NCBI RefSeq assembly: GCF_023161665.1
Contig: NZ_JALNTW010000001.1
Span: forward strand, 65,454 to 129,453
Length of the DNA stretch: 64,000 nucleotides
Direction: 5' to 3'
Source: Shewanella sp. 1CM18E
Lineage (GTDB): Bacteria; Pseudomonadota; Gammaproteobacteria; Enterobacterales; Shewanellaceae
Shown here: positions 1 through 64,000 of the stretch, piece by piece
Layout of the letters: the number at the start of each line of letters is the position of its first letter
Numbering within the stretch: position 1 is the first letter of the stretch
The notes under the pieces: generated by a model
What the model saw: the letters and a program-made list of their open reading frames with translations, nothing else
Told to the model about the DNA's origin: nothing
Database searches by the model: none
Made by a program: the position numbers and the translations under genes

Positions 1-907
1 GTCTGTCGTGGCCTGGTCTATCAGTTACATAAGTAATTTGTTCTTTGTACTGAGTTTCTTTTGGTACTAAAGAATCCAAAATAGAACAAATGGTTTGAAC
101 GACTTCTAAGTTCTGCTTTTCGTTATGACCACCAATGTTGTAGGTTGCACCTACAACACCTTCTGTAACGACTTTATAAAGTGCTCTAGCGTGATCTTCA
201 ACATATAGCCAATCCCGAATCTGGTCGCCTTTACCATAAATAGGTAATTGCTTTCCTTCTAATGCATTTAAAATCACCAGTGGGATCAGCTTTTCAGGGA
301 AGTGGTATGGTCCATAATTATTAGAACAGTTTGTTACTATCGTCGGTAAGCCATAGGTTCTTAACCAAGCGCGAACAAGGTGGTCTGAACTAGCCTTAGA
401 AGCAGAGTATGGGCTTGATGGTTCATAGGATGTCGTTTCTGTAAATAATGGTAATTCTTCTACACTTTCGACTTCATCAGGGTGCGGTAAATCGCCATAA
501 ACTTCATCGGTTGATATGTGATGGAAACGAAATTCTTGCTTAGCATCTACAGATAATGTGTTCCAATACGACCTTGTCGCTTCAAGAAGCGTATAGGTGC
601 CGACGATATTTGTTTGGATGAAATCGGCAGGGCCAGTGATTGAGCGATCAACGTGTGACTCTGCAGCTAAATGCATAACGGCATCAGGCTTGCATTGTGC
701 GAAAACTCGGTCTAATTCGGCGCGGTCACAAATATCAACTTGTTCGAACACATACCGTTCATTTGGCTCGATGCTTGCTAAGGATTCTAGGTTACCAGCG
801 TAAGTTAATTTATCGACATTGATAACACTATCTTGTGTATTATTGATGATATGACGCACGACTGCCGAGCCGATAAATCCTGCTCCACCTGTGACTAAGA
901 TTTTCAT
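1..907 (-). CDS. rmlB: dTDP-glucose 4,6-dehydratase, C-terminus cut by window edge
   Basis: It converts dTDP-glucose to dTDP-4-keto-6-deoxyglucose, the second step of dTDP-L-rhamnose and related sugar synthesis in the cytoplasm. The ATG is at 905-907 and about 302 codons are visible, where the family usually has about 355. The N-terminus carries the Rossmann motif TGGAGFIG at residues 6-13. Further on are the STDEVYG motif and a YSASK catalytic Tyr-x3-Lys, all typical of extended short-chain dehydrogenases of the RmlB type. It lies downstream of wzz in the same orientation, with a 286-base gap, and opens the sugar-nucleotide part of a polysaccharide locus continuing off the left edge. The family call is firm; the end is not seen. 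Confidence 0.95.
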
Positions 908-1145
908 ATTTATGTTTCCAAGATGTATTACTTGTCTAAAAACAAGTTCAATTTAGCATTGTGAATTGAATAATCACACTTTCTAATCCCAGCCTTTATA
1001 ACCAAGCTGAGAACCATTAATCCACTTTATAGACAGCGGATTTTATTTCTAAATAAGCGCTGTCCCTTATGAAGCTTTACAGGCTATTTCTAGTTCCAAT
1101 TACCTAAAAACAGTCCGGATATAAGCAGATCTAGACTCTAAGCTC

Positions 1146-1211
1146 TAGGTTTTAGGTTTTAGGTTTTAGGTTTTAGGTTTTAGGTTTTAGGTTTTAGGTT
1201 TTAGGTTTTAG
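1146..1211. repeat. Tandem heptamer array, about nine copies of TAGGTTT
   Basis: Nine perfect head-to-tail copies of the 7-mer TAGGTTT run from 1146 to 1208, followed by a partial copy. On the minus strand the array reads AAACCTA. The 3' end of wzz runs into it, so the last wzz codons (Lys-Pro-Lys-Thr-stop, stop at 1194-1196) are made of repeat units. Because 7 is not a multiple of 3, the stop falls at a fixed distance inside the array whatever the copy number, as long as about three units remain. Confidence 0.95.
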
Positions 1212-2186
1212 AGAATCTTTTCTCAAAAAATGCCTTATTAAAACAATCATTACAGCTAACATACCGCCTAACATTGTACCCAGTACACATATTAGCGCTC
1301 TTTTAGGGCCTGCTTTTTCTTCTGGAGCTAATGCAGGATCGATTGTTTTAAATACGTATTCATCACGTACTTCAGCAAACATAATCGTTTTAGCTTGCTC
1401 TTCGATAAGTTTATAAAGAATTGAACGAATGTCAGCTACGTTTGTGAGCGCAATCTGTTTATTTAAAAACTCACTACTTCGAATCGCTTCAGCAACGTCA
1501 CGCTCTTTCATTACTTTATTAATGTCTTGAATTAACCAATCTACCCATTGTTTCGCAACTGATGGTGACAAATGCTCAACAGATATCGTTACCATTCCAG
1601 TATCTTTTGCCGAGTTTACTGAAATAATTTTGCTAAATTCTTTATATGCTTCTTGCATAGAAGGCTCAGCCTTAAATGGTGCTTTAACTTCGCGCACCCA
1701 TACTTTATTTTGGGCGTCATATAATTCAGCATTGTAAGCAAGCATATCAGTAGACATGTCCCACTTCTCCGCAGCCATTAAGTCAGGCAAGATATTATGA
1801 GACTTAATAAAATCACTCGCGAATTGACGTGACTTTATCACCTCAATTGCCATCTGGGTTTTATCAACACCGCCACCTGCACCTAAGTTAATGCCCGCCA
1901 TACTGGCTAACCCACCAAACTGTCCTGCTAATGCGCTTAGTCCACCGCCTTGCTCGTCACTTGCAGGAGCTAATAATGCTTGAGACTTATAGGTATTAGG
2001 CTGTGCAAGTGCAAAAATAACAGAACCGATAGCAAAAACTGCTGTAACCGCAATAATCAACCATTTCCCTTGCCAGATGACTGAAAAGAGTTCGCGAAGA
2101 TCGATTTCGTCGTCTGCGGGATTATGAACGGAGTTCATATGAGGGAACTTAGCGTCAGTGTTTGTTTGTTGTATGTCTTTATTCAT
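1194..2186 (-). CDS. Wzz-type polysaccharide chain-length determinant
   Basis: This inner-membrane polysaccharide co-polymerase of 330 residues sets the chain length of Wzy-dependent O-antigen or capsule. It has the classic two-helix layout: a first membrane segment at about residues 41-60, a large periplasmic alpha/coiled region, and a second segment at about 297-317 preceded by a Pro-containing stretch (APEEKAGPKR). There is no C-terminal tyrosine-kinase domain, so it is Wzz rather than Wzc. The last residues KPKT and the stop codon come from the heptamer array. The ATG lies just downstream of a second, degenerate array that overlaps its Shine-Dalgarno region (AGGACC on the minus strand). 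The gene sits between the four-helix-bundle gene and rmlB. Confidence 0.9.
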   Translation of the reverse strand: MNKDIQQTNTDAKFPHMNSVHNPADDEIDLRELFSVIWQGKWLIIAVTAVFAIGSVIFALAQPNTYKSQALLAPASDEQGGGLSALAGQFGGLASMAGINLGAGGGVDKTQMAIEVIKSRQFASDFIKSHNILPDLMAAEKWDMSTDMLAYNAELYDAQNKVWVREVKAPFKAEPSMQEAYKEFSKIISVNSAKDTGMVTISVEHLSPSVAKQWVDWLIQDINKVMKERDVAEAIRSSEFLNKQIALTNVADIRSILYKLIEEQAKTIMFAEVRDEYVFKTIDPALAPEEKAGPKRALICVLGTMLGGMLAVMIVLIRHFLRKDSLKPKT

Positions 2187-2196
2187 TATATAAAGG

Positions 2197-2224
2197 TCCT
2201 AGGCCCTAGGTTCTAGGTGCAGGT
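2197..2224. repeat. Degenerate heptamer array (NNCTAGG) upstream of wzz
   Basis: Three clean 7-base units TCCTAGG, CCCTAGG and TTCTAGG at 2197-2217 are followed by a decayed unit (TGCAGG). They have the same period and TAGG core as the array at 1146-1211. A single perfect TAGGTTT also occurs at 2251-2257, inside the last codons of the four-helix-bundle gene. On the minus strand the array overlaps the wzz ribosome-binding region. Confidence 0.8.
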
Positions 2225-2242
2225 TCCGCTTGTAATTTTAAA

Positions 2243-2638
2243 TTAGATGTTAGGTTTGATATTGTATTCAGCTGCTGATTCTCTAACGCAGCCTTTTCTA
2301 ATCTTTATCAAAGCACCTAGCATTGCTGAAATTTCTCTAGCTTCCTTGATTAGCTTGAAACCATTTTGCTTTTCAATTACGCCTATTTCTATTGCGATGT
2401 AAATTTGAGTGGCAAGTTCACCTGAAGAGCCTTTAGCAAAATAAAGAAATCTTGCCGACTCGGCTTTAGATTCTCTTTCTTCACCCTCTGCAATATTTGA
2501 GGCAATGGAAACTGCAGCTCGCGTCATTTGGTCTTTTAATCCAAAATCGCGACATGTCTCCAATTCTGTATAGATGTCACAAGCTAAACGACAAGCTCGC
2601 TTCCAGACATCTAAGTTTTGAAATGCAAATAAATTCAC
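2243..2638 (-). CDS. Four-helix-bundle protein, S23/IVP (Avd-like) family
   Basis: The predicted protein of 131 residues is a small helical member of the S23 ribosomal intervening-sequence protein family, recognised from the N-terminal pattern FxFQNLDVWKRA, the central SIASNIAEG and the following ARFLYFAKGSSGE. The family is structurally related to Avd of diversity-generating retroelements, but the function of free-standing members is not established. I chose the GTG at 2636-2638 because AAGGA lies 9 bases upstream and the family normally starts close to that FxFxxLxVW motif; an in-frame ATG at 2669-2671 would add 11 residues but lacks a good Shine-Dalgarno. It interrupts the polysaccharide operon between the export gene and wzz. 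No reverse transcriptase or template repeat is visible here. Confidence 0.82.
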   Translation of the reverse strand: MNLFAFQNLDVWKRACRLACDIYTELETCRDFGLKDQMTRAAVSIASNIAEGEERESKAESARFLYFAKGSSGELATQIYIAIEIGVIEKQNGFKLIKEAREISAMLGALIKIRKGCVRESAAEYNIKPNI

Positions 2639-2707
2639 TGAATGCCATCCTTGGCTAGTTGAGCCTAACATTCATAAGCTAGGCTCTGTTCGGTCTCAAA
2701 CTTTTAT

Positions 2708-5449
2708 TTAAAGATTTGCGACTGTGGCGAATGCAACTGCTGTGTTGTAGATGATGCTTGTTACTTGCGTCCAAAGCGTTAGGTTATCTTTGTACTCTGT
2801 ATCAAGCGGCACAATGATTGTATCACCTGGTTGTAAGCTGGTTTCGCTACTGAACCAAACTGAACGACTTGGCAGCATCACTGAACCATCTGCTTTGATA
2901 ACATAAGTTCTATCATCATCAGCTCGTTCTCTAGCACCACCAGACATTGCTAAGTATTGGTCAACAGTTTGGCCTTCTTTGAACCTATGAGTTGCCGCAT
3001 GCTGAACTTCACCCATTACAGCAATGGTTTGCTTAGTCGATGGAATATATAGAACATCTTGATCTTCTAACTGCAGGTCTGCTTGCTTAATACCAACAGA
3101 TATCGCTGATAAATCGACAACTAAACGGCCAACTGCTTTGATTGTTTCAAGATCGGTAAGCATCATTTGTGCATCTGAGTAATTAACTACATTACCGTCT
3201 TTAGAAACACCGCGTGTTGCAATATCACGGCGCAGTTGATCTGCTAGCTTCTTGATTTCAAGCTGCTCTTGTTGACGCACAGACTCACGAACAAATACAG
3301 ATGATGGTAAATAAGCATACTCAGTAAATCCACCAGCACGTTGTAATACATCTGCTAGAGTCTCACCACGGCGGATGTTATATGTACCAGGGAATTTGAC
3401 TTCACCGCGAATTTCAACTGACTTGTTCTCTTGCCAGTCTGGTGTAGTCATCACGGTTAAAATATCGCGACCTTTAATGACGATGTTTTGTGTCTCGTCA
3501 CCATTTAATGCTGCTTCTAAGCCAATGTTAGTGTGCTTTATGGCTGAACCATCGACAGTTGTATATGTGCTTGTTAATTCTGCACGAGCTGTATACGCAC
3601 CCTCTTCTAGCCCGCCTGCAGCTACAACTAAATCTTTTATGCGAGCATTAACTGTTAACGGATAAATGCCGGGGTTATTCACTCGACCGTTAATAGCAAC
3701 CGCTTGAACACCAGCGCCGACTCTACCTTGGCTATTGAGCTTCATGATAATTGGGTAAAGCAGTTCACCTCGATTCATCACCCCACTTAACTCAATCAGC
3801 GCGCGATCTTCAAAAAGGTTTATCAACATTTTGTTGACTTCGCCCTTAACAGCCTTAGCTACAGGATCAGTATCTTGAACCTTACTATTAATTGCTACAC
3901 CACCTAACTCAGAACGTTCAGCAAATTTTTGCTGACTTAGTTGTGAGAATCCCGCTTCGAATAAATCATTACCGATTAACGAATTGCCAGCTAAAGATTG
4001 TACTTTCTCTACACGTTGCTTAACTAACTTGTTTAGCTCATAGCGGTTTTGCGTCAAATCGCTGAAATTAAAGAAAATCACTTTATCGCGAGCTTGAAGC
4101 GTTAAGTTTTGTGAAGCTTCTTTACTGTTAATCGCTTTTACTGGCGAGAACTGGTAAACCTGAATATCACCTTGCTTGTTTATTTCGCGTACAACAATCG
4201 CATATTCAAGATCAACTGACACATTTAAATCGCCCCAAATAGATGGAACAAGGTCGCTGATTTTTTGTCCTTGGTACCATTGATATTTACCTGGACGAAC
4301 CGCAGCACCAACCACTGTGATAGCATCTTCATATTGCGTTGTTGCGCTCTTAACTTGAATAACATCACCAGCAAGTGCTTTAGTCGCTCTGCCTGCTTTA
4401 GTTGTTAAGTCAACATTCAAAATAGACTTTAGGCTATTGTCGTTAAAACGCTCAACACTACTTTGTCTTGGGTACGCACCTGGCTTAATACCTGCTGCCA
4501 TTTCAATAACCTGAGCCATAGTTTCATTTTGCTTTAGCTCATAAATAGCAGGGCGGCGTACTTCACCCGTAACGCTAACTAAACCGCCTACTGAAGGAAT
4601 GAAAACCACATCGCCAGAGCGAAGGTTAATATCGCCGGATGCATCACCACGTAGCAGCAGATCATATAAATCCATGCTGCCTACAAGCTTTCCTTTACGC
4701 TTTACTTGAATATTACGCAGGGAGCCAATTTCATTAACGCCACCAGCAACGAACAGAGCTTGGGTAATGGTTGATAGGCTTGAAACTGTATAAGAGCCAG
4801 GTTTGTAGGCATCACCTGCAACAAAAATGCGAATTGAGCGTAATTCGCCCATTGTGATATTAGATTCAATACCAATCATTTGTTGGGTAATACGACTTGA
4901 TAACGTATCGCGCACTTCACTAAAGGTTAAACCCGCTACCGAAATTGGACCAAGTTCAGGGAATTGAATTACACCCTCGCGGTTAATAACAAGGTCGTAT
5001 TCTTTGTTATCTTTGCCGTAAAGCTGAACCTTAATATTGTCGCCAGGGCCTACTAAGTATTCACTAGGAACTGGAACATCAGAAACAGGGGCAAAAGTTG
5101 TTGGTTCGCCTTCGAATAAGTCATAACCAAAACGCTTTAGCTCATTTTTATTACTATCTTGCTCAAAATCTAATTCATTTTTGGCATTAACTGACTGGTC
5201 TACAACCTGAGTGGCTGGTGCACGCTGTTGCACAACCTCTGGGTTCTCAATCGGTGCTTGTTCTGATGAGCCACCTAGCATAGAAGGATCGATGCCATAT
5301 TGCTTAGCTAAGCGCTGTTGCTCCGATGCTGGAAGATTTTTAAATTGCTCAATCATTTGTGGGGAAGGCGCGATTGCGTTTGCCTGCCCTGACAATAAGA
5401 TCAGCGCCGACATACCAGCTATGATGAGTTTTTTAGTCTTGTTTAGCAC
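2708..5449 (-). CDS. Polysaccharide export protein with multiple SLBB domains (Wza-like)
   Basis: This periplasmic or outer-membrane export component has a signal peptide of about 25 residues (LIIAGMSALILLSGQANA), then a Poly_export domain at about 127-205 (SEYLVGPGDNIKVQLYG) and several successive SLBB-type beta-grasp repeats to the C-terminus, recognisable from recurring V-x-G-x-V/A-x-x-P-G-x-Y blocks. At 913 residues it is more than twice the length of E. coli Wza and lacks a lipobox cysteine, so it belongs to the long SLBB export group common in marine gammaproteobacteria. The start is a GTG at 5447-5449 with GGAG 9 bases upstream. It is the first gene after a long ops-containing leader. 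The exact substrate cannot be read. Confidence 0.88.
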   Translation of the reverse strand: MLNKTKKLIIAGMSALILLSGQANAIAPSPQMIEQFKNLPASEQQRLAKQYGIDPSMLGGSSEQAPIENPEVVQQRAPATQVVDQSVNAKNELDFEQDSNKNELKRFGYDLFEGEPTTFAPVSDVPVPSEYLVGPGDNIKVQLYGKDNKEYDLVINREGVIQFPELGPISVAGLTFSEVRDTLSSRITQQMIGIESNITMGELRSIRIFVAGDAYKPGSYTVSSLSTITQALFVAGGVNEIGSLRNIQVKRKGKLVGSMDLYDLLLRGDASGDINLRSGDVVFIPSVGGLVSVTGEVRRPAIYELKQNETMAQVIEMAAGIKPGAYPRQSSVERFNDNSLKSILNVDLTTKAGRATKALAGDVIQVKSATTQYEDAITVVGAAVRPGKYQWYQGQKISDLVPSIWGDLNVSVDLEYAIVVREINKQGDIQVYQFSPVKAINSKEASQNLTLQARDKVIFFNFSDLTQNRYELNKLVKQRVEKVQSLAGNSLIGNDLFEAGFSQLSQQKFAERSELGGVAINSKVQDTDPVAKAVKGEVNKMLINLFEDRALIELSGVMNRGELLYPIIMKLNSQGRVGAGVQAVAINGRVNNPGIYPLTVNARIKDLVVAAGGLEEGAYTARAELTSTYTTVDGSAIKHTNIGLEAALNGDETQNIVIKGRDILTVMTTPDWQENKSVEIRGEVKFPGTYNIRRGETLADVLQRAGGFTEYAYLPSSVFVRESVRQQEQLEIKKLADQLRRDIATRGVSKDGNVVNYSDAQMMLTDLETIKAVGRLVVDLSAISVGIKQADLQLEDQDVLYIPSTKQTIAVMGEVQHAATHRFKEGQTVDQYLAMSGGARERADDDRTYVIKADGSVMLPSRSVWFSSETSLQPGDTIIVPLDTEYKDNLTLWTQVTSIIYNTAVAFATVANL

Positions 5450-5725
5450 CGGTGTTCTCCGAAAAAGGACTTAGAATAAAAAGGTAATATTGATTATTAA
5501 GATGTAGCTCTTAAATAATGCTTTAAAAATTGTTTTAGCACTAGATTAGGCTGCAACTGACAAAATAAGAGTATTATTGTCTATAACATTTTGTCCGTGA
5601 GACAAAGAAGTTAGCTAACCGCAGCAGTCTAGCCAACATTAAACGCACTAAAGTACAGGCCTCAAAAATGGCGTAACCCATTCTAATATTTCAACCTAAT
5701 CTGCATCAGGATACTTGCTTTTAGA

Positions 5726-5737
5726 CACGCTACCGCC
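5726..5737 (-). promoter_or_regulatory. ops element (RfaH recruitment site)
   Basis: The minus strand reads GGCGGTAGCGTG, identical to the ops core of E. coli RfaH-controlled operons as I know it. In the established mechanism RNA polymerase pauses here and RfaH binds the exposed non-template strand. An rfaH homologue lies about 700 bases upstream on the same strand, and the next gene is a polysaccharide exporter, exactly the expected partner. Confidence 0.9.
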
Positions 5738-6006
5738 CATGGATTACGGCTTCCAAAATGCCCGTCTGCAGTGCAGACACTCCCAAAAGAGTATTAATTT
5801 TTCATCAGATTAAGCCCATAAACTAAATGGCTTAATTCCAAATTCGCTTTCCAAGCTAAAAACACCCAACAAGCTTTCACAGATGGCTAAATCGCCAATA
5901 CGTGAGTAACCTGAGATTTAAAAGCGCTCATTTAACTTTGACTGGATAGCTTTTGCCGGGCGATTTTCACACAAAGCAATAACATCGCTAAATACTACCG
6001 CGCCGT

Positions 6007-6012
6007 ATTATA
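6007..6012 (-). promoter_or_regulatory. Possible -10 box for the polysaccharide operon
   Basis: A perfect TATAAT on the minus strand lies about 270 bases upstream of the ops element and about 560 upstream of the export gene. No good -35 hexamer lies 16-18 bases away (CTGCTT at spacing 17), so the call rests on the -10 box and context alone. Confidence 0.3.
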
Positions 6013-6433
6013 CATAAGAAGTTGTGCCTAAGCAGCAGTTCCTCCGCCTCAAGCACTATGACTGCTGAAAGTTTCTGCACTTCCTAGAACTTTTCAAACT
6101 ATACTGGTAGCCCAGATTAAAAATAAAGCCAGTAAAAAATGATTGTAAAAAAGGTGATTAATAAAGAAACCCTATATTACGCCTGAGGTTGCTCTCACTA
6201 ACAAGCCACTGTATACAAGGTAAATTAGCGCATAAAAATACAATCACTCTTTAATTATTAATGCATATTTTTTATATAAAATATTTCAAAAACTGATTGC
6301 CTATGGCAAATATCCTACACAGCTACCAAGTAATTTCTTACTCTATAACCTAAAGGTTTATATTGCGACCCAAAAAGATATCAAAGCCGCAAAGCAGTAA
6401 CAACAAAGCTACAACTCACAAGAATGGGACAAA

Positions 6434-6952
6434 CTAAATCAGCTTTATCGCGCTGCGTTCAACTGCGACTTTTTGCTGTTTGCCCATTAATTCAAACAAA
6501 ACAAAACAGCGCTTTTCACCATTTTGTTCACCAAATATTCCTTCAAGCTCTACAAATGGCCCTTCAGTAAAACGTACTTTGTCTCCAACTGTAAATTCCT
6601 GCTCTACAACTTTTTCTGGATTCTCAGAAGACTCTAGCGAAAGCATTTTATGTTCACGCATTTTGATCGCATGGATAACGCTATCGTCAATGGCAGTCAT
6701 TAGCTCTTTACAGCCGACAATTCTCACTACACCACGAGTATTATGGATTTTTGATACGCTAGTGATCAGGGGATCAAAGTAAGCAAAAAGATAACTAGGA
6801 AATAGGGATACACGCTTAACAACACTTTGCCCTTTAACCTTCTTTTCTTCAGGATAGGTGGGTAAATAGGTTTCAATGTGCTGAAGTGCCAGATTTTGCT
6901 GTGCTCGAGCTTCTCCTCGAGATTTACAATAAATCAAATACCATGCCTTCAT
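6434..6952 (-). CDS. rfaH: Transcription antiterminator RfaH (specialised NusG paralogue)
   Basis: RfaH binds RNA polymerase at ops sites, suppresses pausing and Rho termination, and couples ribosomes to long surface-polysaccharide operons. The 172-residue protein has an N-terminal NGN domain beginning MKAWYLIYCKSRGE and containing VSLFPSYLFAYFD, and a C-terminal KOW-type region with TVGDKVRFTEGPF. Length and motifs fit RfaH rather than general NusG. I start it at the ATG at 6950-6952; an upstream in-frame TTG at 7016-7018 would add 22 residues unlike the family. It lies alone upstream of the ops-containing leader and is probably the activator of that operon. Confidence 0.93.
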   Translation of the reverse strand: MKAWYLIYCKSRGEARAQQNLALQHIETYLPTYPEEKKVKGQSVVKRVSLFPSYLFAYFDPLITSVSKIHNTRGVVRIVGCKELMTAIDDSVIHAIKMREHKMLSLESSENPEKVVEQEFTVGDKVRFTEGPFVELEGIFGEQNGEKRCFVLFELMGKQQKVAVERSAIKLI

Positions 6953-7300
6953 GCCAATGCTTCTTCCTTCAGTTAATATAGGTTCGTGACGTCCTATCCA
7001 CGGCAGGCATATTAACAAACTCCACTTATTTATTAAAACTAGAATCGCGTCAAAATGCTGGCGATAACGTATTTCCTGTATGTATAAGTACGCATAACGT
7101 TCAACTGCTCACTAACCCACCAATTGCACGTTCAAAATTGACTTTATCGCCTCATAAAGGGTATATAAGGTAGGCTTTATCGCATTTGGCGCTATTTTTT
7201 GCGGCAGATCAGAAAAAACAGAATACAAGCCAACAATAAAACAGTTAAGCACGCTACAAATCCACAAAAGAATTTACATTCCTAGTCGATTGCATCGTGT

Positions 7301-7329
7301 TTGACCGAAATAATTTAAGAAAATAAATT
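7301..7329 (+). promoter_or_regulatory. Candidate sigma-70 promoter of the peptide symporter gene
   Basis: TTGACC (7301-7306) and TAAATT (7324-7329) are separated by 17 bases, placing the start point near 7336 and giving a leader of about 45 bases. The -35 matches consensus at five of six positions and the -10 at four. Confidence 0.4.
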
Positions 7330-7330
7330 T

Positions 7331-7354
7331 CTGCAACGAAAATTTCAGTTGCAG
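7331..7354 (+). promoter_or_regulatory. Inverted repeat at the predicted transcript start of the symporter gene
   Basis: CTGCAAC (7331-7337) and GTTGCAG (7348-7354) are perfect 7-base arms around a 10-base AT-rich spacer. The element sits immediately downstream of the candidate -10 box and about 25 bases before the ATG. It could be an operator or a 5' RNA stem; the sequence does not decide between them. Confidence 0.4.
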
Positions 7355-7380
7355 GCAATCACAAGTGAAGGTGGAAAAAC

Positions 7381-8853
7381 ATGAACGCAGCAAAACCCCA
7401 GGGGACCATGCTCGGGCATCCTAAAGGACTGTTCCTGTTGTTTACAACGGAGTTATGGGAACGTTTTAGTTATTACGCTATGCGTGCAATTTTGGTTTTA
7501 TATCTAGTTGACGCAGTACAATCTCAAGGTGGTCACGGTCTGGGTTGGACCCAAGCTGATGCACTTTCTCTTTATGGCACGTTTACTGGCTTAGTTTATC
7601 TAACCCCACTTATTGGTGGTTGGTTAGCTGATAATTATTTAGGTCAACGCCGAGCTATTATGATTGGTGGCGCTTTGATGGCCGCAGGTCAATTTATTCT
7701 AGGTACACCTCATGCTTGGGTGCCAGGAATGGAAGCTGAAGTATTTTACATTGGTCTAGGTGTACTAATCCTTGGTAACGGTTTATTCAAGCCAAATATC
7801 TCAACTATGGTTGGTGATTTGTATGAAGAAGGCGACCACCGTCGTGATGGTGCGTTTACTATCTTCTATATGGGTATTAACGTTGGTGCATTCTTATCTG
7901 GTATTATCGTAGGTTCTGTTGTTGCCTATTATGATGGTAACTTCCAAACTGGCTTTATCTGTGCCGGTATTGGTATGGTACTTTCTCTTATTATTCAGTT
8001 TGTATTCGCTCAAAAACTACTTGGCGACATCGGCCGTGTTCCAGCTGCCCAGCTTGAGAAAGAAAAAGCTGCCGCTAGCGGCGAGGTTCGTAAGGAACCG
8101 CTAACTAAGATTGAACGTGATCGTATTAAAGTGATTATGATCATGGGTCTGTTCACTATTATCTTCTGGGCTGGCTTTGAGCAGGCCGGTGGTTTGATGA
8201 ATATTTTCACCAACGACTTTACTGATCGTATGATTGGCGGCTGGGAAGTACCAACAACTTGGTTCCAGTCTCTTAACGCTATGTTCATCGTTATTTTTGC
8301 ACCAGTAATTGCCTCAATTTGGGTCCGCTTAGGTAAGAATGAACCTAACTCTCCAGTTAAATTCGCGTTAGGCCTTATTTTATTAGGTATTGGTTTCCTA
8401 TTCATGATCGGTGCTGTTTTAGAGATGGGCGGCGACGCTAATGCTAAATCAAGCATGTGGTGGTTAGTAGGTGCATACTTCTTCCATACAATGGGTGAGC
8501 TATGTTTATCACCTATCGGTCTATCTATGGTGACTAAACTTGCTCCACTGCGTATCGCCTCTCTAATGATGGGTGCATGGTTCCTATTTATTGCTGCTGC
8601 AAATAAAATCGGTGGGATCGTTGGCTCATTAATAGGTCATGGTGGTGGTAAAGAAGAACAGCTTGCAAATGCAATGTCTATCTTCGCAGGTATCGCCATC
8701 ACAGCCGCTATCTCAGGCGTGCTCTTATACTTTATGGCAGACAAGCTTGTTGACTGGATGCACGGTGCTGAAGACAGTTCTCACCATTCTGAAGAACAAG
8801 CATTAGAAGAAGAAATTGCGGTAACTGCTGAACATGAAGCAATTAGACGTTAA
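7381..8853 (+). CDS. Proton-dependent oligopeptide transporter (POT/PTR2 family)
   Basis: This inner-membrane major-facilitator protein imports di- and tripeptides with protons. It has 490 residues and many hydrophobic helices. The N-terminal helix carries the family's proton-coupling ExxERF motif (ELWERFSYYAMR), and the PTR2 signature appears as FYMGINVGAFLSG. The C-terminus ends in a His/Glu-rich cytoplasmic tail. The start is well supported by AAGGTGG about 9 bases upstream. It is a single-gene transcription unit with its own candidate promoter and a strong terminator after it, and has no evident link to the flagellar genes. Confidence 0.93.
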   Translation: MNAAKPQGTMLGHPKGLFLLFTTELWERFSYYAMRAILVLYLVDAVQSQGGHGLGWTQADALSLYGTFTGLVYLTPLIGGWLADNYLGQRRAIMIGGALMAAGQFILGTPHAWVPGMEAEVFYIGLGVLILGNGLFKPNISTMVGDLYEEGDHRRDGAFTIFYMGINVGAFLSGIIVGSVVAYYDGNFQTGFICAGIGMVLSLIIQFVFAQKLLGDIGRVPAAQLEKEKAAASGEVRKEPLTKIERDRIKVIMIMGLFTIIFWAGFEQAGGLMNIFTNDFTDRMIGGWEVPTTWFQSLNAMFIVIFAPVIASIWVRLGKNEPNSPVKFALGLILLGIGFLFMIGAVLEMGGDANAKSSMWWLVGAYFFHTMGELCLSPIGLSMVTKLAPLRIASLMMGAWFLFIAAANKIGGIVGSLIGHGGGKEEQLANAMSIFAGIAITAAISGVLLYFMADKLVDWMHGAEDSSHHSEEQALEEEIAVTAEHEAIRR

Positions 8854-8915
8854 TAACTTTTCTAAAATAACTATGTCTCTCACGACTAAGTTACATTAGA
8901 GTCAAATTAGATCTT

Positions 8916-8946
8916 AAAAGCCTCGTATATACGAGGCTTTTTTATT
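8916..8946 (+). terminator. Intrinsic terminator after the peptide symporter gene
   Basis: AAAAGCCTCGT and ACGAGGCTTTT form a perfect 11-base stem around ATAT, followed on the plus strand by a continuous T run. Confidence 0.9.
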
Positions 8947-9094
8947 ACGCGGTTACGAGCTGTCTTTGACTTATAAATTAAGGTTTGTGTACACAAGAGT
9001 CGCTGTCTATAACCTTTAAAAGCTACCCTGAGCGCTGCATTTGCAAAATGCAGCACACTTTAAAGTCGCCAATCAAAATAACCTGTAACTGTGT

Positions 9095-10201
9095 CTAACT
9101 TAAAGATAATTGAATAAAGCCACCCGGGGTTACATTTGGTTTGTGTACTAAACCATAAAATTCATCATCAATTAGCTGTTGTTTGTGTTCACTAACCTGA
9201 GTTGATATACAAAGTTTATCGCCATATACCAAGGTTCTAAAGTGAATGCTTGGTTTGCTCCACTGTGCCATACCAATTTGCAATGCTTCTTGGAGCGCGA
9301 TAGGTGATAGCCCTTCAGCATTTTTTAAATAGCACCTAAACTCACTTCCAGCTTGAGCAATAGCCGCCCTAAAATGTTTTAGTTCAACCACAACATAAGT
9401 GAGGTCCACCAACAAGCCTAATCCTGAGTTAGTCATTCTGTCATTTAAATAAACCAGCATGTTAAACGGCTCGGTGATTACATTCGACACACCGTTTCTA
9501 TAGAGCTTTAGCTTATGATTGACGAAGCTTTTAAGCAGCACAGATGCGAATGCTGCACGATTATCATGGGGAGCAAAATGTGCCATATACATCATCACAT
9601 GATCATCATCTAACATTGCAGTATCGATAAAGTGTGCACTTACTTCATCAGTATTAAACAAGCTGTAATCAATAATAACACTTGGATATTCAATACTGCT
9701 TGGCGGGAATAATTGTTGCTGAACACTCTTAGCAGCTTCACTGCATTGCTCAAGTAGCGCGAGGTTATCGTTTAGCTCTAAATAAGATAAAGACTCTTGC
9801 TCATCAATATTGAGTGAGTCTTCAAGTGAATGGTTTAAGCACTCGTGAATTGCATTTTCAATTAGATATAGGTCTGTTACCGGTTTAACAAGGTAATCGC
9901 TAGCACCTTGCCTGAGAGCGTCAACAACATCGGCCATCCCTTGATTACCTGAAATAATAATTGTTGGGATCCCAGGTTTAAACTGATTCATTGCTTTAAG
10001 CATATCCAAACCACCAAGTTTAGGCATGCTTAAGTCTGCGATCACAACATCAAAGCTTTGCTTTTTATATAGTTCGAGGCCGAGCTCACCGTTATCGGCT
10101 TCAATGACCCTCGCCCCTCTACTATCTAGATAAGACGTGACAAGCTTGCGGAAGACTGGGTCGTCTTCCACAAAAAGTACAGTTAAGTTTGTTAGCGCCA
10201 T
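9095..10201 (-). CDS. rssB: RssB-like response regulator with PP2C-like output domain
   Basis: This 368-residue protein has a receiver domain at about residues 6-125 with acidic pair E12-D13-D14 and predicted phospho-acceptor D56 (VVIADLSMPK), and a C-terminal domain resembling the degenerate PP2C-like domain of E. coli RssB. The segment around MADVVDALRQGASDYLVKPV aligns by eye with RssB. RssB is the adaptor that delivers sigma-S to ClpXP. The PP2C metal-binding aspartates are not evident, which also fits an RssB adaptor rather than an active phosphatase. It lies after mlaA on the same strand but is probably separately expressed. Another partner-switching regulator is the main alternative. 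Confidence 0.75.
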   Translation of the reverse strand: MALTNLTVLFVEDDPVFRKLVTSYLDSRGARVIEADNGELGLELYKKQSFDVVIADLSMPKLGGLDMLKAMNQFKPGIPTIIISGNQGMADVVDALRQGASDYLVKPVTDLYLIENAIHECLNHSLEDSLNIDEQESLSYLELNDNLALLEQCSEAAKSVQQQLFPPSSIEYPSVIIDYSLFNTDEVSAHFIDTAMLDDDHVMMYMAHFAPHDNRAAFASVLLKSFVNHKLKLYRNGVSNVITEPFNMLVYLNDRMTNSGLGLLVDLTYVVVELKHFRAAIAQAGSEFRCYLKNAEGLSPIALQEALQIGMAQWSKPSIHFRTLVYGDKLCISTQVSEHKQQLIDDEFYGLVHKPNVTPGGFIQLSLS

Positions 10202-10295
10202 AATTGCCCTTTAATGACAATAGCGAAAACACACGTCCTTGTTCTAGTTCACGCTGCAGCGAAGCAGTTATTGTTATTAATCCGCTGGTTAAATG

Positions 10296-11096
10296 CTATT
10301 CCAATTCTTGCATATACTCATCGAGTAACTCGTCATCGTCGTCACTTTGTGGAATGTCACCATCATATACTTTGTAGTCCATATGCTGAAAATAAGCATC
10401 CTTTACAAAAGTGTATGGATCCAAGGCATTGTCAACTAATCTCTCCTGATCAATTGCCGACGCCCTATTATGCAAGTTTTTCAGACCCCATTTTAATGCT
10501 GACTGCCAAAATGTCAGCTCAGATAAAGGAAAGTATAGATCATCAATCCAATCTGTTGCGAGTTCTCGGGTAACATAGGGGCCAATAAATGGTGCCATAA
10601 AATATGGACCATTGGGTACACCGTAGTAACCTAACACTTCATTAAATGCATCTTGTTTACGGCTCATGCCCATCATTTCAGCGACATCTATGACGCCAAG
10701 CAAGCCGAGTGTACTGTTTACGGTAAAACGTCCGCCTGCGTTCGCTGCCCAGCCCCATTTCCCCTGTAACGTATTATTTACTAGAGTTGATGGTTCTTCT
10801 AGATTCAACACAAAGTTATTGATCCCTGTTTTCACTGGACGAGGCACGTAATCATTATAACTATGAGCTACAGGCCGATAAAAATATCTGTCCAAAAACA
10901 GGTAGTTGAAATCCCACATAGTGCGGTTAAAGCCCTCGATAGGATCTCGGGGATCATTATAAGTAACAGTTACTTGAGGCTCACTTTGTTCGGTCACAGC
11001 AGAAGTCGTACTTTCAGAAGAAGTCTTCTGCTCTGTATTCGCCGCTGCGGGCATTCCATAAATAGCCAGAGAAAGCACAATCCATTTAAACTTCAT
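10296..11096 (-). CDS. mlaA: MlaA/VacJ phospholipid-retrograde-transport protein, no lipobox cysteine
   Basis: MlaA removes misplaced phospholipids from the outer leaflet of the outer membrane and passes them to MlaC. The predicted 266-residue protein has the family core: DPIEGFNRTMWDFN, then RPVKTGINNFVLNL, GRFTVNSTLGLLG and DAFNEVLGYYGVPNGPY. The start ATG (11094-11096) has AGAGA upstream; a TTG at 11127-11129 is less likely. The N-terminus is a signal peptide (WIVLSLAIYGMPAAA), but there is no cysteine where canonical MlaA has its lipobox, so a lipid anchor seems absent. The C-terminus is strongly acidic. No mlaBCDEF genes are nearby. Confidence 0.93.
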   Translation of the reverse strand: MKFKWIVLSLAIYGMPAAANTEQKTSSESTTSAVTEQSEPQVTVTYNDPRDPIEGFNRTMWDFNYLFLDRYFYRPVAHSYNDYVPRPVKTGINNFVLNLEEPSTLVNNTLQGKWGWAANAGGRFTVNSTLGLLGVIDVAEMMGMSRKQDAFNEVLGYYGVPNGPYFMAPFIGPYVTRELATDWIDDLYFPLSELTFWQSALKWGLKNLHNRASAIDQERLVDNALDPYTFVKDAYFQHMDYKVYDGDIPQSDDDDELLDEYMQELE

Positions 11097-11541
11097 AATT
11101 GTCTCTTTGAAATGTTTCCGGTTACCCAAACTCTATACGCAGGACCAGAACGGTATATAAAACTGTTAAAAATACAAATTTAGCCTTTGCCAACAGAGTG
11201 CCCCATCGGCAGCCGGTTACCAGACTCACGCTTAAGCCGTTATATCAATCTTTACTCGCAGTCTTTGCCGGCAAAAAACACCTTTAACTAAAGTAGTTCA
11301 TGCCTATGCCGATATAATCGACAGTGTTATTCAATAAAACCGCATCACTTTAAAGACTAAAGTCTTTGAATTTACGGTAAAGACGGCTAAGGATACTGAG
11401 TAACTCAGTAAGATCAAATAGAAATTTGTGAACAAACATATCTAAATTGTTGTCTTGTCATTTGCCACGCTAACCAAGTTTGCTATAACCGATTAACGAT
11501 TCACCACTTACTCATGATCTGTCTTTTAATACGGGCTGGAT
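11097..11541. other. Divergent intergenic region between mlaA and the fliK-like gene
   Basis: These 445 bases contain no supported gene. Two perfect short palindromes lie side by side: AAAGACT-AA-AGTCTTT (about 11353-11368) and TACTGAGT-A-ACTCAGTA (about 11394-11410). A loose sigma-28 -10-like string ACCGATTA occurs at 11488-11495, but a correctly spaced TAAA is missing, so I do not call a promoter. Confidence 0.4.
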
Positions 11542-13161
11542 ATGCAAAATGTTCAAACTTCTACAGTGATTTCTTCTGCTAGTACACAACTAGCCGATAC
11601 TGCTGTTAAATTCAGTCAATTATTGGTGCCAGTTACGTTGCAAGTTACCGAGCAAGGCGCAAAGGTCTGCTTCTCGCAGCAGCAGTACTTACTTAATCGT
11701 TTACCTCTTAGCACGCTACAGCAACTACAAAGTGCGCAACGGCTAATATTAAATATAGTGCAAACTCAAGCTGCAACAAGAATAGCCAGTCTAATTGGCC
11801 TTGGGCAAGCCTATCAACTCCCCTTACCTACAGCACTATTACACATGCTAAGTTCAAGCCCAGAGCAAATCAAAAAACTCGAGCAACTCGCTGGCCGTAA
11901 AGAGGGTTACTCGTTAGGAAAAACTCGGGTTAAAAACAATATATTGGCTTTTGATGCAGGCTCAAGCATTTCGCTGCCGACCACTATTATTGACGGACAC
12001 TATACAGCGGCGATTGTATTAAAAAATGGCCGGTTACTGTTGACGCTAAGCCAGATAAAGATTGAGCAAACAGTTCAGCTAACCCAAGACTCGCATTCGC
12101 GAGTTGAAGAAGCTTGCGATCCCGCTGATGAAACCATGCCCACAAGCAGCCCGCTTAATATGACAGCAAGCTATAAAAACCTCTTTTCCGAGCTGGCAGC
12201 AGTAACACTTGCACGTCAATCAGCTTATCCGAACGCTGAGCAGTCGGCTCAAGCTGGCAGTACTAATCAAAACCGCGATAAAAAGGTGCTCAATAGTAAC
12301 TCAAACAGCACTAAGGCACCGCCTATCACTCATCAGTCACTGAATAATGCACTAATTAAAGCCGGTGGTTTGCCTGTTACTTGCCAACTCCCTACGCCAT
12401 CACATAGTGATCTAGCTACTGAATTAACTAAGTTGCTACCATCAATTAGAAGTGATGCGATAACTGAACTTGCTCAGCCACAAAAACTCAAGCAAATCCT
12501 GATTGAAATGAGTAAGCTAGCCCTCGCTCCATCTGAATGGCAACAAAGTAGCAGTCACAGCCATATCACAACGATCAGTCTTATCACTCAGCTGTTAATT
12601 GCATTACATAGTAAAGCTAATATTTCACCCGAGTTAAGCAAACAGCTTATTGCACTGCAAGATAAACTCGCCTTACCCGAACCGCTACTGACGTTGTTGC
12701 AAACAGCAGTAAAAGTAGACGCTTTTGCCGATATTCTGCGCAATATTTCACTATATCAACAAGCGTCTGACTTATCAGAGCAAACGACTAACTTCTATTT
12801 TGTTATCCCCTATTCGATTAACCATTATCAAGAACACCTTGAGGGACAGATCAGTAAACATGATACAGAAGGCAGCGATAATAGCAGTGTGTGGCAGTTA
12901 CAGCTTAAATTCAATTTGTCTGCAGCGGCTTTGCTCATTAATGGCCAAATACAGCAAACAGTAAATCAAAAACCAACACTGACACTTAGCTTTAGCTCTG
13001 ATGATGCTGCGACAACTAATAAGGTAAAACTCTTAAGCACTTCTCTCAGATACAAACTCATTGAACTAGGTTTTGAAAATGTGAAGCTAGAAAGTAAAAC
13101 AGCTGCGATTGCCGCATCAATTTTGCCCGGACAACATTACTTAGTGAAAACCAAGGTATAA
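11542..13161 (+). CDS. FliK-like (Flg_hook domain) protein, second copy
   Basis: This 539-residue protein has no signal peptide or membrane helix. The long N-terminal and middle part is rich in Gln, Ser, Thr and Leu, like the disordered region of hook-length proteins. The last 90 or so residues, from VWQLQLKFNLSAAALL on, have the alternating beta/helix pattern of the FliK C-terminal domain that contacts FlhB. A canonical fliK lies at 32835-34409, so this is a paralogue or distant relative. Its stop codon is followed after a single base by the ATG of a stand-alone FlhB C-terminal domain, a strong contextual argument that the two act together on the flagellar export switch. The assignment is inference from pattern and context. 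Confidence 0.6.
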   Translation: MQNVQTSTVISSASTQLADTAVKFSQLLVPVTLQVTEQGAKVCFSQQQYLLNRLPLSTLQQLQSAQRLILNIVQTQAATRIASLIGLGQAYQLPLPTALLHMLSSSPEQIKKLEQLAGRKEGYSLGKTRVKNNILAFDAGSSISLPTTIIDGHYTAAIVLKNGRLLLTLSQIKIEQTVQLTQDSHSRVEEACDPADETMPTSSPLNMTASYKNLFSELAAVTLARQSAYPNAEQSAQAGSTNQNRDKKVLNSNSNSTKAPPITHQSLNNALIKAGGLPVTCQLPTPSHSDLATELTKLLPSIRSDAITELAQPQKLKQILIEMSKLALAPSEWQQSSSHSHITTISLITQLLIALHSKANISPELSKQLIALQDKLALPEPLLTLLQTAVKVDAFADILRNISLYQQASDLSEQTTNFYFVIPYSINHYQEHLEGQISKHDTEGSDNSSVWQLQLKFNLSAAALLINGQIQQTVNQKPTLTLSFSSDDAATTNKVKLLSTSLRYKLIELGFENVKLESKTAAIAASILPGQHYLVKTKV

Positions 13162-13162
13162 C

Positions 13163-13471
13163 ATGACATCAAAAACAAAAGCTAAACAAGCTGCTGCACT
13201 GAGCTATAAGACCGGAGCAGCCCCCATTGTGGTGGCCAAAGGTGAAGATTTGCTCGCTGAAGAGATCATTGCCCTAGCGAAGCAAGCAGGTGTTCACATT
13301 CATCAAGATGAACATTTGGCCAACTTCTTACAGCAGTTAGAAGTGGGAGAAGCGATCCCAAGCGAACTCTATGGCTTAATTGCCGAGCTCATTGCATTTG
13401 TATATGTGCTAGAAGGTAAGTTTCCCGAGAAATGGGACAATATGCATAATAAAATAATGGAGCAAATATAA
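13163..13471 (+). CDS. Stand-alone FlhB C-terminal domain protein (FlhX type)
   Basis: This 102-residue protein is homologous to the part of FlhB released by autocleavage: ALSYKTGAAPIVVAKGEDLL matches the ALKYD...APxVVAKG stretch just after the cleavage site, and LYGLIAELIAFVY matches the FlhB end. It has no NPxH cleavage motif and no membrane helices. Such proteins (FlhX) can stand in for the cleaved C-terminal fragment of FlhB in other bacteria. The start has AAGG 6-8 bases upstream and overlaps no other gene. It is coupled to the fliK-like gene and lies apart from the main export-gate genes. Confidence 0.85.
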   Translation: MTSKTKAKQAAALSYKTGAAPIVVAKGEDLLAEEIIALAKQAGVHIHQDEHLANFLQQLEVGEAIPSELYGLIAELIAFVYVLEGKFPEKWDNMHNKIMEQI

Positions 13472-13535
13472 GGAAGTGCCAGTTTAATCATTTGTACTGG
13501 CTTGCACCCTATTAGTAAACAGTAGCGATGTTAAG

Positions 13536-13943
13536 TTAATTTTTACCATGTAAGCGAATCAACAATTCTGCTTCAGCCTTTGGCAGTTCACATTCCTCTA
13601 TAAGCTCTTCAACTCCCGCACCTAAGGCAACCATTTTCATTGCTCTAGAATACAATCTCGCTTGCGGATCTTGCTGAGTTCCCTCCTCGAGTTTGGCGTC
13701 TTGCTGGGCTAGCTTTTTCTCAAGCTCTAGCATACGTCTACCAACGCCAATAGTGCCGCTTCTTAGCTCTAGCAGCTCCCGTTTAACAGTATCTCTTTGT
13801 TTGTCGCTTTCTTTAACCAAAACTGTAAGAGCATCCACTGTTGAGCGCAGCTTAGTTGTTTGCTTTTGCAAATAAACAATCAAAGCGCAAAAAATAACAG
13901 CTAAAACTAACACTGCAACAATTAAAATTTCTTCAACAGTCAT
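13536..13943 (-). CDS. DUF2802 family protein
   Basis: This 135-residue protein has one N-terminal membrane helix (about residues 5-25, ILIVAVLVLAVIFCALIVYL), a charged coiled-coil region (about 28-90) and a C-terminal helical motif, MVALGAGVEELIEECELPKAEAELL, resembling a small helix-turn-helix or winged fold (description only). It is the last gene of the chemotaxis set, 147 bases after cheW, a position that DUF2802 genes hold in related polar-flagellate gammaproteobacteria as I recall. Its function is unknown; membrane attachment near the chemosensory array is an inference from location. Confidence 0.75.
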   Translation of the reverse strand: MTVEEILIVAVLVLAVIFCALIVYLQKQTTKLRSTVDALTVLVKESDKQRDTVKRELLELRSGTIGVGRRMLELEKKLAQQDAKLEEGTQQDPQARLYSRAMKMVALGAGVEELIEECELPKAEAELLIRLHGKN

Positions 13944-14090
13944 TAATATATCTTCTAAAAGGGTAAATTAGCGCAATCATCAGTGTCAGATAGCTTAGTT
14001 GAATATGCTACCTAACACTGCAAGCAACATAGCTAAAGTCATTAGCTAGAGCTATTCATTAAGAGTCATTAACTAAGAGTCGTTAAAGAG

Positions 14091-14582
14091 TTAGATTTGA
14101 GTTAACTCCATCCACTCTTCATCAGAAAGTAACTTATCTAAATCAACCAAAATAAGCAGCTCATTTTCACGGTTGCTGACACCTTGAATGAATTTAGCGC
14201 TCTCTTCTGTTCCAACATTTGGCGCATTATCGATTTCAGAACGACGTAGATAAACCACCTCAGCAACGCTGTCGACCAAAATACCAATTACTTGCTTTTC
14301 AGCTTCAATGATCACGATACGCGTTGAATCATTAACGTCTGCAGAAGCTAAACCAAAGCGTGAGCGGGTATCAATAACTGTTACTACGTTTCCACGTAGA
14401 TTAATGATCCCTAACACGTAATGAGGCGCACCCGGTACAGGTGCAATTTCGGTATAACGTAATACTTCCTGAACCTGCATAACATTAATGCCATAGGTTT
14501 CATTATCAAGCTTAAATGTTACCCATTGTAATACTGCATCATCATTACCTGCCGCAACGGCCACACTATTTGAACTTGTCAT
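14091..14582 (-). CDS. cheW: Chemotaxis coupling protein CheW
   Basis: CheW bridges chemoreceptors and CheA in polar arrays. The protein of 163 residues is a single CheW domain with WVTFKLDNETYGINVMQVQEV near the N-terminus, the core PGAPHYVLGIINLRGNVVTVID and a closing LILVDLDKLL. I start at the ATG at 14580-14582, which has GAGGG 5 bases upstream; an upstream TTG would add only five residues. It follows parP after a 241-base gap, which is longer than other gaps in this group and may carry its own promoter, though I could not recognise one. Confidence 0.95.
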   Translation of the reverse strand: MTSSNSVAVAAGNDDAVLQWVTFKLDNETYGINVMQVQEVLRYTEIAPVPGAPHYVLGIINLRGNVVTVIDTRSRFGLASADVNDSTRIVIIEAEKQVIGILVDSVAEVVYLRRSEIDNAPNVGTEESAKFIQGVSNRENELLILVDLDKLLSDEEWMELTQI

Positions 14583-14823
14583 AAATCCCTCAATCAATAG
14601 CTCTGTGGCTATCTAATAAACCCTAGTAACCTGTAAAACGAGTTACTGATAAAATTCATTTCAGAAATGCTAGCCTATTAAATTTATGGCTATTTGTTTT
14701 TAAGCTTAAGCATATCTCGCTCTATGCAGAGATCCAATACTCTTGCCTGCTCAATTTATTATATCGACTAGTTATCTCTAGTCTTTATAGCGCAAATCAC
14801 ACCTTGAAGGCTTACTTGCGCGT

Positions 14824-15705
14824 TTAAGCAATACTATCTTGGTGCCCTAAACCGGCTTGCAGCATTTGTACTAATGCTGCAACGTTTAAAATACCGCACA
14901 TCTGCTCTTTTACAACGCCTGCTAACCATGGACGTTTACCAGCTTGGCTACGCCAATTAACCGCTGACTTTTTGATACTGATAGTATCTACCAAAGACTC
15001 ACAACTTAATCCCCAGTTGCTGTCTTGCAGCGCAACCACATATTGATAATTAACTTGATCTGCAAGTTCTTGAGTATATTTTTCAGGCATTACCCAAGCG
15101 CCAGTATCAACAACATTCAGTTGTGAGCCTCTGTGTTGTTGCACGCCTTTATACCAAACTGGACGGCCAATTAATGGCGTTAAGGCTTGTAAGTTTACTA
15201 TGCCACCCAGGCTAATTAGCGGTACTGCCAAAGTTAAACCAGCCACTTTAAAAAACAGCACTTGAAACTCTTCATCTAAACTGTCGAGCAAGGCTTGTGT
15301 CGAAACCAGCTCGTTGCTCGTGGGCTCTTTCGCAGCCAGCTCTTTTGTAGAGTCTTGAGCCACAATATCCAGTTCAGGCAAGCTGGCGTCGTGTTGGCAG
15401 TTCTCTACAATTGCAGCAACATCTTGTGGTAAAGCAGCTGAGACCTCTGCTTGCACGCTCTGTTGTGGCGCAGTTTCTAACGCAGCTGTCTCTTGTGTTT
15501 GTAATGGCGCTTGCTCAACACTTAAACTGCACTCTTCGGCGTCATCAGTTGACATAGCCTTGGAGTCGGCAAATAACTGCTCAAGTGAACGCCTGTTGAT
15601 GCAAGGCTTTAACTCTGCTTCTGTCTGAGTCAACTTTTGCGACTCAGGCTCAGTTAACAACAGAGTGAAATAGTCCGATACAGCGTCATCAACCAATCTT
15701 GACAT
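14824..15705 (-). CDS. parP: ParP-like protein with C-terminal CheW-like domain
   Basis: The 293-residue protein has an acidic, Gln/Ala-rich N-terminal half without obvious fold and a C-terminal CheW-like domain (about 145-285: QVLFFKVAGLTLAVPLISLGG ... GILNVAALVQML). In Vibrio the equivalent ParP binds ParC through its N-terminal part and CheA through its CheW-like domain, tethering arrays at the pole and preventing CheA loss. Its ATG overlaps the end of the parC gene by 17 bases, supporting the pairing. The assignment rests on domain layout plus gene order. Confidence 0.85.
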   Translation of the reverse strand: MSRLVDDAVSDYFTLLLTEPESQKLTQTEAELKPCINRRSLEQLFADSKAMSTDDAEECSLSVEQAPLQTQETAALETAPQQSVQAEVSAALPQDVAAIVENCQHDASLPELDIVAQDSTKELAAKEPTSNELVSTQALLDSLDEEFQVLFFKVAGLTLAVPLISLGGIVNLQALTPLIGRPVWYKGVQQHRGSQLNVVDTGAWVMPEKYTQELADQVNYQYVVALQDSNWGLSCESLVDTISIKKSAVNWRSQAGKRPWLAGVVKEQMCGILNVAALVQMLQAGLGHQDSIA

Positions 15706-16480
15706 GCGTTGTACCTTTATTGACTAAATAATTTAATAAGCGCTCGTAGGCTTTGACGCCACGACTGCTAGGCGCGTAATGGGATGCAGGTAAATGACTC
15801 AAACTTGCGTCTCTAAATTTAGTATCCACGGGAATAACGTCTTGCCAAAGTTCATCACTATAATCTTGACTCAATTGTAATAACGCTGCGGTTGCAGCAC
15901 GAGTACGTCTATCGTACATGGTTGGCACTATGGTATAGCTGTATTGAATACGCTTGGAACGTCCCATCAACAACATTGTTTTGACCATTCGGTCTAGACC
16001 TTTAAGTGCCAAGAACTCTGTTTGTACTGGCACAATAATATGCTCACTCGCAGCCAGAGCATTAACCATTAATACACCAAGCACGGGTGGGCAATCAATT
16101 AGCACAACGTCATATCTATCTGCGACTAATTGCAGGGCTTTTTTAAGAATTAAGCCCATCCCCTCTTGATGCCCAAGACTGCGATCTAACGTAGCTAGTG
16201 CCATTGTAGCTGGCATCAGGTCAAGGTTTTCAACATTAGTAGGTACGATATGCGTTTGCACGCTATCTGCAGTTAAGCTTTTATTATTTAAAAACAAGTT
16301 ATATAAAGAACTAGGCAATTGCTCGCTATCAATTCCAAGGTAATAACCAAGCGATGCATGTGGATCAGTATCCACCATCAGCACTCTTTGACCCCGTTTA
16401 ACAAACGCACCAGCTAGACTGGCAACAGTTGTTGTCTTTCCCACTCCGCCTTTTTGGTTTGCTATCGTCCAGATCTTCAA
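15689..16480 (-). CDS. parC: ParC-like ParA-family ATPase positioning chemotaxis arrays
   Basis: This 263-residue P-loop ATPase has the deviant Walker A KGGVGKTTT (lysine at about residue 10 and 15), a Walker B-like VVLIDCPPVLGVL and the usual MATT-type interior. I start it at the TTG at 16478-16480 because GAGGA lies 7 bases upstream and family members begin MKIWTIANQKGG; a longer ATG reading (to 16555) adds 25 unconserved residues. There is no ParB gene or parS site here, so it is not a chromosome-partition pair. Next to parP and cheW it is the polar recruiter of chemosensory arrays. Confidence 0.9.
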   Translation of the reverse strand: MKIWTIANQKGGVGKTTTVASLAGAFVKRGQRVLMVDTDPHASLGYYLGIDSEQLPSSLYNLFLNNKSLTADSVQTHIVPTNVENLDLMPATMALATLDRSLGHQEGMGLILKKALQLVADRYDVVLIDCPPVLGVLMVNALAASEHIIVPVQTEFLALKGLDRMVKTMLLMGRSKRIQYSYTIVPTMYDRRTRAATAALLQLSQDYSDELWQDVIPVDTKFRDASLSHLPASHYAPSSRGVKAYERLLNYLVNKGTTHVKIG

Positions 16481-16568
16481 CTGGTGATCCTCTATCTCTT
16501 TATATGACTGGTTTTTATGTGTGACGGCTAAAGTAGTTGTAAGCCAAATATTCAAGTAGCAACCGGGT

Positions 16569-17252
16569 TTAGGAGTCGGGCTCTCTTGTGGTCACTCTAA
16601 CGCCGCCATGGGGCAAACGGATTAACTTAACGCCATCTTCTGACTCTTCCACGGTGACGGCTTTACTTGGTGGCTCATGTTTAGCATTTTTTATTACAGC
16701 ATTAGACTCTACACTTACGGTGCTCGCTTTTTCGGAGTACGGCTTTGCTAGATTTGTATTCGGCTGTGGTACTTTTTGCTCCGAAAGATTTGATGGCAAT
16801 ACTGTTTGCTCTTCAACTTGTTGCCTAACTTGCTTTTGAGGCTGAGTTTGCCTTTGAGCGTAAGCTTGCGCAGCATGATTGTTAGGCTCAGTTACACTGC
16901 TGATATTAGCGCTATTATTACCGACTCCTGGACCAATCGGTAATACAGTCGACTCTCCCTTTCTAGCCTTCTCAACAAAAGATTGTACAAACTGTGGATT
17001 GTTCGCCATCCAATCAGCCATTACAGCAGCTTGTTCATCAGGTACCATCAGTAACACTTGTGAGTTTTTAAGCTCCGCCACTTCTGCCGTTAACAGCTTG
17101 TTTTTGTGCTGGCTATCAAAATAAAGAGAGCCGAAACTGACAGCTGTAACGCTAAGCAAAAATATCGCCAGTAGCGACAAGGTGTTGATTTCCCCGCGCT
17201 GACAAACCATGTCTAAGCCATACTTAACACGCTTATCAATGGCCTTAGCCAT
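16569..17252 (-). CDS. Single-pass membrane protein of the cheB-parC interval, function unknown
   Basis: This 227-residue protein has a short basic cytoplasmic N-terminus, one membrane helix at about residues 24-44, a region with [18 protein letters not shown] (about 67-85), then a long Gln/Asn/Pro-rich low-complexity stretch and a conserved-looking end, [19 protein letters not shown]. Its ATG overlaps the cheB stop region by 8 bases (ATGGCTAA), so the two are translationally coupled. A gene of this kind sits at the same place in Vibrio chemotaxis clusters as I recall, but I know of no established function. Confidence 0.75.
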
Positions 17253-18396
17253 TAGCAGTCTCTTTTAAAATCGCATCAGCCATCTGTTCTAGCGCTATAG
17301 ATTTGGTAGCAATGCCTGATGTTGTCACAGCTTGTGGCATACCATACACCACACAACTTGCTTCATCTTGTGCCCAGATCGTTGCACCTACAGATTTCAA
17401 CATTCTTGCGCCTTCACGTCCATCAGCGCCCATCCCCGTTAGTACAACGGCTAATACATCGCCACCGATGACCTTCGACGTTGACGCAAAAGTGATATCA
17501 ACACTTGGCTTATAATTCATTTCAGCCTTGCCAGCTATCACCTTGATGCGGCCATACGCACCGCCTCGCTCTAACATCATCTGCATGCCACCAGGTGCCA
17601 AGTATGCACAGCCAGGTTTAAGCACATCACCACTAACAGCCTCTTTAACTTCAATCTTGCATAAACTATTTAAACGAGTCGCAAATGTTGGTGTAAAGGC
17701 CGCTGGCATATGCTGGATTAGCAAAATCGGATGCGGATAATTCGCCGGCAATTGCGTTAGCACTTTTTGCAGCGCAACAGGACCACCAGTAGAGGTGCCG
17801 ATTAGCAAGGCTTTGTATTTTTTGCCACTCGCCCGAGTTACGCTAGATGTTCTGCCAACCTTTTCGGCTACAGCAACATTTGCCGCAACATGCGCTGGTT
17901 GTCGTAAAGTATGACTAGCTAAACTTGGTCGCTTAAGCTCATTGCTTAACGAAGCTTTATCCGATGTAGTTGTTGCTCTAGCGATTGGTCTAAATAAGCG
18001 TCTACGCCCCAGCGCCTTAATACGCTGTTGCAATAATAAAATCGCGTCATCTTTATTGCTGGCGATATCTTCAAAACGCTTGGGTAAAAAATCTAATGCT
18101 CCCGCTTCTAATGCTTCTAACGTGGCTTTAGCACCATCATGGGTTAGAGAAGAGAACATCAAAATAGGAATAGGTTTACTCGCCATGATCTGTTTTACAG
18201 CTGTGATGCCATCCATTACAGGCATCTCTATATCCATGGTGATCACTTGCGGATTTAACTCAGCAGCCATTTTAACCGCTTCAACACCGTTGCTGGCGGT
18301 GCCAATAACTTCTAGTTCAGCGTCTTGATTGACAATTTCACTTACACGTCGTCGGAAAAAACTTGAATCATCAACGACTAAAACTTTTATGCCCAT
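17245..18396 (-). CDS. cheB: Chemotaxis response regulator protein-glutamate methylesterase CheB
   Basis: CheB demethylates and deamidates chemoreceptors for adaptation, opposing CheR. The 383-residue protein has a receiver domain with D10 and phospho-acceptor D55 ([13 protein letters not shown]), a linker of about 70 residues, and the methylesterase domain with catalytic serine in [12 protein letters not shown], histidine in [10 protein letters not shown] and aspartate in [11 protein letters not shown] 12-base hairpin separates it from cheA. cheR is not adjacent but lies at 61504-62337. Confidence 0.96.
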
Positions 18397-18440
18397 TAAA
18401 ATTCCTATACCGCATTTCAGGACTGCTCAATGCTGTATGC

Positions 18441-18476
18441 AAAAGGAATAACAGAACATCACGCTCTGTTATTCCT
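18441..18476 (-). terminator. Perfect hairpin between cheA and cheB, possible attenuator
   Basis: AGGAATAACAGA (18444-18455) pairs fully with TCTGTTATTCCT (18465-18476) around a 9-base loop. On the minus strand the stem ends in CCTTTTGC, a short T run, so it could be a weak intrinsic terminator or an RNA-processing or stability element reducing cheB relative to cheA. Confidence 0.6.
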
Positions 18477-18486
18477 AAACAACTTA

Positions 18487-20739
18487 TTAGCTTTTATTGC
18501 GCGCGTAATACTTAAGTAAGCCGGGTACATCTAGAATAAGTGCAATACCACCATCAGATGTAATTGTTGCACCAGCCATACCTGGCGTGCCGTGCAATAA
18601 TGTACCTAATGGCTTAATCACCACTTCTTCTTGGCCAATTAGCGAGTCAACGACAAAACCAATTTGCATTGTGCCTAATTGCACAATAACAACGTGGCCA
18701 TGTTGTTTATCACCATGGCTAAAACTGCCAGCTTTGCGTGACAACCATTGCTCTAAGTAAAATAACGGTACCGCTTTATCGCGCACAATAACCGTTAGCT
18801 GACCGTCGACCACATTGGTTTTAGTCAAGTCTAAATGGAATATTTCATTCACACTTGAAAGTGGCAATGCAAACACTTGCTCAGCAACTTCAACCATTAG
18901 GGTCGGCATAATTGCTAAAGTTAGTGGAACCTTAATTTCTAAGCGAGTTCCCTTACCTTGTTGAGAGTCGATATAAACAGAACCATTAAGCTGAGTAATG
19001 CGAGTTTTAACCACATCCATACCCACACCGCGGCCTGAAATATCAGAAATCTCAACCTTAGTTGAAAAGCCTGGGGCGAAAATAAGATTATATGCTTCTT
19101 CGTCGGTCATTCGCGCTGCGGCATCTTCATCAAGTACGCCGCGGCTTATAGCAATAGACTTTAACTTCTCAGGATCCATACCCGCACCATCATCCTCAAT
19201 TTTCAAGAGGATATGGTCGCCTTCTTGGCTAGCTGATAGGGTAATAGTACCTGTACGCTGCTTACCGTTAGCTTCACGAAGATCCGGCATTTCAATACCG
19301 TGATCCACTGAGTTTCTCACTAAGTGAACTAACGGGTCGGCTAATGCCTCAACCAAGTTTTTATCAAGGTCAGTGTCTTCACCAACCATGACTAAATCAA
19401 TCTCTTTATTAAGGGTACGCGCAAGATCTCGAACAACACGAGGGAAGCGGCCAAATACCTTTTTAATTGGCTGCATGCGCGTTTTCATTACCGCGCCCTG
19501 CAGGTCAGCGGTGACGAGATCAAGATTTGCCAATGCCTTTGACATCTCTTCATCTTCACGGGCAACCCCAAGACTTAATAAACGATTTCGAACAAGTACC
19601 AGCTCACCAACCATATTCATGATTTGATCGAGTCTTGAGGTATCAACACGCACAGTGGTTTCGGCTTGTGGCATATTATTGCCAGCAGGCTTAACAGGAG
19701 CTTTAGCAACCGGTTGAGGTTGAGGTTGAGCCTGTGGCGGTACGATAGCAGCTTGCGGTTGAACTGTTTCTTGTGGCTCAGCTTGCTGTGAAGTCGTTAT
19801 CGCTTGAACTACTGTGGCTGAGTTATTGGCTTGCGGCGTATTTGTGCTCGAGATAGCAGTAACTGAACTACCTTGGCTAGTACTACCGGGGCCGACGCCA
19901 GAGCCATGAAGCTCATCGAGTAACTTCTCAAACTCATCATCAGTAATTTCATCAGAGTCAACATCATTACTATCAGGCTCAGCGCTTGCTGGAACTGCTG
20001 ACGGTGTTTTGAACTGACCAGAACCATGAAGCTCATCAAGCAGTGATTCAAATTCATCATCTGTGATGTCATCTGATGAGGAGTTTGTAACACTAATAGA
20101 TTCCGCAGCAGAAGCGCTTACTCCCGGGCCATTACCAGTGCCATGCAACGCATCTAACAGCGCTTCAAACTCAGCTTCATCGATATCATCGATGCTACTA
20201 CTATTAGCGTTCTCATTCGTAGTTTCTACTTGAGTGAGAGATTCAGTTGGCTGCTTTGACTCTTCAACAATAGTTGGCTCTATTGTTGATTCAGATCCAG
20301 TTGTTTCTTCAACTATTGCTGACGCTTGCGACAATTCAGACGCCAGTAATTCACCAGCACTTAAGGTTTTTAATTGGGCCAATAATGCAGGCTCTGCTGG
20401 CGATTGGGGCTGGCCGGCTTGAGTTTCAGCAAACATTGAGTTGATGGAGTCTACAGCCTGAAGAATCACATCCATTAGATTGGCGGAAACGCTACGTTTA
20501 CCAGTTCGTAAAAGATCGAACGTGTTCTCAGCTTCATGACAAACGTCAACCATAGGCGATAAGCCTAAAAAGCCTGCACCACCTTTAACGGTATGGAATC
20601 CTCTGAAAATAGCATTCAATAAATCAGTATCATCAGGGTTATTTTCTAACGCAACGAGTTGTTCCTGAAGAAGCTCTAAAATTTCACCGGCTTCAATCAA
20701 AAAGTCCTGCAGTATCTCTTCATCAACATCAAAGGACAT
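18487..20739 (-). CDS. cheA: Chemotaxis histidine kinase CheA with three linker repeats
   Basis: This 750-residue kinase phosphorylates CheY and CheB. The P1 domain is at about 1-105 with phospho-histidine H49 (FHTVKGGAGFLG). A long linker of about 250 residues follows, then the dimerisation P3 (from about 362), the P4 ATPase with N and G boxes (HLVRNSVDHGIE, SGRGVGMDVV) and the C-terminal P5 CheW-like domain. No normal CheY-binding P2 domain is evident. Instead the linker carries three copies of a 20-residue acidic motif, ITDDEFExLLDELHGSG, centred at residues 183-202, 222-241 and 262-281. In ParP-encoding Vibrio the CheA linker contains a localisation (LID) element that binds ParP, so these repeats are candidates for that role. 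Confidence 0.96.
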   Translation of the reverse strand: MSFDVDEEILQDFLIEAGEILELLQEQLVALENNPDDTDLLNAIFRGFHTVKGGAGFLGLSPMVDVCHEAENTFDLLRTGKRSVSANLMDVILQAVDSINSMFAETQAGQPQSPAEPALLAQLKTLSAGELLASELSQASAIVEETTGSESTIEPTIVEESKQPTESLTQVETTNENANSSSIDDIDEAEFEALLDALHGTGNGPGVSASAAESISVTNSSSDDITDDEFESLLDELHGSGQFKTPSAVPASAEPDSNDVDSDEITDDEFEKLLDELHGSGVGPGSTSQGSSVTAISSTNTPQANNSATVVQAITTSQQAEPQETVQPQAAIVPPQAQPQPQPVAKAPVKPAGNNMPQAETTVRVDTSRLDQIMNMVGELVLVRNRLLSLGVAREDEEMSKALANLDLVTADLQGAVMKTRMQPIKKVFGRFPRVVRDLARTLNKEIDLVMVGEDTDLDKNLVEALADPLVHLVRNSVDHGIEMPDLREANGKQRTGTITLSASQEGDHILLKIEDDGAGMDPEKLKSIAISRGVLDEDAAARMTDEEAYNLIFAPGFSTKVEISDISGRGVGMDVVKTRITQLNGSVYIDSQQGKGTRLEIKVPLTLAIMPTLMVEVAEQVFALPLSSVNEIFHLDLTKTNVVDGQLTVIVRDKAVPLFYLEQWLSRKAGSFSHGDKQHGHVVIVQLGTMQIGFVVDSLIGQEEVVIKPLGTLLHGTPGMAGATITSDGGIALILDVPGLLKYYARNKS
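19897..20193 (-). repeat. Three coding repeats in the CheA linker (about 40-residue spacing)
   Basis: The copies encode IDEAEFEALLDALHGTG, ITDDEFESLLDELHGSG and ITDDEFEKLLDELHGSG. The second and third are nearly identical and 40 residues apart; the first is 39 residues before the second. First and third are both followed by a GPG turn. Codons differ between copies, so protein sequence rather than DNA identity is being kept. Confidence 0.9.
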
Positions 20740-20751
20740 TATTTGACTCCC

Positions 20752-21489
20752 TTAAAAACCTAAACTCGAAAGCAGATCGTCAACTTCGTCTTGACCCGTC
20801 ACCACGTCCTGGCGGTGCTCTGCATTCATAATAGGACCTTCGGCTTCCACATTTCGCTTTGGTTTGTCATCAGCGGCGTTTTCCGGCTGTTCACCAAATG
20901 CGGTCAACATAGACACTAAACTACTTTCAACTTCTCTGACTAAATCAATGACTCTACGGATCATTTGCCCAGTCAGATCTTGAAAATCTTGCGCGAGAAG
21001 AATTTGATTTAAAAGCTCTTTCACTCGGCTTGCATCTGACTCACTTCTATCAACAAATAACTGTATATCGTGACAAAGTGCTTTAAATTCAGTCAAAGGA
21101 AGTTCGCGGCGCATTAGCTTATCCCAAGCGGGTTTAATTGCTTGGATATTATCATTGAGCTCAGTAGCCAGTGGCAGGCATTCCTCTACAGCATCCATAG
21201 TTTTATTCGCAGCTTGCTCTGTCATATCAATGACATAAGTCAAACGCTCTTTGGCATCTGGGATTTCTGTATTGGCTAATTCAATTAAACGGCTATCAAA
21301 CTGAAAGTCAGCAATAGCGCTATGAAGCTGTCTGGTTAAACGTCCAACTTCATCAAAAAGTTCCTTTTGGATTGGCGCAGCGATTTCTCGAACCAATTCA
21401 TCTGCTTGATCTTGCTCTCCCTGATTAAGGAGTATCACTAGCCTTTGCGCTTGCTCGAGAGTAATCAGCGGTATAGATTCTTGCAGCAT
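20752..21489 (-). CDS. cheZ: CheY-P phosphatase CheZ
   Basis: CheZ speeds dephosphorylation of CheY-P. The 245-residue, mostly helical protein contains the catalytic segment AQDFQDLTGQ with D171 and Q175 corresponding to the E. coli Asp/Gln pair, and ends in VDDLLSSLGF, the C-terminal peptide that docks on CheY. It lies between cheY and cheA with 12-13 base gaps. Confidence 0.95.
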   Translation of the reverse strand: MLQESIPLITLEQAQRLVILLNQGEQDQADELVREIAAPIQKELFDEVGRLTRQLHSAIADFQFDSRLIELANTEIPDAKERLTYVIDMTEQAANKTMDAVEECLPLATELNDNIQAIKPAWDKLMRRELPLTEFKALCHDIQLFVDRSESDASRVKELLNQILLAQDFQDLTGQMIRRVIDLVREVESSLVSMLTAFGEQPENAADDKPKRNVEAEGPIMNAEHRQDVVTGQDEVDDLLSSLGF

Positions 21490-21502
21490 TGCTCATCCCT
21501 AA

Positions 21503-21886
21503 TTAACCGAGTCTCTCAAAAATCTTATCTAATTTTTCTTTTAGCGTCGCAGCAGTAAATGGTTTAACAACATAGCCATTTACACCCGCTTGCGCCGCAG
21601 CAATAATTTGCTCACGCTTAGCTTCTGCAGTGACCATTAACACTGGTAAGTGTTTTAGGTTGTCATCAGCGCGGATCGCTTTTAGTAGGTCAATACCTTG
21701 CATGCCTGGCATGTTCCAATCGGTAACGACAAAGTCAAAGTCGCCTTTTTGTAACATAGGTAGGGCTGTCGAACCGTCATCAGCTTCTTGAGTGTTGTTA
21801 AACCCCAAGTCACGTAATAGGTTCTTAATGATCCGTCTCATTGTTGAAAAGTCATCAACAACAAGGATCTTCATATTCTTATCCAA
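21503..21886 (-). CDS. cheY: Chemotaxis response regulator CheY
   Basis: CheY-P binds FliM and reverses or stops the motor. The single receiver domain of 127 residues has the acidic pair D11-D12 ([11 protein letters not shown]), phospho-acceptor D56 ([10 protein letters not shown]), T in VTAEAKRE and the conserved lysine in VVKPFTAA. I keep the TTG start at 21884-21886 because GGAGG lies 5-6 bases upstream; the ATG four codons later is 17 bases from that site. A palindromic stem (CGCGC/GCGCG, 21903-21918) lies in the gap to fliA. Confidence 0.96.
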
Positions 21887-21902
21887 GGTTTCCTCCGCGG
21901 AT

Positions 21903-21918
21903 CGCGCTTAACTGCGCG
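21903..21918 (-). other. Short GC-rich hairpin in the fliA-cheY gap
   Basis: CGCGC and GCGCG enclose a 6-base loop just upstream of the cheY Shine-Dalgarno. There is no T run, so it is not a classical terminator. A role in mRNA processing or cheY translation is possible but not shown. Confidence 0.35.
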
Positions 21919-21945
21919 TGTAATGTGCTAACAATATTGCTAATT

Positions 21946-22665
21946 TTAATCTTGCGTCCAATGCTTAAGCTTGCCTTTAAGCCTCAACATTGCCTGACTA
22001 AGGATCTGGCTCACTCTAGATTCACTGACTTCTAAAATGGCGCCAATCTCTTTTAAATTTAATGCTTCATCATAATAAAGTGACAAAACTAATGCGTCCC
22101 GCTCTGGTAACAACTTAATTGCAGCGACCAAAGCTGAGTGAAACTCAACTTCTGCAAGCGACTCGAACGCTTCATCTGCATGGCTTTCTTCAGCGCTCAC
22201 GCCTTCAACTGCCACACCTAAATCTTCTATACCAACCACTTTACCAACGGATACGTCATTTAAAATGGCGTAGTACTCTTCCATCGGGATCTCAAGTCGT
22301 TCAGCAATTTCGGTATCCTTTGCATCACGCCCAAGCTCTTGCTCAAGTTCATCAATAACTTGTGCAACTCGGCGTTGATTACGGTGTACCGAACGCGGCA
22401 CCCAATCACCGCGTCTAATTTCATCTAACATTGAACCGCGAATTCGAATACCGGCAAAGGTTTCGAATTTTGCGCCTTTACTGCCGTCAAAGTTTGATGA
22501 CGCTTCAAGAAGCCCCATCATACCGGCCTGTAACAAATCATCTAACTGCACAGATGCAGGTAAACGAGCCAAAAGATGATGGGCTATTCTTTTTACAAGC
22601 GGTGCATACTGTTCAACGATAGACGTCTTATTATCAAAACGAGTATACGCAGCCGCTTTATTCAC
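21946..22665 (-). CDS. fliA: Flagellar sigma factor FliA (sigma-28)
   Basis: FliA directs RNA polymerase to late flagellar promoters such as the one before flaB. The 239-residue protein has sigma region 2 (LDDLLQAGMMGLLEASSNFD, FETFAGIRIRGSMLDEIRR), region 3 and region 4 with helix-turn-helix NLKEIGAILEVSESRVSQI. The GTG start at 22663-22665 overlaps the flhG stop by 8 bases, so translation is coupled. FlgM, its anti-sigma factor, would be expected beyond flgA and is outside the window. Confidence 0.97.
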   Translation of the reverse strand: MNKAAAYTRFDNKTSIVEQYAPLVKRIAHHLLARLPASVQLDDLLQAGMMGLLEASSNFDGSKGAKFETFAGIRIRGSMLDEIRRGDWVPRSVHRNQRRVAQVIDELEQELGRDAKDTEIAERLEIPMEEYYAILNDVSVGKVVGIEDLGVAVEGVSAEESHADEAFESLAEVEFHSALVAAIKLLPERDALVLSLYYDEALNLKEIGAILEVSESRVSQILSQAMLRLKGKLKHWTQD

Positions 22666-23539
22666 CCGATTTATCCTCTTGATAATCAGGGCGCTGAACT
22701 AAGCGCTCAACAAAAAACTCTAAATGACCACCAGGTTGTGATGGCACCGGCCAGCTCATGATTTTATTTGCTAAACCTTGGTAAGCAATTGCAGCTGGAG
22801 ACTTCGGAAACGCCTCAACAATCAATTTTTGCTTACGTACTGATTTACGTAAATTTTCATCAAATGGCACTGTCGCGACTAACTCTAAAGCGACATCTAA
22901 GAATCGATCTGTCACTTTACTTAATTTGGCAAAAAGTTCCATACCTTCTCGTAAACTGCGCACCATATTTGCAACAATTTTGAAGCGGAACACACCATGC
23001 TCACGACTTAGGATTTTAATTAGTGCATAAGCATCGGTAATTGATGTTGGCTCGTCACAAACCACAATCAGTACGTCTTGTGAGGCGCGAGAAAAACTCA
23101 GCACCATGTCAGAAATGCCTGCTGCAGTATCAACAATCAAAATATCAAACTGAGTTCTCATTTCACTAAATGCGCGAATAAGACCAGCATGCTGCGCTTG
23201 AGTTAACTCAACCATAGCTTGAGTACCTGAAGTGGCCGGAATAATCCCGATCCCTTTCGGGCCTCTTAAAATCACATCATCTAATTCGGCATCACCGGAC
23301 AAAACATGAGATAAATTTCGCTCAGCGCGCAAACCTAGCATCACATCGACGTTAGCGAGACCTAAATCGGCATCCAATACCAATACGCGTTTACCTTTTT
23401 CGGCCAACGCTACGGCGGTGTTAATTGAGACGCTAGTTTTACCCACGCCGCCTTTACCACCTGATACGGCGATTACTTTTACTTTTTCATTATTTGGCTG
23501 ATTCATCATACGTAAACCGCTTGCTTGATCTGGAGTCAT
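22658..23539 (-). CDS. flhG: Flagellar number regulator FlhG (FleN, MinD-like ATPase)
   Basis: FlhG limits flagellar number at the pole and antagonises FlrA/FlhF. The 293-residue protein has the deviant Walker A GGKGGVGKTS (residues 27-36), the switch region VLVLDADLGLANVDVMLGL and LIVDTAAGISD. I prefer the ATG at 23537-23539; a TTG at 23549-23551 overlapping the flhF stop would add four residues. Genes before and after overlap, marking a tight flhF-flhG-fliA unit. Confidence 0.96.
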   Translation of the reverse strand: MTPDQASGLRMMNQPNNEKVKVIAVSGGKGGVGKTSVSINTAVALAEKGKRVLVLDADLGLANVDVMLGLRAERNLSHVLSGDAELDDVILRGPKGIGIIPATSGTQAMVELTQAQHAGLIRAFSEMRTQFDILIVDTAAGISDMVLSFSRASQDVLIVVCDEPTSITDAYALIKILSREHGVFRFKIVANMVRSLREGMELFAKLSKVTDRFLDVALELVATVPFDENLRKSVRKQKLIVEAFPKSPAAIAYQGLANKIMSWPVPSQPGGHLEFFVERLVQRPDYQEDKSGE

Positions 23540-23543
23540 GGTT

Positions 23544-24953
23544 TCACTCAAATGCGTAGGTCATTTCGCTTGACCCGTCATTATTCTGTAATTGTTCTCT
23601 GGGTTCGTTATCTAATGCAGCTAATGCGTGATTGGCTAAAGATAAAGTATCAGCCACCTGCATATCTTCAGGAACTCTTTGCCCATCAGTAACATAACTT
23701 AATGGCAACCCACTTTGAATTAATACGCTTAACGCTGGCGCTAACGATATTGATTCGTCTAATTTTGTTAGTACCGCGCCCGAAAGCGGAATACGTGTAA
23801 ACTGCTTTACAGCATCTTCTAACACACGACGCTGACCTGTTGCAGACATTACCAGATAACTACGAATAGGTAATCTGCTATTTGCCGCCAAGCTATCGAG
23901 CTGCTGAAATAAGCGCTGATCTCTTTGGCCCATGCCTGCGGTATCAATTAAAACCAGTTTACGATTTCTAAATTGATACAGAATTTGTTCTAACTCATTA
24001 AAATCATGGGCCTGTTTTACAGGACATCCCATTATTTTGCCATAAGTTGCTAATTGCTCAAAGGCTCCAATGCGATAATGGTCGGTGGTAATTAATGCAA
24101 CTTGATCTGAACCATGATGCGCCGCAAATCGAGCCGCCAATTTAGCCACAGTCGTCGTCTTTCCGACACCTGTTGGCCCCACAAAAGCGACCACACCGCC
24201 TTTACGAACAATATCGTCGCCTTGGTTATCAAGTAAGTTTGCAAGACTGCGTGGCAACGAAGCCACAAGTTCAGCAGGAGTATAGTGCTCACTTAAACTC
24301 GACAATTTTTTGGCAATCGACGGTGAAAATTCAGCTTCAAGCAATTTGCTTTCGAGCATTGCGCCGACAGGATCAACACGTTTTTTCTGCTCAACCATCA
24401 AACTGCTAACTTGGTGCGTTAATAAACTGCGAATAGAAGCGAGTTCCTCTTTCATCGCATCCATTTCTGCGCTGTTATTTTTAGCGCTGTTATAACTGTC
24501 TGGCGTGCGATTAGGGGTAAACTCAGCTTTCTTAGGCTCAGCCTTTTGTGGCATTTGTGCCTGCAAACCTTTAGCCCACTCCGGCATATCTAAATCATCG
24601 CTGCGAGTCGATGACGTTTGCTGACTAATACGACTTTGTTGACGCTCAAGTAATGCTTGTAATGAGTCTGGTGCTGGCGTTGGTTTGCTTTGGCTTTGCG
24701 CTCTTACATTAGGCGAGCGAGCAGTTTGTCCACCCAGCGTGACTCTTTCCTCAGATAAATCAGTAAACATTTGCGCCGTTGGTTTAGGCGTTGCGATTTT
24801 TGGCTTTGGCTCGTCATAGTCAACAGCTGCAACAATTTCGATGCCACCGGTAACTTTTTTATTCGACATGATCACCGCATCTGAGCCCAAGGTTTCTTTT
24901 ACTTGGGCTAAGGCCGATCGCATGTCTTTTGCTAAAAATCTTTTAATCTTCAA
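23544..24953 (-). CDS. flhF: SRP-type GTPase FlhF, polar flagellum placement
   Basis: FlhF marks the pole for flagellar assembly. The 469-residue protein has the basic N-terminal B domain (MKIKRFLAKDMRSAL), an N domain from about 195, and the SRP-type G domain with P-loop GPTGVGKTT (259-267), TTDHYRIGAFEQL, LIDTAGMGQRD and LTKLDES. The start is TTG at 24951-24953 with GAGG 8 bases upstream and matches the family's normal first residues. It follows flhA by 11 bases. Confidence 0.97.
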   Translation of the reverse strand: MKIKRFLAKDMRSALAQVKETLGSDAVIMSNKKVTGGIEIVAAVDYDEPKPKIATPKPTAQMFTDLSEERVTLGGQTARSPNVRAQSQSKPTPAPDSLQALLERQQSRISQQTSSTRSDDLDMPEWAKGLQAQMPQKAEPKKAEFTPNRTPDSYNSAKNNSAEMDAMKEELASIRSLLTHQVSSLMVEQKKRVDPVGAMLESKLLEAEFSPSIAKKLSSLSEHYTPAELVASLPRSLANLLDNQGDDIVRKGGVVAFVGPTGVGKTTTVAKLAARFAAHHGSDQVALITTDHYRIGAFEQLATYGKIMGCPVKQAHDFNELEQILYQFRNRKLVLIDTAGMGQRDQRLFQQLDSLAANSRLPIRSYLVMSATGQRRVLEDAVKQFTRIPLSGAVLTKLDESISLAPALSVLIQSGLPLSYVTDGQRVPEDMQVADTLSLANHALAALDNEPREQLQNNDGSSEMTYAFE

Positions 24954-24964
24954 TTATTCGACCT

Positions 24965-27064
24965 CTACTGACCTACTGCCGAGACGATGCGTATTTGCTT
25001 CTCATCGGGCACCTCTTGATAAGAGATGACTCGTAAATTTGGAATCGTGTGCTTAACAAAGCGCGATAATGTTGAACGTAACATGCCTGACGTCAATAAA
25101 ATTGCCGGCTGTCCAACCATTTCTTGACGCTGCGTTGCATCAACTAACGACTTTTGCATACGTTCTGCAAGGCTAGGTTCAATATTTGGACCATCACCAC
25201 CTGTTGCTTGCATTGACTGATGCAACATTTGTTCCAACTCTGGCGCCAAAGTTATGACGGGAATTTCAAGTTCAGGTCCGCTGATCTCTTGAACAATCAT
25301 GCGTTTTAATGCGATACGCACCGCTGCGGTTAACACTTCGGTGTCATTACTCTTTGGACCATACTCAAGTAAGGTTTGTACTATGGTCTTCATGTCACGA
25401 ATAGACACGCCTTCATTAAGTAGGTTTTGCATCACTTTAACCACTGTACCTAACGGCATAACATCAGGTATAAAGCCATCAACTAACTTAGGTGAGTGCT
25501 TACCAAGCATTTCAAGTAATTGCTGTACTTCCTCGTAGCCAAGTAATTTAGCCGCATTATTGCTCAATAACTGGCTGATGTGAGTGGCCACTACCGTTGA
25601 AGCATCGACTACCGTGTAGCCAAGAGTTTGCGCGTGCTCGCGCATTGCTGGCGCAATCCAAACCGCATCTAAGCCAAAGGCAGGATCTTTAGTCTCGATA
25701 CCATCGAGCTTGCCGTAAACTTGCCCAGGGTTAATCGCCAACTCACAGTCGTGACGAATTTCAGCTTCACCAGAAGAAACCCCCATCAATGAGATCCGGT
25801 AAGCATTGGGTGACAAATCTAAGTTGTCGCGGATATGCACCGCGGGGACTAGGAAACCTAACTCTTGAGACAGTTTTTTACGTACGCCCTTAATACGGCC
25901 GAGTAATTCGCCGCCTTGGCCTTTATCAACAAGCGGAATTAAGCGATAACCCACTTCAAGTCCAATCGTGTCAACATGTTGTACGTCATCCCAACTCAAC
26001 TCTTTCGGCTGAGTATCTCTTGGCTCTGTAGGTCCAGCTTTAGCAACTTCAAGTGCGCGTTCGCGGTCAGTTTCAAGTTTCTTCTTGATAAAATACGCGC
26101 CGCCTGCAGCGAGTGCTGCACATGAAAGAAATACAAAATGCGGCATCCCTGGCACGATACCCATTACAAACATTACGGCAGCAGCAATGGTTAATGCTTT
26201 AGGGCTGTCAAACATCTGCCCCATAACCATTTCGCCCATATCGCCAGACTCGTTTTGGCGGGTCACCATTAAAGCCGCTGCAATTGACAATAACAAACCT
26301 GGGATCTGGGCAACTAGGCCATCACCAATGGTAAGCAAGGTGTAAATCTCTACCGCAGAAGCAAAATCTAAATCATGCTGAGCTATACCGATAATAAAGC
26401 CACCGACGATATTAATAACCAGAATTAAAATACCGGCAATGGCATCACCTTTTACAAACTTTGACGCACCGTCCATCGCACCGTAAAAATCCGCTTCACG
26501 GGTCACTTCTGCACGCCTTAGTCGAGCTTGTTCTTGTGTTAGTAGGCCGGCGTTTAAGTCAGCATCAATTGCCATTTGCTTACCAGGCATAGCGTCAAGG
26601 GTAAAGCGAGCACTTACCTCTGAAATTCGCCCTGCACCTTTTGTCACAACAGCAAAGTTGATGATGATAAGAATTAAGAACACCACCAAACCAACTGCGT
26701 AGTTACCACCAATCACTACCGAGCCAAAAGCTTCGATAACCTTACCTGCGGCATCGCCACCATTGTGACCTTCAAGCAGAACCACACGAGTTGAGGCTAC
26801 GTTAAGGGCAAGACGTAACAAGGTTGCGACTAACAGAACTGTGGGAAATGCAGCAAAATCTAATGGGCGGTCACTATAAATAGCAACTAAAAGTACCACT
26901 AAAGCGAGAGCAATATTGAAAGTAAAAAGAATATCGAGCAGGAATGCAGGCATAGGCAAAATGATCATAGCCAGAGCGGCTAAAACCAATAATGGCGTAC
27001 CAATACCTTTTAAATGCGCAGGCTTTATCTGTTTTAATTGGCCTAGACTTGCTTTAAATTCCAT
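24965..27064 (-). CDS. flhA: Flagellar export gate protein FlhA
   Basis: FlhA forms the nonameric export-gate ring that takes chaperone-bound substrates. The 699-residue protein has about eight membrane helices in the first 330 residues and a large cytoplasmic domain. The FHIPEP-family cytoplasmic-loop signature is present (RLALNVASTRVVLL and KGAGRISEVSARFTLDAMPGKQ, read in two pieces). It is the first gene after a sigma-54 site at 27103-27119 and begins the flhA-flhF-flhG-fliA unit. Confidence 0.97.
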   Translation of the reverse strand: MEFKASLGQLKQIKPAHLKGIGTPLLVLAALAMIILPMPAFLLDILFTFNIALALVVLLVAIYSDRPLDFAAFPTVLLVATLLRLALNVASTRVVLLEGHNGGDAAGKVIEAFGSVVIGGNYAVGLVVFLILIIINFAVVTKGAGRISEVSARFTLDAMPGKQMAIDADLNAGLLTQEQARLRRAEVTREADFYGAMDGASKFVKGDAIAGILILVINIVGGFIIGIAQHDLDFASAVEIYTLLTIGDGLVAQIPGLLLSIAAALMVTRQNESGDMGEMVMGQMFDSPKALTIAAAVMFVMGIVPGMPHFVFLSCAALAAGGAYFIKKKLETDRERALEVAKAGPTEPRDTQPKELSWDDVQHVDTIGLEVGYRLIPLVDKGQGGELLGRIKGVRKKLSQELGFLVPAVHIRDNLDLSPNAYRISLMGVSSGEAEIRHDCELAINPGQVYGKLDGIETKDPAFGLDAVWIAPAMREHAQTLGYTVVDASTVVATHISQLLSNNAAKLLGYEEVQQLLEMLGKHSPKLVDGFIPDVMPLGTVVKVMQNLLNEGVSIRDMKTIVQTLLEYGPKSNDTEVLTAAVRIALKRMIVQEISGPELEIPVITLAPELEQMLHQSMQATGGDGPNIEPSLAERMQKSLVDATQRQEMVGQPAILLTSGMLRSTLSRFVKHTIPNLRVISYQEVPDEKQIRIVSAVGQ

Positions 27065-27102
27065 TCACCCTGAGTCCGATCTTTGACGTCTGCTGCTTAG
27101 GC

Positions 27103-27119
27103 AGCAAATACTGTACCAA
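27103..27119 (-). promoter_or_regulatory. Sigma-54 promoter of flhA
   Basis: The minus strand reads TTGGTACAGTATTTGCT: GG and GC separated by exactly 10 bases, with a good TTTGCT -12 element. It is about 40 bases upstream of the flhA ATG. Confidence 0.85.
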
Positions 27120-27219
27120 TTATTGGTTTATGCCTATTTTGACGACTATACCCTGAAAGCGATACGCAAAGAATATCAACGCAGCCAAACGTTGTTTTTT
27201 TACTCAAAACCTTAAACTA

Positions 27220-28353
27220 TTAATGCTTTAACTCATCAGGAATAGGTTGCTTCACCGGAATAGGATTTGGACGTCGCCCTTTACCTTTCTGATATTGACG
27301 TAACTGAAAAACATACGCCAATACTTGTGCTACCGCGGTAAAGAGTCCTTCGGGGATCTCTTGATCAATTTTGGTTGTATGGAAAATAGCTCTGGCAAGA
27401 GGTGGCGCCGACACGATAGCGACATCATGCTCGCGGGCAATTTCACGAATTTTAAAAGCGACTTCATCAACGCCCTTAGCCACTACAAACGGTGCAGTAG
27501 ATTTAGCTGCGTCGTATTTAACCGCCACAGCATAGTGCTCAGGGTTAACCACAATCACATCAGCATTGGGCACTTCGCCCATCATACGTCTTTGTGACAT
27601 TTCATGTTGTAGTTGACGAATACGGCCTTTAACCTCAGGTTTACCCTCAGTGTCTTTGTATTCATCTTTAACTTCTTGCTTCGTCATCTTTAGCTGCTTA
27701 GCGTGATTCCATACTTGGAATGGCACATCAATCACCACAATTAAAAATGTCGAGGCGCACAGCAGAATGAAAATCCACACCACAATATCCATTGCGTGAT
27801 AAATATTGCCGGGAAGATGCTCCTGTGACAGTAATAAAATGTCATTGAGGTAAATCGTTAGCAGTAAATAAGCCGTGATAGCCACTACCGAAAACTTAGC
27901 GATTCCTTTGGTAAGCTCAACTAATGCCTGCACACCAAACATCCGCTTAAAGCCTGCAACCGGGCTCATCTTACTGGCTTTAGGCATAAAGGCTTTAACG
28001 GAAAAAGACATCCCGCCTAAGGCAACATTACCAGCAAAGGCAATTAGCGCTAAAAACAAGATAAAACCAAATAGAGGCACTGCAAGCTCGCTACCAACCA
28101 TGCCCCAAACGTTCATCATTTGATTAGTGTCAAAGATATCGTCACGGCTTAAGGTAAACAGCTTGGTCATAATGTTGTGCAGTGCTTGCGCCATATCTGG
28201 TCCGGTCATTAATAAGCCGACCGATGCCGCGATGAGAACTGCAGAGGTACCGAGTTCTTTCGAGCGTGCAACCTGCCCTTTGTCTTTGGCCTGTTGCAGT
28301 TTTCTGGAGGTTGCTTCTTCTGTTTTTTCTTGGCTGCTGTCATTCTCCGACAT
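27220..28353 (-). CDS. flhB: Flagellar export switch protein FlhB with NPEH motif
   Basis: FlhB controls the switch from rod/hook to filament export by autocleavage. The 377-residue protein has four membrane helices (about 33-55, 90-112, 145-170, 185-210) and a C-terminal cytoplasmic domain. The cleavage motif, normally NPTH, reads N270-P271-E272-H273 here; Asn, Pro and His are kept. It is followed by YAVAVKYD and the APFVVAKGVDEVAF region. The Shine-Dalgarno GGGAGG lies 10 bases before the ATG and is complementary to CCTCC just upstream. The gene ends the fliK-to-flhB run. Confidence 0.97.
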   Translation of the reverse strand: MSENDSSQEKTEEATSRKLQQAKDKGQVARSKELGTSAVLIAASVGLLMTGPDMAQALHNIMTKLFTLSRDDIFDTNQMMNVWGMVGSELAVPLFGFILFLALIAFAGNVALGGMSFSVKAFMPKASKMSPVAGFKRMFGVQALVELTKGIAKFSVVAITAYLLLTIYLNDILLLSQEHLPGNIYHAMDIVVWIFILLCASTFLIVVIDVPFQVWNHAKQLKMTKQEVKDEYKDTEGKPEVKGRIRQLQHEMSQRRMMGEVPNADVIVVNPEHYAVAVKYDAAKSTAPFVVAKGVDEVAFKIREIAREHDVAIVSAPPLARAIFHTTKIDQEIPEGLFTAVAQVLAYVFQLRQYQKGKGRRPNPIPVKQPIPDELKH

Positions 28354-28363
28354 TTAGAGACGA

Positions 28364-28382
28364 CCTCCCTTATCGAGGAGGC
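28364..28382 (-). promoter_or_regulatory. Possible stem masking the flhB ribosome-binding site
   Basis: On the minus strand CCTCC (28377-28381) can pair with GGAGG of the Shine-Dalgarno (28364-28368) around an 8-base loop, 10 bases before the flhB start. It is short and not proof of regulation. Confidence 0.35.
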
Positions 28383-28439
28383 AAAGCCCGGGCACGATTA
28401 GTACCGCTTGCCAAATAAAAGTAATATAAGCGCTTAACA

Positions 28440-29240
28440 TTAGTTAAGCCCGCCATCAACTTTGCACTGCAGCTCCAATGCATTACACAATAGTATTTGA
28501 GTTTCACGCCACACCTCATCAAAATGCGACATGATAGGAGATAAGGTTAACCACAAAATAAAGAGCCCCGCGACCATAGTCACCGGAAAACCCACTGCAA
28601 AAATGTTTAGTTGCGGTGACGCTCGCGTCATCACACCAAAGGCTAAGTTAATGGTTAATAGCGCTACAATCGCTGATAACGACATTGTTAGTGCAGCGCC
28701 AAACATATAACCCACAAATTCAGTAAATAAGCGATAACCTGTAAGGCTTAGCCCCTGCATTGACACAGGAATAGAGTCAAAACTGGCTATGACCATTTTG
28801 ATCAGTAATAAATGACCATCTACCGCGAGAAAAATCATCGTCGTTAACAGCAGGAAAAAGTTACCAATTACCGGAGTTTGTTGACCTGAGCTTGGGTCGA
28901 CCATAGAAGCAAAACCTAAACTGGTTTGCATACCAATAATTTGCCCGGTTAATACAAAAGTTTGCATTAATAGCAATGTGGCAAAGCCCATGGCTACGCC
29001 AATAATAATCTGCTGAGCAGTAACGAATGCGGCGCTAAGTGAAAACAGATCAATACTTGGCATTGCAGGTAATACCGGGGCGACTGCTGCAGTTACGGTA
29101 ACCGACAATAGTAAGCGAACACGGGTGGGAGTGGTGGTTGCGCCAAATACTGCCATGACCATAAACATGCTAGAGATCCGTGTTAACGGCCAAAGATAAC
29201 CAGCAATACCATCCATTATGGTATCGAGCATTATCTCCAT
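28440..29240 (-). CDS. fliR: Flagellar export gate protein FliR
   Basis: FliR assembles with FliP and FliQ into the helical core of the export gate. The 266-residue protein is very hydrophobic with about six membrane segments and typical FliR stretches (VTAQQIIIGVAMGFATLLLM, MVDPSSGQQTPVIGNFF). The start ATG follows fliQ by 23 bases and fits the family length of about 260. Confidence 0.95.
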   Translation of the reverse strand: MEIMLDTIMDGIAGYLWPLTRISSMFMVMAVFGATTTPTRVRLLLSVTVTAAVAPVLPAMPSIDLFSLSAAFVTAQQIIIGVAMGFATLLLMQTFVLTGQIIGMQTSLGFASMVDPSSGQQTPVIGNFFLLLTTMIFLAVDGHLLLIKMVIASFDSIPVSMQGLSLTGYRLFTEFVGYMFGAALTMSLSAIVALLTINLAFGVMTRASPQLNIFAVGFPVTMVAGLFILWLTLSPIMSHFDEVWRETQILLCNALELQCKVDGGLN

Positions 29241-29263
29241 AGTTAACCTAGCACTTTCATGAG

Positions 29264-29533
29264 TTAGCCAATCACTTGGGGGATCATGTCCACCATCTGA
29301 AAAAAGAAGTCCATCATCATCTGCACTAACATATGACCCATTAACATTAGAGCCAATAAGGTAGTCAACAAACGTGGTAGAAAACTCAGTGTTTGTTCGT
29401 TAATCGAGGTAGCGGCTTGAAACACTGCGACAATAAGACCAATGATAAGGCCTGGCACAATAATCATCGATACAATGATTACAATCACAGCCAGTGCTTC
29501 GCGGAAGATATCTATCAGTGCTTCAGGACTCAT
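29264..29533 (-). CDS. fliQ: Flagellar export gate protein FliQ
   Basis: The 89-residue two-helix membrane protein has the family features MSPEALIDIFREAL at the start and GLIIGLIVAVFQAATSINEQ followed by TLSFLPRLL. It is the usual length and lies between fliP and fliR. Confidence 0.96.
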   Translation of the reverse strand: MSPEALIDIFREALAVIVIIVSMIIVPGLIIGLIVAVFQAATSINEQTLSFLPRLLTTLLALMLMGHMLVQMMMDFFFQMVDMIPQVIG

Positions 29534-29540
29534 AGCTTAC

Positions 29541-30287
29541 CTATAATCCAAAACTATTCGCTAATGTACCCATCACTAGGCTCCAACCATCAACCAGCAC
29601 AAAAAGCATGATTTTAAAGGGTAATGATACAATCATTGGCGATAACATCATCATACCCATGGCCATCAAAATACTGGCAACCACTAAATCCAGCACTAAA
29701 AAAGGCACGAATAACATAAAGCCAATTTGGAATGCAGTTTTGAGTTCGCTAGTAATAAAAGCTGGAATAATCACTGTCATCGGGGCATCTTCAGGCTCAT
29801 TAATGCCCTGATAGCCAGAGATCTCAATAAAAGTATTCAAATCAGTTAGCCGTGTTTGCGCTAACATAAAATCCTTTAGCGGCCCCTGACCTGAAGTAAA
29901 TGCTTCTTGTAGCGGCATACCTTGCTCAATGTAAGGTTGTACCGCTTGATCATAAATTTTATCAAACACAGGTGACATGATAAAAAATGTCAAAAACATA
30001 CTAATGCCGATCAACACTTGATTAGATGGCGTTTGCTGCAGACCAATAGCTTGACGCAAAATTGACAGCACCACAATAATCCGCGTAAACGAGGTCAACA
30101 TAATAACCATCGCCGGAATAAAGCTTAGCGCTGTCATCAGTAACAAAATTTGCATCGTTACTGAGTACTGGGTAGAACCGTCGCTGCCAGTTGATACTGT
30201 TACCGCAGGCAAAATGCCGTTTTCGGCCAATGCCGGCGCAGACACCGACATCGCCAATCCGGCAACAAGTAAAATCCATTTCATCAT
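29541..30287 (-). CDS. fliP: Flagellar export gate protein FliP
   Basis: FliP is the main component of the export-gate core. The 248-residue protein has a cleavable signal peptide ([18 protein letters not shown]), a first helix [20 protein letters not shown], the conserved [14 protein letters not shown] and [11 protein letters not shown], and a C-terminal pair of helices including [20 protein letters not shown]. Its ATG overlaps the fliO TGA (ATGA), so the two are coupled. Confidence 0.97.
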
Positions 30288-30682
30288 TGTGATTGCTTCG
30301 CTTGTCTTAGACGGGTGGCAAAGGACTCTGTTGCAACTTCAACAGGTTGCGCTAACTTATCCACCAAGCTCACCTGATTTGGCGTTACCCCAAGCAAGTA
30401 TTGTTGACCATCTACTTCGACCAAAACGAGTTTCTCTTTTTGGCCTAATGGCGTTACAGCAATGGTCTTTAATACTCCTTGGCTACTCGGCACCAAATTA
30501 AAGCGCTTTACTAGGTAAGCCAAAAAGAAAATAAGAACCAAAACAACAATGAGCCCGCCAACCATACTTGAAAGCGTCGCAATACTTGATGCAGAGCTTG
30601 CGGTATTGCTCGTTACGTTAGCCGCAGTACTCACTTGCGTCTCAGCACCAGCAAGGCTGGCTAAAACCAAATTAAAGCTCAT
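30284..30682 (-). CDS. fliO: Flagellar biosynthesis protein FliO
   Basis: FliO is a scaffold that helps FliP assemble. The 132-residue protein has one membrane helix (about 45-65, [18 protein letters not shown]) after a Ser/Ala-rich periplasmic stretch, and a cytoplasmic C-terminus with the [21 protein letters not shown] motif common to FliO (read in two parts). I prefer the ATG at 30680-30682; two upstream TTG codons are also in frame. Confidence 0.92.
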
Positions 30683-30703
30683 CAACAATCCCTAATATTT
30701 TTA

Positions 30704-31081
30704 TTATTTTAGCTTTTTAATTCGCTCTGTTTGGCTAATCACGTCAGTTAAACGAATGCCGAATTTATCATTCACCACAACCACTTCACCGTGGGCAATT
30801 AAGGTGCCGTTAACCATAACATCAAGCGGTTCACCTGCAACGCGATCAAGCTCAACAACTGAGCCTTGGTTTAATTGCAGTAAATTACGGATATTAATAA
30901 AACTGCGGCCCACTTCCATCGAAATGGTTACTGGAATATCCATAATCGCATCAAGCTTTGATGCTTCTTCTTCGCTCAATGGCGTACTATCGTTACTAAA
31001 CTCGTCCAACTCTACTGCCTTTGCTTCTTCAATCGCTTGCTCTGCCATCGCTGCAGCCCAATCATCCGTATCTGTACTCAT
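30704..31081 (-). CDS. fliN: Motor switch protein FliN
   Basis: FliN forms the bottom of the C-ring and binds CheY-P and FliH. The 125-residue protein has an acidic N-terminal extension and the SpoA domain (about 45-122) containing DIPVTISMEVGRSFINIRNL and ELDRVAGEPLDVMVNGTLIA. Genes on both sides are separated by 12-15 bases. Confidence 0.96.
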   Translation of the reverse strand: MSTDTDDWAAAMAEQAIEEAKAVELDEFSNDSTPLSEEEASKLDAIMDIPVTISMEVGRSFINIRNLLQLNQGSVVELDRVAGEPLDVMVNGTLIAHGEVVVVNDKFGIRLTDVISQTERIKKLK

Positions 31082-31093
31082 TTACTTTCTACC

Positions 31094-32122
31094 TTATATC
31101 TCTGAGCGATCACGCGCTCGTCCTTTGTGAGTGACAAGCTGCAACTCTGATTTTACTGTTTCTGGTCGCGGAATTTGCTCGCAGATTTTTAACGCTAGAT
31201 TTTCTTTTGAGCGGCCCATCTTACATCTGTAAGTTGGTAAATCTTCAACCTTCAAAATAATGTGTTCAGGTAGCTCAACGGGGATCACATCACCGGCTTT
31301 AAACTCAAGCACTTCTCTTAATGTGACTTTATGTTCAACTACTGTGGCATCAATACCCACATCAACATCCATGATCTCATCGCGCAAAGCTTGAGACCAA
31401 CGCATGTCTGTGTCTTGAGTATCACTTTGTACACCGGCATCGAGTAGTTCACGGATAGGCTCAATCATCGAGTACGGCATCGTAATGTGGAAATCACCAC
31501 CGCCACCATCGACTTCAATATGGAATGAGCTAACCACAACAACCTCGGTTGGGCTAACAATGTTGGCCATAGCCGGATTAACTTCTGAGTCAAGATAATC
31601 GAACTGCACATCCATCACTGGTGCCCATGCATCTTTATAATCTTCGAAGATTATTTTAAGCAGCAGCTGCACAATACGACGTTCAGTAGGGGTAAATTCG
31701 CGACCTTCGATTTTAGCGTGAAAACGGCCATCACCACCAAAAAAGTTATCCACTAAGATAAATACCAGACGCGCTTCCATGGTGATTAATGCAGTGCCTT
31801 TTAGCGGACTAAAACGCACCATATTCAAGCTGGTTGGGACGAATAAGGTATGTACGTACTCACCAAACTTAAGCATTTGCACGCCGTTGATCGACACTTC
31901 TGCTGCGCGGCGCATCATGTTAAACATGCTGATCCGTAAATGACGCGCAAAACGCTCGTTAACAATCTCAAGCGTTGGCATCCGCCCACGAACAATTCTG
32001 TCTTGCGACGAGAAATCATAGGAGCGTGCGTCTAGCTCATTATCATCAATAATGTCTTCATCAACATCATCGACGCCATGGAGCAGCGCATCAATTTCGT
32101 CTTGGCTTAATAAGTCACTCAC
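31094..32122 (-). CDS. fliM: Motor switch protein FliM
   Basis: FliM is the CheY-P docking subunit of the C-ring. The 342-residue protein starts with the CheY-binding peptide LLSQDEIDALLHG, followed by the middle domain with RIVRGRMPTLEIVNERFARH and a C-terminal SpoA domain. The start is GTG at 32120-32122; the protein beginning and family length support it. A 119-base gap separates it from fliL. Confidence 0.96.
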   Translation of the reverse strand: MSDLLSQDEIDALLHGVDDVDEDIIDDNELDARSYDFSSQDRIVRGRMPTLEIVNERFARHLRISMFNMMRRAAEVSINGVQMLKFGEYVHTLFVPTSLNMVRFSPLKGTALITMEARLVFILVDNFFGGDGRFHAKIEGREFTPTERRIVQLLLKIIFEDYKDAWAPVMDVQFDYLDSEVNPAMANIVSPTEVVVVSSFHIEVDGGGGDFHITMPYSMIEPIRELLDAGVQSDTQDTDMRWSQALRDEIMDVDVGIDATVVEHKVTLREVLEFKAGDVIPVELPEHIILKVEDLPTYRCKMGRSKENLALKICEQIPRPETVKSELQLVTHKGRARDRSEI

Positions 32123-32241
32123 GATATCGCCTTCACTTTAAAAACCTACTTTCATCAACTGTTACGTTATAAACTAAAACTTAATAAGTTATCGCCTATT
32201 AATTTACGGCAATGACTTTACGAACTTTGCTTCGCCTCACT

Positions 32242-32760
32242 TTATTGCATGACAAAGCCAGTAAATAATACTTTTTCCACCACTGTACGACCGGTTACTG
32301 GTTGCAGTGTATTTTGCACATTTCTCAGCGCTAGCAAACGCAGTTCATCTTTACCTGCAGGAGAGCTCATCTTTTGAATATCTGCACTACTAAAAGTGGT
32401 TAGCAACGCATCTTCAATCAAAGGAATGTGTTTCTTAATCAGCGTATCGTCATCAGTACCACGCACCATAAGCTGCACTTTAATTTCAACTAAACGCGTG
32501 CGGCCATTATCAGATAAGTTAAATAAGAAAGGTCTTGGCATTGCAGCGTAAAATGCTTCTTTACCACTGGAAACCGGCTGCTCTACAACAACGTCTTCAC
32601 CAGGATTCGCGACTGGCGCATCATCAGAGCTTAATAACATCCATGCAGTAACAGCAATAATGATAATAAGCACAACACCGATAACGCCAAATAAAATCAG
32701 CTTCTTTTTACTTTTAGGCTCAGTATTGTCTTCTAGCTCTAAGCTTGCTTCTTCTGCCAT
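32242..32760 (-). CDS. fliL: Flagellar basal-body protein FliL
   Basis: FliL sits around the stator and supports torque. The 172-residue protein has an acidic cytoplasmic N-terminus, one membrane helix (about 23-45, LFGVIGVVLIIIIAVTAWML) and a periplasmic stomatin-like domain with RPFLFNLSDNGRTRLVEIKV. It is 74 bases after fliK. Confidence 0.95.
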   Translation of the reverse strand: MAEEASLELEDNTEPKSKKKLILFGVIGVVLIIIIAVTAWMLLSSDDAPVANPGEDVVVEQPVSSGKEAFYAAMPRPFLFNLSDNGRTRLVEIKVQLMVRGTDDDTLIKKHIPLIEDALLTTFSSADIQKMSSPAGKDELRLLALRNVQNTLQPVTGRTVVEKVLFTGFVMQ

Positions 32761-32834
32761 TTGGCTTCTCCGTCGCTACGCCAATTTGCGCGAGCGCCTT
32801 TAGCGGTTGTTTTTATTTGCTATAGGTTACCTGC

Positions 32835-34409
32835 TTATGCGTAATAATCTATACCTGAAGCAGAACTTGTTGATAGATTTGACCTTACCAGCAACTCTTC
32901 TGCTGAAATTTCATCCACATCGTGCATTCCTGAGCCACTTCCACGCTCGTTAGTCCCTTCGCCCTGCCCTTGGCCACCGTTACCTTGTGACACTTGACCA
33001 TCGGTGAGCTGCATACCTTGCTCAGCTAGCATTTCCCGCAATCTTGGCATGGCTTGCTCAACAAGATCTCTTGTTTGGTGCTGGCTTACTTGAAATTGCA
33101 CTTGAGTGTTATCGCCTTGAACTTGAATGCGCACCATCATCTGCCCTAGTTCAGGAGGGTCGAGGCGGATCTCAGCTTGCTGCACACCGTTGCTTACCAT
33201 AGTGATCAGCTGCTGGTTCATTACCGGCGCAAATCGTTGGATCATCTGCTGCATTGAAGGTGTAGCTTCGCCAGCTTGCTTTAACGATGCATGTAATTGC
33301 GGGAGCTCTTGACGATTAGCTGCGGTTTGCTGCAATTGTTGCTGCAGCGCCGTCAATGATTTGCTGTCTTGTACAGAGCTCAGTTCGCTGGTTAAGTTAG
33401 CTTCTAATCCAGCCTGAGCTGGGCTCATTTTGACCGTAAGTTCTGCATTTTTTAATAGCTCATTTGCAACTGTGCTGTTAGCTGCTTGATTCGCTGCACT
33501 GCTGCCAGCATTAAGCTCACCTTGTTTAGTCGATTTTGATAACTCAGCAGCATTGGCTCCAGCAGCGTTAAGCTCTTTACCAAAAATGTCTTTATTTTCA
33601 TTTGGCAGTTTACTGTCATTTGCAAGCTTTGTTTCATCAAGCTTGTTGCTATCGACTGTATTTTGCATCGCTGCAGAATTTGAACTATTCATATCTGCAG
33701 TCTGTCCAGCAGTTGCGCTAACTCCGGAGTTAGAGCTGTTGATGTTAGCGCCATTAGCAACAGACATTGCAGCTAATAATTCAGCGCTTGGTTTACCGCT
33801 AGCATCAACAAAATTACCTTGTTGTAACAGCGCCTTTAATTCTGGAACTGACAACTGAGACAATTCTTGCTCAGTTAAACCAGACTGCATGCTTAATGTC
33901 AGTAAAACTTCATCAGGTAATGTTTCAACACTAAGATCTGTTAGGTCATCGATAGCCGCATCGCTGTCTGCCTCGGTTGATAACGGCAAGCTTTCGCCGT
34001 GAGCGGCAAGCTGACTATCGGTTTCATTCCCCGCAGAAAATTGGCTAGCTAAATTGATTTGCGCTAGCACATGGCTGACATCATCTTTATCTGTAAACTC
34101 AGCATCTCCGCTATTGTTGCCTGCAGTGTCTTTGTTTGATTCGCTTAGGCGTTTGGATTCTTTCAAGCCATCATCATTCGCAGCCTGATTATCTTTGTTA
34201 GACTCTTGAGTTTCTTCGTTAAGAGATTGATTTGCAACACTTACCTGTTCAGAGTTGGCCGCCTTCTCAAGCTCAGTTGAAAAACGATTAGCGTCTTGTG
34301 CGTTAGTAAGACTGCTAGAGCGACTCTCTATGCCAGACTGACTCTGAGACTGAACAGCCTTTTTCCCTTGTTCAGGGCTGCTAAGAAAAATATTGTTCAT
34401 CTGCTGCAT
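32835..34409 (-). CDS. fliK: Hook-length control protein FliK
   Basis: FliK measures hook length and triggers the FlhB specificity switch. The 524-residue protein has a long Ser/Asn/Gln/Glu-rich disordered region and the Flg_hook domain near the C-terminus, with AEIRLDPPELGQMMVRIQVQ followed by LVEQAMPRLREMLAEQGMQL. The end is a Gly/Gln-rich tail. It starts a new unit from a sigma-54 promoter (34510-34525) and precedes fliL. It is the canonical copy; a FliK-like paralogue lies at 11542-13161. Confidence 0.95.
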   Translation of the reverse strand: MQQMNNIFLSSPEQGKKAVQSQSQSGIESRSSSLTNAQDANRFSTELEKAANSEQVSVANQSLNEETQESNKDNQAANDDGLKESKRLSESNKDTAGNNSGDAEFTDKDDVSHVLAQINLASQFSAGNETDSQLAAHGESLPLSTEADSDAAIDDLTDLSVETLPDEVLLTLSMQSGLTEQELSQLSVPELKALLQQGNFVDASGKPSAELLAAMSVANGANINSSNSGVSATAGQTADMNSSNSAAMQNTVDSNKLDETKLANDSKLPNENKDIFGKELNAAGANAAELSKSTKQGELNAGSSAANQAANSTVANELLKNAELTVKMSPAQAGLEANLTSELSSVQDSKSLTALQQQLQQTAANRQELPQLHASLKQAGEATPSMQQMIQRFAPVMNQQLITMVSNGVQQAEIRLDPPELGQMMVRIQVQGDNTQVQFQVSQHQTRDLVEQAMPRLREMLAEQGMQLTDGQVSQGNGGQGQGEGTNERGSGSGMHDVDEISAEELLVRSNLSTSSASGIDYYA

Positions 34410-34509
34410 GATTTCTCCATCAGCGTTAACAAACCGAACTGAACCTATGCGGTTACCAAGTCAAAATAACGGCTTTATGTGCCATTTATTGTGTATTAAC
34501 CGTAGTGAA

Positions 34510-34525
34510 TGCAATACTGGTGCCA
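34510..34525 (-). promoter_or_regulatory. Sigma-54 promoter of fliK
   Basis: The minus strand reads TGGCACCAGTATTGCA, matching the consensus TGGCAC-N5-TTGCA with GG-N10-GC, about 100 bases before the fliK ATG in a 245-base gap after fliJ. Confidence 0.92.
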
Positions 34526-34654
34526 GAAAAGCAATTTTAACTTCTAAATAATGGAGTGTTATTCGAAAAGGGGAACGGTAAGAAAATGCAGCGTTATTGG
34601 TATGATGAATGCCCGGGAGCAGGCTGAACATTTTCAATAATTTGCTGCTCGCAA

Positions 34655-35095
34655 CTAGCGTCTGCGATAAAACTGCTGCGATGCAAACTCGTCTATCATC
34701 TTTTGCTCGCTACGTAATTCAGCTAATTTCGCTTTCTCAGCTTTATTAGCCAATAACAACTCAACCGCTTTGCGCTTTTGCTGCTTGGTTTGCCAATTAA
34801 CTTGCCTGTGCTGCTTTTGATTATCAGCTTCTTTTACCGCATGAATCTGTTGACCAATCGCGGTATCAACTTGTCTTACAAACTGATGAAACTGATGATA
34901 ATTACTTGCGCTGATACTCTGCCCTTGTTGCTGCTCCATCTGCTTCATATAGTCTAGACGATAGTTTTGTAAGGCTGTCAATTGACTCTGGCGTCTTTGT
35001 AACTCAAATTCAGCAGAGCGAAGCTGCATAGATGCTTGCTCTTCAGCCTCCACCGCCAATTTTAATACCAAGTGTAATGGGTCGGGTCTAGCCAT
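34655..35095 (-). CDS. fliJ: Flagellar export chaperone FliJ
   Basis: FliJ is a two-helix coiled coil that fits in the FliI ATPase ring and passes empty chaperones to FlhA. The 146-residue protein is almost wholly helical and Gln/Lys/Glu-rich, with the typical DPLHLVLKLAVEAEEQA near the start and ASQQFYRRR at the end. It lies last in the fliE-fliJ run. Confidence 0.93.
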   Translation of the reverse strand: MARPDPLHLVLKLAVEAEEQASMQLRSAEFELQRRQSQLTALQNYRLDYMKQMEQQQGQSISASNYHQFHQFVRQVDTAIGQQIHAVKEADNQKQHRQVNWQTKQQKRKAVELLLANKAEKAKLAELRSEQKMIDEFASQQFYRRR

Positions 35096-35176
35096 GTTTC
35101 ACTGCACCTATATTGGTCAAAGCGAGTGTTACTAAGCACTGTTTTCTCAGGCTCGTTTTTGCAATTGTTACGTTGA

Positions 35177-36517
35177 TTAAACTTGGCATTGGGCGCCCAT
35201 TTGACTCAACATTAATGCACTACTTTCAAACGTCACTGAATCTTTCATGGTTTGGCGTAAAAACGCATTCATAGCGGGCTGTAAACGAATGGCGTTATCG
35301 ATACGTGGATCGCTACCTTGGCTATATGCACCAATCGAAATCAAATCCTTGTTTTGCTGATAAAGCGAATAAACCTGTTTTACTTTACGCATAGCTTCTA
35401 GATGTTCAGCACTTATCACCATTGGGGCAACACGGCTGATAGAAGCTTCAATATCAATGGCAGGATAATGACCAGAGTCTGCCAGTTGGCGTGATAAAAC
35501 AATGTGGCCATCTAAAATCGCACGTGAAGCGTCCGCAATAGGATCTTGTAGATCATCGCCTTCGGTTAATACGGTATAAAACGCAGTAATAGAGCCTTGT
35601 GTACCGCCACCATTGCCAGCGCGCTCTACCAGTTTAGGCAGCTTTGCAAATACTGACGGCGGATACCCTTTAGTCGCTGGCGGCTCACCAACAGCTAAAG
35701 CAATTTCACGCTGAGCTTGGGCGTAGCGGGTCAAACTATCCATTAACAGCAGGACGTTATAGCCGAGATCTCGAAAGTACTCAGCAATACGAGTCGACGT
35801 CTCACACGCGCGAAGACGCATCAAAGGTGACGTGTCGGCGGGCGCTGCAACAACCACAGAACGTGCTCGTCCTTCTGGGCCTAAAATCTCTTCAATAAAC
35901 TCTTTAACCTCTCGGCCACGCTCGCCGACTAAGCCAACCACAATAATGTCGGCGTTGGTACCACGAGTCATCATACCAAGCAGCACACTTTTACCCACAC
36001 CAGAGCCCGCAAATAAGCCCATACGTTGGCCTTTACCAACAGTTAGCATGGCGTTAATTGCTCTTACGCCCACATCTAGCGGCTCACTAATGGCTCGCCT
36101 TGCTAGCGGGTTGATTGCCGCAACATGACTTGACGCTTTTTGATCTGTTTTTAAGTTACCTAAGCCATCAATGGGTTGGCCGCTACCATCTAATACTCGG
36201 CCTAGCAAAGATAAACCTACGTTAAGGCCTGACTGCTCACCAAGTGGGGTGACTTTAGCACCAGGTAATACGCCACGAAGCTCTTCAATCGGCATTAGGT
36301 ATAGCAGCTGATCATCAAACCCAATCACCTCTGCAATAAGATTGCCGGCCATGGTTTCAATTGCGCACAAGCTGCCAACGGCTGCGCGGCAGCCCGTTGC
36401 TTCAAGTGTTAAGCCAACCACTCGTACCAGCTGACCACTTGCCTCAACTACAAAAGGATGAATTTTTTGCTGATGCTGTGCGAGTTTACTGCGCAGTTGG
36501 TGCTGACGTGTTGTCAT
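35177..36517 (-). CDS. fliI: Flagellum-specific ATPase FliI
   Basis: FliI energises export with FliH and FliJ. The 446-residue protein resembles F1-ATPase beta: Walker [16 protein letters not shown], Walker [16 protein letters not shown], and [19 protein letters not shown] use the ATG at 36515-36517 because AAGG lies 5 bases upstream; a GTG two codons earlier is in frame. It overlaps the fliH end by 32 bases. Confidence 0.97.
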
Positions 36518-37430
36518 GCTCACCTTCAGGACTGTTTGATGTGGCCGCTTCGGCGTTAACCGAGTCTATTTGATCCGCTTCAGCATGAGTCTGTGGCACA
36601 CTTTGCGCACGAGTGACTAATAATGACTCTTCTTGCTGCTCTTTAAGTTGAGTTAAGTCTTGCTGATGCTTATCGAGTTCACTAAACACATGTTGCATAC
36701 GCGTTTCAACCGTCATATCAATATGGCTGCGACCACTATCGATAATACAATCACCAGCGCCTAGGCTTGGATCGATTTCGATTTCCCAACGATTACGCTC
36801 CAATTGAGCTTGCGAATAAAGCTCTCTCACCAGTTTTTCATCGCTAGGTGCTAAACGTAAATTGACCTTTTGCTCTTTGATTGGCAAGGAGTCAACACCT
36901 TGACGCAGCGCAGATAAAATATGTTCAGGGTAGGTTTTTAGCTCATGGCCAATCACGACTTTTGCCAGCGTCATGCTGGTTGCTAGTAACTCTTTCTCAA
37001 TTTCAGTATCAAGGATCGCCAGTGGTGCTTCAAATTGACCAATTAACTGTTCAAAACGCGCAATCATTTCTGTTGCAGATTGTAGGCCTTCTTCATAGCC
37101 TTGTTGTTGCCCTTGAGAAAAGCCCTCATTATGGCCTTGCTCTAAGCCTTCTAAACGACCTTTTTCAAGCCCTTCGCTGTAACCTTTGTCTTGGCCTTCA
37201 GCGAACCCTTCTTGCTCTGCGTGAGCTCGAATATCTTCAATTTCGCTCAAAGTAGGTGGCAAGATAGATTCTGCTTCGCACTCATCATCTTCTGGTAGCT
37301 GCAGACTATTGCGACCAAACATATTCAATGATTGAGGGTCGAGCTCCTGGCTAATATCAGGCAGATCCCAGTGACCAAAATCTTCCGCGCTGATAAGGCT
37401 CGCACCTTGGGGCTTTTTAGGTTCAGTCAT
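36486..37430 (-). CDS. fliH: Flagellar export regulator FliH with long GxxxG ladder
   Basis: FliH is the peripheral stalk of the export ATPase and links FliI to FliN. The 314-residue protein has an N-terminal region, then a helical segment with glycine at every fourth position from G75 to G115 (eleven glycines), then a domain resembling the F1 delta subunit and an acidic, Ala/Glu-rich tail. The start ATG overlaps the fliG stop (TAATG). Confidence 0.95.
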
Positions 37431-38479
37431 TATAAGAACTCTTCACCGCCGCCACCGCCAAGCATAATTTCACCGCTATCGCTTAAGCGACGCGCTATCG
37501 ATAGAATTTCTTTTTGCGCAACTTCAACTTCGCTGATACGAATTGGTCCCATCGCTTCCAAGTCATCTCTGAGTAACTCAGCAGCACGTTTTGACATGTT
37601 GCCAAGCAGTTTTTCTTTAAGCTGATCATCAGCGCCTTTCAATGCTTTCATCAGCACATCTTGCTGCACTTCACGTAGTAATACCTGAATGCCCATGTCA
37701 TCGACATCGGTTAGGTTTTCAAATACAAACATTAAGTCTTGGATCTGCTGCGCCATCTCTTCATCAGATTCACGCATAGTTTCCATCAAGTGACTTTCTA
37801 CTCCAGTATCGAGGTAGTTCATAATATTGGCGGCAGCTTTTAAGCCGCCCATCTTCGCCGCTTGAGCACCGCCTTGGCCGGCAAATTGTTTCTCCATGAT
37901 ATCGTTCAATTCTTGCAGAGCCGCAGGCTGCACCTCTTCAAGGTTAGCAATACGCATCATCAGATCTAAACGGGTATTTTCAGGGAATTGAGCAAAGATT
38001 TCAGCAGCCTGATCTGGCTCTAGGTAAGACAGTACAATCGTTTGGATCTGCGGGTGCTCGTTTTGAATAATAGTTGCAACTTGGCGTGCATCCATCCATT
38101 TCAATGAGTCCAGACCTTTAGCGCCACTGCCCATTATAATCTGTTCAATCAGATTACCGGCTTTATCTTCACCTAGCGCAGCTGTTAGTGCTTTACGCAC
38201 AAATTCTTCGCTATTAAAGCCGATTGAAGAATACTTTTGAATATCATCGAGAAACAGCTTATGCACACCTATTACTTTTTCTTGACCAAAATCTTGCATT
38301 GCCGCCATGGCCATACCGACTTTTTGTACTTGTTTTGGTTCAAGGTGCTTTAAAATTGACGCTGCGTCACTCTCGCTTAAACTCAGCAATAAAATAGCTG
38401 TTTTTTCAATGCCATTTAAATCACTTGGCTTAAACGCAGCCGCGTCAGTTTTTGCCTCTACACTAATCTCATTTGTCAT
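37430..38479 (-). CDS. fliG: Motor switch protein FliG
   Basis: FliG joins the MS-ring to the C-ring and contacts the stator. The 349-residue protein has the N domain (GIEKTAILLLSLSESDAASI), the middle domain with the EHPQ motif (IIQNEHPQIQTIV) and the C-terminal torque helix region with charged residues (LLRDDLEAMGPIRISEVE). Two in-frame starts exist, TTG at 38483-38485 and ATG at 38477-38479; I use the ATG. It overlaps the fliF end. Confidence 0.96.
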   Translation of the reverse strand: MTNEISVEAKTDAAAFKPSDLNGIEKTAILLLSLSESDAASILKHLEPKQVQKVGMAMAAMQDFGQEKVIGVHKLFLDDIQKYSSIGFNSEEFVRKALTAALGEDKAGNLIEQIIMGSGAKGLDSLKWMDARQVATIIQNEHPQIQTIVLSYLEPDQAAEIFAQFPENTRLDLMMRIANLEEVQPAALQELNDIMEKQFAGQGGAQAAKMGGLKAAANIMNYLDTGVESHLMETMRESDEEMAQQIQDLMFVFENLTDVDDMGIQVLLREVQQDVLMKALKGADDQLKEKLLGNMSKRAAELLRDDLEAMGPIRISEVEVAQKEILSIARRLSDSGEIMLGGGGGEEFL

Positions 38480-40181
38480 CTTCAAGTAACCAGTTCTTCA
38501 CGACTTGTGTCGATAATTCAGGCTCATTTGCCACTAATGCACGGATTGCTTTGATCATATCATCATCTTTATGCAGATTAGGGATCAAGATTGAACCGTC
38601 GTCGGCATAACTGTATTCGGCTTCTGGTCGCTGTAACATTCCTAACGTATCTGCGGCATATTGATCTTCAATTTCAGCTAGATCACCGCCCATTTGTGGC
38701 TCATCTGGCATTTTAACGCTGTCAGGATATACCAGCTTTTTCAGCATAGGTCGGACAACAGCCAAGATAAGTACCAAAATAACTAACGCACCTAAGATTA
38801 AGCGAACTGCACGCCAAAACCATGGCTCTTCCCACATCTTTGGTGCTGGAGCGGCTTCAATAAGTTGATCCATAAATGGCACGGTAACAACTTCAATAAC
38901 ATCTCCGCGCTGAGTGTTAAAACCAACTGCACCTTCAAGCAAGCGACGGATATTAGCGATCTCTTGCTCAGTGCGTGGTACACGGCTCACGCTACCGTCT
39001 TCAGCAACCGGTGCGTTTTTAAAGTCAACGGCAACAGAAACACTCACTCGACGCAACGTACCGATTTGCTGGCGAGTATGACTAATAGTGGTATCAAGCT
39101 CAAAATTACGGGTAGCCTCTTTATGAGAGCTGCCAGATGTTTGAGTCGCAGCCTCTGTGGCGTTAACTTCTTGTGGGATCTCAGCGTTCATTGGCGGTTG
39201 ATTAGATAACGCGCCAGGAATCCCCCCAGTGGTGCCGCCATTAGAGTTATTTTCAACAACCATTTCACTTCTAAGTGCAGGTAAATCAGGATTATAACGC
39301 TTGGCAGTTTGCTCAACGGCAGTAAAGTCCATGCTGACGTCAACTTGAGCGGTAAAGTTTTCCGGGCCTAAGATTGGCATTAGAATCGATTCAATTTTAT
39401 TGCGGTATTCCGATTCTTTTTGCTGCACGATTTCTAATTCGCGGCGGGCAATAGCTGAAACACCATCTTGGCTACCAGAGTTAAGTAAGCGGCCATTTGA
39501 ATCGGTTACGGTAACTTTATTTGGTTCTAAATTGTGTACAGCAGATGCAACGATATCAACAATCGAATCAACTTCTTCTTGGCTCAATCCAACTCGGCGG
39601 GTGCTGACAACAACTGTCGCGCTAGGCTTTGAGCGATTACGGGCAAATACATTTTCTTTGGGTAAGGCCAAAATAACCTTGGCACGGGTAACACTGCGTA
39701 GTTCTTCAATTGCGCGAGCTAAGTTTTGTTCTTGGCTATGTTTAAGACGCGCCTGCTCCATGCGCTGACTAACACCAAAGCCGCTGTCTTTATTCAAAAA
39801 GTCGTTATTGGCTTCTACATTGTCGAGCCCTTCGCGGCTCATCAGCATTTTTACTTCTTGATATTTATCTTCAGGGATTTTAACGACATCACCTTGGATC
39901 TCGTATTTGATTTGGTTCTTATCAAGAACATCAAGCACCTGCACCATCTCAGCGGTGGTCATTTCACCTAACGGACGGTATTCAGGCTCTTGCGCCCAAA
40001 TCATTACAAATACAGCTAACGCTAAACAGATAGCCAGCGCCAAAATCATCGTCACCTGACGCAGCATATCAACGCCGCCTAAGGAGCCCATTAATCCTGG
40101 TTTGTGCTCTTCTTGCACGCCTGATGTTTGTGGATCAGTTGCTAAACCTGAACCTGTTCCTACGACCATTTCTGTACTCAC
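38469..40181 (-). CDS. fliF: MS-ring protein FliF
   Basis: FliF forms the membrane ring around the export gate. The 570-residue protein has membrane helices at about 37-58 and about 458-478, ring-building domains between them (MSREGLDNVEANNDFLNKDS, EQNLARAIEELRSVTRAKV) and a C-terminal FliG-binding tail ending KNWLLEDDK. The start is GTG at 40179-40181. It follows fliE by 29 bases. Confidence 0.96.
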   Translation of the reverse strand: MSTEMVVGTGSGLATDPQTSGVQEEHKPGLMGSLGGVDMLRQVTMILALAICLALAVFVMIWAQEPEYRPLGEMTTAEMVQVLDVLDKNQIKYEIQGDVVKIPEDKYQEVKMLMSREGLDNVEANNDFLNKDSGFGVSQRMEQARLKHSQEQNLARAIEELRSVTRAKVILALPKENVFARNRSKPSATVVVSTRRVGLSQEEVDSIVDIVASAVHNLEPNKVTVTDSNGRLLNSGSQDGVSAIARRELEIVQQKESEYRNKIESILMPILGPENFTAQVDVSMDFTAVEQTAKRYNPDLPALRSEMVVENNSNGGTTGGIPGALSNQPPMNAEIPQEVNATEAATQTSGSSHKEATRNFELDTTISHTRQQIGTLRRVSVSVAVDFKNAPVAEDGSVSRVPRTEQEIANIRRLLEGAVGFNTQRGDVIEVVTVPFMDQLIEAAPAPKMWEEPWFWRAVRLILGALVILVLILAVVRPMLKKLVYPDSVKMPDEPQMGGDLAEIEDQYAADTLGMLQRPEAEYSYADDGSILIPNLHKDDDMIKAIRALVANEPELSTQVVKNWLLEDDK

Positions 40182-40210
40182 AATTGCACCCTGCTTTACT
40201 GATTAAAGGC

Positions 40211-40543
40211 CTAAACAGGCATGCTCATAATTTCTTTATAAGCTTCTACGAGCTTGTTACGCACTTGAACCGTTGCTTCAAATGCCACGCTGGATTTCTC
40301 TCTAGCGATCACGGTATCAGATAATGTCACTGTGGTATCTCCCATATCAAGTCGAGTGGCGAGATTAGCAGCATTTGATTGAAGTTCGCTTACATTTCCA
40401 ACAGCTTGGGAGAGTAACTGGCCGAAATCAGCACCAGAAGTGTTTTGCACTTGGCGAGTGATCCCAGTTTGAATGCTAGAAGTGCCAATTTGACCATTTA
40501 GCGACTGCATCTCTTGCAGTAAAGAATTCGCACCAATTTGCAT
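40211..40543 (-). CDS. fliE: Basal-body protein FliE
   Basis: FliE links the MS-ring and export gate to the rod. The 110-residue protein has the usual C-terminal signature SSVAFEATVQVRNKLVEAYK and ending IMSMPV. It is the first gene of fliEFGHIJ and lies 50-70 bases downstream of a sigma-54 promoter. Confidence 0.95.
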   Translation of the reverse strand: MQIGANSLLQEMQSLNGQIGTSSIQTGITRQVQNTSGADFGQLLSQAVGNVSELQSNAANLATRLDMGDTTVTLSDTVIAREKSSVAFEATVQVRNKLVEAYKEIMSMPV

Positions 40544-40595
40544 ACTTAGCTCCCATGTCGTTTTCTTGACGAAAATGTTGATATGACTAAGTCAA

Positions 40596-40612
40596 AGCAA
40601 ATAGCTTGCCAA
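40596..40612 (-). promoter_or_regulatory. Sigma-54 promoter of fliE
   Basis: The minus strand reads TTGGCAAGCTATTTGCT with GG-N10-GC spacing. Just upstream lies a CCAATA/TAATTGG inverted repeat. The 254-base gap between flrC and fliE holds nothing else recognisable except a short CAGGT/ACCTG stem near 40727-40742. Confidence 0.9.
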
Positions 40613-40797
40613 TATTTAATTGGAAGTGAAAACAGATAGGTAAGGAAGCCGTATAGCCGGTTTTGAATGGAGAGAGTCGCAATGGCTATAGTGATAATCT
40701 AAACACCAGCAAATATGGAACAGGTAAAATAACCTGCGCCATACTGCTGCTGTAAACATTCTATTTCATTGCTATTTTAGAGTCGAAAACCACACGC

Positions 40798-42150
40798 TTA
40801 AGCTGGTATTTGAATGCCTAAATCGCGCATTTTTGCCATTTTATAACGTAAGGTTCTAGCACTGATCCCCAGTTTTTCGGCAACCAATTTACGGCTACCA
40901 TTACATTGAGATAAGGTTTCCAAAATAATCACATGCTCTTGAGCTTTAAGTTCCCCGCCTAAACCATCAAGTTCTGCTGGTTTTGAATTATCTGACGCGG
41001 GTAATTCAGCGCTAAAATCCAGTTCTAGCGAGTCAATAATAATATCGGCAGCAGTGATTTCATTACTTAGACATAAAATCAATGCGCGCTGCACGACATT
41101 ATCAAGTTCACGGACATTACCTGGCCAGCGATGCGCTAACAAACGTCGGCATGCGCATTCGCTAAACTCAGGTACTTCATTGCGACTAGCAATAGCAGCA
41201 TGCCTTTGCAGTAAATGTCTTGCTAACGGTAAAATATCTGCTTGGCGCTGATTAAGCGCAGGCCAAGTTAATGGAAATACATTAATTCGGTAATAGAGAT
41301 CTTCACGGAACTCGCCTGATGTAGCCATCGCTTTTAAGTCACGGTTTGACGTTGCTAATACGCGCACATTTAACTTAATCGTTTTACGGCCACCTAAGCG
41401 TTCAACTTCTCGCTCTTGCAGCACTCGCAGTAACTTAGCTTGTAAACCCACTTCCATTTCTGAGATCTCATCAAGCAGCAAAGTGCCGCCTTGAGCTTGC
41501 TCAAACTTACCGGGACACGCCTGAAATGCACCTGTGAACGCACCTTTTTCATAACCAAATAAGGTCGCCTCAAGCATGTTTTCAGGAATTGCAGCGCAGT
41601 TTATCGCCACAAAAGGCTCACTGGCACGTTGACTATGTTGATGGATATAACGAGCTAACACTTCTTTACCACTGCCGCTAGGGCCCATAATCATCACAGA
41701 TGCATCAGACGCAGCCACTCTTTGGGCAAGTGCTAACAAGGCTAAGCTTTTTTCATCAGCAACAACGGGCGTTCCCTCAATACTTTTGGCGGGCATGTAA
41801 CGCGACACCTGATTAAGTAGCACTTCTGGTGAGAATGGCTTAGATAGATAATCAACCGCCCCAAGTTTCATCGCATTCACTGCATTATCTATGGTTGCAT
41901 AAGCTGTCATCAGTAAAACGGGGATTTTAGGATGATATTGTTGCAGGTGATTTAGTAAACCAATCCCCCCAATGCCGTCCATCTGTACGTCACTTATGAC
42001 CATATCAAAGCGCTCTGTTTTTAACGCCACAATAGCATCTTCAGCACAGGCCACATCGACGCATTCGTAATGTGCCAGCATTAAGGTATCGAGCAATGCC
42101 TCACGTAATGAAGCATCATCTTCAACTAACAATAACTTACCTTCAGACAT
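40798..42150 (-). CDS. flrC: Sigma-54 response regulator FlrC
   Basis: FlrC, phosphorylated by FlrB, activates mid-stage flagellar sigma-54 promoters. The 450-residue protein has a receiver domain with D54 (VISDVQMDGIGG), an AAA+ domain with Walker A GPSGSGKEVLAR, the sigma-54 contact loop GAFTGA and GGTLLLDEISEM, and a C-terminal Fis-type helix-turn-helix. I use the ATG at 42148-42150, which has GGAG 9 bases upstream and overlaps the flrB stop by 8 bases; a GTG at 42177 is less likely. Confidence 0.95.
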   Translation of the reverse strand: MSEGKLLLVEDDASLREALLDTLMLAHYECVDVACAEDAIVALKTERFDMVISDVQMDGIGGIGLLNHLQQYHPKIPVLLMTAYATIDNAVNAMKLGAVDYLSKPFSPEVLLNQVSRYMPAKSIEGTPVVADEKSLALLALAQRVAASDASVMIMGPSGSGKEVLARYIHQHSQRASEPFVAINCAAIPENMLEATLFGYEKGAFTGAFQACPGKFEQAQGGTLLLDEISEMEVGLQAKLLRVLQEREVERLGGRKTIKLNVRVLATSNRDLKAMATSGEFREDLYYRINVFPLTWPALNQRQADILPLARHLLQRHAAIASRNEVPEFSECACRRLLAHRWPGNVRELDNVVQRALILCLSNEITAADIIIDSLELDFSAELPASDNSKPAELDGLGGELKAQEHVIILETLSQCNGSRKLVAEKLGISARTLRYKMAKMRDLGIQIPA

Positions 42151-43237
42151 GAGCTGTTTCTCCATGCTGGATTTCACTACTTTTTGAAATTAATGGGAAT
42201 TTTAATGATGCTGTGCATCCGTTGCCTTGATGACAACTAAACTGCATGCGGCCGCCATGATTATTAACCACTGACTGCACTACCGCTAAACCTAAACCTG
42301 TACCTTGGGACTTAGTGGTAAAAAATGGCTCAAGTACTTTGTGCTGCATTTCAACATCTAAGCCTTTGCCATTATCAATCACATCAAGATGCAGTGCTGT
42401 GCCAGTATCAAAAGCGTGCAGAATAACTTTGTTAGCGCCGGCCTCCATGCTATTCATTACCAGATTATTGATTGCAGAACACAGGGCGGCATCGTTAGCG
42501 CGGATTTTTTGTTTCGAGTCATTATTAAAAATCAACTCGCACTTTTTCTGCTCCGCTATCGGTTGGCAATTACTTAACACATTATCGACCACTTCATCGA
42601 TTGTTAAAATAGTATCAAGTTGCTGCTGACGGCCCTTTGCCATCAATAGCATATCGTTAACTTGATGTTCTAGCTCATTAAGTCTATCAACTAACTTACC
42701 TTGAAAACGCTTTCTCGCGTCATCTGATATTTTAGGGCTTGCTAAGTTAGATGCGTATAACAGCGCTGCACTTAATGGGGTGCGTACTTGATGCGCAAGT
42801 GTGGCAACCATTTTTCCAAGGGCAGATAAACGTTGAAGGTGAGAAAGGTTTTTCTGCAATAATCGTGTTTCAGTTAAGTCTGTTAATACAATTAATTGCC
42901 CCGGCTCTGGCGTTAAAGGCGTAATAGCCAGCTTTACACGACGGCCATTGCGCAATGATACTTCATGGCCATCATCATCTTGCGGCGAAAAAGCGCGATT
43001 AATAATCTGCAGCCAACGCAAGCCCTCTAACGGACTGCCTAACAATTCAATTGCGACCGGGTTTGCATCAGTCACGATACCGTCACCATTTATGATCACT
43101 ACGCCAGAGGGCATCGCCTGTAGAATATGATCCATTCGATTGGACATATTAGCGGCTTGTTGCACATCAACTAATTGCGGACGCAATTGTGCTTTCACAT
43201 CGTTGGCATTAAGTTGTGGCTTCAAAATAGCGGACAT
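42143..43237 (-). CDS. flrB: Flagellar sensor histidine kinase FlrB
   Basis: FlrB phosphorylates FlrC. The 364-residue cytoplasmic kinase has a PAS domain at about 35-125, the phospho-histidine H149 in the H-box TLAHQVRTPLSAALL, and the ATPase domain with N-box NLVMNSMEAGA and G-boxes DNGKGLD and GTGLGLAVV. There is no membrane helix, so its signal is internal. It starts a two-gene unit from a sigma-54 promoter. Confidence 0.95.
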   Translation of the reverse strand: MSAILKPQLNANDVKAQLRPQLVDVQQAANMSNRMDHILQAMPSGVVIINGDGIVTDANPVAIELLGSPLEGLRWLQIINRAFSPQDDDGHEVSLRNGRRVKLAITPLTPEPGQLIVLTDLTETRLLQKNLSHLQRLSALGKMVATLAHQVRTPLSAALLYASNLASPKISDDARKRFQGKLVDRLNELEHQVNDMLLMAKGRQQQLDTILTIDEVVDNVLSNCQPIAEQKKCELIFNNDSKQKIRANDAALCSAINNLVMNSMEAGANKVILHAFDTGTALHLDVIDNGKGLDVEMQHKVLEPFFTTKSQGTGLGLAVVQSVVNNHGGRMQFSCHQGNGCTASLKFPLISKSSEIQHGETAHV

Positions 43238-43276
43238 GGTAACTCCGTCAAAAAAACTGCATTTGACCAGAGCTAA

Positions 43277-43293
43277 AGCAAATTTTACGCCAA
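43277..43293 (-). promoter_or_regulatory. Sigma-54 promoter of flrBC
   Basis: The minus strand reads TTGGCGTAAAATTTGCT with GG-N10-GC spacing, about 45 bases before the flrB ATG. This makes flrBC a direct target of FlrA with sigma-54. Confidence 0.88.
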
Positions 43294-43353
43294 CGTAGAA
43301 CTATGGCAAAAATCACCTTAAGAATTAGACTAGTAGCATGCCGCATAAGTAAA

Positions 43354-43725
43354 AGCTCCACCTTCTGAAGAAGGTAGCTTTGCTAGCCCTTATGAAGTGA
43401 ACTCCCTGAAAGGGAGCTTTCCTACCATGCGTTAACAAGACGCCGTAAATATATCCCTATAGGCTCTACTAAATCATCCCTGATTTAGAAGCTTGTACCG
43501 CACTATTAGCAAAGCTCATGTATCAATTGAGCTTATAAGTTATGTTTAAATGAACTTATAAGCCGTGTATCGCATAGATGCGATAAGCGCGCCTTCATGG
43601 ACCCTTTTCTTTCAAAAAGTCGCCGTGCTTATAAGTAGCTAAACATCACCTTAACTCCGAAATGCCATTGAACGTAGTTCAGGCAAAGCCTAATTGATGA
43701 TAACCACCTACTGAAATAGGTGGTT
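43354..43725. repeat. Array of consecutive hairpins with recurring loops
   Basis: Perfect stems occur at: 43360-43375 (ACCTTCT/AGAAGGT), 43402-43416 (CTCCCT/AGGGAG), 43450-43461 (TATA/TATA), 43469-43488 (CTAAATCA/TGATTTAG), 43531-43563 (11-base stem), 43568-43585 (TATCGCAT/ATGCGATA), 43669-43681 (TGAAC/GTTCA) and 43702-43725 (9-base stem). Stems differ, but the first, second and last share a TGAA loop and the third and fourth share a TCCC loop. The pattern resembles intergenic palindromic repeats of gammaproteobacteria in general; I cannot name the family. Confidence 0.85.
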
Positions 43726-43733
43726 TAGGGCTG

Positions 43734-43767
43734 AAAAAAGCGGTTATATCTAGGATATAACCGCTTT
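43734..43767 (-). terminator. Intrinsic terminator of flrA
   Basis: A perfect 14-base stem, AAAGCGGTTATATC (43737-43750) with GATATAACCGCTTT (43754-43767), encloses a 3-base loop and is followed on the minus strand by six T. It starts 30 bases after the flrA stop. Confidence 0.93.
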
Positions 43768-43796
43768 CATTAATTCTTGGTGTTAAATATGATTAA

Positions 43797-45230
43797 CTAA
43801 TCTTTGCTTAACCCGTATTTACGCATTTTCTCAACTAAGGTTGTTCGGCGAATACCAAGCATCTCAGCTGCTCGTGCGACCACATTATCTTGTTGGTCTA
43901 ATGCTTGTCTAATCATATCGATTTCAAGCTCTGCCAACAGATCTTTTAGGTTAACACCCTCTGGTGGTAACTCACTTGGGAAACGTGTTTCTGGGATCTC
44001 AATCGGCTCTTCATCATTAAAGATTGAAGCCAATGCATCGCGCTCAAGTTGCTCTTCACTCACCTCAACACAGTACTCAGGCACATCGATATGTCGGTAC
44101 TTAATCGGCAGATCATTCACATCAACGAGTCCGCCCGGATAAAGAATAGTGAGTCGCTCAACTAAGTTTGATAGTTCACGTACGTTACCTGACCAAGCAT
44201 GCTCTTTAAGTGATTCAATGGCCCGCTGAGTAAAACGAACTCTGCCACGACCTTCGTTATATACGCGGCTGACAAGCTCTTGTAGCAGCAGCGGTATATC
44301 TTCTTTACGCTCACATAGCGCTGGCATTTCAATTGGGAATACGTTTAAGCGATAATACAGATCTTCCCTGAACTCGCCTTGCTCGATCATGCTCTCTAGA
44401 TCTCTATGAGTTGCAGCAACAACTCGCACATCAGCTGCAATAGATTTACTGCCACCAACACGCTCGAACATGCGCTCTTGCAATACACGTAATAATTTTA
44501 CTTGCATCTGCAATGGCATATCACCAATTTCGTCAAGGAACAAAGTGCCCTTTTCAGCTAATTCAAAGCGACCTTTACGGGCACTAATTGCGCCTGTAAA
44601 AGAGCCTTTCTCATGGCCAAAGAGTTCACTTTCTAATAATTCTGGAGGAATTGCGCCACAGTTTACAGGGATAAAAGGTCCATCGCGGCGATCTGAAATA
44701 TAATGAATATTTCGAGCAACTACCTCTTTACCAGTGCCTGATTGCCCTAAGATTAATACAGTCGCTTCAGAGCTTGCCACTTGATTAATCAAGTGACGCA
44801 CGTTTGCGATACCTTCACTGCGGCCTACTAAGCTTCTAAACAGTTTAGTTTGATTCGCACTCGTTGGCGTTTCAGGGCGTTTAACTTGGCCATAAACTTG
44901 GCAGAAATGAAGTAACTCGGTCAATTGCGGATAGTTTAATGGCTCCTCAATAACACCTAGCACATTAGACGCTTTGACATCGCTAGCATCACCAAGCAGT
45001 AATATTGGCTGCCACGGAAGCGCGCCAGTCAATGACTGAATGAGTTCTGGAGTTTGATTTTCAGACGGCAAAACAATCGCACGAAAGCGCGTCTGCTTAG
45101 TGTAAACGTCAAGTTTATCAAAATCGATCAACTCAACTTGCTCACCTAAAAATTCAAATACACATGACAAGCGATTAATTCGCTCAGACTGGTTACCGAC
45201 CAGTAGAATTCGTTGATCTGTTTGCATCAT
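43797..45230 (-). CDS. flrA: Master flagellar sigma-54 activator FlrA
   Basis: FlrA starts the polar-flagellar cascade with sigma-54. The protein, about 477 residues from the ATG at 45228-45230, has an N-terminal FleQ-type receiver-like domain, the AAA+ domain with Walker A LGQSGTGKEVVAR and GTLFLDEIGDM, and a C-terminal Fis-type helix-turn-helix (DNVVARAAEMLGIRRTTLVE). The sigma-54 contact loop reads GSFTGA instead of the usual GAFTGA. A TTG at 45306-45308 would add 26 residues not expected in the family; two adjacent ATGs make the exact start uncertain. It is a single-gene unit. Confidence 0.93.
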   Translation of the reverse strand: MMQTDQRILLVGNQSERINRLSCVFEFLGEQVELIDFDKLDVYTKQTRFRAIVLPSENQTPELIQSLTGALPWQPILLLGDASDVKASNVLGVIEEPLNYPQLTELLHFCQVYGQVKRPETPTSANQTKLFRSLVGRSEGIANVRHLINQVASSEATVLILGQSGTGKEVVARNIHYISDRRDGPFIPVNCGAIPPELLESELFGHEKGSFTGAISARKGRFELAEKGTLFLDEIGDMPLQMQVKLLRVLQERMFERVGGSKSIAADVRVVAATHRDLESMIEQGEFREDLYYRLNVFPIEMPALCERKEDIPLLLQELVSRVYNEGRGRVRFTQRAIESLKEHAWSGNVRELSNLVERLTILYPGGLVDVNDLPIKYRHIDVPEYCVEVSEEQLERDALASIFNDEEPIEIPETRFPSELPPEGVNLKDLLAELEIDMIRQALDQQDNVVARAAEMLGIRRTTLVEKMRKYGLSKD

Positions 45231-45473
45231 TCCGAAGGCCGTTAGGCTCAAATATTTCAGCGCATTAATTATTAGTGTTGGTTGCTTTTTTTCAAGCTTA
45301 TTTTTCAAGCCGATAGTTATTCAAAATACTTACAAAATTAACTACCGATAGGAATAGTGTATTATCAGCCCGCCATAAGCAAGCCCCTGATGAGCTTTAT
45401 GAGAAACTCACTTGTTTTTCGCTTAAAAAGTCTTCACTGATGGTGACTGTTTGTCACCTTTTTGACAGATGAC

Positions 45474-45502
45474 AAAAAGGAGGCTATCAAACCTCCCTTT
45501 TT
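45474..45502 (-). terminator. Intrinsic terminator of fliS
   Basis: On the minus strand AAAAAGGGAGG pairs with CCTCCTTTTT (one bulged base) around an 8-base loop, with five T at the end. It begins 9 bases after the fliS stop. Confidence 0.85.
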
Positions 45503-45510
45503 AGTTACTT

Positions 45511-45921
45511 TTATATCGCACTCGCGTGTGAATCAATGTGATGTTGCTCAGGCGGAATCGCGTCCCAGCCTTCTTTAATTGTTCTGATGATACTACTTAC
45601 ATCGTCAAGCGCTTGCACATCATTATTCAAGTTAGCTTCAGAGATCCGGCGCAACATAAAATCGTACAAATCGCTTAAATTTTTCGATACCTCACCAGGC
45701 GCTTCCATATTCAAGCTGTTATTTAAACCGGTAATAATGCCGATGGCCTTACCGATAAATATCCCTTTATTAGCAAGATCATTATTTTCAATTGCATAAC
45801 GGCTTTGAGCAATACGTTGCAATGCACCATCAAACATCATTTGAATGATTCGGTGTGGCGATGCTACAGCGATTTCACTTTCTAGCGATACTTTACGATA
45901 TGACTGGAGAGAACTTCTCAT
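45511..45921 (-). CDS. fliS: Flagellin export chaperone FliS
   Basis: FliS binds the flagellin C-terminus and prevents early polymerisation. The 136-residue helical protein has the family pieces PHRIIQMMFDGALQRIAQS, NKGIFIGKAIGIITGLNNSL and LYDFMLRRISEANLNND. It is last in flaG-fliD-fliT-like-fliS. Confidence 0.95.
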   Translation of the reverse strand: MRSSLQSYRKVSLESEIAVASPHRIIQMMFDGALQRIAQSRYAIENNDLANKGIFIGKAIGIITGLNNSLNMEAPGEVSKNLSDLYDFMLRRISEANLNNDVQALDDVSSIIRTIKEGWDAIPPEQHHIDSHASAI

Positions 45922-45927
45922 TTAAAC

Positions 45928-46248
45928 CTACCTATTTGAATCTATCGTCTTGTAGACATTTAACTGGCGTTTATTTTTACGTCCCACATGCAGCAATGCT
46001 TGCCTATGCTCTTTTATCATCAATGCTTTAGCTTCAAACGATTGTGTCATTTGTAGCTGCTGCTTTAACTCAGCTGCATTCGCTGCAGTGGCATGTTCAA
46101 AAACACTGGTGAGTAAAAGTTGACGTTTGCCTACAAGTTCCTGCAAGTATGATACCAACTCATCAGTCGCCTCATCTTCTGCAGGTATCTGATTGAGTTT
46201 ATTTAAAATGGCCTCAATCTCTGTGTTTAATTGGTTTAACTGCTCCAT
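45928..46248 (-). CDS. Small helical protein between fliD and fliS, FliT-like
   Basis: The 106-residue protein is charged and entirely helical, with a basic C-terminus (HVGRKNKRQLNVYKTIDSNR). FliT chaperones of FliD occupy this place in many clusters, and size and character agree, but no diagnostic motif is visible. It lies 6 bases before fliS and 23 after fliD, so it is surely part of the operon. A FliD chaperone role is inference. Confidence 0.6.
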   Translation of the reverse strand: MEQLNQLNTEIEAILNKLNQIPAEDEATDELVSYLQELVGKRQLLLTSVFEHATAANAAELKQQLQMTQSFEAKALMIKEHRQALLHVGRKNKRQLNVYKTIDSNR

Positions 46249-46271
46249 ACTCTTCTCCCCTCGCTTACCGT

Positions 46272-47636
46272 TTACTGACTAATCACGCCGGGAAGAGAGT
46301 TTAACCTGTCAGTTAAACCTGCGCTTTGTTGATTGAGTTGACCTACAAGCAGGTCCATAGCATTAAATTGCTTGAACAAACGCGCTTCAAGCATTTCCAT
46401 CTTCAAACTAAAAGCTTCACGTTGATCATCAAGACGTTGCTGATCATTGGTTAAGGCATTATTGCGGCTATCGATTAAGCCGCCGGATTTCACATAGCCT
46501 TCAACTAAATTGTCTAAGCCAACCGCAATACCCGAGTCTTTTTTGGTGAAAAGCCCCTCGATCGCGCCCATATCCTCAGCAATCATCTTGTCTAGCTTTT
46601 CGTCATTGATAGACATCTTGCCATATCGATCTGTCTCAATACCGATATCATATAGCGCTAAAGTTTCGCCATCGACATCAACACGGTTACTGATCATATT
46701 ACGCATTTGTGATTCGATTGAACGGATCATGGAGTCGCCCTGCAGCGCAGCAGCTTCCTCTTTCTCCATGTCGTAGCTTGATAACTTATTAATTGACTCT
46801 GTTAAGGTGTTATAGGCATCGACAAAGCCTTTGATGTTTTCTTTAACGGCTTCATTATCTTGCTCAATCTTCAACGTTGAAGTCTTATTGAGATCGGCAT
46901 CGGTTAATGAAAGCGTCACACCGGTAATGGCATTTTCAACGTCATTGCTTTGCGAAGTCACTTTTTGACCGTCTATATGCACAATAGCATTTTGTGCAAC
47001 TTGCAAAGTCTCTAGGTTACTACCACCAAACATATCACTTAAGCCAGAGCCAATAGTATCAGTGGCTGTAACGCTAACCTGATTGTCTGTGCCAGTTTCA
47101 TCAGAGCTAAAAACTAATCGACTACCACCATCGCTTTTAATAATCGTTGCAGTAACGCCAGAGTTGTCCGCTGAATCATTCACTTTTTGGGCAATAGCCT
47201 CTAGTGAATCACCCGCTTCAATATCAACCGAAAACGCTTTGCCATTCACTTCTAAATCGAGTTTACCTTGCCCGACTGCGGCTGTTGGGTCGACAACATT
47301 TGCGCCAGCGACTTTGTGAGCTGTAGCCAGTTGCTCAACTTTAATTTGATAGCTACCAACTTGCGCATTTTTGTCAGCAGTAGCTGTAAAGTAAGGGCTG
47401 TCTCCTGTTGAAACTGAGCGGATATTTAACGAGTTAGGATCACTTAATTTCTCAAGCGCATCTTGGAATGTCGACAACTGACTTTTTAAGGTGCCAATCG
47501 CGGATACTTTAGCCTCTATCGTGGCTTCTGTTTTGTCAAAAATTGCTTCTTTAGGTACTTTTTCGGCATCAACTAATACCCCAACAATAGTATTAATATC
47601 AAGGCCGGAGCCTATACCGGTTGCTGTTAATGCCAT
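46272..47636 (-). CDS. fliD: Filament cap protein FliD
   Basis: FliD caps the filament and guides flagellin assembly. The 454-residue protein begins TATGIGSGLDINTIVGVLVD, the typical FliD N-terminus, has the middle domain with repeated beta structure and ends in a helical C-terminal domain (RLFKQFNAMDLLVGQLNQQS). It follows flaG by 35 bases. Confidence 0.96.
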   Translation of the reverse strand: MALTATGIGSGLDINTIVGVLVDAEKVPKEAIFDKTEATIEAKVSAIGTLKSQLSTFQDALEKLSDPNSLNIRSVSTGDSPYFTATADKNAQVGSYQIKVEQLATAHKVAGANVVDPTAAVGQGKLDLEVNGKAFSVDIEAGDSLEAIAQKVNDSADNSGVTATIIKSDGGSRLVFSSDETGTDNQVSVTATDTIGSGLSDMFGGSNLETLQVAQNAIVHIDGQKVTSQSNDVENAITGVTLSLTDADLNKTSTLKIEQDNEAVKENIKGFVDAYNTLTESINKLSSYDMEKEEAAALQGDSMIRSIESQMRNMISNRVDVDGETLALYDIGIETDRYGKMSINDEKLDKMIAEDMGAIEGLFTKKDSGIAVGLDNLVEGYVKSGGLIDSRNNALTNDQQRLDDQREAFSLKMEMLEARLFKQFNAMDLLVGQLNQQSAGLTDRLNSLPGVISQ

Positions 47637-47671
47637 TTTTGCCCCCTAGACAAAATTTAATTGACGTTCGA

Positions 47672-48070
47672 CTACGCTTCAGTCTTAAGCAAGAATCCCG
47701 CCACTTCAGCAAGTTTCTGTGCTAGTTCTAACGCTTCTTCATTAGGTATTTGCCGGATCACATCGCCAGAGGCTACGTCCATCACACTGACTACGCTCTG
47801 ACCTGAGTCTTCATCAACTCTAAATGCTAAGCCTTTGCGCATTAGCGACATCATATCATTGAGTTCATCCGTCACGTCAGTCAACGCTTCAGAGTCCAGC
47901 TCTTTGGCTTGTGCAGCATCAGCCTCTTGCAAAGCCGCATCTTTTGCCAGCGCTGTAACTTGCTGTGCCTTTTGCGCCTGAGTTGCTTGTTCTGCTTCGG
48001 TTATTGCAGCTTTACCATCAACATTGACCATTGACGAGTTCGCTGCAACTACACTTACATCCATTGTCAT
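47672..48070 (-). CDS. flaG: FlaG family protein
   Basis: The 132-residue protein has an Ala/Gln-rich N-terminal half and the FlaG domain (about 70-130: LNDMMSLMRKGLAFRVDEDS, VVSVMDVASGDVIRQIPNEE). FlaG influences filament length in several polar-flagellate genera. The ATG at 48068-48070 has GGAG close by and a second ATG two codons later. It lies between flaB and fliD. Confidence 0.93.
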   Translation of the reverse strand: MTMDVSVVAANSSMVNVDGKAAITEAEQATQAQKAQQVTALAKDAALQEADAAQAKELDSEALTDVTDELNDMMSLMRKGLAFRVDEDSGQSVVSVMDVASGDVIRQIPNEEALELAQKLAEVAGFLLKTEA

Positions 48071-48124
48071 ACTCCACCTCCATAGCTATTTGAAGTTATC
48101 TACCTCAGCTTATATCGCTAAACA

Positions 48125-48164
48125 GTAGAAACAACAAAGGGAGATCCGCAATGAATCCCCCTTT
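48125..48164 (-). terminator. Intrinsic terminator of flaB
   Basis: On the minus strand AAAGGGGGAT pairs with ATCTCCCTTT around a 9-base loop and is followed by a T-rich tail (GTTGTTTC). A second smaller hairpin (ACTCTC/GAGAGT, 48184-48200) lies between it and the flaB stop. Confidence 0.75.
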
Positions 48165-48205
48165 ATACTACTTGTCAATCTTGACTCTCACTTGGAGAGT
48201 TAAAA

Positions 48206-49024
48206 TTAAAGAAGAGACAAAGCAACTTGTGGTAATTGGTTTGCTTGAGCAAGCATCGCAGAACCCGTTTGTTGCAGTACTTGGTTCTTCGTCATTGCAG
48301 CAGTTTCTTTAGCGAAATCCACATCAACGATACGACTCTTAGCATCAGCAACGTTTGCTTGAGTATTAGCACTGTTACTAATGTTGTGTGATAGACGGTT
48401 TTGCATCGCACCTAGCTCTGCACGCTGACTATCGATGTTTTTAATCGCATCGTCAAGCTTACCAATTGCAGCATTACGGCCAGCAGAAGTCGTTACATCT
48501 AATGTTCCAACAGAAAGTGTTGTTGCGTTAGTTGCTTTAACAGTAATAGTGATATCTTCACCTTCTTGGTGACCAACTTGGAAATCTTTACCACCAGAGA
48601 AACCACCAGTCATCAACTTGGTGTTACCAAATGCTGTTGTATCACCGATTGAGGTGATCTCTGTCGCTAACTGATCCATCTCTTCTTTGATGGCTGTTAG
48701 GTCGTCGGCACTGTTTGCACCGTTTTCAGATTGAATTGCCAAGTCACGCATACGTTGAAGCATGTTTGTTTGCTCTTGCATTGCACCTTCTGAAATTTGT
48801 GCAATAGAGATAGCATCATTAGCGTTACGCATACCAACATCAAGACCACGAACCTGTGAATCTAGACGGTTAGAAATAGCTAGACCCGCAGCGTCATCTT
48901 TCGCACTGTTAATGCGAAGACCACTTGATAAACGCTCCATTGATGTAGCCAAGTTTTGGCTAGAAGCATTCAAGTTCTTTTGCGCTTTCATAGAAGTCAC
49001 GTTTGTATTTACTGTAATAGCCAT
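48206..49024 (-). CDS. flaB: Flagellin, distal copy
   Basis: The 272-residue filament protein has only the conserved D0/D1 ends (N-terminal [19 protein letters not shown]-terminal [20 protein letters not shown]) and a short central part, so the D2/D3 outer domains are missing. It is very similar to the neighbouring flagellin but differs at many synonymous sites and in the centre (about residues 140-200). A sigma-28 promoter lies 80 bases upstream. The flaB name follows position relative to flgL and is tentative. Confidence 0.96.
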
Positions 49025-49104
49025 AATTTGTTTCCTCTTTAATACCTGGCTTTAAAACTTGCCTGTCTATTTACGCCAGGCGGGTCTATTGGGTTACAGT
49101 AACT

Positions 49105-49131
49105 TTAACGGCAGCCATTTTTTATTCTTTA
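49105..49131 (-). promoter_or_regulatory. Sigma-28 promoter of flaB
   Basis: On the minus strand TAAA (49128-49131) and GCCGTTAA (49105-49112) are separated by exactly 15 bases, matching the sigma-28 consensus TAAA-N15-GCCGATAA at all but one base. A-tract-rich DNA lies just upstream. Confidence 0.88.
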
Positions 49132-49224
49132 GGCTTTTTTTATAAAAAAATGCACTTTTCAAACAGAAACATAAAAAACTCATAAAAAACAATAACAAAA
49201 AATGTTTATAACCTTTAATGCATA

Positions 49225-49266
49225 TAAAAACAAAGTCCACATTAGCTGTCATCTGCTAATGTGGAC
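49225..49266 (-). terminator. Intrinsic terminator of flaA
   Basis: GTCCACATTAGC pairs perfectly with GCTAATGTGGAC around an 8-base loop; the minus strand continues TTTGTTTTTA. Confidence 0.92.
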
Positions 49267-49316
49267 TAGTTTGTATCTTCATAATCGGCTTATGAAATAA
49301 TAAGCTTATTAAGCTG

Positions 49317-50138
49317 TTAGCCTAACAACGATAATGCTACTTGCGGCAACTGGTTAGCCTGCGCAAGCATAGAACTACCCGTTTGTTGTAACACTTGGTT
49401 CTTAGTCATCTCTGCTGTTTCTTTGGCAAAGTCAACATCTACTATTCGGCTTTTCGCATCGGCAACGTTAGCTTGCGTGTTAGCACTGTTACTGATGTTG
49501 TGGGACAAACGGTTTTGTACCGCACCTAATTCAGCGCGTTGAGTATCAATACTCTTAATCGCGGCATCAATTTGCCCGATTGCAGTGTCGCGACCTGCAG
49601 ATGTTGTCACATCAAGACCTGTCACCGACAATGATGTAGCATTAGTCTCTTTTACCGTTACAGTAACATCTTCACCATCTTGATGGCCAACTTGGAAACT
49701 TTTACCACCTGAGAAATCACCGGTTAACAGCTTAGTATTACCAAAAGCTGTACTATCACCAATAGCCGTGATCTCGGTAACTAGCTGATCCATTTCTTCT
49801 TTGATCGCAGTTAAATCATCAGCGCTGTTTGCACCGTTTTCAGATTGAATCGCCAAGTCACGCATACGTTGCAACATGTTAGTTTGTTCTTGCATCGCAC
49901 CTTCTGAGATTTGTGCGATAGAGATAGCATCGTTTGCGTTACGCATACCCACTTCAAGACCACGAACCTGAGAATTTAGGCGGTTAGAAATTGCCAAACC
50001 AGCGGCATCGTCTTTTGCACTGTTAATGCGAAGACCACTCGATAAGCGCTCCATTGATGTTGCAAGACCTTGGCTTGAAGCATTAAGGTTCTTCTGCGCT
50101 TTCATTGATGTAACGTTGGTATTAACGGTAATAGCCAT
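49317..50138 (-). CDS. flaA: Flagellin, proximal copy
   Basis: The 273-residue flagellin has D0/D1 domains only and is nearly the same length and sequence as the downstream copy, with changes at residues such as N24G, D55N and D62E and a variable middle. It lies 93 bases after flgL. I could not find a consensus sigma-28 site in that gap, so it may have a weaker promoter or read-through. Two flagellins of this size are typical of Shewanella, where both enter one filament. Confidence 0.96.
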
Positions 50139-50231
50139 TGTGATTTCCCTTATCTAAATTTACCGCCAAGACTTCAGGCTTGGCTAATTTCGGTTAATTT
50201 GAATTCTAATTATTTAGGTGGTGCGTCTTAT

Positions 50232-51422
50232 TTATATGTAATCAAACAATGACACTGTACCGACCTTAGTAAAAACGCTTGATGCGGCATTTAAAGCTTG
50301 CTGTTGCTGCTCTAATTGCGTTATCGCCTCGGCGTAATCTAAATCTTCCAACATAGATAAAGCCGAGTTATTCACAATTTTTTCTTCTTCATGGGTTGCT
50401 GCGTAACTGTCTAAGCTTTTTAAGCTATTACCAGCTTCGCCTCGGGCAACATCCAGTTGGTTCATTCCACTGTCGATATTATTCAACATTTGTGCCAACT
50501 CTGATTTACCAGCCGGCGTATTCACCTTATTTGGGTCTTCAATCAGTGCAATAGCACTGCTAATGGTATCGAGCAAACTCACCTCTGGCTTGTGTTCTAG
50601 CGTAAATGAGTCTCCTGCTGCAGGCTTGCCATCTAATTTAACTTCCATACCGTTAAAGGACACTGGGTTACTCGGGTCAAAAGCCGTCACCGTTGTGAGG
50701 ACAGCATTAGACGAATCTCTGACTTCTAAATCATTGCCATTCATCGTAAAAGTGAACGTATCTGGGGTATGTGTCGCAGGATCTGTCACTTTTGCGCTTT
50801 CAACAGTAAATTCGCCAGTTTGGCTGGCCAAATAATTGACGCTATAGTCACCTAAGCCATTAGCGGCATTCATAAAAGCCTTGTCGCCAGGAATATTGGC
50901 CCCAATCGTTGTGCCCGACGCCACAACCGTCTCTCTGACACCACTATCACCGTGGTAAATCGCATTGCCACTAGCGTCCAATGTGAAAGGTTGAGTGCCA
51001 GTATTAAACCCACCAAACAGATAATTACCCGACTCATCTTTACTATTGGCAATGGTCATTAGCTCATCGAGTGTGCCGCGCAGTTCATCGGCAACAGTTT
51101 GCCGATCACTGTCAGTCAATGTGCCGTTTACCGCCCTAAGCACTTGTTCTCTCGCACTGCTGGCTAATGTTGATGCGCTACCTAATTTACTTTCAGTAAT
51201 CGATAAGCGGTTTTTGGCGTAATCAATATTCTTGATAAATTGATCAACAACGGCATTTTGTTGGTTGAGATTACCTATGCCAGCTGCTGCGACAGGATCA
51301 TCACCGGCTGTATTGACTCGTTTACCGGTAGATAACTGCTCAATGATTTGGCTAGTTTGCGACTGCTTATTAGTCACACTATTAATATTTTGATGAAACA
51401 TTTGTGCGGTTGAAATTCGCAT
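50232..51422 (-). CDS. flgL: Hook-filament junction protein FlgL (HAP3)
   Basis: The 396-residue protein begins MRISTAQMFHQNINSVTNKQ and has flagellin-like helical ends (SQIIEQLSTGKRVNTAGDDP; LEDLDYAEAITQLEQQQQAL) around a beta-rich middle. It joins the filament to the hook with FlgK. It follows flgK by 39 bases. Confidence 0.95.
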   Translation of the reverse strand: MRISTAQMFHQNINSVTNKQSQTSQIIEQLSTGKRVNTAGDDPVAAAGIGNLNQQNAVVDQFIKNIDYAKNRLSITESKLGSASTLASSAREQVLRAVNGTLTDSDRQTVADELRGTLDELMTIANSKDESGNYLFGGFNTGTQPFTLDASGNAIYHGDSGVRETVVASGTTIGANIPGDKAFMNAANGLGDYSVNYLASQTGEFTVESAKVTDPATHTPDTFTFTMNGNDLEVRDSSNAVLTTVTAFDPSNPVSFNGMEVKLDGKPAAGDSFTLEHKPEVSLLDTISSAIALIEDPNKVNTPAGKSELAQMLNNIDSGMNQLDVARGEAGNSLKSLDSYAATHEEEKIVNNSALSMLEDLDYAEAITQLEQQQQALNAASSVFTKVGTVSLFDYI

Positions 51423-51461
51423 GGTGTTCGTTCCTAATCCTTGCTCTCGCCGTTAACTGAA

Positions 51462-53384
51462 TTAACGCAGTGAGCTAAATAGTGTGTTAAATATCTCATT
51501 GGCTGTAGTCATGATCCGTGCCGATGCCTGATAAGATTGCTGAAAACGCATTAAGTTAGCAGCTTCTTCATCTAGGTTTACCCCAGAAACACTTTGAATA
51601 CGGGTATACGCTTGGTTATAAATGGCTTCAGCAGAGCCAACTGAAATCTCTGCCGATTTTGCCTTACTGCCAACCGACAATGTCGTATCTTCAAACACAT
51701 CACTTAACGTGGTTTTGCCGCCATTCATTAGTTTGGCTTCATTGAGCTTTGCCATATTGACCATATTGCTGTTATCACCTTCAGCAAAAGACAAATCAAA
51801 AGTGAAACGCTCTTTAGAGGTGGCTGTAGAATCAACTTCAATGGTAAAACCATGACTACTGATACTTGGCGGTGTATAAGGCGCCGCTGCACCTAGCGAT
51901 GTGCCGTCAACATCAAACACTTCATAAGTCGGCGGCGTTGCAGAAGGATCAATTTCAAATGTAAGCTCTGCTCCCTTTGTTGGAAAGTTAGCGGCATTAC
52001 GGTCATCAATACTCACGAGTTTGACTTCTGTATTTCCTGAGTTGCTCACATCGGCAGTAATTTTTGTCGCTGCGGCAGCAATACCTTTAGGATCGGTCAT
52101 TGCAACAGAAAGTGAAGATGCGGCGCCAGCTGTTGGTCTGATTTCAAACGTGTCGCCCGATGCCATCGCGCCAGCATTAATATTGATGCTAAAACCATCA
52201 GCGCCTTCAAGCTTATTTCCGTTAAGCGTAAGCGGCGTAACATTGCCGCTGGCGGAATCCTTTAACTCGTAAGTAGAAGGGGCGGTAAATTTAAGCTCAT
52301 AACTGCTACCAGTTAAATCACCCGCATTGTCTATATTGACACTTAGTGCCGCTGTACCAGTATTGCTTGATAATGCGCCAACACGGCCTATTTGCATTGC
52401 GGGATCATTAATATCAGTAAAAATGTTAGCGCCAACCTGACCATTTAAATCTATACCTTGTGCCTGCGCTTGGTTAAATGCATCACTAATGCCCAGCGCG
52501 AATTGCCCTAATTCCATTTGTGATGGGATCAGCGTGTCGTCACGATAATTAACTAAAGCACCTAATTGACCACCCATCTTTGATGCGTCAATGGTCATAC
52601 TCTGACCGCCCGATTGCGCGGTGATCTGCAGCTCATTTGGGTAAGGGTCTCCTTGAGAAGTACCCAATTGCATCGACATTTCGCCAGAAACTAGCATTAC
52701 TGAGCCGCCAAGCATGACGCTTTTAGCACCAGACTCTAAAGGTACAACGTTAACCGAACCATACTCGCTAAGCTCCAAAATAAGCGCATCTTGCTTATCG
52801 AGTAACTGCATGTCTTGGCCTTGCGACTTCATCAACTCACGGTTGATATTGCCAAGTTCTGTACTTATCTCATTGATGCGATCTGTCACTGCTGAGATTT
52901 GATCGTTAGTTTGAGTCATCTGGCCATCAAGATGACTTTGCATTTGATTAACGCTGCTTGCTAACTGCTTAGCACTAGTAAGAAAAGAGTCGCGCATACC
53001 GATGTCATCAGGAATATCTGCTAATGCGTTCATGCTAGCAAAGAAGTCATTTAACCCTTGGGGTACCGCTTTACCTAACTGCGAAAACAACTGATCAAGC
53101 TCACTCATCTTAGTGAATGTTGTTTGCGACTCACTGACAGCCGTTGAGCCGATCCGCAGCTCGCGCGCCGCATAGTCGTTGTACACGCGCTTAACGTCAG
53201 ATACATAAGTACCTGCACCATAAAAATCATTACCAACACGCTGAGAATCAAGAGTCGATTGCGAAACAACTTGGCGGTTATAACCAGCAGTATTTGCGTT
53301 AGCAATGTTATTACTGGTAATGGCAAGTTGTGATTGCGAAGCCAGCACGCCCGTACGAGCGATATTCATTAAATCTAAAGACAT
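51462..53384 (-). CDS. flgK: Hook-filament junction protein FlgK (HAP1)
   Basis: The 640-residue protein has the rod/hook-type N-terminus (LMNIARTGVLASQSQLAITS, NNIANANTAGYNRQ) and a C-terminal helix of the same type (ANLMRFQQSYQASARIMTTA). The middle is a long beta-rich insertion. It lies 46 bases after flgJ. Confidence 0.95.
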   Translation of the reverse strand: MSLDLMNIARTGVLASQSQLAITSNNIANANTAGYNRQVVSQSTLDSQRVGNDFYGAGTYVSDVKRVYNDYAARELRIGSTAVSESQTTFTKMSELDQLFSQLGKAVPQGLNDFFASMNALADIPDDIGMRDSFLTSAKQLASSVNQMQSHLDGQMTQTNDQISAVTDRINEISTELGNINRELMKSQGQDMQLLDKQDALILELSEYGSVNVVPLESGAKSVMLGGSVMLVSGEMSMQLGTSQGDPYPNELQITAQSGGQSMTIDASKMGGQLGALVNYRDDTLIPSQMELGQFALGISDAFNQAQAQGIDLNGQVGANIFTDINDPAMQIGRVGALSSNTGTAALSVNIDNAGDLTGSSYELKFTAPSTYELKDSASGNVTPLTLNGNKLEGADGFSININAGAMASGDTFEIRPTAGAASSLSVAMTDPKGIAAAATKITADVSNSGNTEVKLVSIDDRNAANFPTKGAELTFEIDPSATPPTYEVFDVDGTSLGAAAPYTPPSISSHGFTIEVDSTATSKERFTFDLSFAEGDNSNMVNMAKLNEAKLMNGGKTTLSDVFEDTTLSVGSKAKSAEISVGSAEAIYNQAYTRIQSVSGVNLDEEAANLMRFQQSYQASARIMTTANEIFNTLFSSLR

Positions 53385-53430
53385 AATTACTGACTCCCTA
53401 AATCAAGAGGATGAACAATTTGTGTTTGCA

Positions 53431-54567
53431 TTATTTAACCCCTTGTAAGACATCTTTAAAATCTCGAGTAATGGTTTGCATTACTTGAATAACTTTATCT
53501 GCGTATTTCGGATCGGTTGCATAACCCGCTTCTTGCAAAGAACGAATAAAAGCCTGTGGATTTGCAGCTTGTTTTAACGCTTCTTGGTAGCGCTCGCCAT
53601 TACCGACAAAATCAACAAAGTCATTAAAGCTTTGGCCAATATCCTCATACACTCGGAAATTTGCTCGCTGTTTAACCGCTATACCTTGCTCGTATTCCAG
53701 CGTGTTAACAGAGGCATGCTCACCCTGCCAACGGCTATCGGCTTTAATATTGAATAAGTTGTTACTTTGCTGACCTTGCTGGCCCTTAACCATTTTTTGC
53801 CCCCAGCCAGTTTCAAGTGCAGACTGAGCAATCAATACTTCAGGTGTAGTACCTAGATCTTTTGCCGCTTTTTCAGCATGAGGATACAAACGCGAAACAA
53901 ACTCTTGTTGGCTAGTGAAATTTGCCTGAGACTTGTCAGCATCGACTGCCGCTGACGGCAATACTTTGCCACTTAACAATGAATCTAAGGTATCGGTCTG
54001 TTTTGCTGAAAATAAACCGTGATTAGCAGCCACGGCATGATTCGAGCCCGCTGTAATTGGATTATTTGGCTGATTAACTTGCTGCGCTGTGATTTGGTTG
54101 GCAGCACTCATTAACCCGGCTTCTGTAGTCATATTATTTAAACTTACAGTGCGCAATGCTGGCATCTGCATTACATCTGCAGTATCCATGGTTAATGCCG
54201 CTGCTTTAGAGCCGGCATTGATATCACCGCGCAGTACTGAGGCTGGCGTCATTGGGCTGTTAGCAGGGTCAAGCTGTTGCACCATAAGATCAGCTAAACC
54301 CAACATGCCCTCGCCTGACAAGTTTACCGACATCTGCTGATCATGCATCTGTTCATAAAACTTGGTGTACTGGCTATTCATAGGGCTGTCTGATTCAAAG
54401 ATAGCATTAGCGTCACGCATGCTTTGCATCAGCATTTGCACGAAGATCCCTTCAAACTGCTGAGCAACTTCTTTTAACGCACTGGTTTCATCTTTTTGTG
54501 CTCTGGATCTTAATGAGTCCAAGCCTCCAAGATCCAGAAATTGCGATGCGTTCGACAGCTTTTCCAT
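53431..54567 (-). CDS. flgJ: Rod-assembly protein and muramidase FlgJ
   Basis: FlgJ caps the growing rod and cuts peptidoglycan. The 378-residue protein has an N-terminal rod-scaffold domain (VAQQFEGIFVQMLMQSMRDA), a Gln/Asn/Ala-rich linker, and a C-terminal glucosaminidase-type domain from about 215 with LIAQSALETGWGQKMV carrying the catalytic Glu. It is longer than the enteric form (about 313) because of the linker. Confidence 0.95.
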   Translation of the reverse strand: MEKLSNASQFLDLGGLDSLRSRAQKDETSALKEVAQQFEGIFVQMLMQSMRDANAIFESDSPMNSQYTKFYEQMHDQQMSVNLSGEGMLGLADLMVQQLDPANSPMTPASVLRGDINAGSKAAALTMDTADVMQMPALRTVSLNNMTTEAGLMSAANQITAQQVNQPNNPITAGSNHAVAANHGLFSAKQTDTLDSLLSGKVLPSAAVDADKSQANFTSQQEFVSRLYPHAEKAAKDLGTTPEVLIAQSALETGWGQKMVKGQQGQQSNNLFNIKADSRWQGEHASVNTLEYEQGIAVKQRANFRVYEDIGQSFNDFVDFVGNGERYQEALKQAANPQAFIRSLQEAGYATDPKYADKVIQVMQTITRDFKDVLQGVK

Positions 54568-54595
54568 GACACCTTTCCAATAAAACTGACAATAT

Positions 54596-55705
54596 TTAGA
54601 TAATTATCAGTTCACCATGCAAAGCTCCTGCCATCTTTAACGCTTCTAGAATAGCAAGTACATCTGAAGGGGCAGCCCCGACCAAGTTAACCGCACGAAC
54701 TAGCTCGTCTAGCGTGGTTCCAGGGTTAAACATAAACATGCGGCTATCTTGTTCTGCTACATCAACTGTGCTGTCGGTAGTGACCACAGTTTGACCGTTA
54801 CCAAACGGGTTTGGCTGAGAAACCTGAGTCGCTTCAGCAATCGTCACCGTTAAGCCACCATGGGTTACTGCTGCTGGCAATAATTTGACGTTCTGGCCAA
54901 CAACAATCGTACCAGTACGAGAATTAACAATGACTTTTGCAGACTCAGATGCAGGTTCTACTTCAATATTTTCAAGCGTGGCTAAAAACGATACCCGTTG
55001 TGATACATCACGCGGCGCACTCACCTGCACAGAAGCCGCATCAAGTGGTCTTGCCATACCAGGGCCAAGTAGATCGTTAATCGCATCAGCTAAGCGTTTT
55101 GCCGTAGAGAAATCGGCGCGGCGTAAGTTAAAGGTTAAGTGATCGCCGGTTGAAAATGGCGTTGCCACAGTGCGCTCAATAATCGCACCATTGGGAATAC
55201 GACCAACGGTTGGGGTGTTTTGAATTACCTTAGAGCCGTCCATACCTTCAGCACTAAAACCACTGACAACCATGCTACCTTGAGCAATTGCGTACACATT
55301 ACCGTCGACACCTTTTAAGAAGGTTTGAAGCAAAGTGCCGCCTCGTAAACTTTTGGCTTCACCAAGGCTTGATACGGTGACGTCTAAGGTTTGACCCGGC
55401 TTAATAAACGGTGGCATATCAGCGCTCACAGCTACTACCGCGACGTTTTTAATCTTAGGTTGAAAATTGTCTGGCAAGTTAATGCCAAAGTTTTTCAACA
55501 TGGTTTTAAACGTTTGCTGGGTGTAGCGAGTCTTTTCACCCGTACCCGGCAAACCAACCACTAAACCATAACCAATAAGTTGGTTACTACGTACCCCTTG
55601 TACGTTGGCGATGTCTTTAATGCGCTGCGCTTTTACCGGCGTACTTAACGCAAAAGTCGATAAAGCCAGCACCATACATAGCAAAACCAATTTAAATTTC
55701 ATCAT
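54596..55705 (-). CDS. flgI: P-ring protein FlgI
   Basis: The 369-residue periplasmic protein has a signal peptide ([20 protein letters not shown] ending near VKA), then [20 protein letters not shown] and [20 protein letters not shown], which are FlgI signatures, and the ending [18 protein letters not shown]. It follows flgH by 33 bases. Confidence 0.97.
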
Positions 55706-55738
55706 CCTAAATCCTTAACTCTAGCGCGTTGCTAACAC

Positions 55739-56413
55739 CTAGAATGGCCACCAGCTACCCATAAAGAACGAAGCTAACCAACCCACTTTTTGCACTTCAG
55801 CAAATGTACCTGTACCACTGTATTGAATGCGGGCATTGGCGACTCGTTGCGAGTCAATGGTGTTATCAGGGCGGATGTCTTGAGCGCGTACAATACCTGT
55901 GATGCGCACAAATTCATCGCCATTGTTAATACTGATCCACTTTTCACCACGAATGACTAAGTTACCGTTATTCAGCACTTGCATTACGTTGGCAGAAATA
56001 CTGCCAGACAAACTATTACTTTGGTCAGCATCAGACTCACGCTTAGTATTCATGCTGTCTTTGTAACGCAAATCAATGGGATTACCGCCAATGGTCACAT
56101 TGCCGCCACCAGCATAAATGGGATCTAGTGACAGGTCGGTACCTTTAGAGATCTCGTTGTTAGCACTCTTTTTAGCCTGAGTTTGCTCCATTAAATACAC
56201 AGTAATAATGTCGCCTACTTTAAGCGCTTTAATGTCTGAATACAGGCTAGACGCTTGGCTATCTTGATACATAGAGCCCGTGGCTGCGATTTTGGTCGGC
56301 GGCGCTTCTGGATAAACAGGCGCATAATAAGGATCGTCAGCAATTGGTTTTCCGTTGGTTGAATTACAACCAGAGATCACCGCAATCAAGGCAAACACCA
56401 ACAAATGCTTCAT
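55739..56413 (-). CDS. flgH: L-ring lipoprotein FlgH
   Basis: The 224-residue lipoprotein has a type II signal peptide with lipobox ISGC (Cys16) and the FlgH domain including [40 protein letters not shown] and [17 protein letters not shown]. It forms the outer-membrane ring. Confidence 0.97.
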
Positions 56414-56435
56414 AGTTAAAGCCTCTTAAAAATGC

Positions 56436-57224
56436 TTAAAGATTCTGGTTTACGTAAGACAACATCTGGTCAACGGCCGAGATAACTTTTGAGTTCATCT
56501 CATAAATACGCTGACTTTCAATTAAGTTAACAAGCTCTTCGGTCACGTTAACGTTTGAGGTTTCAAGTGCGCCTTGACGAATAGCGCCCATACCATCAAG
56601 CGAAGCCGTGCCTTGAATAGGTGTACCACTGGCTCCAGTTTCTAGATAAAGGTTCTGTCCCATAGGATCGAGTCCTGACGGATTAATAAAATCAGAAATA
56701 GCTAACTGGCCAACAACTTGGTTTTCAGCGTTACCCGGTGTTTTGACTGACACTTCACCTTCAGCAGAAACCGTAATGCTAGTTGCATCATCAGGAATCG
56801 TAATCGCAGGCTGAACCACATAACCCGAGCCAGGAGTTACTATTTGCCCAGTATCATCTAAGCTAAACTGACCATTACGGGTATATGCCGCTGTACCGTC
56901 TGGTAATTGCACCTCAAAAAATCCAGGCCCTTCAACCATTAAATCTAACGAGTTATCAGTAGTTAGCATATTGCCTTGAGTAAACATCTCTTGGGTAGCA
57001 ACCACTTTAGTACCCGCACCAATACTTAAACCGTTTGGTAACTTAGTGTTTGATGCGCTAATACCACCAGCTTGATTAACGTTTTGATAAAGCAAATCTT
57101 CAAAGACTGCGCGGCTTTTCTTAAAACCTACAGTGCTGGCGTTAGCCACGTTATTTGAAATAACAGAAATATCGGTTTGCTGAGCGTCTAAACCAGTCTT
57201 ACTTATCCATAAAGCGGGATGCAT
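56436..57224 (-). CDS. flgG: Distal rod protein FlgG
   Basis: The 262-residue protein starts MHPALWISKTGLDAQQTDIS, has the rod signature VISNNVANASTVGFKKSRA and ends in the paired helix ELVNLIESQRIYEMNSKVIS. The length is that of canonical FlgG. It lies 10 bases after flgF. Confidence 0.97.
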   Translation of the reverse strand: MHPALWISKTGLDAQQTDISVISNNVANASTVGFKKSRAVFEDLLYQNVNQAGGISASNTKLPNGLSIGAGTKVVATQEMFTQGNMLTTDNSLDLMVEGPGFFEVQLPDGTAAYTRNGQFSLDDTGQIVTPGSGYVVQPAITIPDDATSITVSAEGEVSVKTPGNAENQVVGQLAISDFINPSGLDPMGQNLYLETGASGTPIQGTASLDGMGAIRQGALETSNVNVTEELVNLIESQRIYEMNSKVISAVDQMLSYVNQNL

Positions 57225-57234
57225 AGTATCTCTC

Positions 57235-57978
57235 CTAGCTTATGCGCATTAGGGCAGAAGATGCGCGGTCGTTCTCTTCTGCGGTTTTCATCATTTTCAC
57301 TTGCATCTCGAACTGACGTTGCAGGTCAATCATAGATACCATTTCATGTACTGCATTAACGTTGCTGCCTTCAACAGCCCCGCTTAATAACCCTACACTA
57401 GGATCGGCTGGTGCATTCTCACCAGACATAAGACGAAATAAACCGTCTTCTCCACGCATTAGGTTTTGATTACCCGGATTAACCAGTTTGATCCGAGCAA
57501 CCTCTTCAATCACTTCAGCTGTAGCGCCAGATGGACGAACTGACACTATGCCGTCTTGAGAGATCTCAACTTTTTCAATTGGCAGTGGCAACACAATTGG
57601 GCCATTGTCGCCCATCACAGCTGTGCCTCTGTCATTACGCAATACGCCAGTATTATCAAAGCGTAAGCTGCCAGAGCGGGTATAAGCTTCACCGCCATTT
57701 TCAGCTTGCACAGCAATCCAGCCATCGCCCTTAACTGCAATATCTAAATCACGGCCAGTCGTTTTAATTGGACCACTAGCAAAATTAGCTGACGGAGTTT
57801 CAGTCATTGAAAAAACGCGTGTAGGTAAGCCTTCACCAAAGGCCTGCATAGAGCGCGCCTGAGCGAGATCGGCCTTAAAGCCATCGGTATTCGCATTGGC
57901 CAAATTATTGGCACTGACAGCCAATGAATTCATATTCTGTTTTGCGCCGCTCATTGCGACATAGAGCAATTTGTCCAC
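57235..57978 (-). CDS. flgF: Proximal rod protein FlgF
   Basis: The 247-residue protein starts with GTG (MDKLLYVAMSGAKQNM) and carries the rod motif VSANNLANANTDGFKADLA and the end MVSMIDLQRQFEMQVKMMKT. It is the first gene of the flgF-flgL run, under the sigma-54 site at 58016-58032. Confidence 0.96.
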   Translation of the reverse strand: MDKLLYVAMSGAKQNMNSLAVSANNLANANTDGFKADLAQARSMQAFGEGLPTRVFSMTETPSANFASGPIKTTGRDLDIAVKGDGWIAVQAENGGEAYTRSGSLRFDNTGVLRNDRGTAVMGDNGPIVLPLPIEKVEISQDGIVSVRPSGATAEVIEEVARIKLVNPGNQNLMRGEDGLFRLMSGENAPADPSVGLLSGAVEGSNVNAVHEMVSMIDLQRQFEMQVKMMKTAEENDRASSALMRIS

Positions 57979-58015
57979 TTAACACTCCGTCAAACTTCCG
58001 TCTAAACAATAGCAA

Positions 58016-58032
58016 AGCAAACATCGTGCCAA
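58016..58032 (-). promoter_or_regulatory. Sigma-54 promoter of flgF
   Basis: The minus strand reads TTGGCACGATGTTTGCT, a full match to the sigma-54 consensus with GG-N10-GC spacing, about 40 bases before the flgF GTG. Confidence 0.93.
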
Positions 58033-58126
58033 AGAGTCTTGGTGAGTAAGTTAAGATTTAAGCAAGGTGAGATTAGTCTGAGGTGGTTATTAAATGTTTT
58101 ATAAGGTCAAAAGCGGTAGAAAGAGG

Positions 58127-58156
58127 AAACACGTTGCCTTTGCGGCAACGTGTTTT
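58127..58156 (-). terminator. Hairpin terminator after flgE
   Basis: ACACGTTGCC and GGCAACGTGT form a perfect stem with a 5-base loop 20 bases after the flgE stop. The minus-strand tail (TTTCCTCTTTC) is T-rich but interrupted; the plus-strand side has five T. Confidence 0.75.
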
Positions 58157-58176
58157 TGCTTAATTGCCGTTAAAAA

Positions 58177-59538
58177 TTAACGGATCTGCAGGATAGATTG
58201 CTGCAAGGTATTATTCACTTCAAGAGTACGAGAGTTAGCCTGGAAGTTACGCTGCGCAGAAATCAAATCCACCAGCTCAGTGGTCAAGTCTACGTTCGAT
58301 TGCTCAAGTGCTGATGAACGAATACTACCAAAGGTGCCGCTATTCGCCTCACCCGCCAATGCAGGGCCAGAATCTAAACTGGCTTTCCAAGACGTATTAC
58401 CCGCTTGTGTTAGTCCTTGCTCGTTAGCAAAGCCAACCAAAGCTACACGCGCTAATGGCACAGTAGAGCCATTACTGTAACTTGCATTGATAAGACCGTC
58501 AGCGCCTACTTCAACGTTGGTTAGGCGACCAACTGTGGTACCGTCTTGAGTTAACTCAGTTACTTCAAATGGTGAAGCAAACTGAGTTGGATTATTAAAG
58601 TTTAGCGTCAATTTTTGACTGCCATCTGCGCCAGGACCTAATACGTTCGCGCCACCAACGCCTAAGGCTTCAGTTGTAATAACCGCAGGGTCGCTGCCTT
58701 CATAACCACCTGTAGCATTAAATGACACTGCAGCGCCTTTCCAGCCAGCTGCGTTTTCAGCTTTAGCCGTTGAGTCCGCAACACCATCACCAGTAGTGTC
58801 TGTTGCGTATTCACCTGATGCAGGATCAACATCAACAGGCTTACCATCAACTGCATAAAACGCTACCCAGTTACTCTCATTGTTATGAGCCGCATTAGGT
58901 GGACGAACAAAATATGAGGTTAAAATATGTGGCTCACCGAGTGAGTCATAAATCGTCACAGAAGTCGAATTGTTAAAGGTTTCTGGATCATCAGGGTCAA
59001 ACGCCGCAGGATCGAGTGTCCCCTCACCGGCATTCAGGTTCATCTGAATACCCACATTGTCAGTTTTAACTGGGCTACCTGCAGTGTCAGGAATTTGCAC
59101 CGGCTTAGTTGTAGTTAAACTCACTGAAGTCGAATTACCCTCTTTATCCACTGGGAATGTTTGTAGGTAATTACCGGCCGAATCTACGATGTAGTTATTC
59201 GAGTCGAACTTAAATGCGCCCGCACGAGTATATGAGTGATCTTGTGAACCAATTTCTGATGAGGTTACAAAGAATCCACCGCCATTAATTGCCATATCAA
59301 GTGAGTTATTAGTAAATTGCATACTGCCCTGATGGAACTGCTGGGCAACTTGACTTGTTGTAACACCGCCACCCACTGCCGTTTTACTATTTGAAAAAAT
59401 AGAGTTGGCATACACATCAGCAAATTCAGCACGAGACTCTTTAAAACCTGTGGTATTAACGTTCGCGATATTGTTTGCTGTTGTATTTAGATCTTTTTGC
59501 GCTGATGAAATCCCGCTCAATGCAATATTAAATGACAT
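58177..59538 (-). CDS. flgE: Hook protein FlgE
   Basis: The 453-residue protein begins MSFNIALSGISSAQKDLNTT, followed by NNIANVNTTGFKESRAEFAD, and ends with ELVDLISAQRNFQANSRTLE. It builds the hook. The middle is beta-rich, and the length is somewhat above the enteric FlgE (about 403). It is last in flgBCDE. Confidence 0.97.
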   Translation of the reverse strand: MSFNIALSGISSAQKDLNTTANNIANVNTTGFKESRAEFADVYANSIFSNSKTAVGGGVTTSQVAQQFHQGSMQFTNNSLDMAINGGGFFVTSSEIGSQDHSYTRAGAFKFDSNNYIVDSAGNYLQTFPVDKEGNSTSVSLTTTKPVQIPDTAGSPVKTDNVGIQMNLNAGEGTLDPAAFDPDDPETFNNSTSVTIYDSLGEPHILTSYFVRPPNAAHNNESNWVAFYAVDGKPVDVDPASGEYATDTTGDGVADSTAKAENAAGWKGAAVSFNATGGYEGSDPAVITTEALGVGGANVLGPGADGSQKLTLNFNNPTQFASPFEVTELTQDGTTVGRLTNVEVGADGLINASYSNGSTVPLARVALVGFANEQGLTQAGNTSWKASLDSGPALAGEANSGTFGSIRSSALEQSNVDLTTELVDLISAQRNFQANSRTLEVNNTLQQSILQIR

Positions 59539-59644
59539 GATTCACCCCAGTCCTTATGTAATTCTATTTTGAAGCGTTGCAAGCTCACTGTGCAGCGCTG
59601 CGTAATTAATTTGCCGCTAACTTTTTTATGCTAACTTTTCGCAA

Positions 59645-60472
59645 TTAGGTTTCAGATACAGCGAGTACATCACTGATCTTAATGCCGCCAACACCACGTA
59701 GATTCAAAATCGCACCGGTTGCAGCAGTACCTAACGAAACGCTGGTAACATGGGCGTAAGTTGACACAGGCAATTCTTCACTCGTACCATCAACTTTACC
59801 GCTAGCTTTAAAGGTGTAATTCCCCTCAGCAACTGGCTCACCATTCTTATCTAAACCGTCCCAGCTAACATCAATGTTGCCACCCGCGCTACCATCAACG
59901 GTGTAAGTGTCAACGAGCTGACCTTTTTCATCTTCAATACGCACTGTGATTGAATCGACTGGTTCAGGCGTACTAATGATGCCCTTCATACTGGTATCTT
60001 CCGCAGAGATATGCGCAGTATCTGATGGGATAAGCACCTTTTGCCCAACAAGACCCGATGCTTGCAACGCCTGACTAGAGCTGGTTAACGCATTAAGGTT
60101 AACAATCTCTTCGTTCAGCTTAGTAATACCATCTACCGTTGAAAACGACGCCATCTGCTGGATCATCTGATCGTTTTCAACTGGCTTAAATGGATCCTGC
60201 ATTGATAACTGCTGACTCAAAAGTGCAAAGAAGTCTTCTTGGGTCAACTCTTGGTTGTTAGGCTCCGGTACTGCGCTTTCTTCAGGTAAGCGCAATCCGT
60301 CAAGAAATGGATTACCTGTCGATGTTTGTTCAGTATTAGTCGCTGCAGCCACGTTACTTTGCGTTGTTTGGGCTGTTTGCGGCGAAATAGGATTACTCTG
60401 AGGAGAGATCCCACCAACTTGGGTTGCCCCTGGCGCTGCCGATGTTCCGCCAAGCGGATTAATAAGGCTCAA
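59645..60472 (-). CDS. flgD: Hook-cap protein FlgD
   Basis: The 275-residue protein has a Thr/Gln-rich N-terminal region, the FlgD signature LTQEDFFALLSQQLSMQDPF and QMIQQMASFSTVDGITKLNE, and a C-terminal FlgD-Ig type domain (ISVTVRIEDEKGQ region, SWDGLDKNGEPVAEGNYTF). The start is TTG at 60470-60472 with GGAGG 7 bases upstream. Confidence 0.96.
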   Translation of the reverse strand: MSLINPLGGTSAAPGATQVGGISPQSNPISPQTAQTTQSNVAAATNTEQTSTGNPFLDGLRLPEESAVPEPNNQELTQEDFFALLSQQLSMQDPFKPVENDQMIQQMASFSTVDGITKLNEEIVNLNALTSSSQALQASGLVGQKVLIPSDTAHISAEDTSMKGIISTPEPVDSITVRIEDEKGQLVDTYTVDGSAGGNIDVSWDGLDKNGEPVAEGNYTFKASGKVDGTSEELPVSTYAHVTSVSLGTAATGAILNLRGVGGIKISDVLAVSET

Positions 60473-60497
60473 AATTTACCTCCAGCTTTCACTGAGT

Positions 60498-60914
60498 TTA
60501 TTTGCCTATTCTAAGAGTCTGCTGAAGCATTGATTTTGCAGCTTCAGTGACTTGTACGTTCATTTGATAAGAGCGAGAAGCCGAGATCATATTCGCCATT
60601 TCCTCCATAACATTGACATTAGGCTTATAAATAAAGCCATCGGTGTCGGCCATTGGGTGATCTGGCGCAAATTCTTTATTAAGTGGCAAGTCGCTTTCAA
60701 CAATGCCCTTAACGGCAACAGATGCAGACGCACTTTGATGTTGCTGTGCCTTGCTCATCTCGGCTTCAAAAATTGGGTGACGGGCGCGGTATGTCTCTCC
60801 AACACTACTTGAGACTGAATCAGCGTTAGCAATATTACTGGCCGTAGTGTTCAAGCGCACAGACTGAGCTGACATACCTGAACCTGCTACATTAAAAATA
60901 TTAAATAAGCTCAT
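60498..60914 (-). CDS. flgC: Proximal rod protein FlgC
   Basis: The 138-residue protein begins MSLFNIFNVAGSGMSAQSVR, has the rod motif RLNTTASNIANADSVSSSVG and ends MANMISASRSYQMNVQVTEA. It overlaps nothing and lies 2 bases after flgB. Confidence 0.97.
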   Translation of the reverse strand: MSLFNIFNVAGSGMSAQSVRLNTTASNIANADSVSSSVGETYRARHPIFEAEMSKAQQHQSASASVAVKGIVESDLPLNKEFAPDHPMADTDGFIYKPNVNVMEEMANMISASRSYQMNVQVTEAAKSMLQQTLRIGK

Positions 60915-60916
60915 AA

Positions 60917-61315
60917 TTAATCGCCTCTAATCGCTTTTTTCATACCGGAGAACTTCCCGTCTAAAAAGCCTAATGACATTTGATACTCTAGTGCGTTTTG
61001 CATAAACGCTGATTGCTCTTGCTGAATATCCACAGTATTACCGTCACCTGTATCGGGTTGATTTGGTACGCGATAACTCACATGCTGCTGGCTTAGCGCT
61101 GCTAAATCAAAATGTTTACTATCACTTTTAGCCATAGTTAAACCCGATTGCTTTGACTGCGCTGCGGTCATGGCTTTAGCAAAATCAACATCACGAGCTT
61201 TATAGTTTGGCGTATCGGCGTTAGCTATATTTGAAGACAAAACTTCAGCACGTTGAGAACGGATCCCCAAAGTGTGTTGATGAACACCTAATGCTTTATC
61301 AAAACTAATCGCCAT
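60917..61315 (-). CDS. flgB: Proximal rod protein FlgB
   Basis: The 132-residue protein has RSQRAEVLSSNIANADTPNY near the N-terminus and QSAFMQNALEYQMSLGFLDG at the end. It is the first gene of flgBCDE behind a strong sigma-54 promoter, with AGGAGG just upstream of the ATG. Confidence 0.97.
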   Translation of the reverse strand: MAISFDKALGVHQHTLGIRSQRAEVLSSNIANADTPNYKARDVDFAKAMTAAQSKQSGLTMAKSDSKHFDLAALSQQHVSYRVPNQPDTGDGNTVDIQQEQSAFMQNALEYQMSLGFLDGKFSGMKKAIRGD

Positions 61316-61348
61316 AAAATTGCCTCCTAAGCTCCATTGCTAAATTAA

Positions 61349-61365
61349 AGCAATACTTGTGCCAA
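61349..61365 (-). promoter_or_regulatory. Sigma-54 promoter of flgBCDE
   Basis: The minus strand reads TTGGCACAAGTATTGCT, an excellent sigma-54 match with GG-N10-GC spacing, about 35 bases before the flgB ATG. Confidence 0.95.
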
Positions 61366-61456
61366 AAAATTAGCTGGATAAACGATTTATGATTTTTAGA
61401 GGGTAATTGCGAGAAGTTAAGGACGGTATAGATAAAAAAGGTCACAAACAAGATGC

Positions 61457-61485
61457 AAAAAACGCGTCATAATAGACGCGTTTAT
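61457..61485 (-). terminator. Intrinsic terminator of cheR
   Basis: AAACGCGTC and GACGCGTTT form a stem around a 6-base loop; the minus strand ends in six T. It starts about 20 bases after the cheR stop. Confidence 0.9.
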
Positions 61486-61503
61486 TTTAGTTAAAGCCGC
61501 TCA

Positions 61504-62337
61504 CTAGCTGCGCTTTTGGTAATAGATGCCAGGATTGCAGCGCACCATATCAAATTCATCAGACAGGCCAGCAATAGACTCTGATGCCCCCAAGAACAAA
61601 ATGCCGTTAGGGTTTAGTGCGGCAGCAAATTGCCGCAAAATCTTCCGCTTTGCCTCTGGAGAGAAATAGATCAATACATTACGGCAAAAGATAATGTCGA
61701 ACTTGCCAAGTAAGGTGTAACTTTCAAGTAAGTTATGGGCTCTAAAGTTAACTAATCGTTTTACATTAGGCTTAACCACCATATTACCCGATGGTAACGC
61801 ATCAAAAAACTGACGCTTACGCTCATCAGACAAACCGCGCCCAAGAGCTAAATTATCGTATTCAGCATTTTTACAACGCTCTAGCATTGATGGCGATAAG
61901 TCAGTCGCTAGAATACTTGCGCTACTTGGCAAGCTACCAGGTTTACGCTGCTGATGTTCTAACACGCTCATTGCTAAAGAATAAGGCTCTTGACCAGATG
62001 AACAAGCTGCCGACCATATTTTAACTGGGCGACCTAAGCGGTTAAAAGTTGGCAAAATTGAGTTACTTAATAACTCGAAAGGATAGCGGTCACGAAACCA
62101 CAAGGTTTCGTTAGTGGTCATGGCATCAATCACCTCTGTACGCAATTGACGTTCAGTAGGTTTCATTGAGTGTTTAACCACATCAGATAAAGACGGTAAG
62201 TTATACTTACCCATTAATGGTGCTAAGCGGCTACGCACTAAATACTGCTTATTTTCTCCCAGCACAATACCGCTATGCTGCTCCAAGAATAATCGAAACT
62301 GATTGTACTCATTCTCAGCGAGAGATTTATTTGACAC
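61504..62337 (-). CDS. cheR: Chemotaxis protein methyltransferase CheR
   Basis: CheR methylates receptor glutamates using S-adenosylmethionine. The 277-residue protein has the N-terminal helical domain, the motif TNETLWFRDRYPFELL, the SAM-binding loop WSAACSSGQEPYSLAMSV and FDIIFCRNVLIYF. The start is GTG at 62335-62337 with AGGAT upstream. It lies after cheV and away from its opponent cheB. Confidence 0.96.
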   Translation of the reverse strand: MSNKSLAENEYNQFRLFLEQHSGIVLGENKQYLVRSRLAPLMGKYNLPSLSDVVKHSMKPTERQLRTEVIDAMTTNETLWFRDRYPFELLSNSILPTFNRLGRPVKIWSAACSSGQEPYSLAMSVLEHQQRKPGSLPSSASILATDLSPSMLERCKNAEYDNLALGRGLSDERKRQFFDALPSGNMVVKPNVKRLVNFRAHNLLESYTLLGKFDIIFCRNVLIYFSPEAKRKILRQFAAALNPNGILFLGASESIAGLSDEFDMVRCNPGIYYQKRS

Positions 62338-62481
62338 GCTTATATCCTAATTAAATAAAATAAACCGCATTGGCACTATCGCCGATGTATCTGCAATAGC
62401 CAAAAACGAACGCAGCGTTATACCTCAGCGGGGAGAGAAACACAAGTCAACCACAGTGCCCTCGCCCCCAAGTAACCGAGA

Positions 62482-63402
62482 TTACAGACTTAAGTGCTTG
62501 TTTACGGCCGCTGCTAATTCGTCTGGGTTAAATTTAGCGATAAAGTCATTAGCACCAACCTTCTGCACCATGGCTTGGTTAAAGACACCACTTAATGACG
62601 TATGCAGCACCACTTTTATATTCTTAAGCTTAGGATCATCACGGATTTCAGCAGTTAAGGTATAGCCATCCATTTCTGGCATTTCAATATCTGAAATAAT
62701 CAGTGGGATCTCTGTTGAAACATCGTCTAGCTCAGCGGAAATTGCCCTTAGCTTATCTAGCGCTTCTTTACCGTCTTTAGCGGTATCGATTTGTAGATCA
62801 AGTGACGTTAATGCGCGAATGATTTGCTTACGAGCAACCGATGAATCGTCGATAACCATAATATGATAATGCTTATCTCTATCAATCGTTAACGCTTCAT
62901 CAAGCTCTTTACTGGTATTAGTGTTTACAGGAGAGATCTCATCAAGGATTTTCTCAACATCTAAAATCTCAACCAATTCGTTATCAATTTCAGTTACCGC
63001 TGTTAGGTAAGAAAACTTACCAGCCCCTTGAGGCGGAGGCATAATCGCTTCCCAGTTCATATTAATGATGCGCTCAACAGAGCTCACCAAGAAGCCTTGG
63101 ATACTGCGGTTATATTCAGAAATAATAATGAAACTGTTTTCGATGTTCTCTATTGGGCGGCCACCTGTTGCCGCACTTAAATCAATGACTGAAATAGTCA
63201 TGCCGCGAACATGTGCTACGCCACGAACTTTAGAGTTAAGCTTAGGCAAGTTAGTTAAGGGCGGGCACTGTAGCACTTCTTTTACTTTAAACACGTTAAT
63301 GCCGAATCGTTGGCGTCCATTAAGCTTAAATAACAATAACTCTAGGCGGTTTTGCCCAACCAATTGAGTTCGTTTGTTTACTGATTCAAGAATATTCGAC
63401 AT
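62482..63402 (-). CDS. cheV: Chemotaxis protein CheV (CheW-receiver fusion)
   Basis: The 306-residue protein joins a CheW-like domain (about 1-165: FKVKEVLQCPPLTNLPKLNS, VRGMTISVIDLS) to a receiver domain (about 175-305) with IMVIDDSSVARKQI and phospho-acceptor Asp in LIISDIEMPEMDG. It couples receptors to CheA and aids adaptation. Placed just before cheR and divergent from flgA, as in many Vibrionaceae and Shewanella. Confidence 0.96.
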   Translation of the reverse strand: MSNILESVNKRTQLVGQNRLELLLFKLNGRQRFGINVFKVKEVLQCPPLTNLPKLNSKVRGVAHVRGMTISVIDLSAATGGRPIENIENSFIIISEYNRSIQGFLVSSVERIINMNWEAIMPPPQGAGKFSYLTAVTEIDNELVEILDVEKILDEISPVNTNTSKELDEALTIDRDKHYHIMVIDDSSVARKQIIRALTSLDLQIDTAKDGKEALDKLRAISAELDDVSTEIPLIISDIEMPEMDGYTLTAEIRDDPKLKNIKVVLHTSLSGVFNQAMVQKVGANDFIAKFNPDELAAAVNKHLSL

Positions 63403-63593
63403 ACAATTTTTTGCCTTGTTACCTATTTATATAGGTTTATATCTGTTTCATTTGATAATGTTACGCAAATACACCTTTTGCTATGTAATACAGGTGATAT
63501 TTGCTACTGCAGTATTCGGCACACAACTTGCTTAATGATGGTCAATGAGCTAGCACGACAATCTAATGACGCTCACAATATATAAGGATAACA
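63403..63593. other. Divergent cheV-flgA promoter region
   Basis: The region carries the plus-strand sigma-54 site for flgA at 63516-63532. On the cheV side there is an AT-rich stretch with TTGCGT and AGATAT at spacing 18, too weak for a confident sigma-70 call. Confidence 0.5.
63516..63532 (+). promoter_or_regulatory. Sigma-54 promoter of flgA
   Basis: The plus strand reads TCGGCACACAACTTGCT, with GGCAC, TTGCT and GG-N10-GC spacing, about 60 bases before the flgA ATG. Confidence 0.88.
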
Positions 63594-64000
63594 ATGACTG
63601 CTGCCCCAAAAATTACACCATACAGAAGCATTCTAGCGAATCAAGCAATTGCATTCATTAGGAATTTGTACTTTGGGTTAGTTTTAATCGCGATTTTGTT
63701 ATCTGCTCGTACATATGCAGTCGAGCCAGCAAGTATCCCTTCTATATCGACCTTATCTCGATTAGCTATAGCTGCTGTTGAAGAAAAAATTCAAGCGCCT
63801 GAAAAAGCCAAAATTCAGATCACTCCACAAAGCCTCGACACCCGAGTCAATTTGCCAAACTGCTACCCACCAATCACGGCTGAAATTGCCAGTAATCGTG
63901 ATATCAAGCGCACTAATACAGTCAAAATCAGCTGTAATAGCCCGGATTTAAGTTACCCGTGGCAAATATTCCTATCCGTTAGGGCTGATATCCTTTACCC
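63594..64000 (+). CDS. flgA: P-ring assembly chaperone FlgA, C-terminus cut by window edge
   Basis: FlgA is a periplasmic chaperone for P-ring formation by FlgI. About 135 codons are visible, where the family has about 220-240. A basic N-terminus and hydrophobic signal segment (YFGLVLIAILLSARTYAV) precede the SAF-type N-domain (RVNLPNCYPPITAEIASN region with the conserved Cys). The ATG at 63594-63596 has AAGGAT upstream. It diverges from cheV, with flgM and flgN expected beyond the edge. Confidence 0.88.
   Translation, partial: MTAAPKITPYRSILANQAIAFIRNLYFGLVLIAILLSARTYAVEPASIPSISTLSRLAIAAVEEKIQAPEKAKIQITPQSLDTRVNLPNCYPPITAEIASNRDIKRTNTVKISCNSPDLSYPWQIFLSVRADILY

Follow-up and report, generated by a model that had tools for sequence, protein, structure and literature searches.

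The surface-polysaccharide export locus considered here raises the question of whether a small gene of the S23 (four-helix-bundle) family and the seven-base repeats around it belong together as one genetic unit. The window, i.e. the whole stretch of DNA that was analysed (64,000 nucleotides), carries on its minus strand the gene order rfaH, wza-like SLBB export gene, S23, wzz, rmlB, as read from the ORF list and profile matches. This agrees with the first-pass annotation, which had placed an S23-type gene between the export gene and wzz. The genes and repeats concerned are:

6434-6952, minus strand: rfaH, upstream regulator gene (TIGR01955, 167.6 bits, cut-off 144.5)
2708-5449, minus strand: wza-like SLBB polysaccharide export gene, upstream neighbour of S23 (PF02563, PF10531, PF22461)
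2661-2686, minus strand: inverted repeat GAGCCTA (2661-2667) / TAGGCTC (2680-2686) in the S23 leader (read from the sequence)
2243-2638, minus strand: S23 / four-helix-bundle gene, with its probable start (PF05635 match; start from the leaders of relatives; predicted fold)
2194-2224, minus strand: downstream heptamer arm in the S23-wzz gap, CCTANNN on the S23-coding strand (TRF, pattern, sequence)
1194-2186, minus strand: wzz chain-length gene, downstream neighbour of S23 (PF02706, PF13807)
1146-1211, plus strand: heptamer array at the wzz 3' end, 9.4 perfect copies of TAGGTTT (tandem-repeat scan)

The small ORF at 2243-2671 (minus strand) scores 113 bits against PF05635 (profile search, cut-off 33.8) and 108.5 bits against TIGR02436, 'four helix bundle protein' (NCBIfam, cut-off 24). 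Comparison with the leaders of relatives makes GTG 2638 (131 amino acids) a more likely start than the ATG at 2671 given in the ORF list, and the GAGCCTA/TAGGCTC repeat would therefore be upstream leader and lie outside the gene. The repeat had been taken to mark the other end of the S23 gene; it exists, but with this start the gene-end placement is lost. Going by the orientation of arms in the genus, its TAGGCTC copy points as an upstream arm should, but is a single unit. A gap of 56 bp separates the S23 stop (2243) from the wzz start (2186). The predicted structure of the protein (AlphaFold2, pLDDT 91) finds 2gsc from Xanthomonas campestris as best Foldseek match (E 5.6e-6) and then 2rld (E 2.3e-4), with five chains in each of these solved relatives. 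Next come Avd and the Avd chains of a DGR ribonucleoprotein, a likeness that is weak by Foldseek, with E-values of 0.11 and above. On this model, Avd of the diversity-generating retroelements (4dwl, 8ub7) appears to have the same fold (TM about 0.65-0.69 by query length), at 11-14% identity and with weak E-values. No reverse transcriptase was found in positions 1-9000 of the window (five ORFs profile-scanned, the rest taken from the ORF list), or at E 1e-8 among 30 neighbour proteins of named S23 loci. S23 has no known catalytic motif.

The TAGGTTT array had been described as nine copies forming the 3' end of wzz. The array is real, its position less so: 18 bp (1194-1211) are inside wzz, and about 48 of the 66 bp lie past the wzz stop. 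Degenerate copies reported at the ribosome-binding region of wzz were recovered by TRF (2194-2218, 3.6 units, score 36), and the downstream arm overlaps that region. The lone TAGGTTT at 2251-2257 is present, but says little by itself: single copies are common, with 22 matches in the window outside the array against 9.2 expected for all. Three successive TAGGN3 units with at most one mismatch match 12 times in the window, against 0.15 expected. Heptamer arrays are scattered through the genome of the organism itself, at eight sites on five contigs, six of them beside unrelated genes (grouping by hand). This is the pattern of the dispersed bacterial heptamer repeats, such as GGGAATC in Xanthomonas and GGGGA(C/T)T in Nostoc/Anabaena (PMC4692102), or TAACTGA in Beggiatoaceae, Microcystis and some Bacteroidetes (PMC4679880). 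As far as the accessible text of these two papers goes, their repeats resemble the present ones in having seven-base units, few per array and mostly intergenic. The same text ties no protein to the repeats, and a word search of the accessible part of PMC4679880 found no mention of STRR, S23 or four helix.

The evidence that gene and repeats belong together extends over many phyla. The set comprised 76 S23 loci (four of 80 named loci were dropped, being near a contig end), and a run was counted when at least four period-7 units lay within 150 bp of S23. Such runs were present on either side at 46 of 76 loci, against 15 of 759 distant windows; 36 loci had them upstream and 33 downstream, while 30 had a four-unit run on neither side. 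The controls were much weaker, with period 6 at 3/76 loci and 5/759 far windows, and period 8 at 7/76 and 4/759. A fairer test compares gaps within the same loci: 60 of 136 S23 gaps carry runs, against 39 of 252 other gaps (p 2e-9), with no significant excess at S23 for a period of 6 (p 0.13) or of 8 (p 0.17). The first-pass annotation would have been contradicted by heptamers equally frequent beside unrelated genes; they do occur there, yet more rarely. The lag spectrum at S23 loci has its main peaks at 7, 14, 21 and 28, and two separate sets, of 23 class loci (six of 29 dropped as clipped or short) and 18 order loci, concur on the period-7 linkage.

The arrays are also ordered with respect to the gene. 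Where both sides carry one (25 loci), 21 pairs are inverted, two direct and two tied, i.e. 21 of 23 decided. An S23 ORF within inverted termini is thus usual among these 25 loci, the window having one unit as its upstream arm. Inverted identity between the two arms averages 5.4/7 (one masked locus included), and the arms are non-identical in most loci. Read on the S23 strand, 82% of 134 heptamers contain an AG core; read on the other strand, 37% do (one all-N heptamer dropped). Among runs of at least three units, 84 of 110 have three to five. The linkage, the period of seven, the inversion, and the common AG core and orientation are shown by these counts. The arrays were at one stage regarded as a TAGG-only family, an idea dropped because other genomes showed different heptamers. 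CAGGACC in three copies has 105 matches in Grimontia, 36 of these within the S23 flank array itself, and none in 24 other S23 genomes; the flank heptamer of Grimontia recurs genome-wide. Of two flank heptamers tested for recurrence in their own genome, it is the one that recurs. The other, CAGTTTT, was typed from locus L209 of a Neisseriaceae genome, in which its threefold form matches once; the 51 matches of this heptamer are in Persicirhabdus, whose S23 locus (L217) bears the same CAGTTTT flank unit. Neighbours of S23 have many functions, including nrd, metK-ahcY, his and cys contexts, so that the earlier restriction of the unit to surface-polysaccharide loci was not sustained.

Within the host genus the association is less simple. 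Four TAGGN3 units within 300 bp of S23 give 95 matches against 0.71 expected from genome density; such a four-unit array accompanies only 15 of 72 S23 loci. Self-match at lag 7 is 0.352 in gaps beside S23, 0.307 in other gaps of S23 loci and 0.282 in S23-less loci. Fewer than five heptamer matches are found in 15 of 63 S23 genomes, and at least ten in 9 of 54 S23-less genomes, among which the near relative G059 has 73. The backward pattern also matches 32 of 117 genomes (hand count). Uncorrected for kinship, the link between S23 and heptamers is strong across the genus (Mann-Whitney p 9e-10). With 17 independent pairs it has a median p of 0.04 at a threshold of at least ten matches, and is not significant at 1, 5 or 20. 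After kinship correction the genus association is modest, and the tree-based test therefore weakens the simple genus-level claim. Of 125 planned stretches, all but the last five entered the set. In the order sample, heptamers are present in 19/36 genomes with S23 and 24/238 without (p 1.5e-8; stratified by genus, p 0.0037; period-8 control, p 0.37). In the class sample another heptamer is present in 6/60 and 2/260, respectively.

The wza-wzz site itself varies strongly. A wza tree built on 101 genomes, with G101 and two wza rows that had more than two stops excluded, requires at least 21 changes in S23 presence, and in 99 of 146 pairs with wza more than 84% identical the S23 proteins are less than 60% identical. 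Presence is patchy and S23 is swapped wholesale between close relatives, which supports the earlier description of the site as hypervariable. The swapped segments begin near the wza stop and end early in wzz (12 pairs, hand-picked from the comparison of close relatives). The loci compared showed neither a clean empty site nor a target duplication. Short S23-less gaps of 64-86 bp exist in G043, G059 and G070, with no borders discernible by eye; the comparison with G059 was fruitless, its gap and wzz start being unlike the others (by eye). Decayed or deleted S23 copies lie between or beside arrays in G068 and G087. The suggestion of one mobile or hypervariable unit thus stands as far as belonging together and hypervariability are concerned, while mobility would be an inferred property.

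The S23 leader of the window contains one further feature:

2644-2655, minus strand: predicted hairpin GCC[AAGGAT]GGC with the Shine-Dalgarno sequence in the hexaloop, CsrA/RsmA-type site (sequence; genus enrichment)

In the host genus a CsrA-type hairpin over the Shine-Dalgarno sequence was found in 36 of 66 S23 leaders and 3 of 769 control starts (from 92 S23 matches, 18 without start codon and Shine-Dalgarno sequence and eight duplicates were dropped). The window leader has ANGGA in the hairpin loop over the Shine-Dalgarno sequence, as CsrA/RsmA targets do. The hairpin is not the minimum-energy fold of the 41-nt stretch (z 0.64). Outside the genus it is not general: stems of at least four are found in 5/25 gamma and 2/22 other leaders, near the control (104/769). 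Autoregulation by S23 through its own leader was considered and dropped, because the ANGGAN hexaloop, mostly closed by C-G, better suits the CsrA consensus RUACARGGAUGU with six-base loops (PMC7652899, as far as accessible), and because the hairpin is absent as a general feature beyond the genus. Judged from the leader sequences, CsrA would repress S23 translation in the host genus by binding this hairpin.

The reading preferred here, to which a probability of slightly under one half is given, is that S23 gene and heptamers form one genetic unit, in which an Avd-fold gene lies between inverted arrays and its product is possibly a binder of the heptamer tract. Such a unit would comprise an S23 (four-helix-bundle, Avd-fold) gene flanked by two inverted heptamer arrays, with a heptamer that varies from genome to genome. 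Units would lodge in intergenic gaps, often between co-directional genes of many functions, with solo arrays strewn over the host genome. At the present locus the unit would sit between the wza-like gene and wzz with its downstream arm (2194-2224) within the wzz leader, a further array having grown at the wzz end. The S23 protein would be nucleic-acid-binding with the heptamer tract as ligand, whereby the arrays may be kept, spread or used; with the arrays as sites of recombination or replication slippage, the unit may move without a transposase of its own.

Alternatively, the heptamers could be ordinary slippage-prone intergenic repeats and S23 dispensable cargo, unrelated to them, which homologous recombination exchanges in gaps that tolerate both. 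The arrays beside unrelated genes, the swap limits, which are such as recombination would produce, and the modest kinship-corrected association all fit this account. It is nevertheless held unlikely, as period 7 is prominent on both sides, inverted, and with common core and orientation in unrelated phyla; slippage predicts neither the inversion nor an AG core fixed to the S23 coding strand. That the whole is chance or an annotation artefact of plain simple repeats is scarcely credible: the window has many lone TAGGTTT copies and the backward pattern matches some genomes too, but the controls with other periods, other gaps and far windows contradict it.

Two functional accounts are also of low probability. 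Recombination between arrays might delete or swap export genes and so generate phase-locked capsule variants, as proposed for wzb of Vibrio vulnificus. In the accessible text of that work, CCTAG-type repeats surround a small hypothetical gene between wza and wzb of the group 1 capsule operon, much as here, and are interpreted as a deletion hot spot. Repeats flank wzb there, one repeat region lies between wza and the hypothetical gene HP, and the allele-2 units A/CCTAGG/AAA/C can be read as including CCTAGAA (PMC7247339). In Grimontia and Photobacterium the wza-wzb position is occupied by S23, and the decayed copies of G068 and G087 also suit such a switch. Against this, the unit also has nrd, his and metK-ahcY genes as neighbours, for which a switch is hard to credit, and the account is held quite improbable. 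Slightly more improbable still is pairing between the two inverted arrays within the polycistronic mRNA, comparable to the stem in an rRNA intervening sequence, with RNase III excising the S23 segment and the neighbours processed or differently expressed. The inverted arms around the S23 ORF would allow this, and in Coxiella RNase III excision and a 28-bp terminal stem are described (PMC4990558, accessible part); the non-identity of the arms in most loci and the near absence of an upstream arm in the window speak against it.

The one-unit reading has its closest known counterpart in the 23S rRNA intervening sequence of Coxiella burnetii, described in the accessible text of PMC4990558 as a selfish element with terminal inverted repeats and three tandem heptameric GACAGAT repeats upstream of an S23p ORF. 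It shares with the S23 loci at large the family name and heptameric direct repeats just upstream, and with those that have arrays on both sides the usually inverted termini. That element sits in the 23S rRNA gene and its protein is thought not to be made (PMC4990558, same text), whereas the S23 of the window is not in a 23S rRNA gene; it lies between the protein-coding wza-like and wzz genes, its frame is open and conserved, and heptamers that share one core recur through the genome. A literature search, with most subscription journals outside reach, found no paper tying S23 genes to heptamer arrays generally, PMC4990558 being the closest.

RAYT/REP systems likewise have a protein gene bracketed by inverted copies of a genome-scattered repeat; in contrast to S23 and the heptamers, the protein there is a tyrosine transposase (RAYT) and the repeat a short palindrome (REP). 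More tentatively, S23 proteins may be the cognate partners of bacterial heptamer tracts. There would then be small transposase-free elements, each with an Avd-fold ring gene, inverted arrays and a private heptamer, settling between genes across phyla and seeding solo arrays. The rRNA intervening sequences would be merely the best-known case. Each subunit of a five-chain ring would read one heptamer, much as TRAP does with its triplets, and most runs of at least three units have three to five. This wider proposal is held less likely than not.

Taken together, the results point to a single genetic unit of gene and repeats, one that has drawn little notice and is not confined to this locus. If this is true, two puzzles would merge, the purpose of free-standing S23 proteins and the reason for dispersed seven-base repeats in many bacteria; S23 would gain a testable ligand, and the heptamers a candidate partner protein. 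For the host genus, CsrA control of S23 is predicted. The unit may also account for a spot in capsule operons that is rich in repeats and prone to swaps, possibly also for the one to which capsule loss in Vibrio vulnificus has been ascribed.

The linkage of the S23 gene, which encodes a protein of a four-helix-bundle family (PF05635, TIGR02436), with tandem repeats of seven bases (heptamers) is well supported; a joint mechanism of the two is proposed. In the window, part of a genome of 4.94 Mb, the following features were identified.

6434-6952, minus strand: rfaH, first in the operon order
2708-5449, minus strand: wza-like SLBB export gene, between rfaH and S23
2243-2671, minus strand: S23 open reading frame (PF05635, 113 bits)
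2194-2218: degenerate heptamer run, 3.6 units
1194-2186, minus strand: wzz, between S23 and rmlB
1146-1211: TAGGTTT array, 9.4 copies
no coordinates given, minus strand: rmlB, after wzz in the operon order

The start codons of related S23 genes align with GTG 2638 of the window, downstream of the Shine-Dalgarno sequence in GCCAAGGATGGC, and 131 aa is therefore the better length for the protein. Nine TAGGTTT copies had been read in the first-pass annotation as the 3' end of wzz; 18 bases of the array lie inside wzz, and the remainder lies past its stop codon. Three units of TAGGN3 match 12 times in the window with up to one mismatch (0.15 expected). Single TAGGTTT words outside the array number 22 in the whole window, against 9.2 expected from shuffles.

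The exact three-unit pattern has 26 matches on five contigs of the same genome, grouped manually into eight sites. Two sites correspond to the arrays of the wza-S23-wzz locus. The remaining ones are at or close to the 3' ends of genes unrelated to it; examples, with gene names assigned by eye, are a glutathione-transferase-like gene, a TlpA-like gene, a position between csdA-like and csdE-like genes and one behind a gapA-like gene. The genome also has eight-base TAGG arrays, TAGGAAAG and TAGGTTGC, at G000:C8:60804-60879 and G000:C22:207034-207069 (G000, the window's own genome).

PF05635 matches were found in 63 of 117 genomes of the genus, 62 of them above the cut-off. Among the 92 S23 matches on the same contig as a wza-like gene, where fragments of broken copies count separately, 91 are on the strand of that gene; the distance to it is 86-446 bp on the downstream side for 55 matches and 3.1-6.3 kb on the upstream side for 17. 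This second favoured site, about 3-6 kb upstream (e.g., loci L061-L067 and L071-L074), has in several genomes its own array about 100-250 bp behind the S23 match. Four units of TAGGN3 are present in 86 of the 117 genomes, with up to 177 matches in one; the backward control is absent from most genomes, yet has matches in 32 (manual count), at most 24 in each. The median is 25 matches per genome with S23 and one without, and at least ten matches occur in 46 of 63 S23 genomes versus 9 of 54 S23-less genomes. This association is partly due to kinship. On a wza protein tree of 101 genomes, wza itself being a piece of the operon, the threshold of ten matches gave 17 independent pairs, 7.7 for and 1.2 against (median p 0.04); thresholds of 1, 5 and 20 matches on this tree gave no significance.

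At the locus level the signal in the genus is sharper than at the genome level. Four-unit TAGGN3 matches within 300 bp of S23 number 95, in 15 of 72 loci, where 0.71 are expected, and a four-unit array is present in 25 of 56 wza loci with S23 versus 3 of 48 without. Gaps flanking S23 show the highest self-match at a lag of seven bases (0.352), followed by the remaining gaps of S23 loci (0.307) and by loci without S23 (0.282). Runs of at least two units within 300 bp of the 92 S23 matches, oriented by the S23 strand, show TAGG upstream in 13 cases versus 6 in the opposite orientation, and CCTA downstream in 24 versus 5.

The period of seven extends beyond the genus. In named genomes of many phyla (80 S23 loci, the best of at least 587 relatives, not a random sample) it is the commonest tandem period of the S23 loci (251 of 856 entries). 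Gaps next to S23 have their main self-match peaks at lags 7, 14, 21 and 28 (upstream 0.40, 0.37, 0.35 and 0.32; base about 0.27), and lag 7 reaches 0.32 in other gaps of these loci (p 4e-10 upstream, 2e-8 downstream). Runs of four units lie within 150 bp of S23 upstream in 36, downstream in 33 and on at least one side in 46 of 76 loci, versus 15 of 759 far windows of predominantly coding sequence; periods 6 (3 of 76 versus 5 of 759) and 8 (7 of 76 versus 4 of 759) are small but above the far windows. The comparison of gaps with gaps is the fairer test, and there period 7 is found in 60 of 136 S23 gaps versus 39 of 252 others, whereas periods 6 (3 of 136 versus 1 of 252) and 8 (8 of 136 versus 7 of 252) do not differ significantly. 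Separate searches, whose genomes may overlap with those of the named set, gave lag-7 self-matches of 0.46 and 0.42 versus 0.26 far away in 23 loci of the class, and of 0.42 and 0.40 versus 0.25 in 18 loci of the order, one of which (L190) is from the window's genus.

In the order sample, where three of the 36 S23 genomes are below the family cut-off, four-unit TAGGN3 occurs in 19 of 36 S23 genomes versus 24 of 238 others, and the backward word, another heptamer class, in 10 of 36 versus 18 of 238. An eight-base spacing showed no link to S23 in this sample (5 of 36 versus 22 of 238). Stratified by nine genera, the association holds at p 0.0037. In the class sample, four units of GGGANTN occur in 6 of 60 S23 genomes versus 2 of 260 others (p 7e-4); in G494 the S23 match stands between two such arrays that face each other, and in G455 and in G626 one array terminates no more than about 50 bases from the match.

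Where arrays stand on both sides of S23, the downstream heptamer resembles the upstream one in reverse-complement form in 21 loci and as a direct copy in two, with two ties, one of them a masked locus. AG is present in 82% of 134 heptamers on the S23 strand versus 37% on the opposite one. A rotation-free model, in which related genomes are not down-weighted, gave the core A/G, G, T/C with 3.01 bits; 20 strand-scrambled sets gave 2.42 bits (sd 0.13, maximum 2.86). Specificity for the genome is shown for the heptamer of a Grimontia locus, three units of which have 105 matches in its own genome, 36 inside the S23 flank and the remainder spread over at least eight further sites; 24 other S23 genomes have none. 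Read backwards, this heptamer is about the same word, so that the backward control is uninformative here. For CAGTTTT, from the Neisseriaceae locus L209, specificity is mixed, because three units match once in the source genome, once in Flagellimonas and not in 22 others, and 51 times in Persicirhabdus, whose S23 locus (L217) carries CAGTTTT too.

The setting of S23 in an operon is frequent but not the rule, since in 26 named loci, with a crude call of open reading frames, the neighbour is on the S23 strand upstream in 19 of 26, downstream in 19 of 25 and on both sides in 14. Pfam families of 30 neighbour proteins (two without family) place S23 between wza and wzb in Grimontia and Photobacterium, and beside a sugar nucleotide gene each in Amphritea and Roseibacillus, a glycosyltransferase in Cerasicoccus, both ribonucleotide reductase subunits in Prosthecobacter, the small subunit in Persicirhabdus, histidine genes in Paraglaciecola, S-adenosylmethionine synthetase and adenosylhomocysteinase in one Verrucomicrobium, and adenosylhomocysteinase in a second. 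The earlier suggestion was of a unit that may enter surface-polysaccharide loci; polysaccharide genes are common neighbours of S23, yet they are one of many settings.

Intact S23 is present at the wza-wzz site in 44 genomes. The S23 proteins are less than 60% identical in 99 of 146 pairs with wza identity above 84%; for the window's genome and G032 the values are 43% and 97%. In twelve pairs selected by hand for high wza and low S23 identity, the last common 16-mer before S23 lies at -34 to +164 relative to the end of wza; behind S23, common 16-mers resume at +5 to +221 relative to the wzz start. Presence of S23 at this site requires at least 21 changes on the wza tree. A search for empty sites had been suggested as a way to define insertion borders; no clean S23-empty site with borders was found. 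Inspection by eye showed, in G068 (L147), an S23 gene that lies between two arrays and has lost its middle part by deletion, and in G087 (L069) the remains of a decayed S23 gene with the array on the wzz side still present. Loss of S23 by internal deletion or decay, with the flanking arrays kept, is a possible route to solo arrays. Short repeats of another family, of the GCGAAGCG / GAACGCTTCGC type, were seen by eye in the wza-wzz gap beside S23 (L058, L070, L154). In G009, G015, G024, G029, G036 and others a wza-like protein is shorter, with about 830-860 aa; it aligns to approximately residues 1-464 and 559-913 of the protein in the window and lacks about 95 middle residues.

The AlphaFold2 model of the window's S23 protein (pLDDT 91) fits best to 2gsc (XCC0516 of Xanthomonas campestris) and 2rld, each with five chains. 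Next, at weak E-values of 0.11 to 0.72, are Avd, the accessory protein of a diversity-generating retroelement, and the Avd chains of the corresponding ribonucleoprotein; the best viral matches are Avd-like proteins, none below E 0.001. Binding of nucleic acid by S23 is plausible from these Avd-like fold matches and the five-chain structures.

A hairpin with the hexaloop ANGGAN and a stem of at least three pairs covers the Shine-Dalgarno sequence at 36 of 66 S23 starts of the genus, in 18 different stem-loop forms, versus 3 of 769 other starts of the same loci; with at least four pairs the counts are 27 and 0. It matches the published form of a CsrA site (PMC7652899) and is a putative CsrA site. 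Against this reading, the sequence around the window's hairpin folds best into another structure, and the leader hairpin is absent from other taxa when a looser measure is applied.

Passages of earlier reports describe heptameric repeats upstream of an S23p open reading frame, with inverted termini, in the Coxiella rRNA intervening sequence (PMC4990558), dispersed heptamers in Xanthomonas, Nostoc and Calothrix (PMC4692102) and in Beggiatoaceae, Microcystis and some Bacteroidetes (PMC4679880), and, in the V. vulnificus capsule operon, repeats of the CCTAG type that surround a hypothetical gene located between wza and wzb (PMC7247339). The relevant passages of these four sources do not join S23 and heptamers as a rule. 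We propose to place the S23-heptamer unit, as a variant, with the known S23 elements of 23S rRNA intervening sequences.
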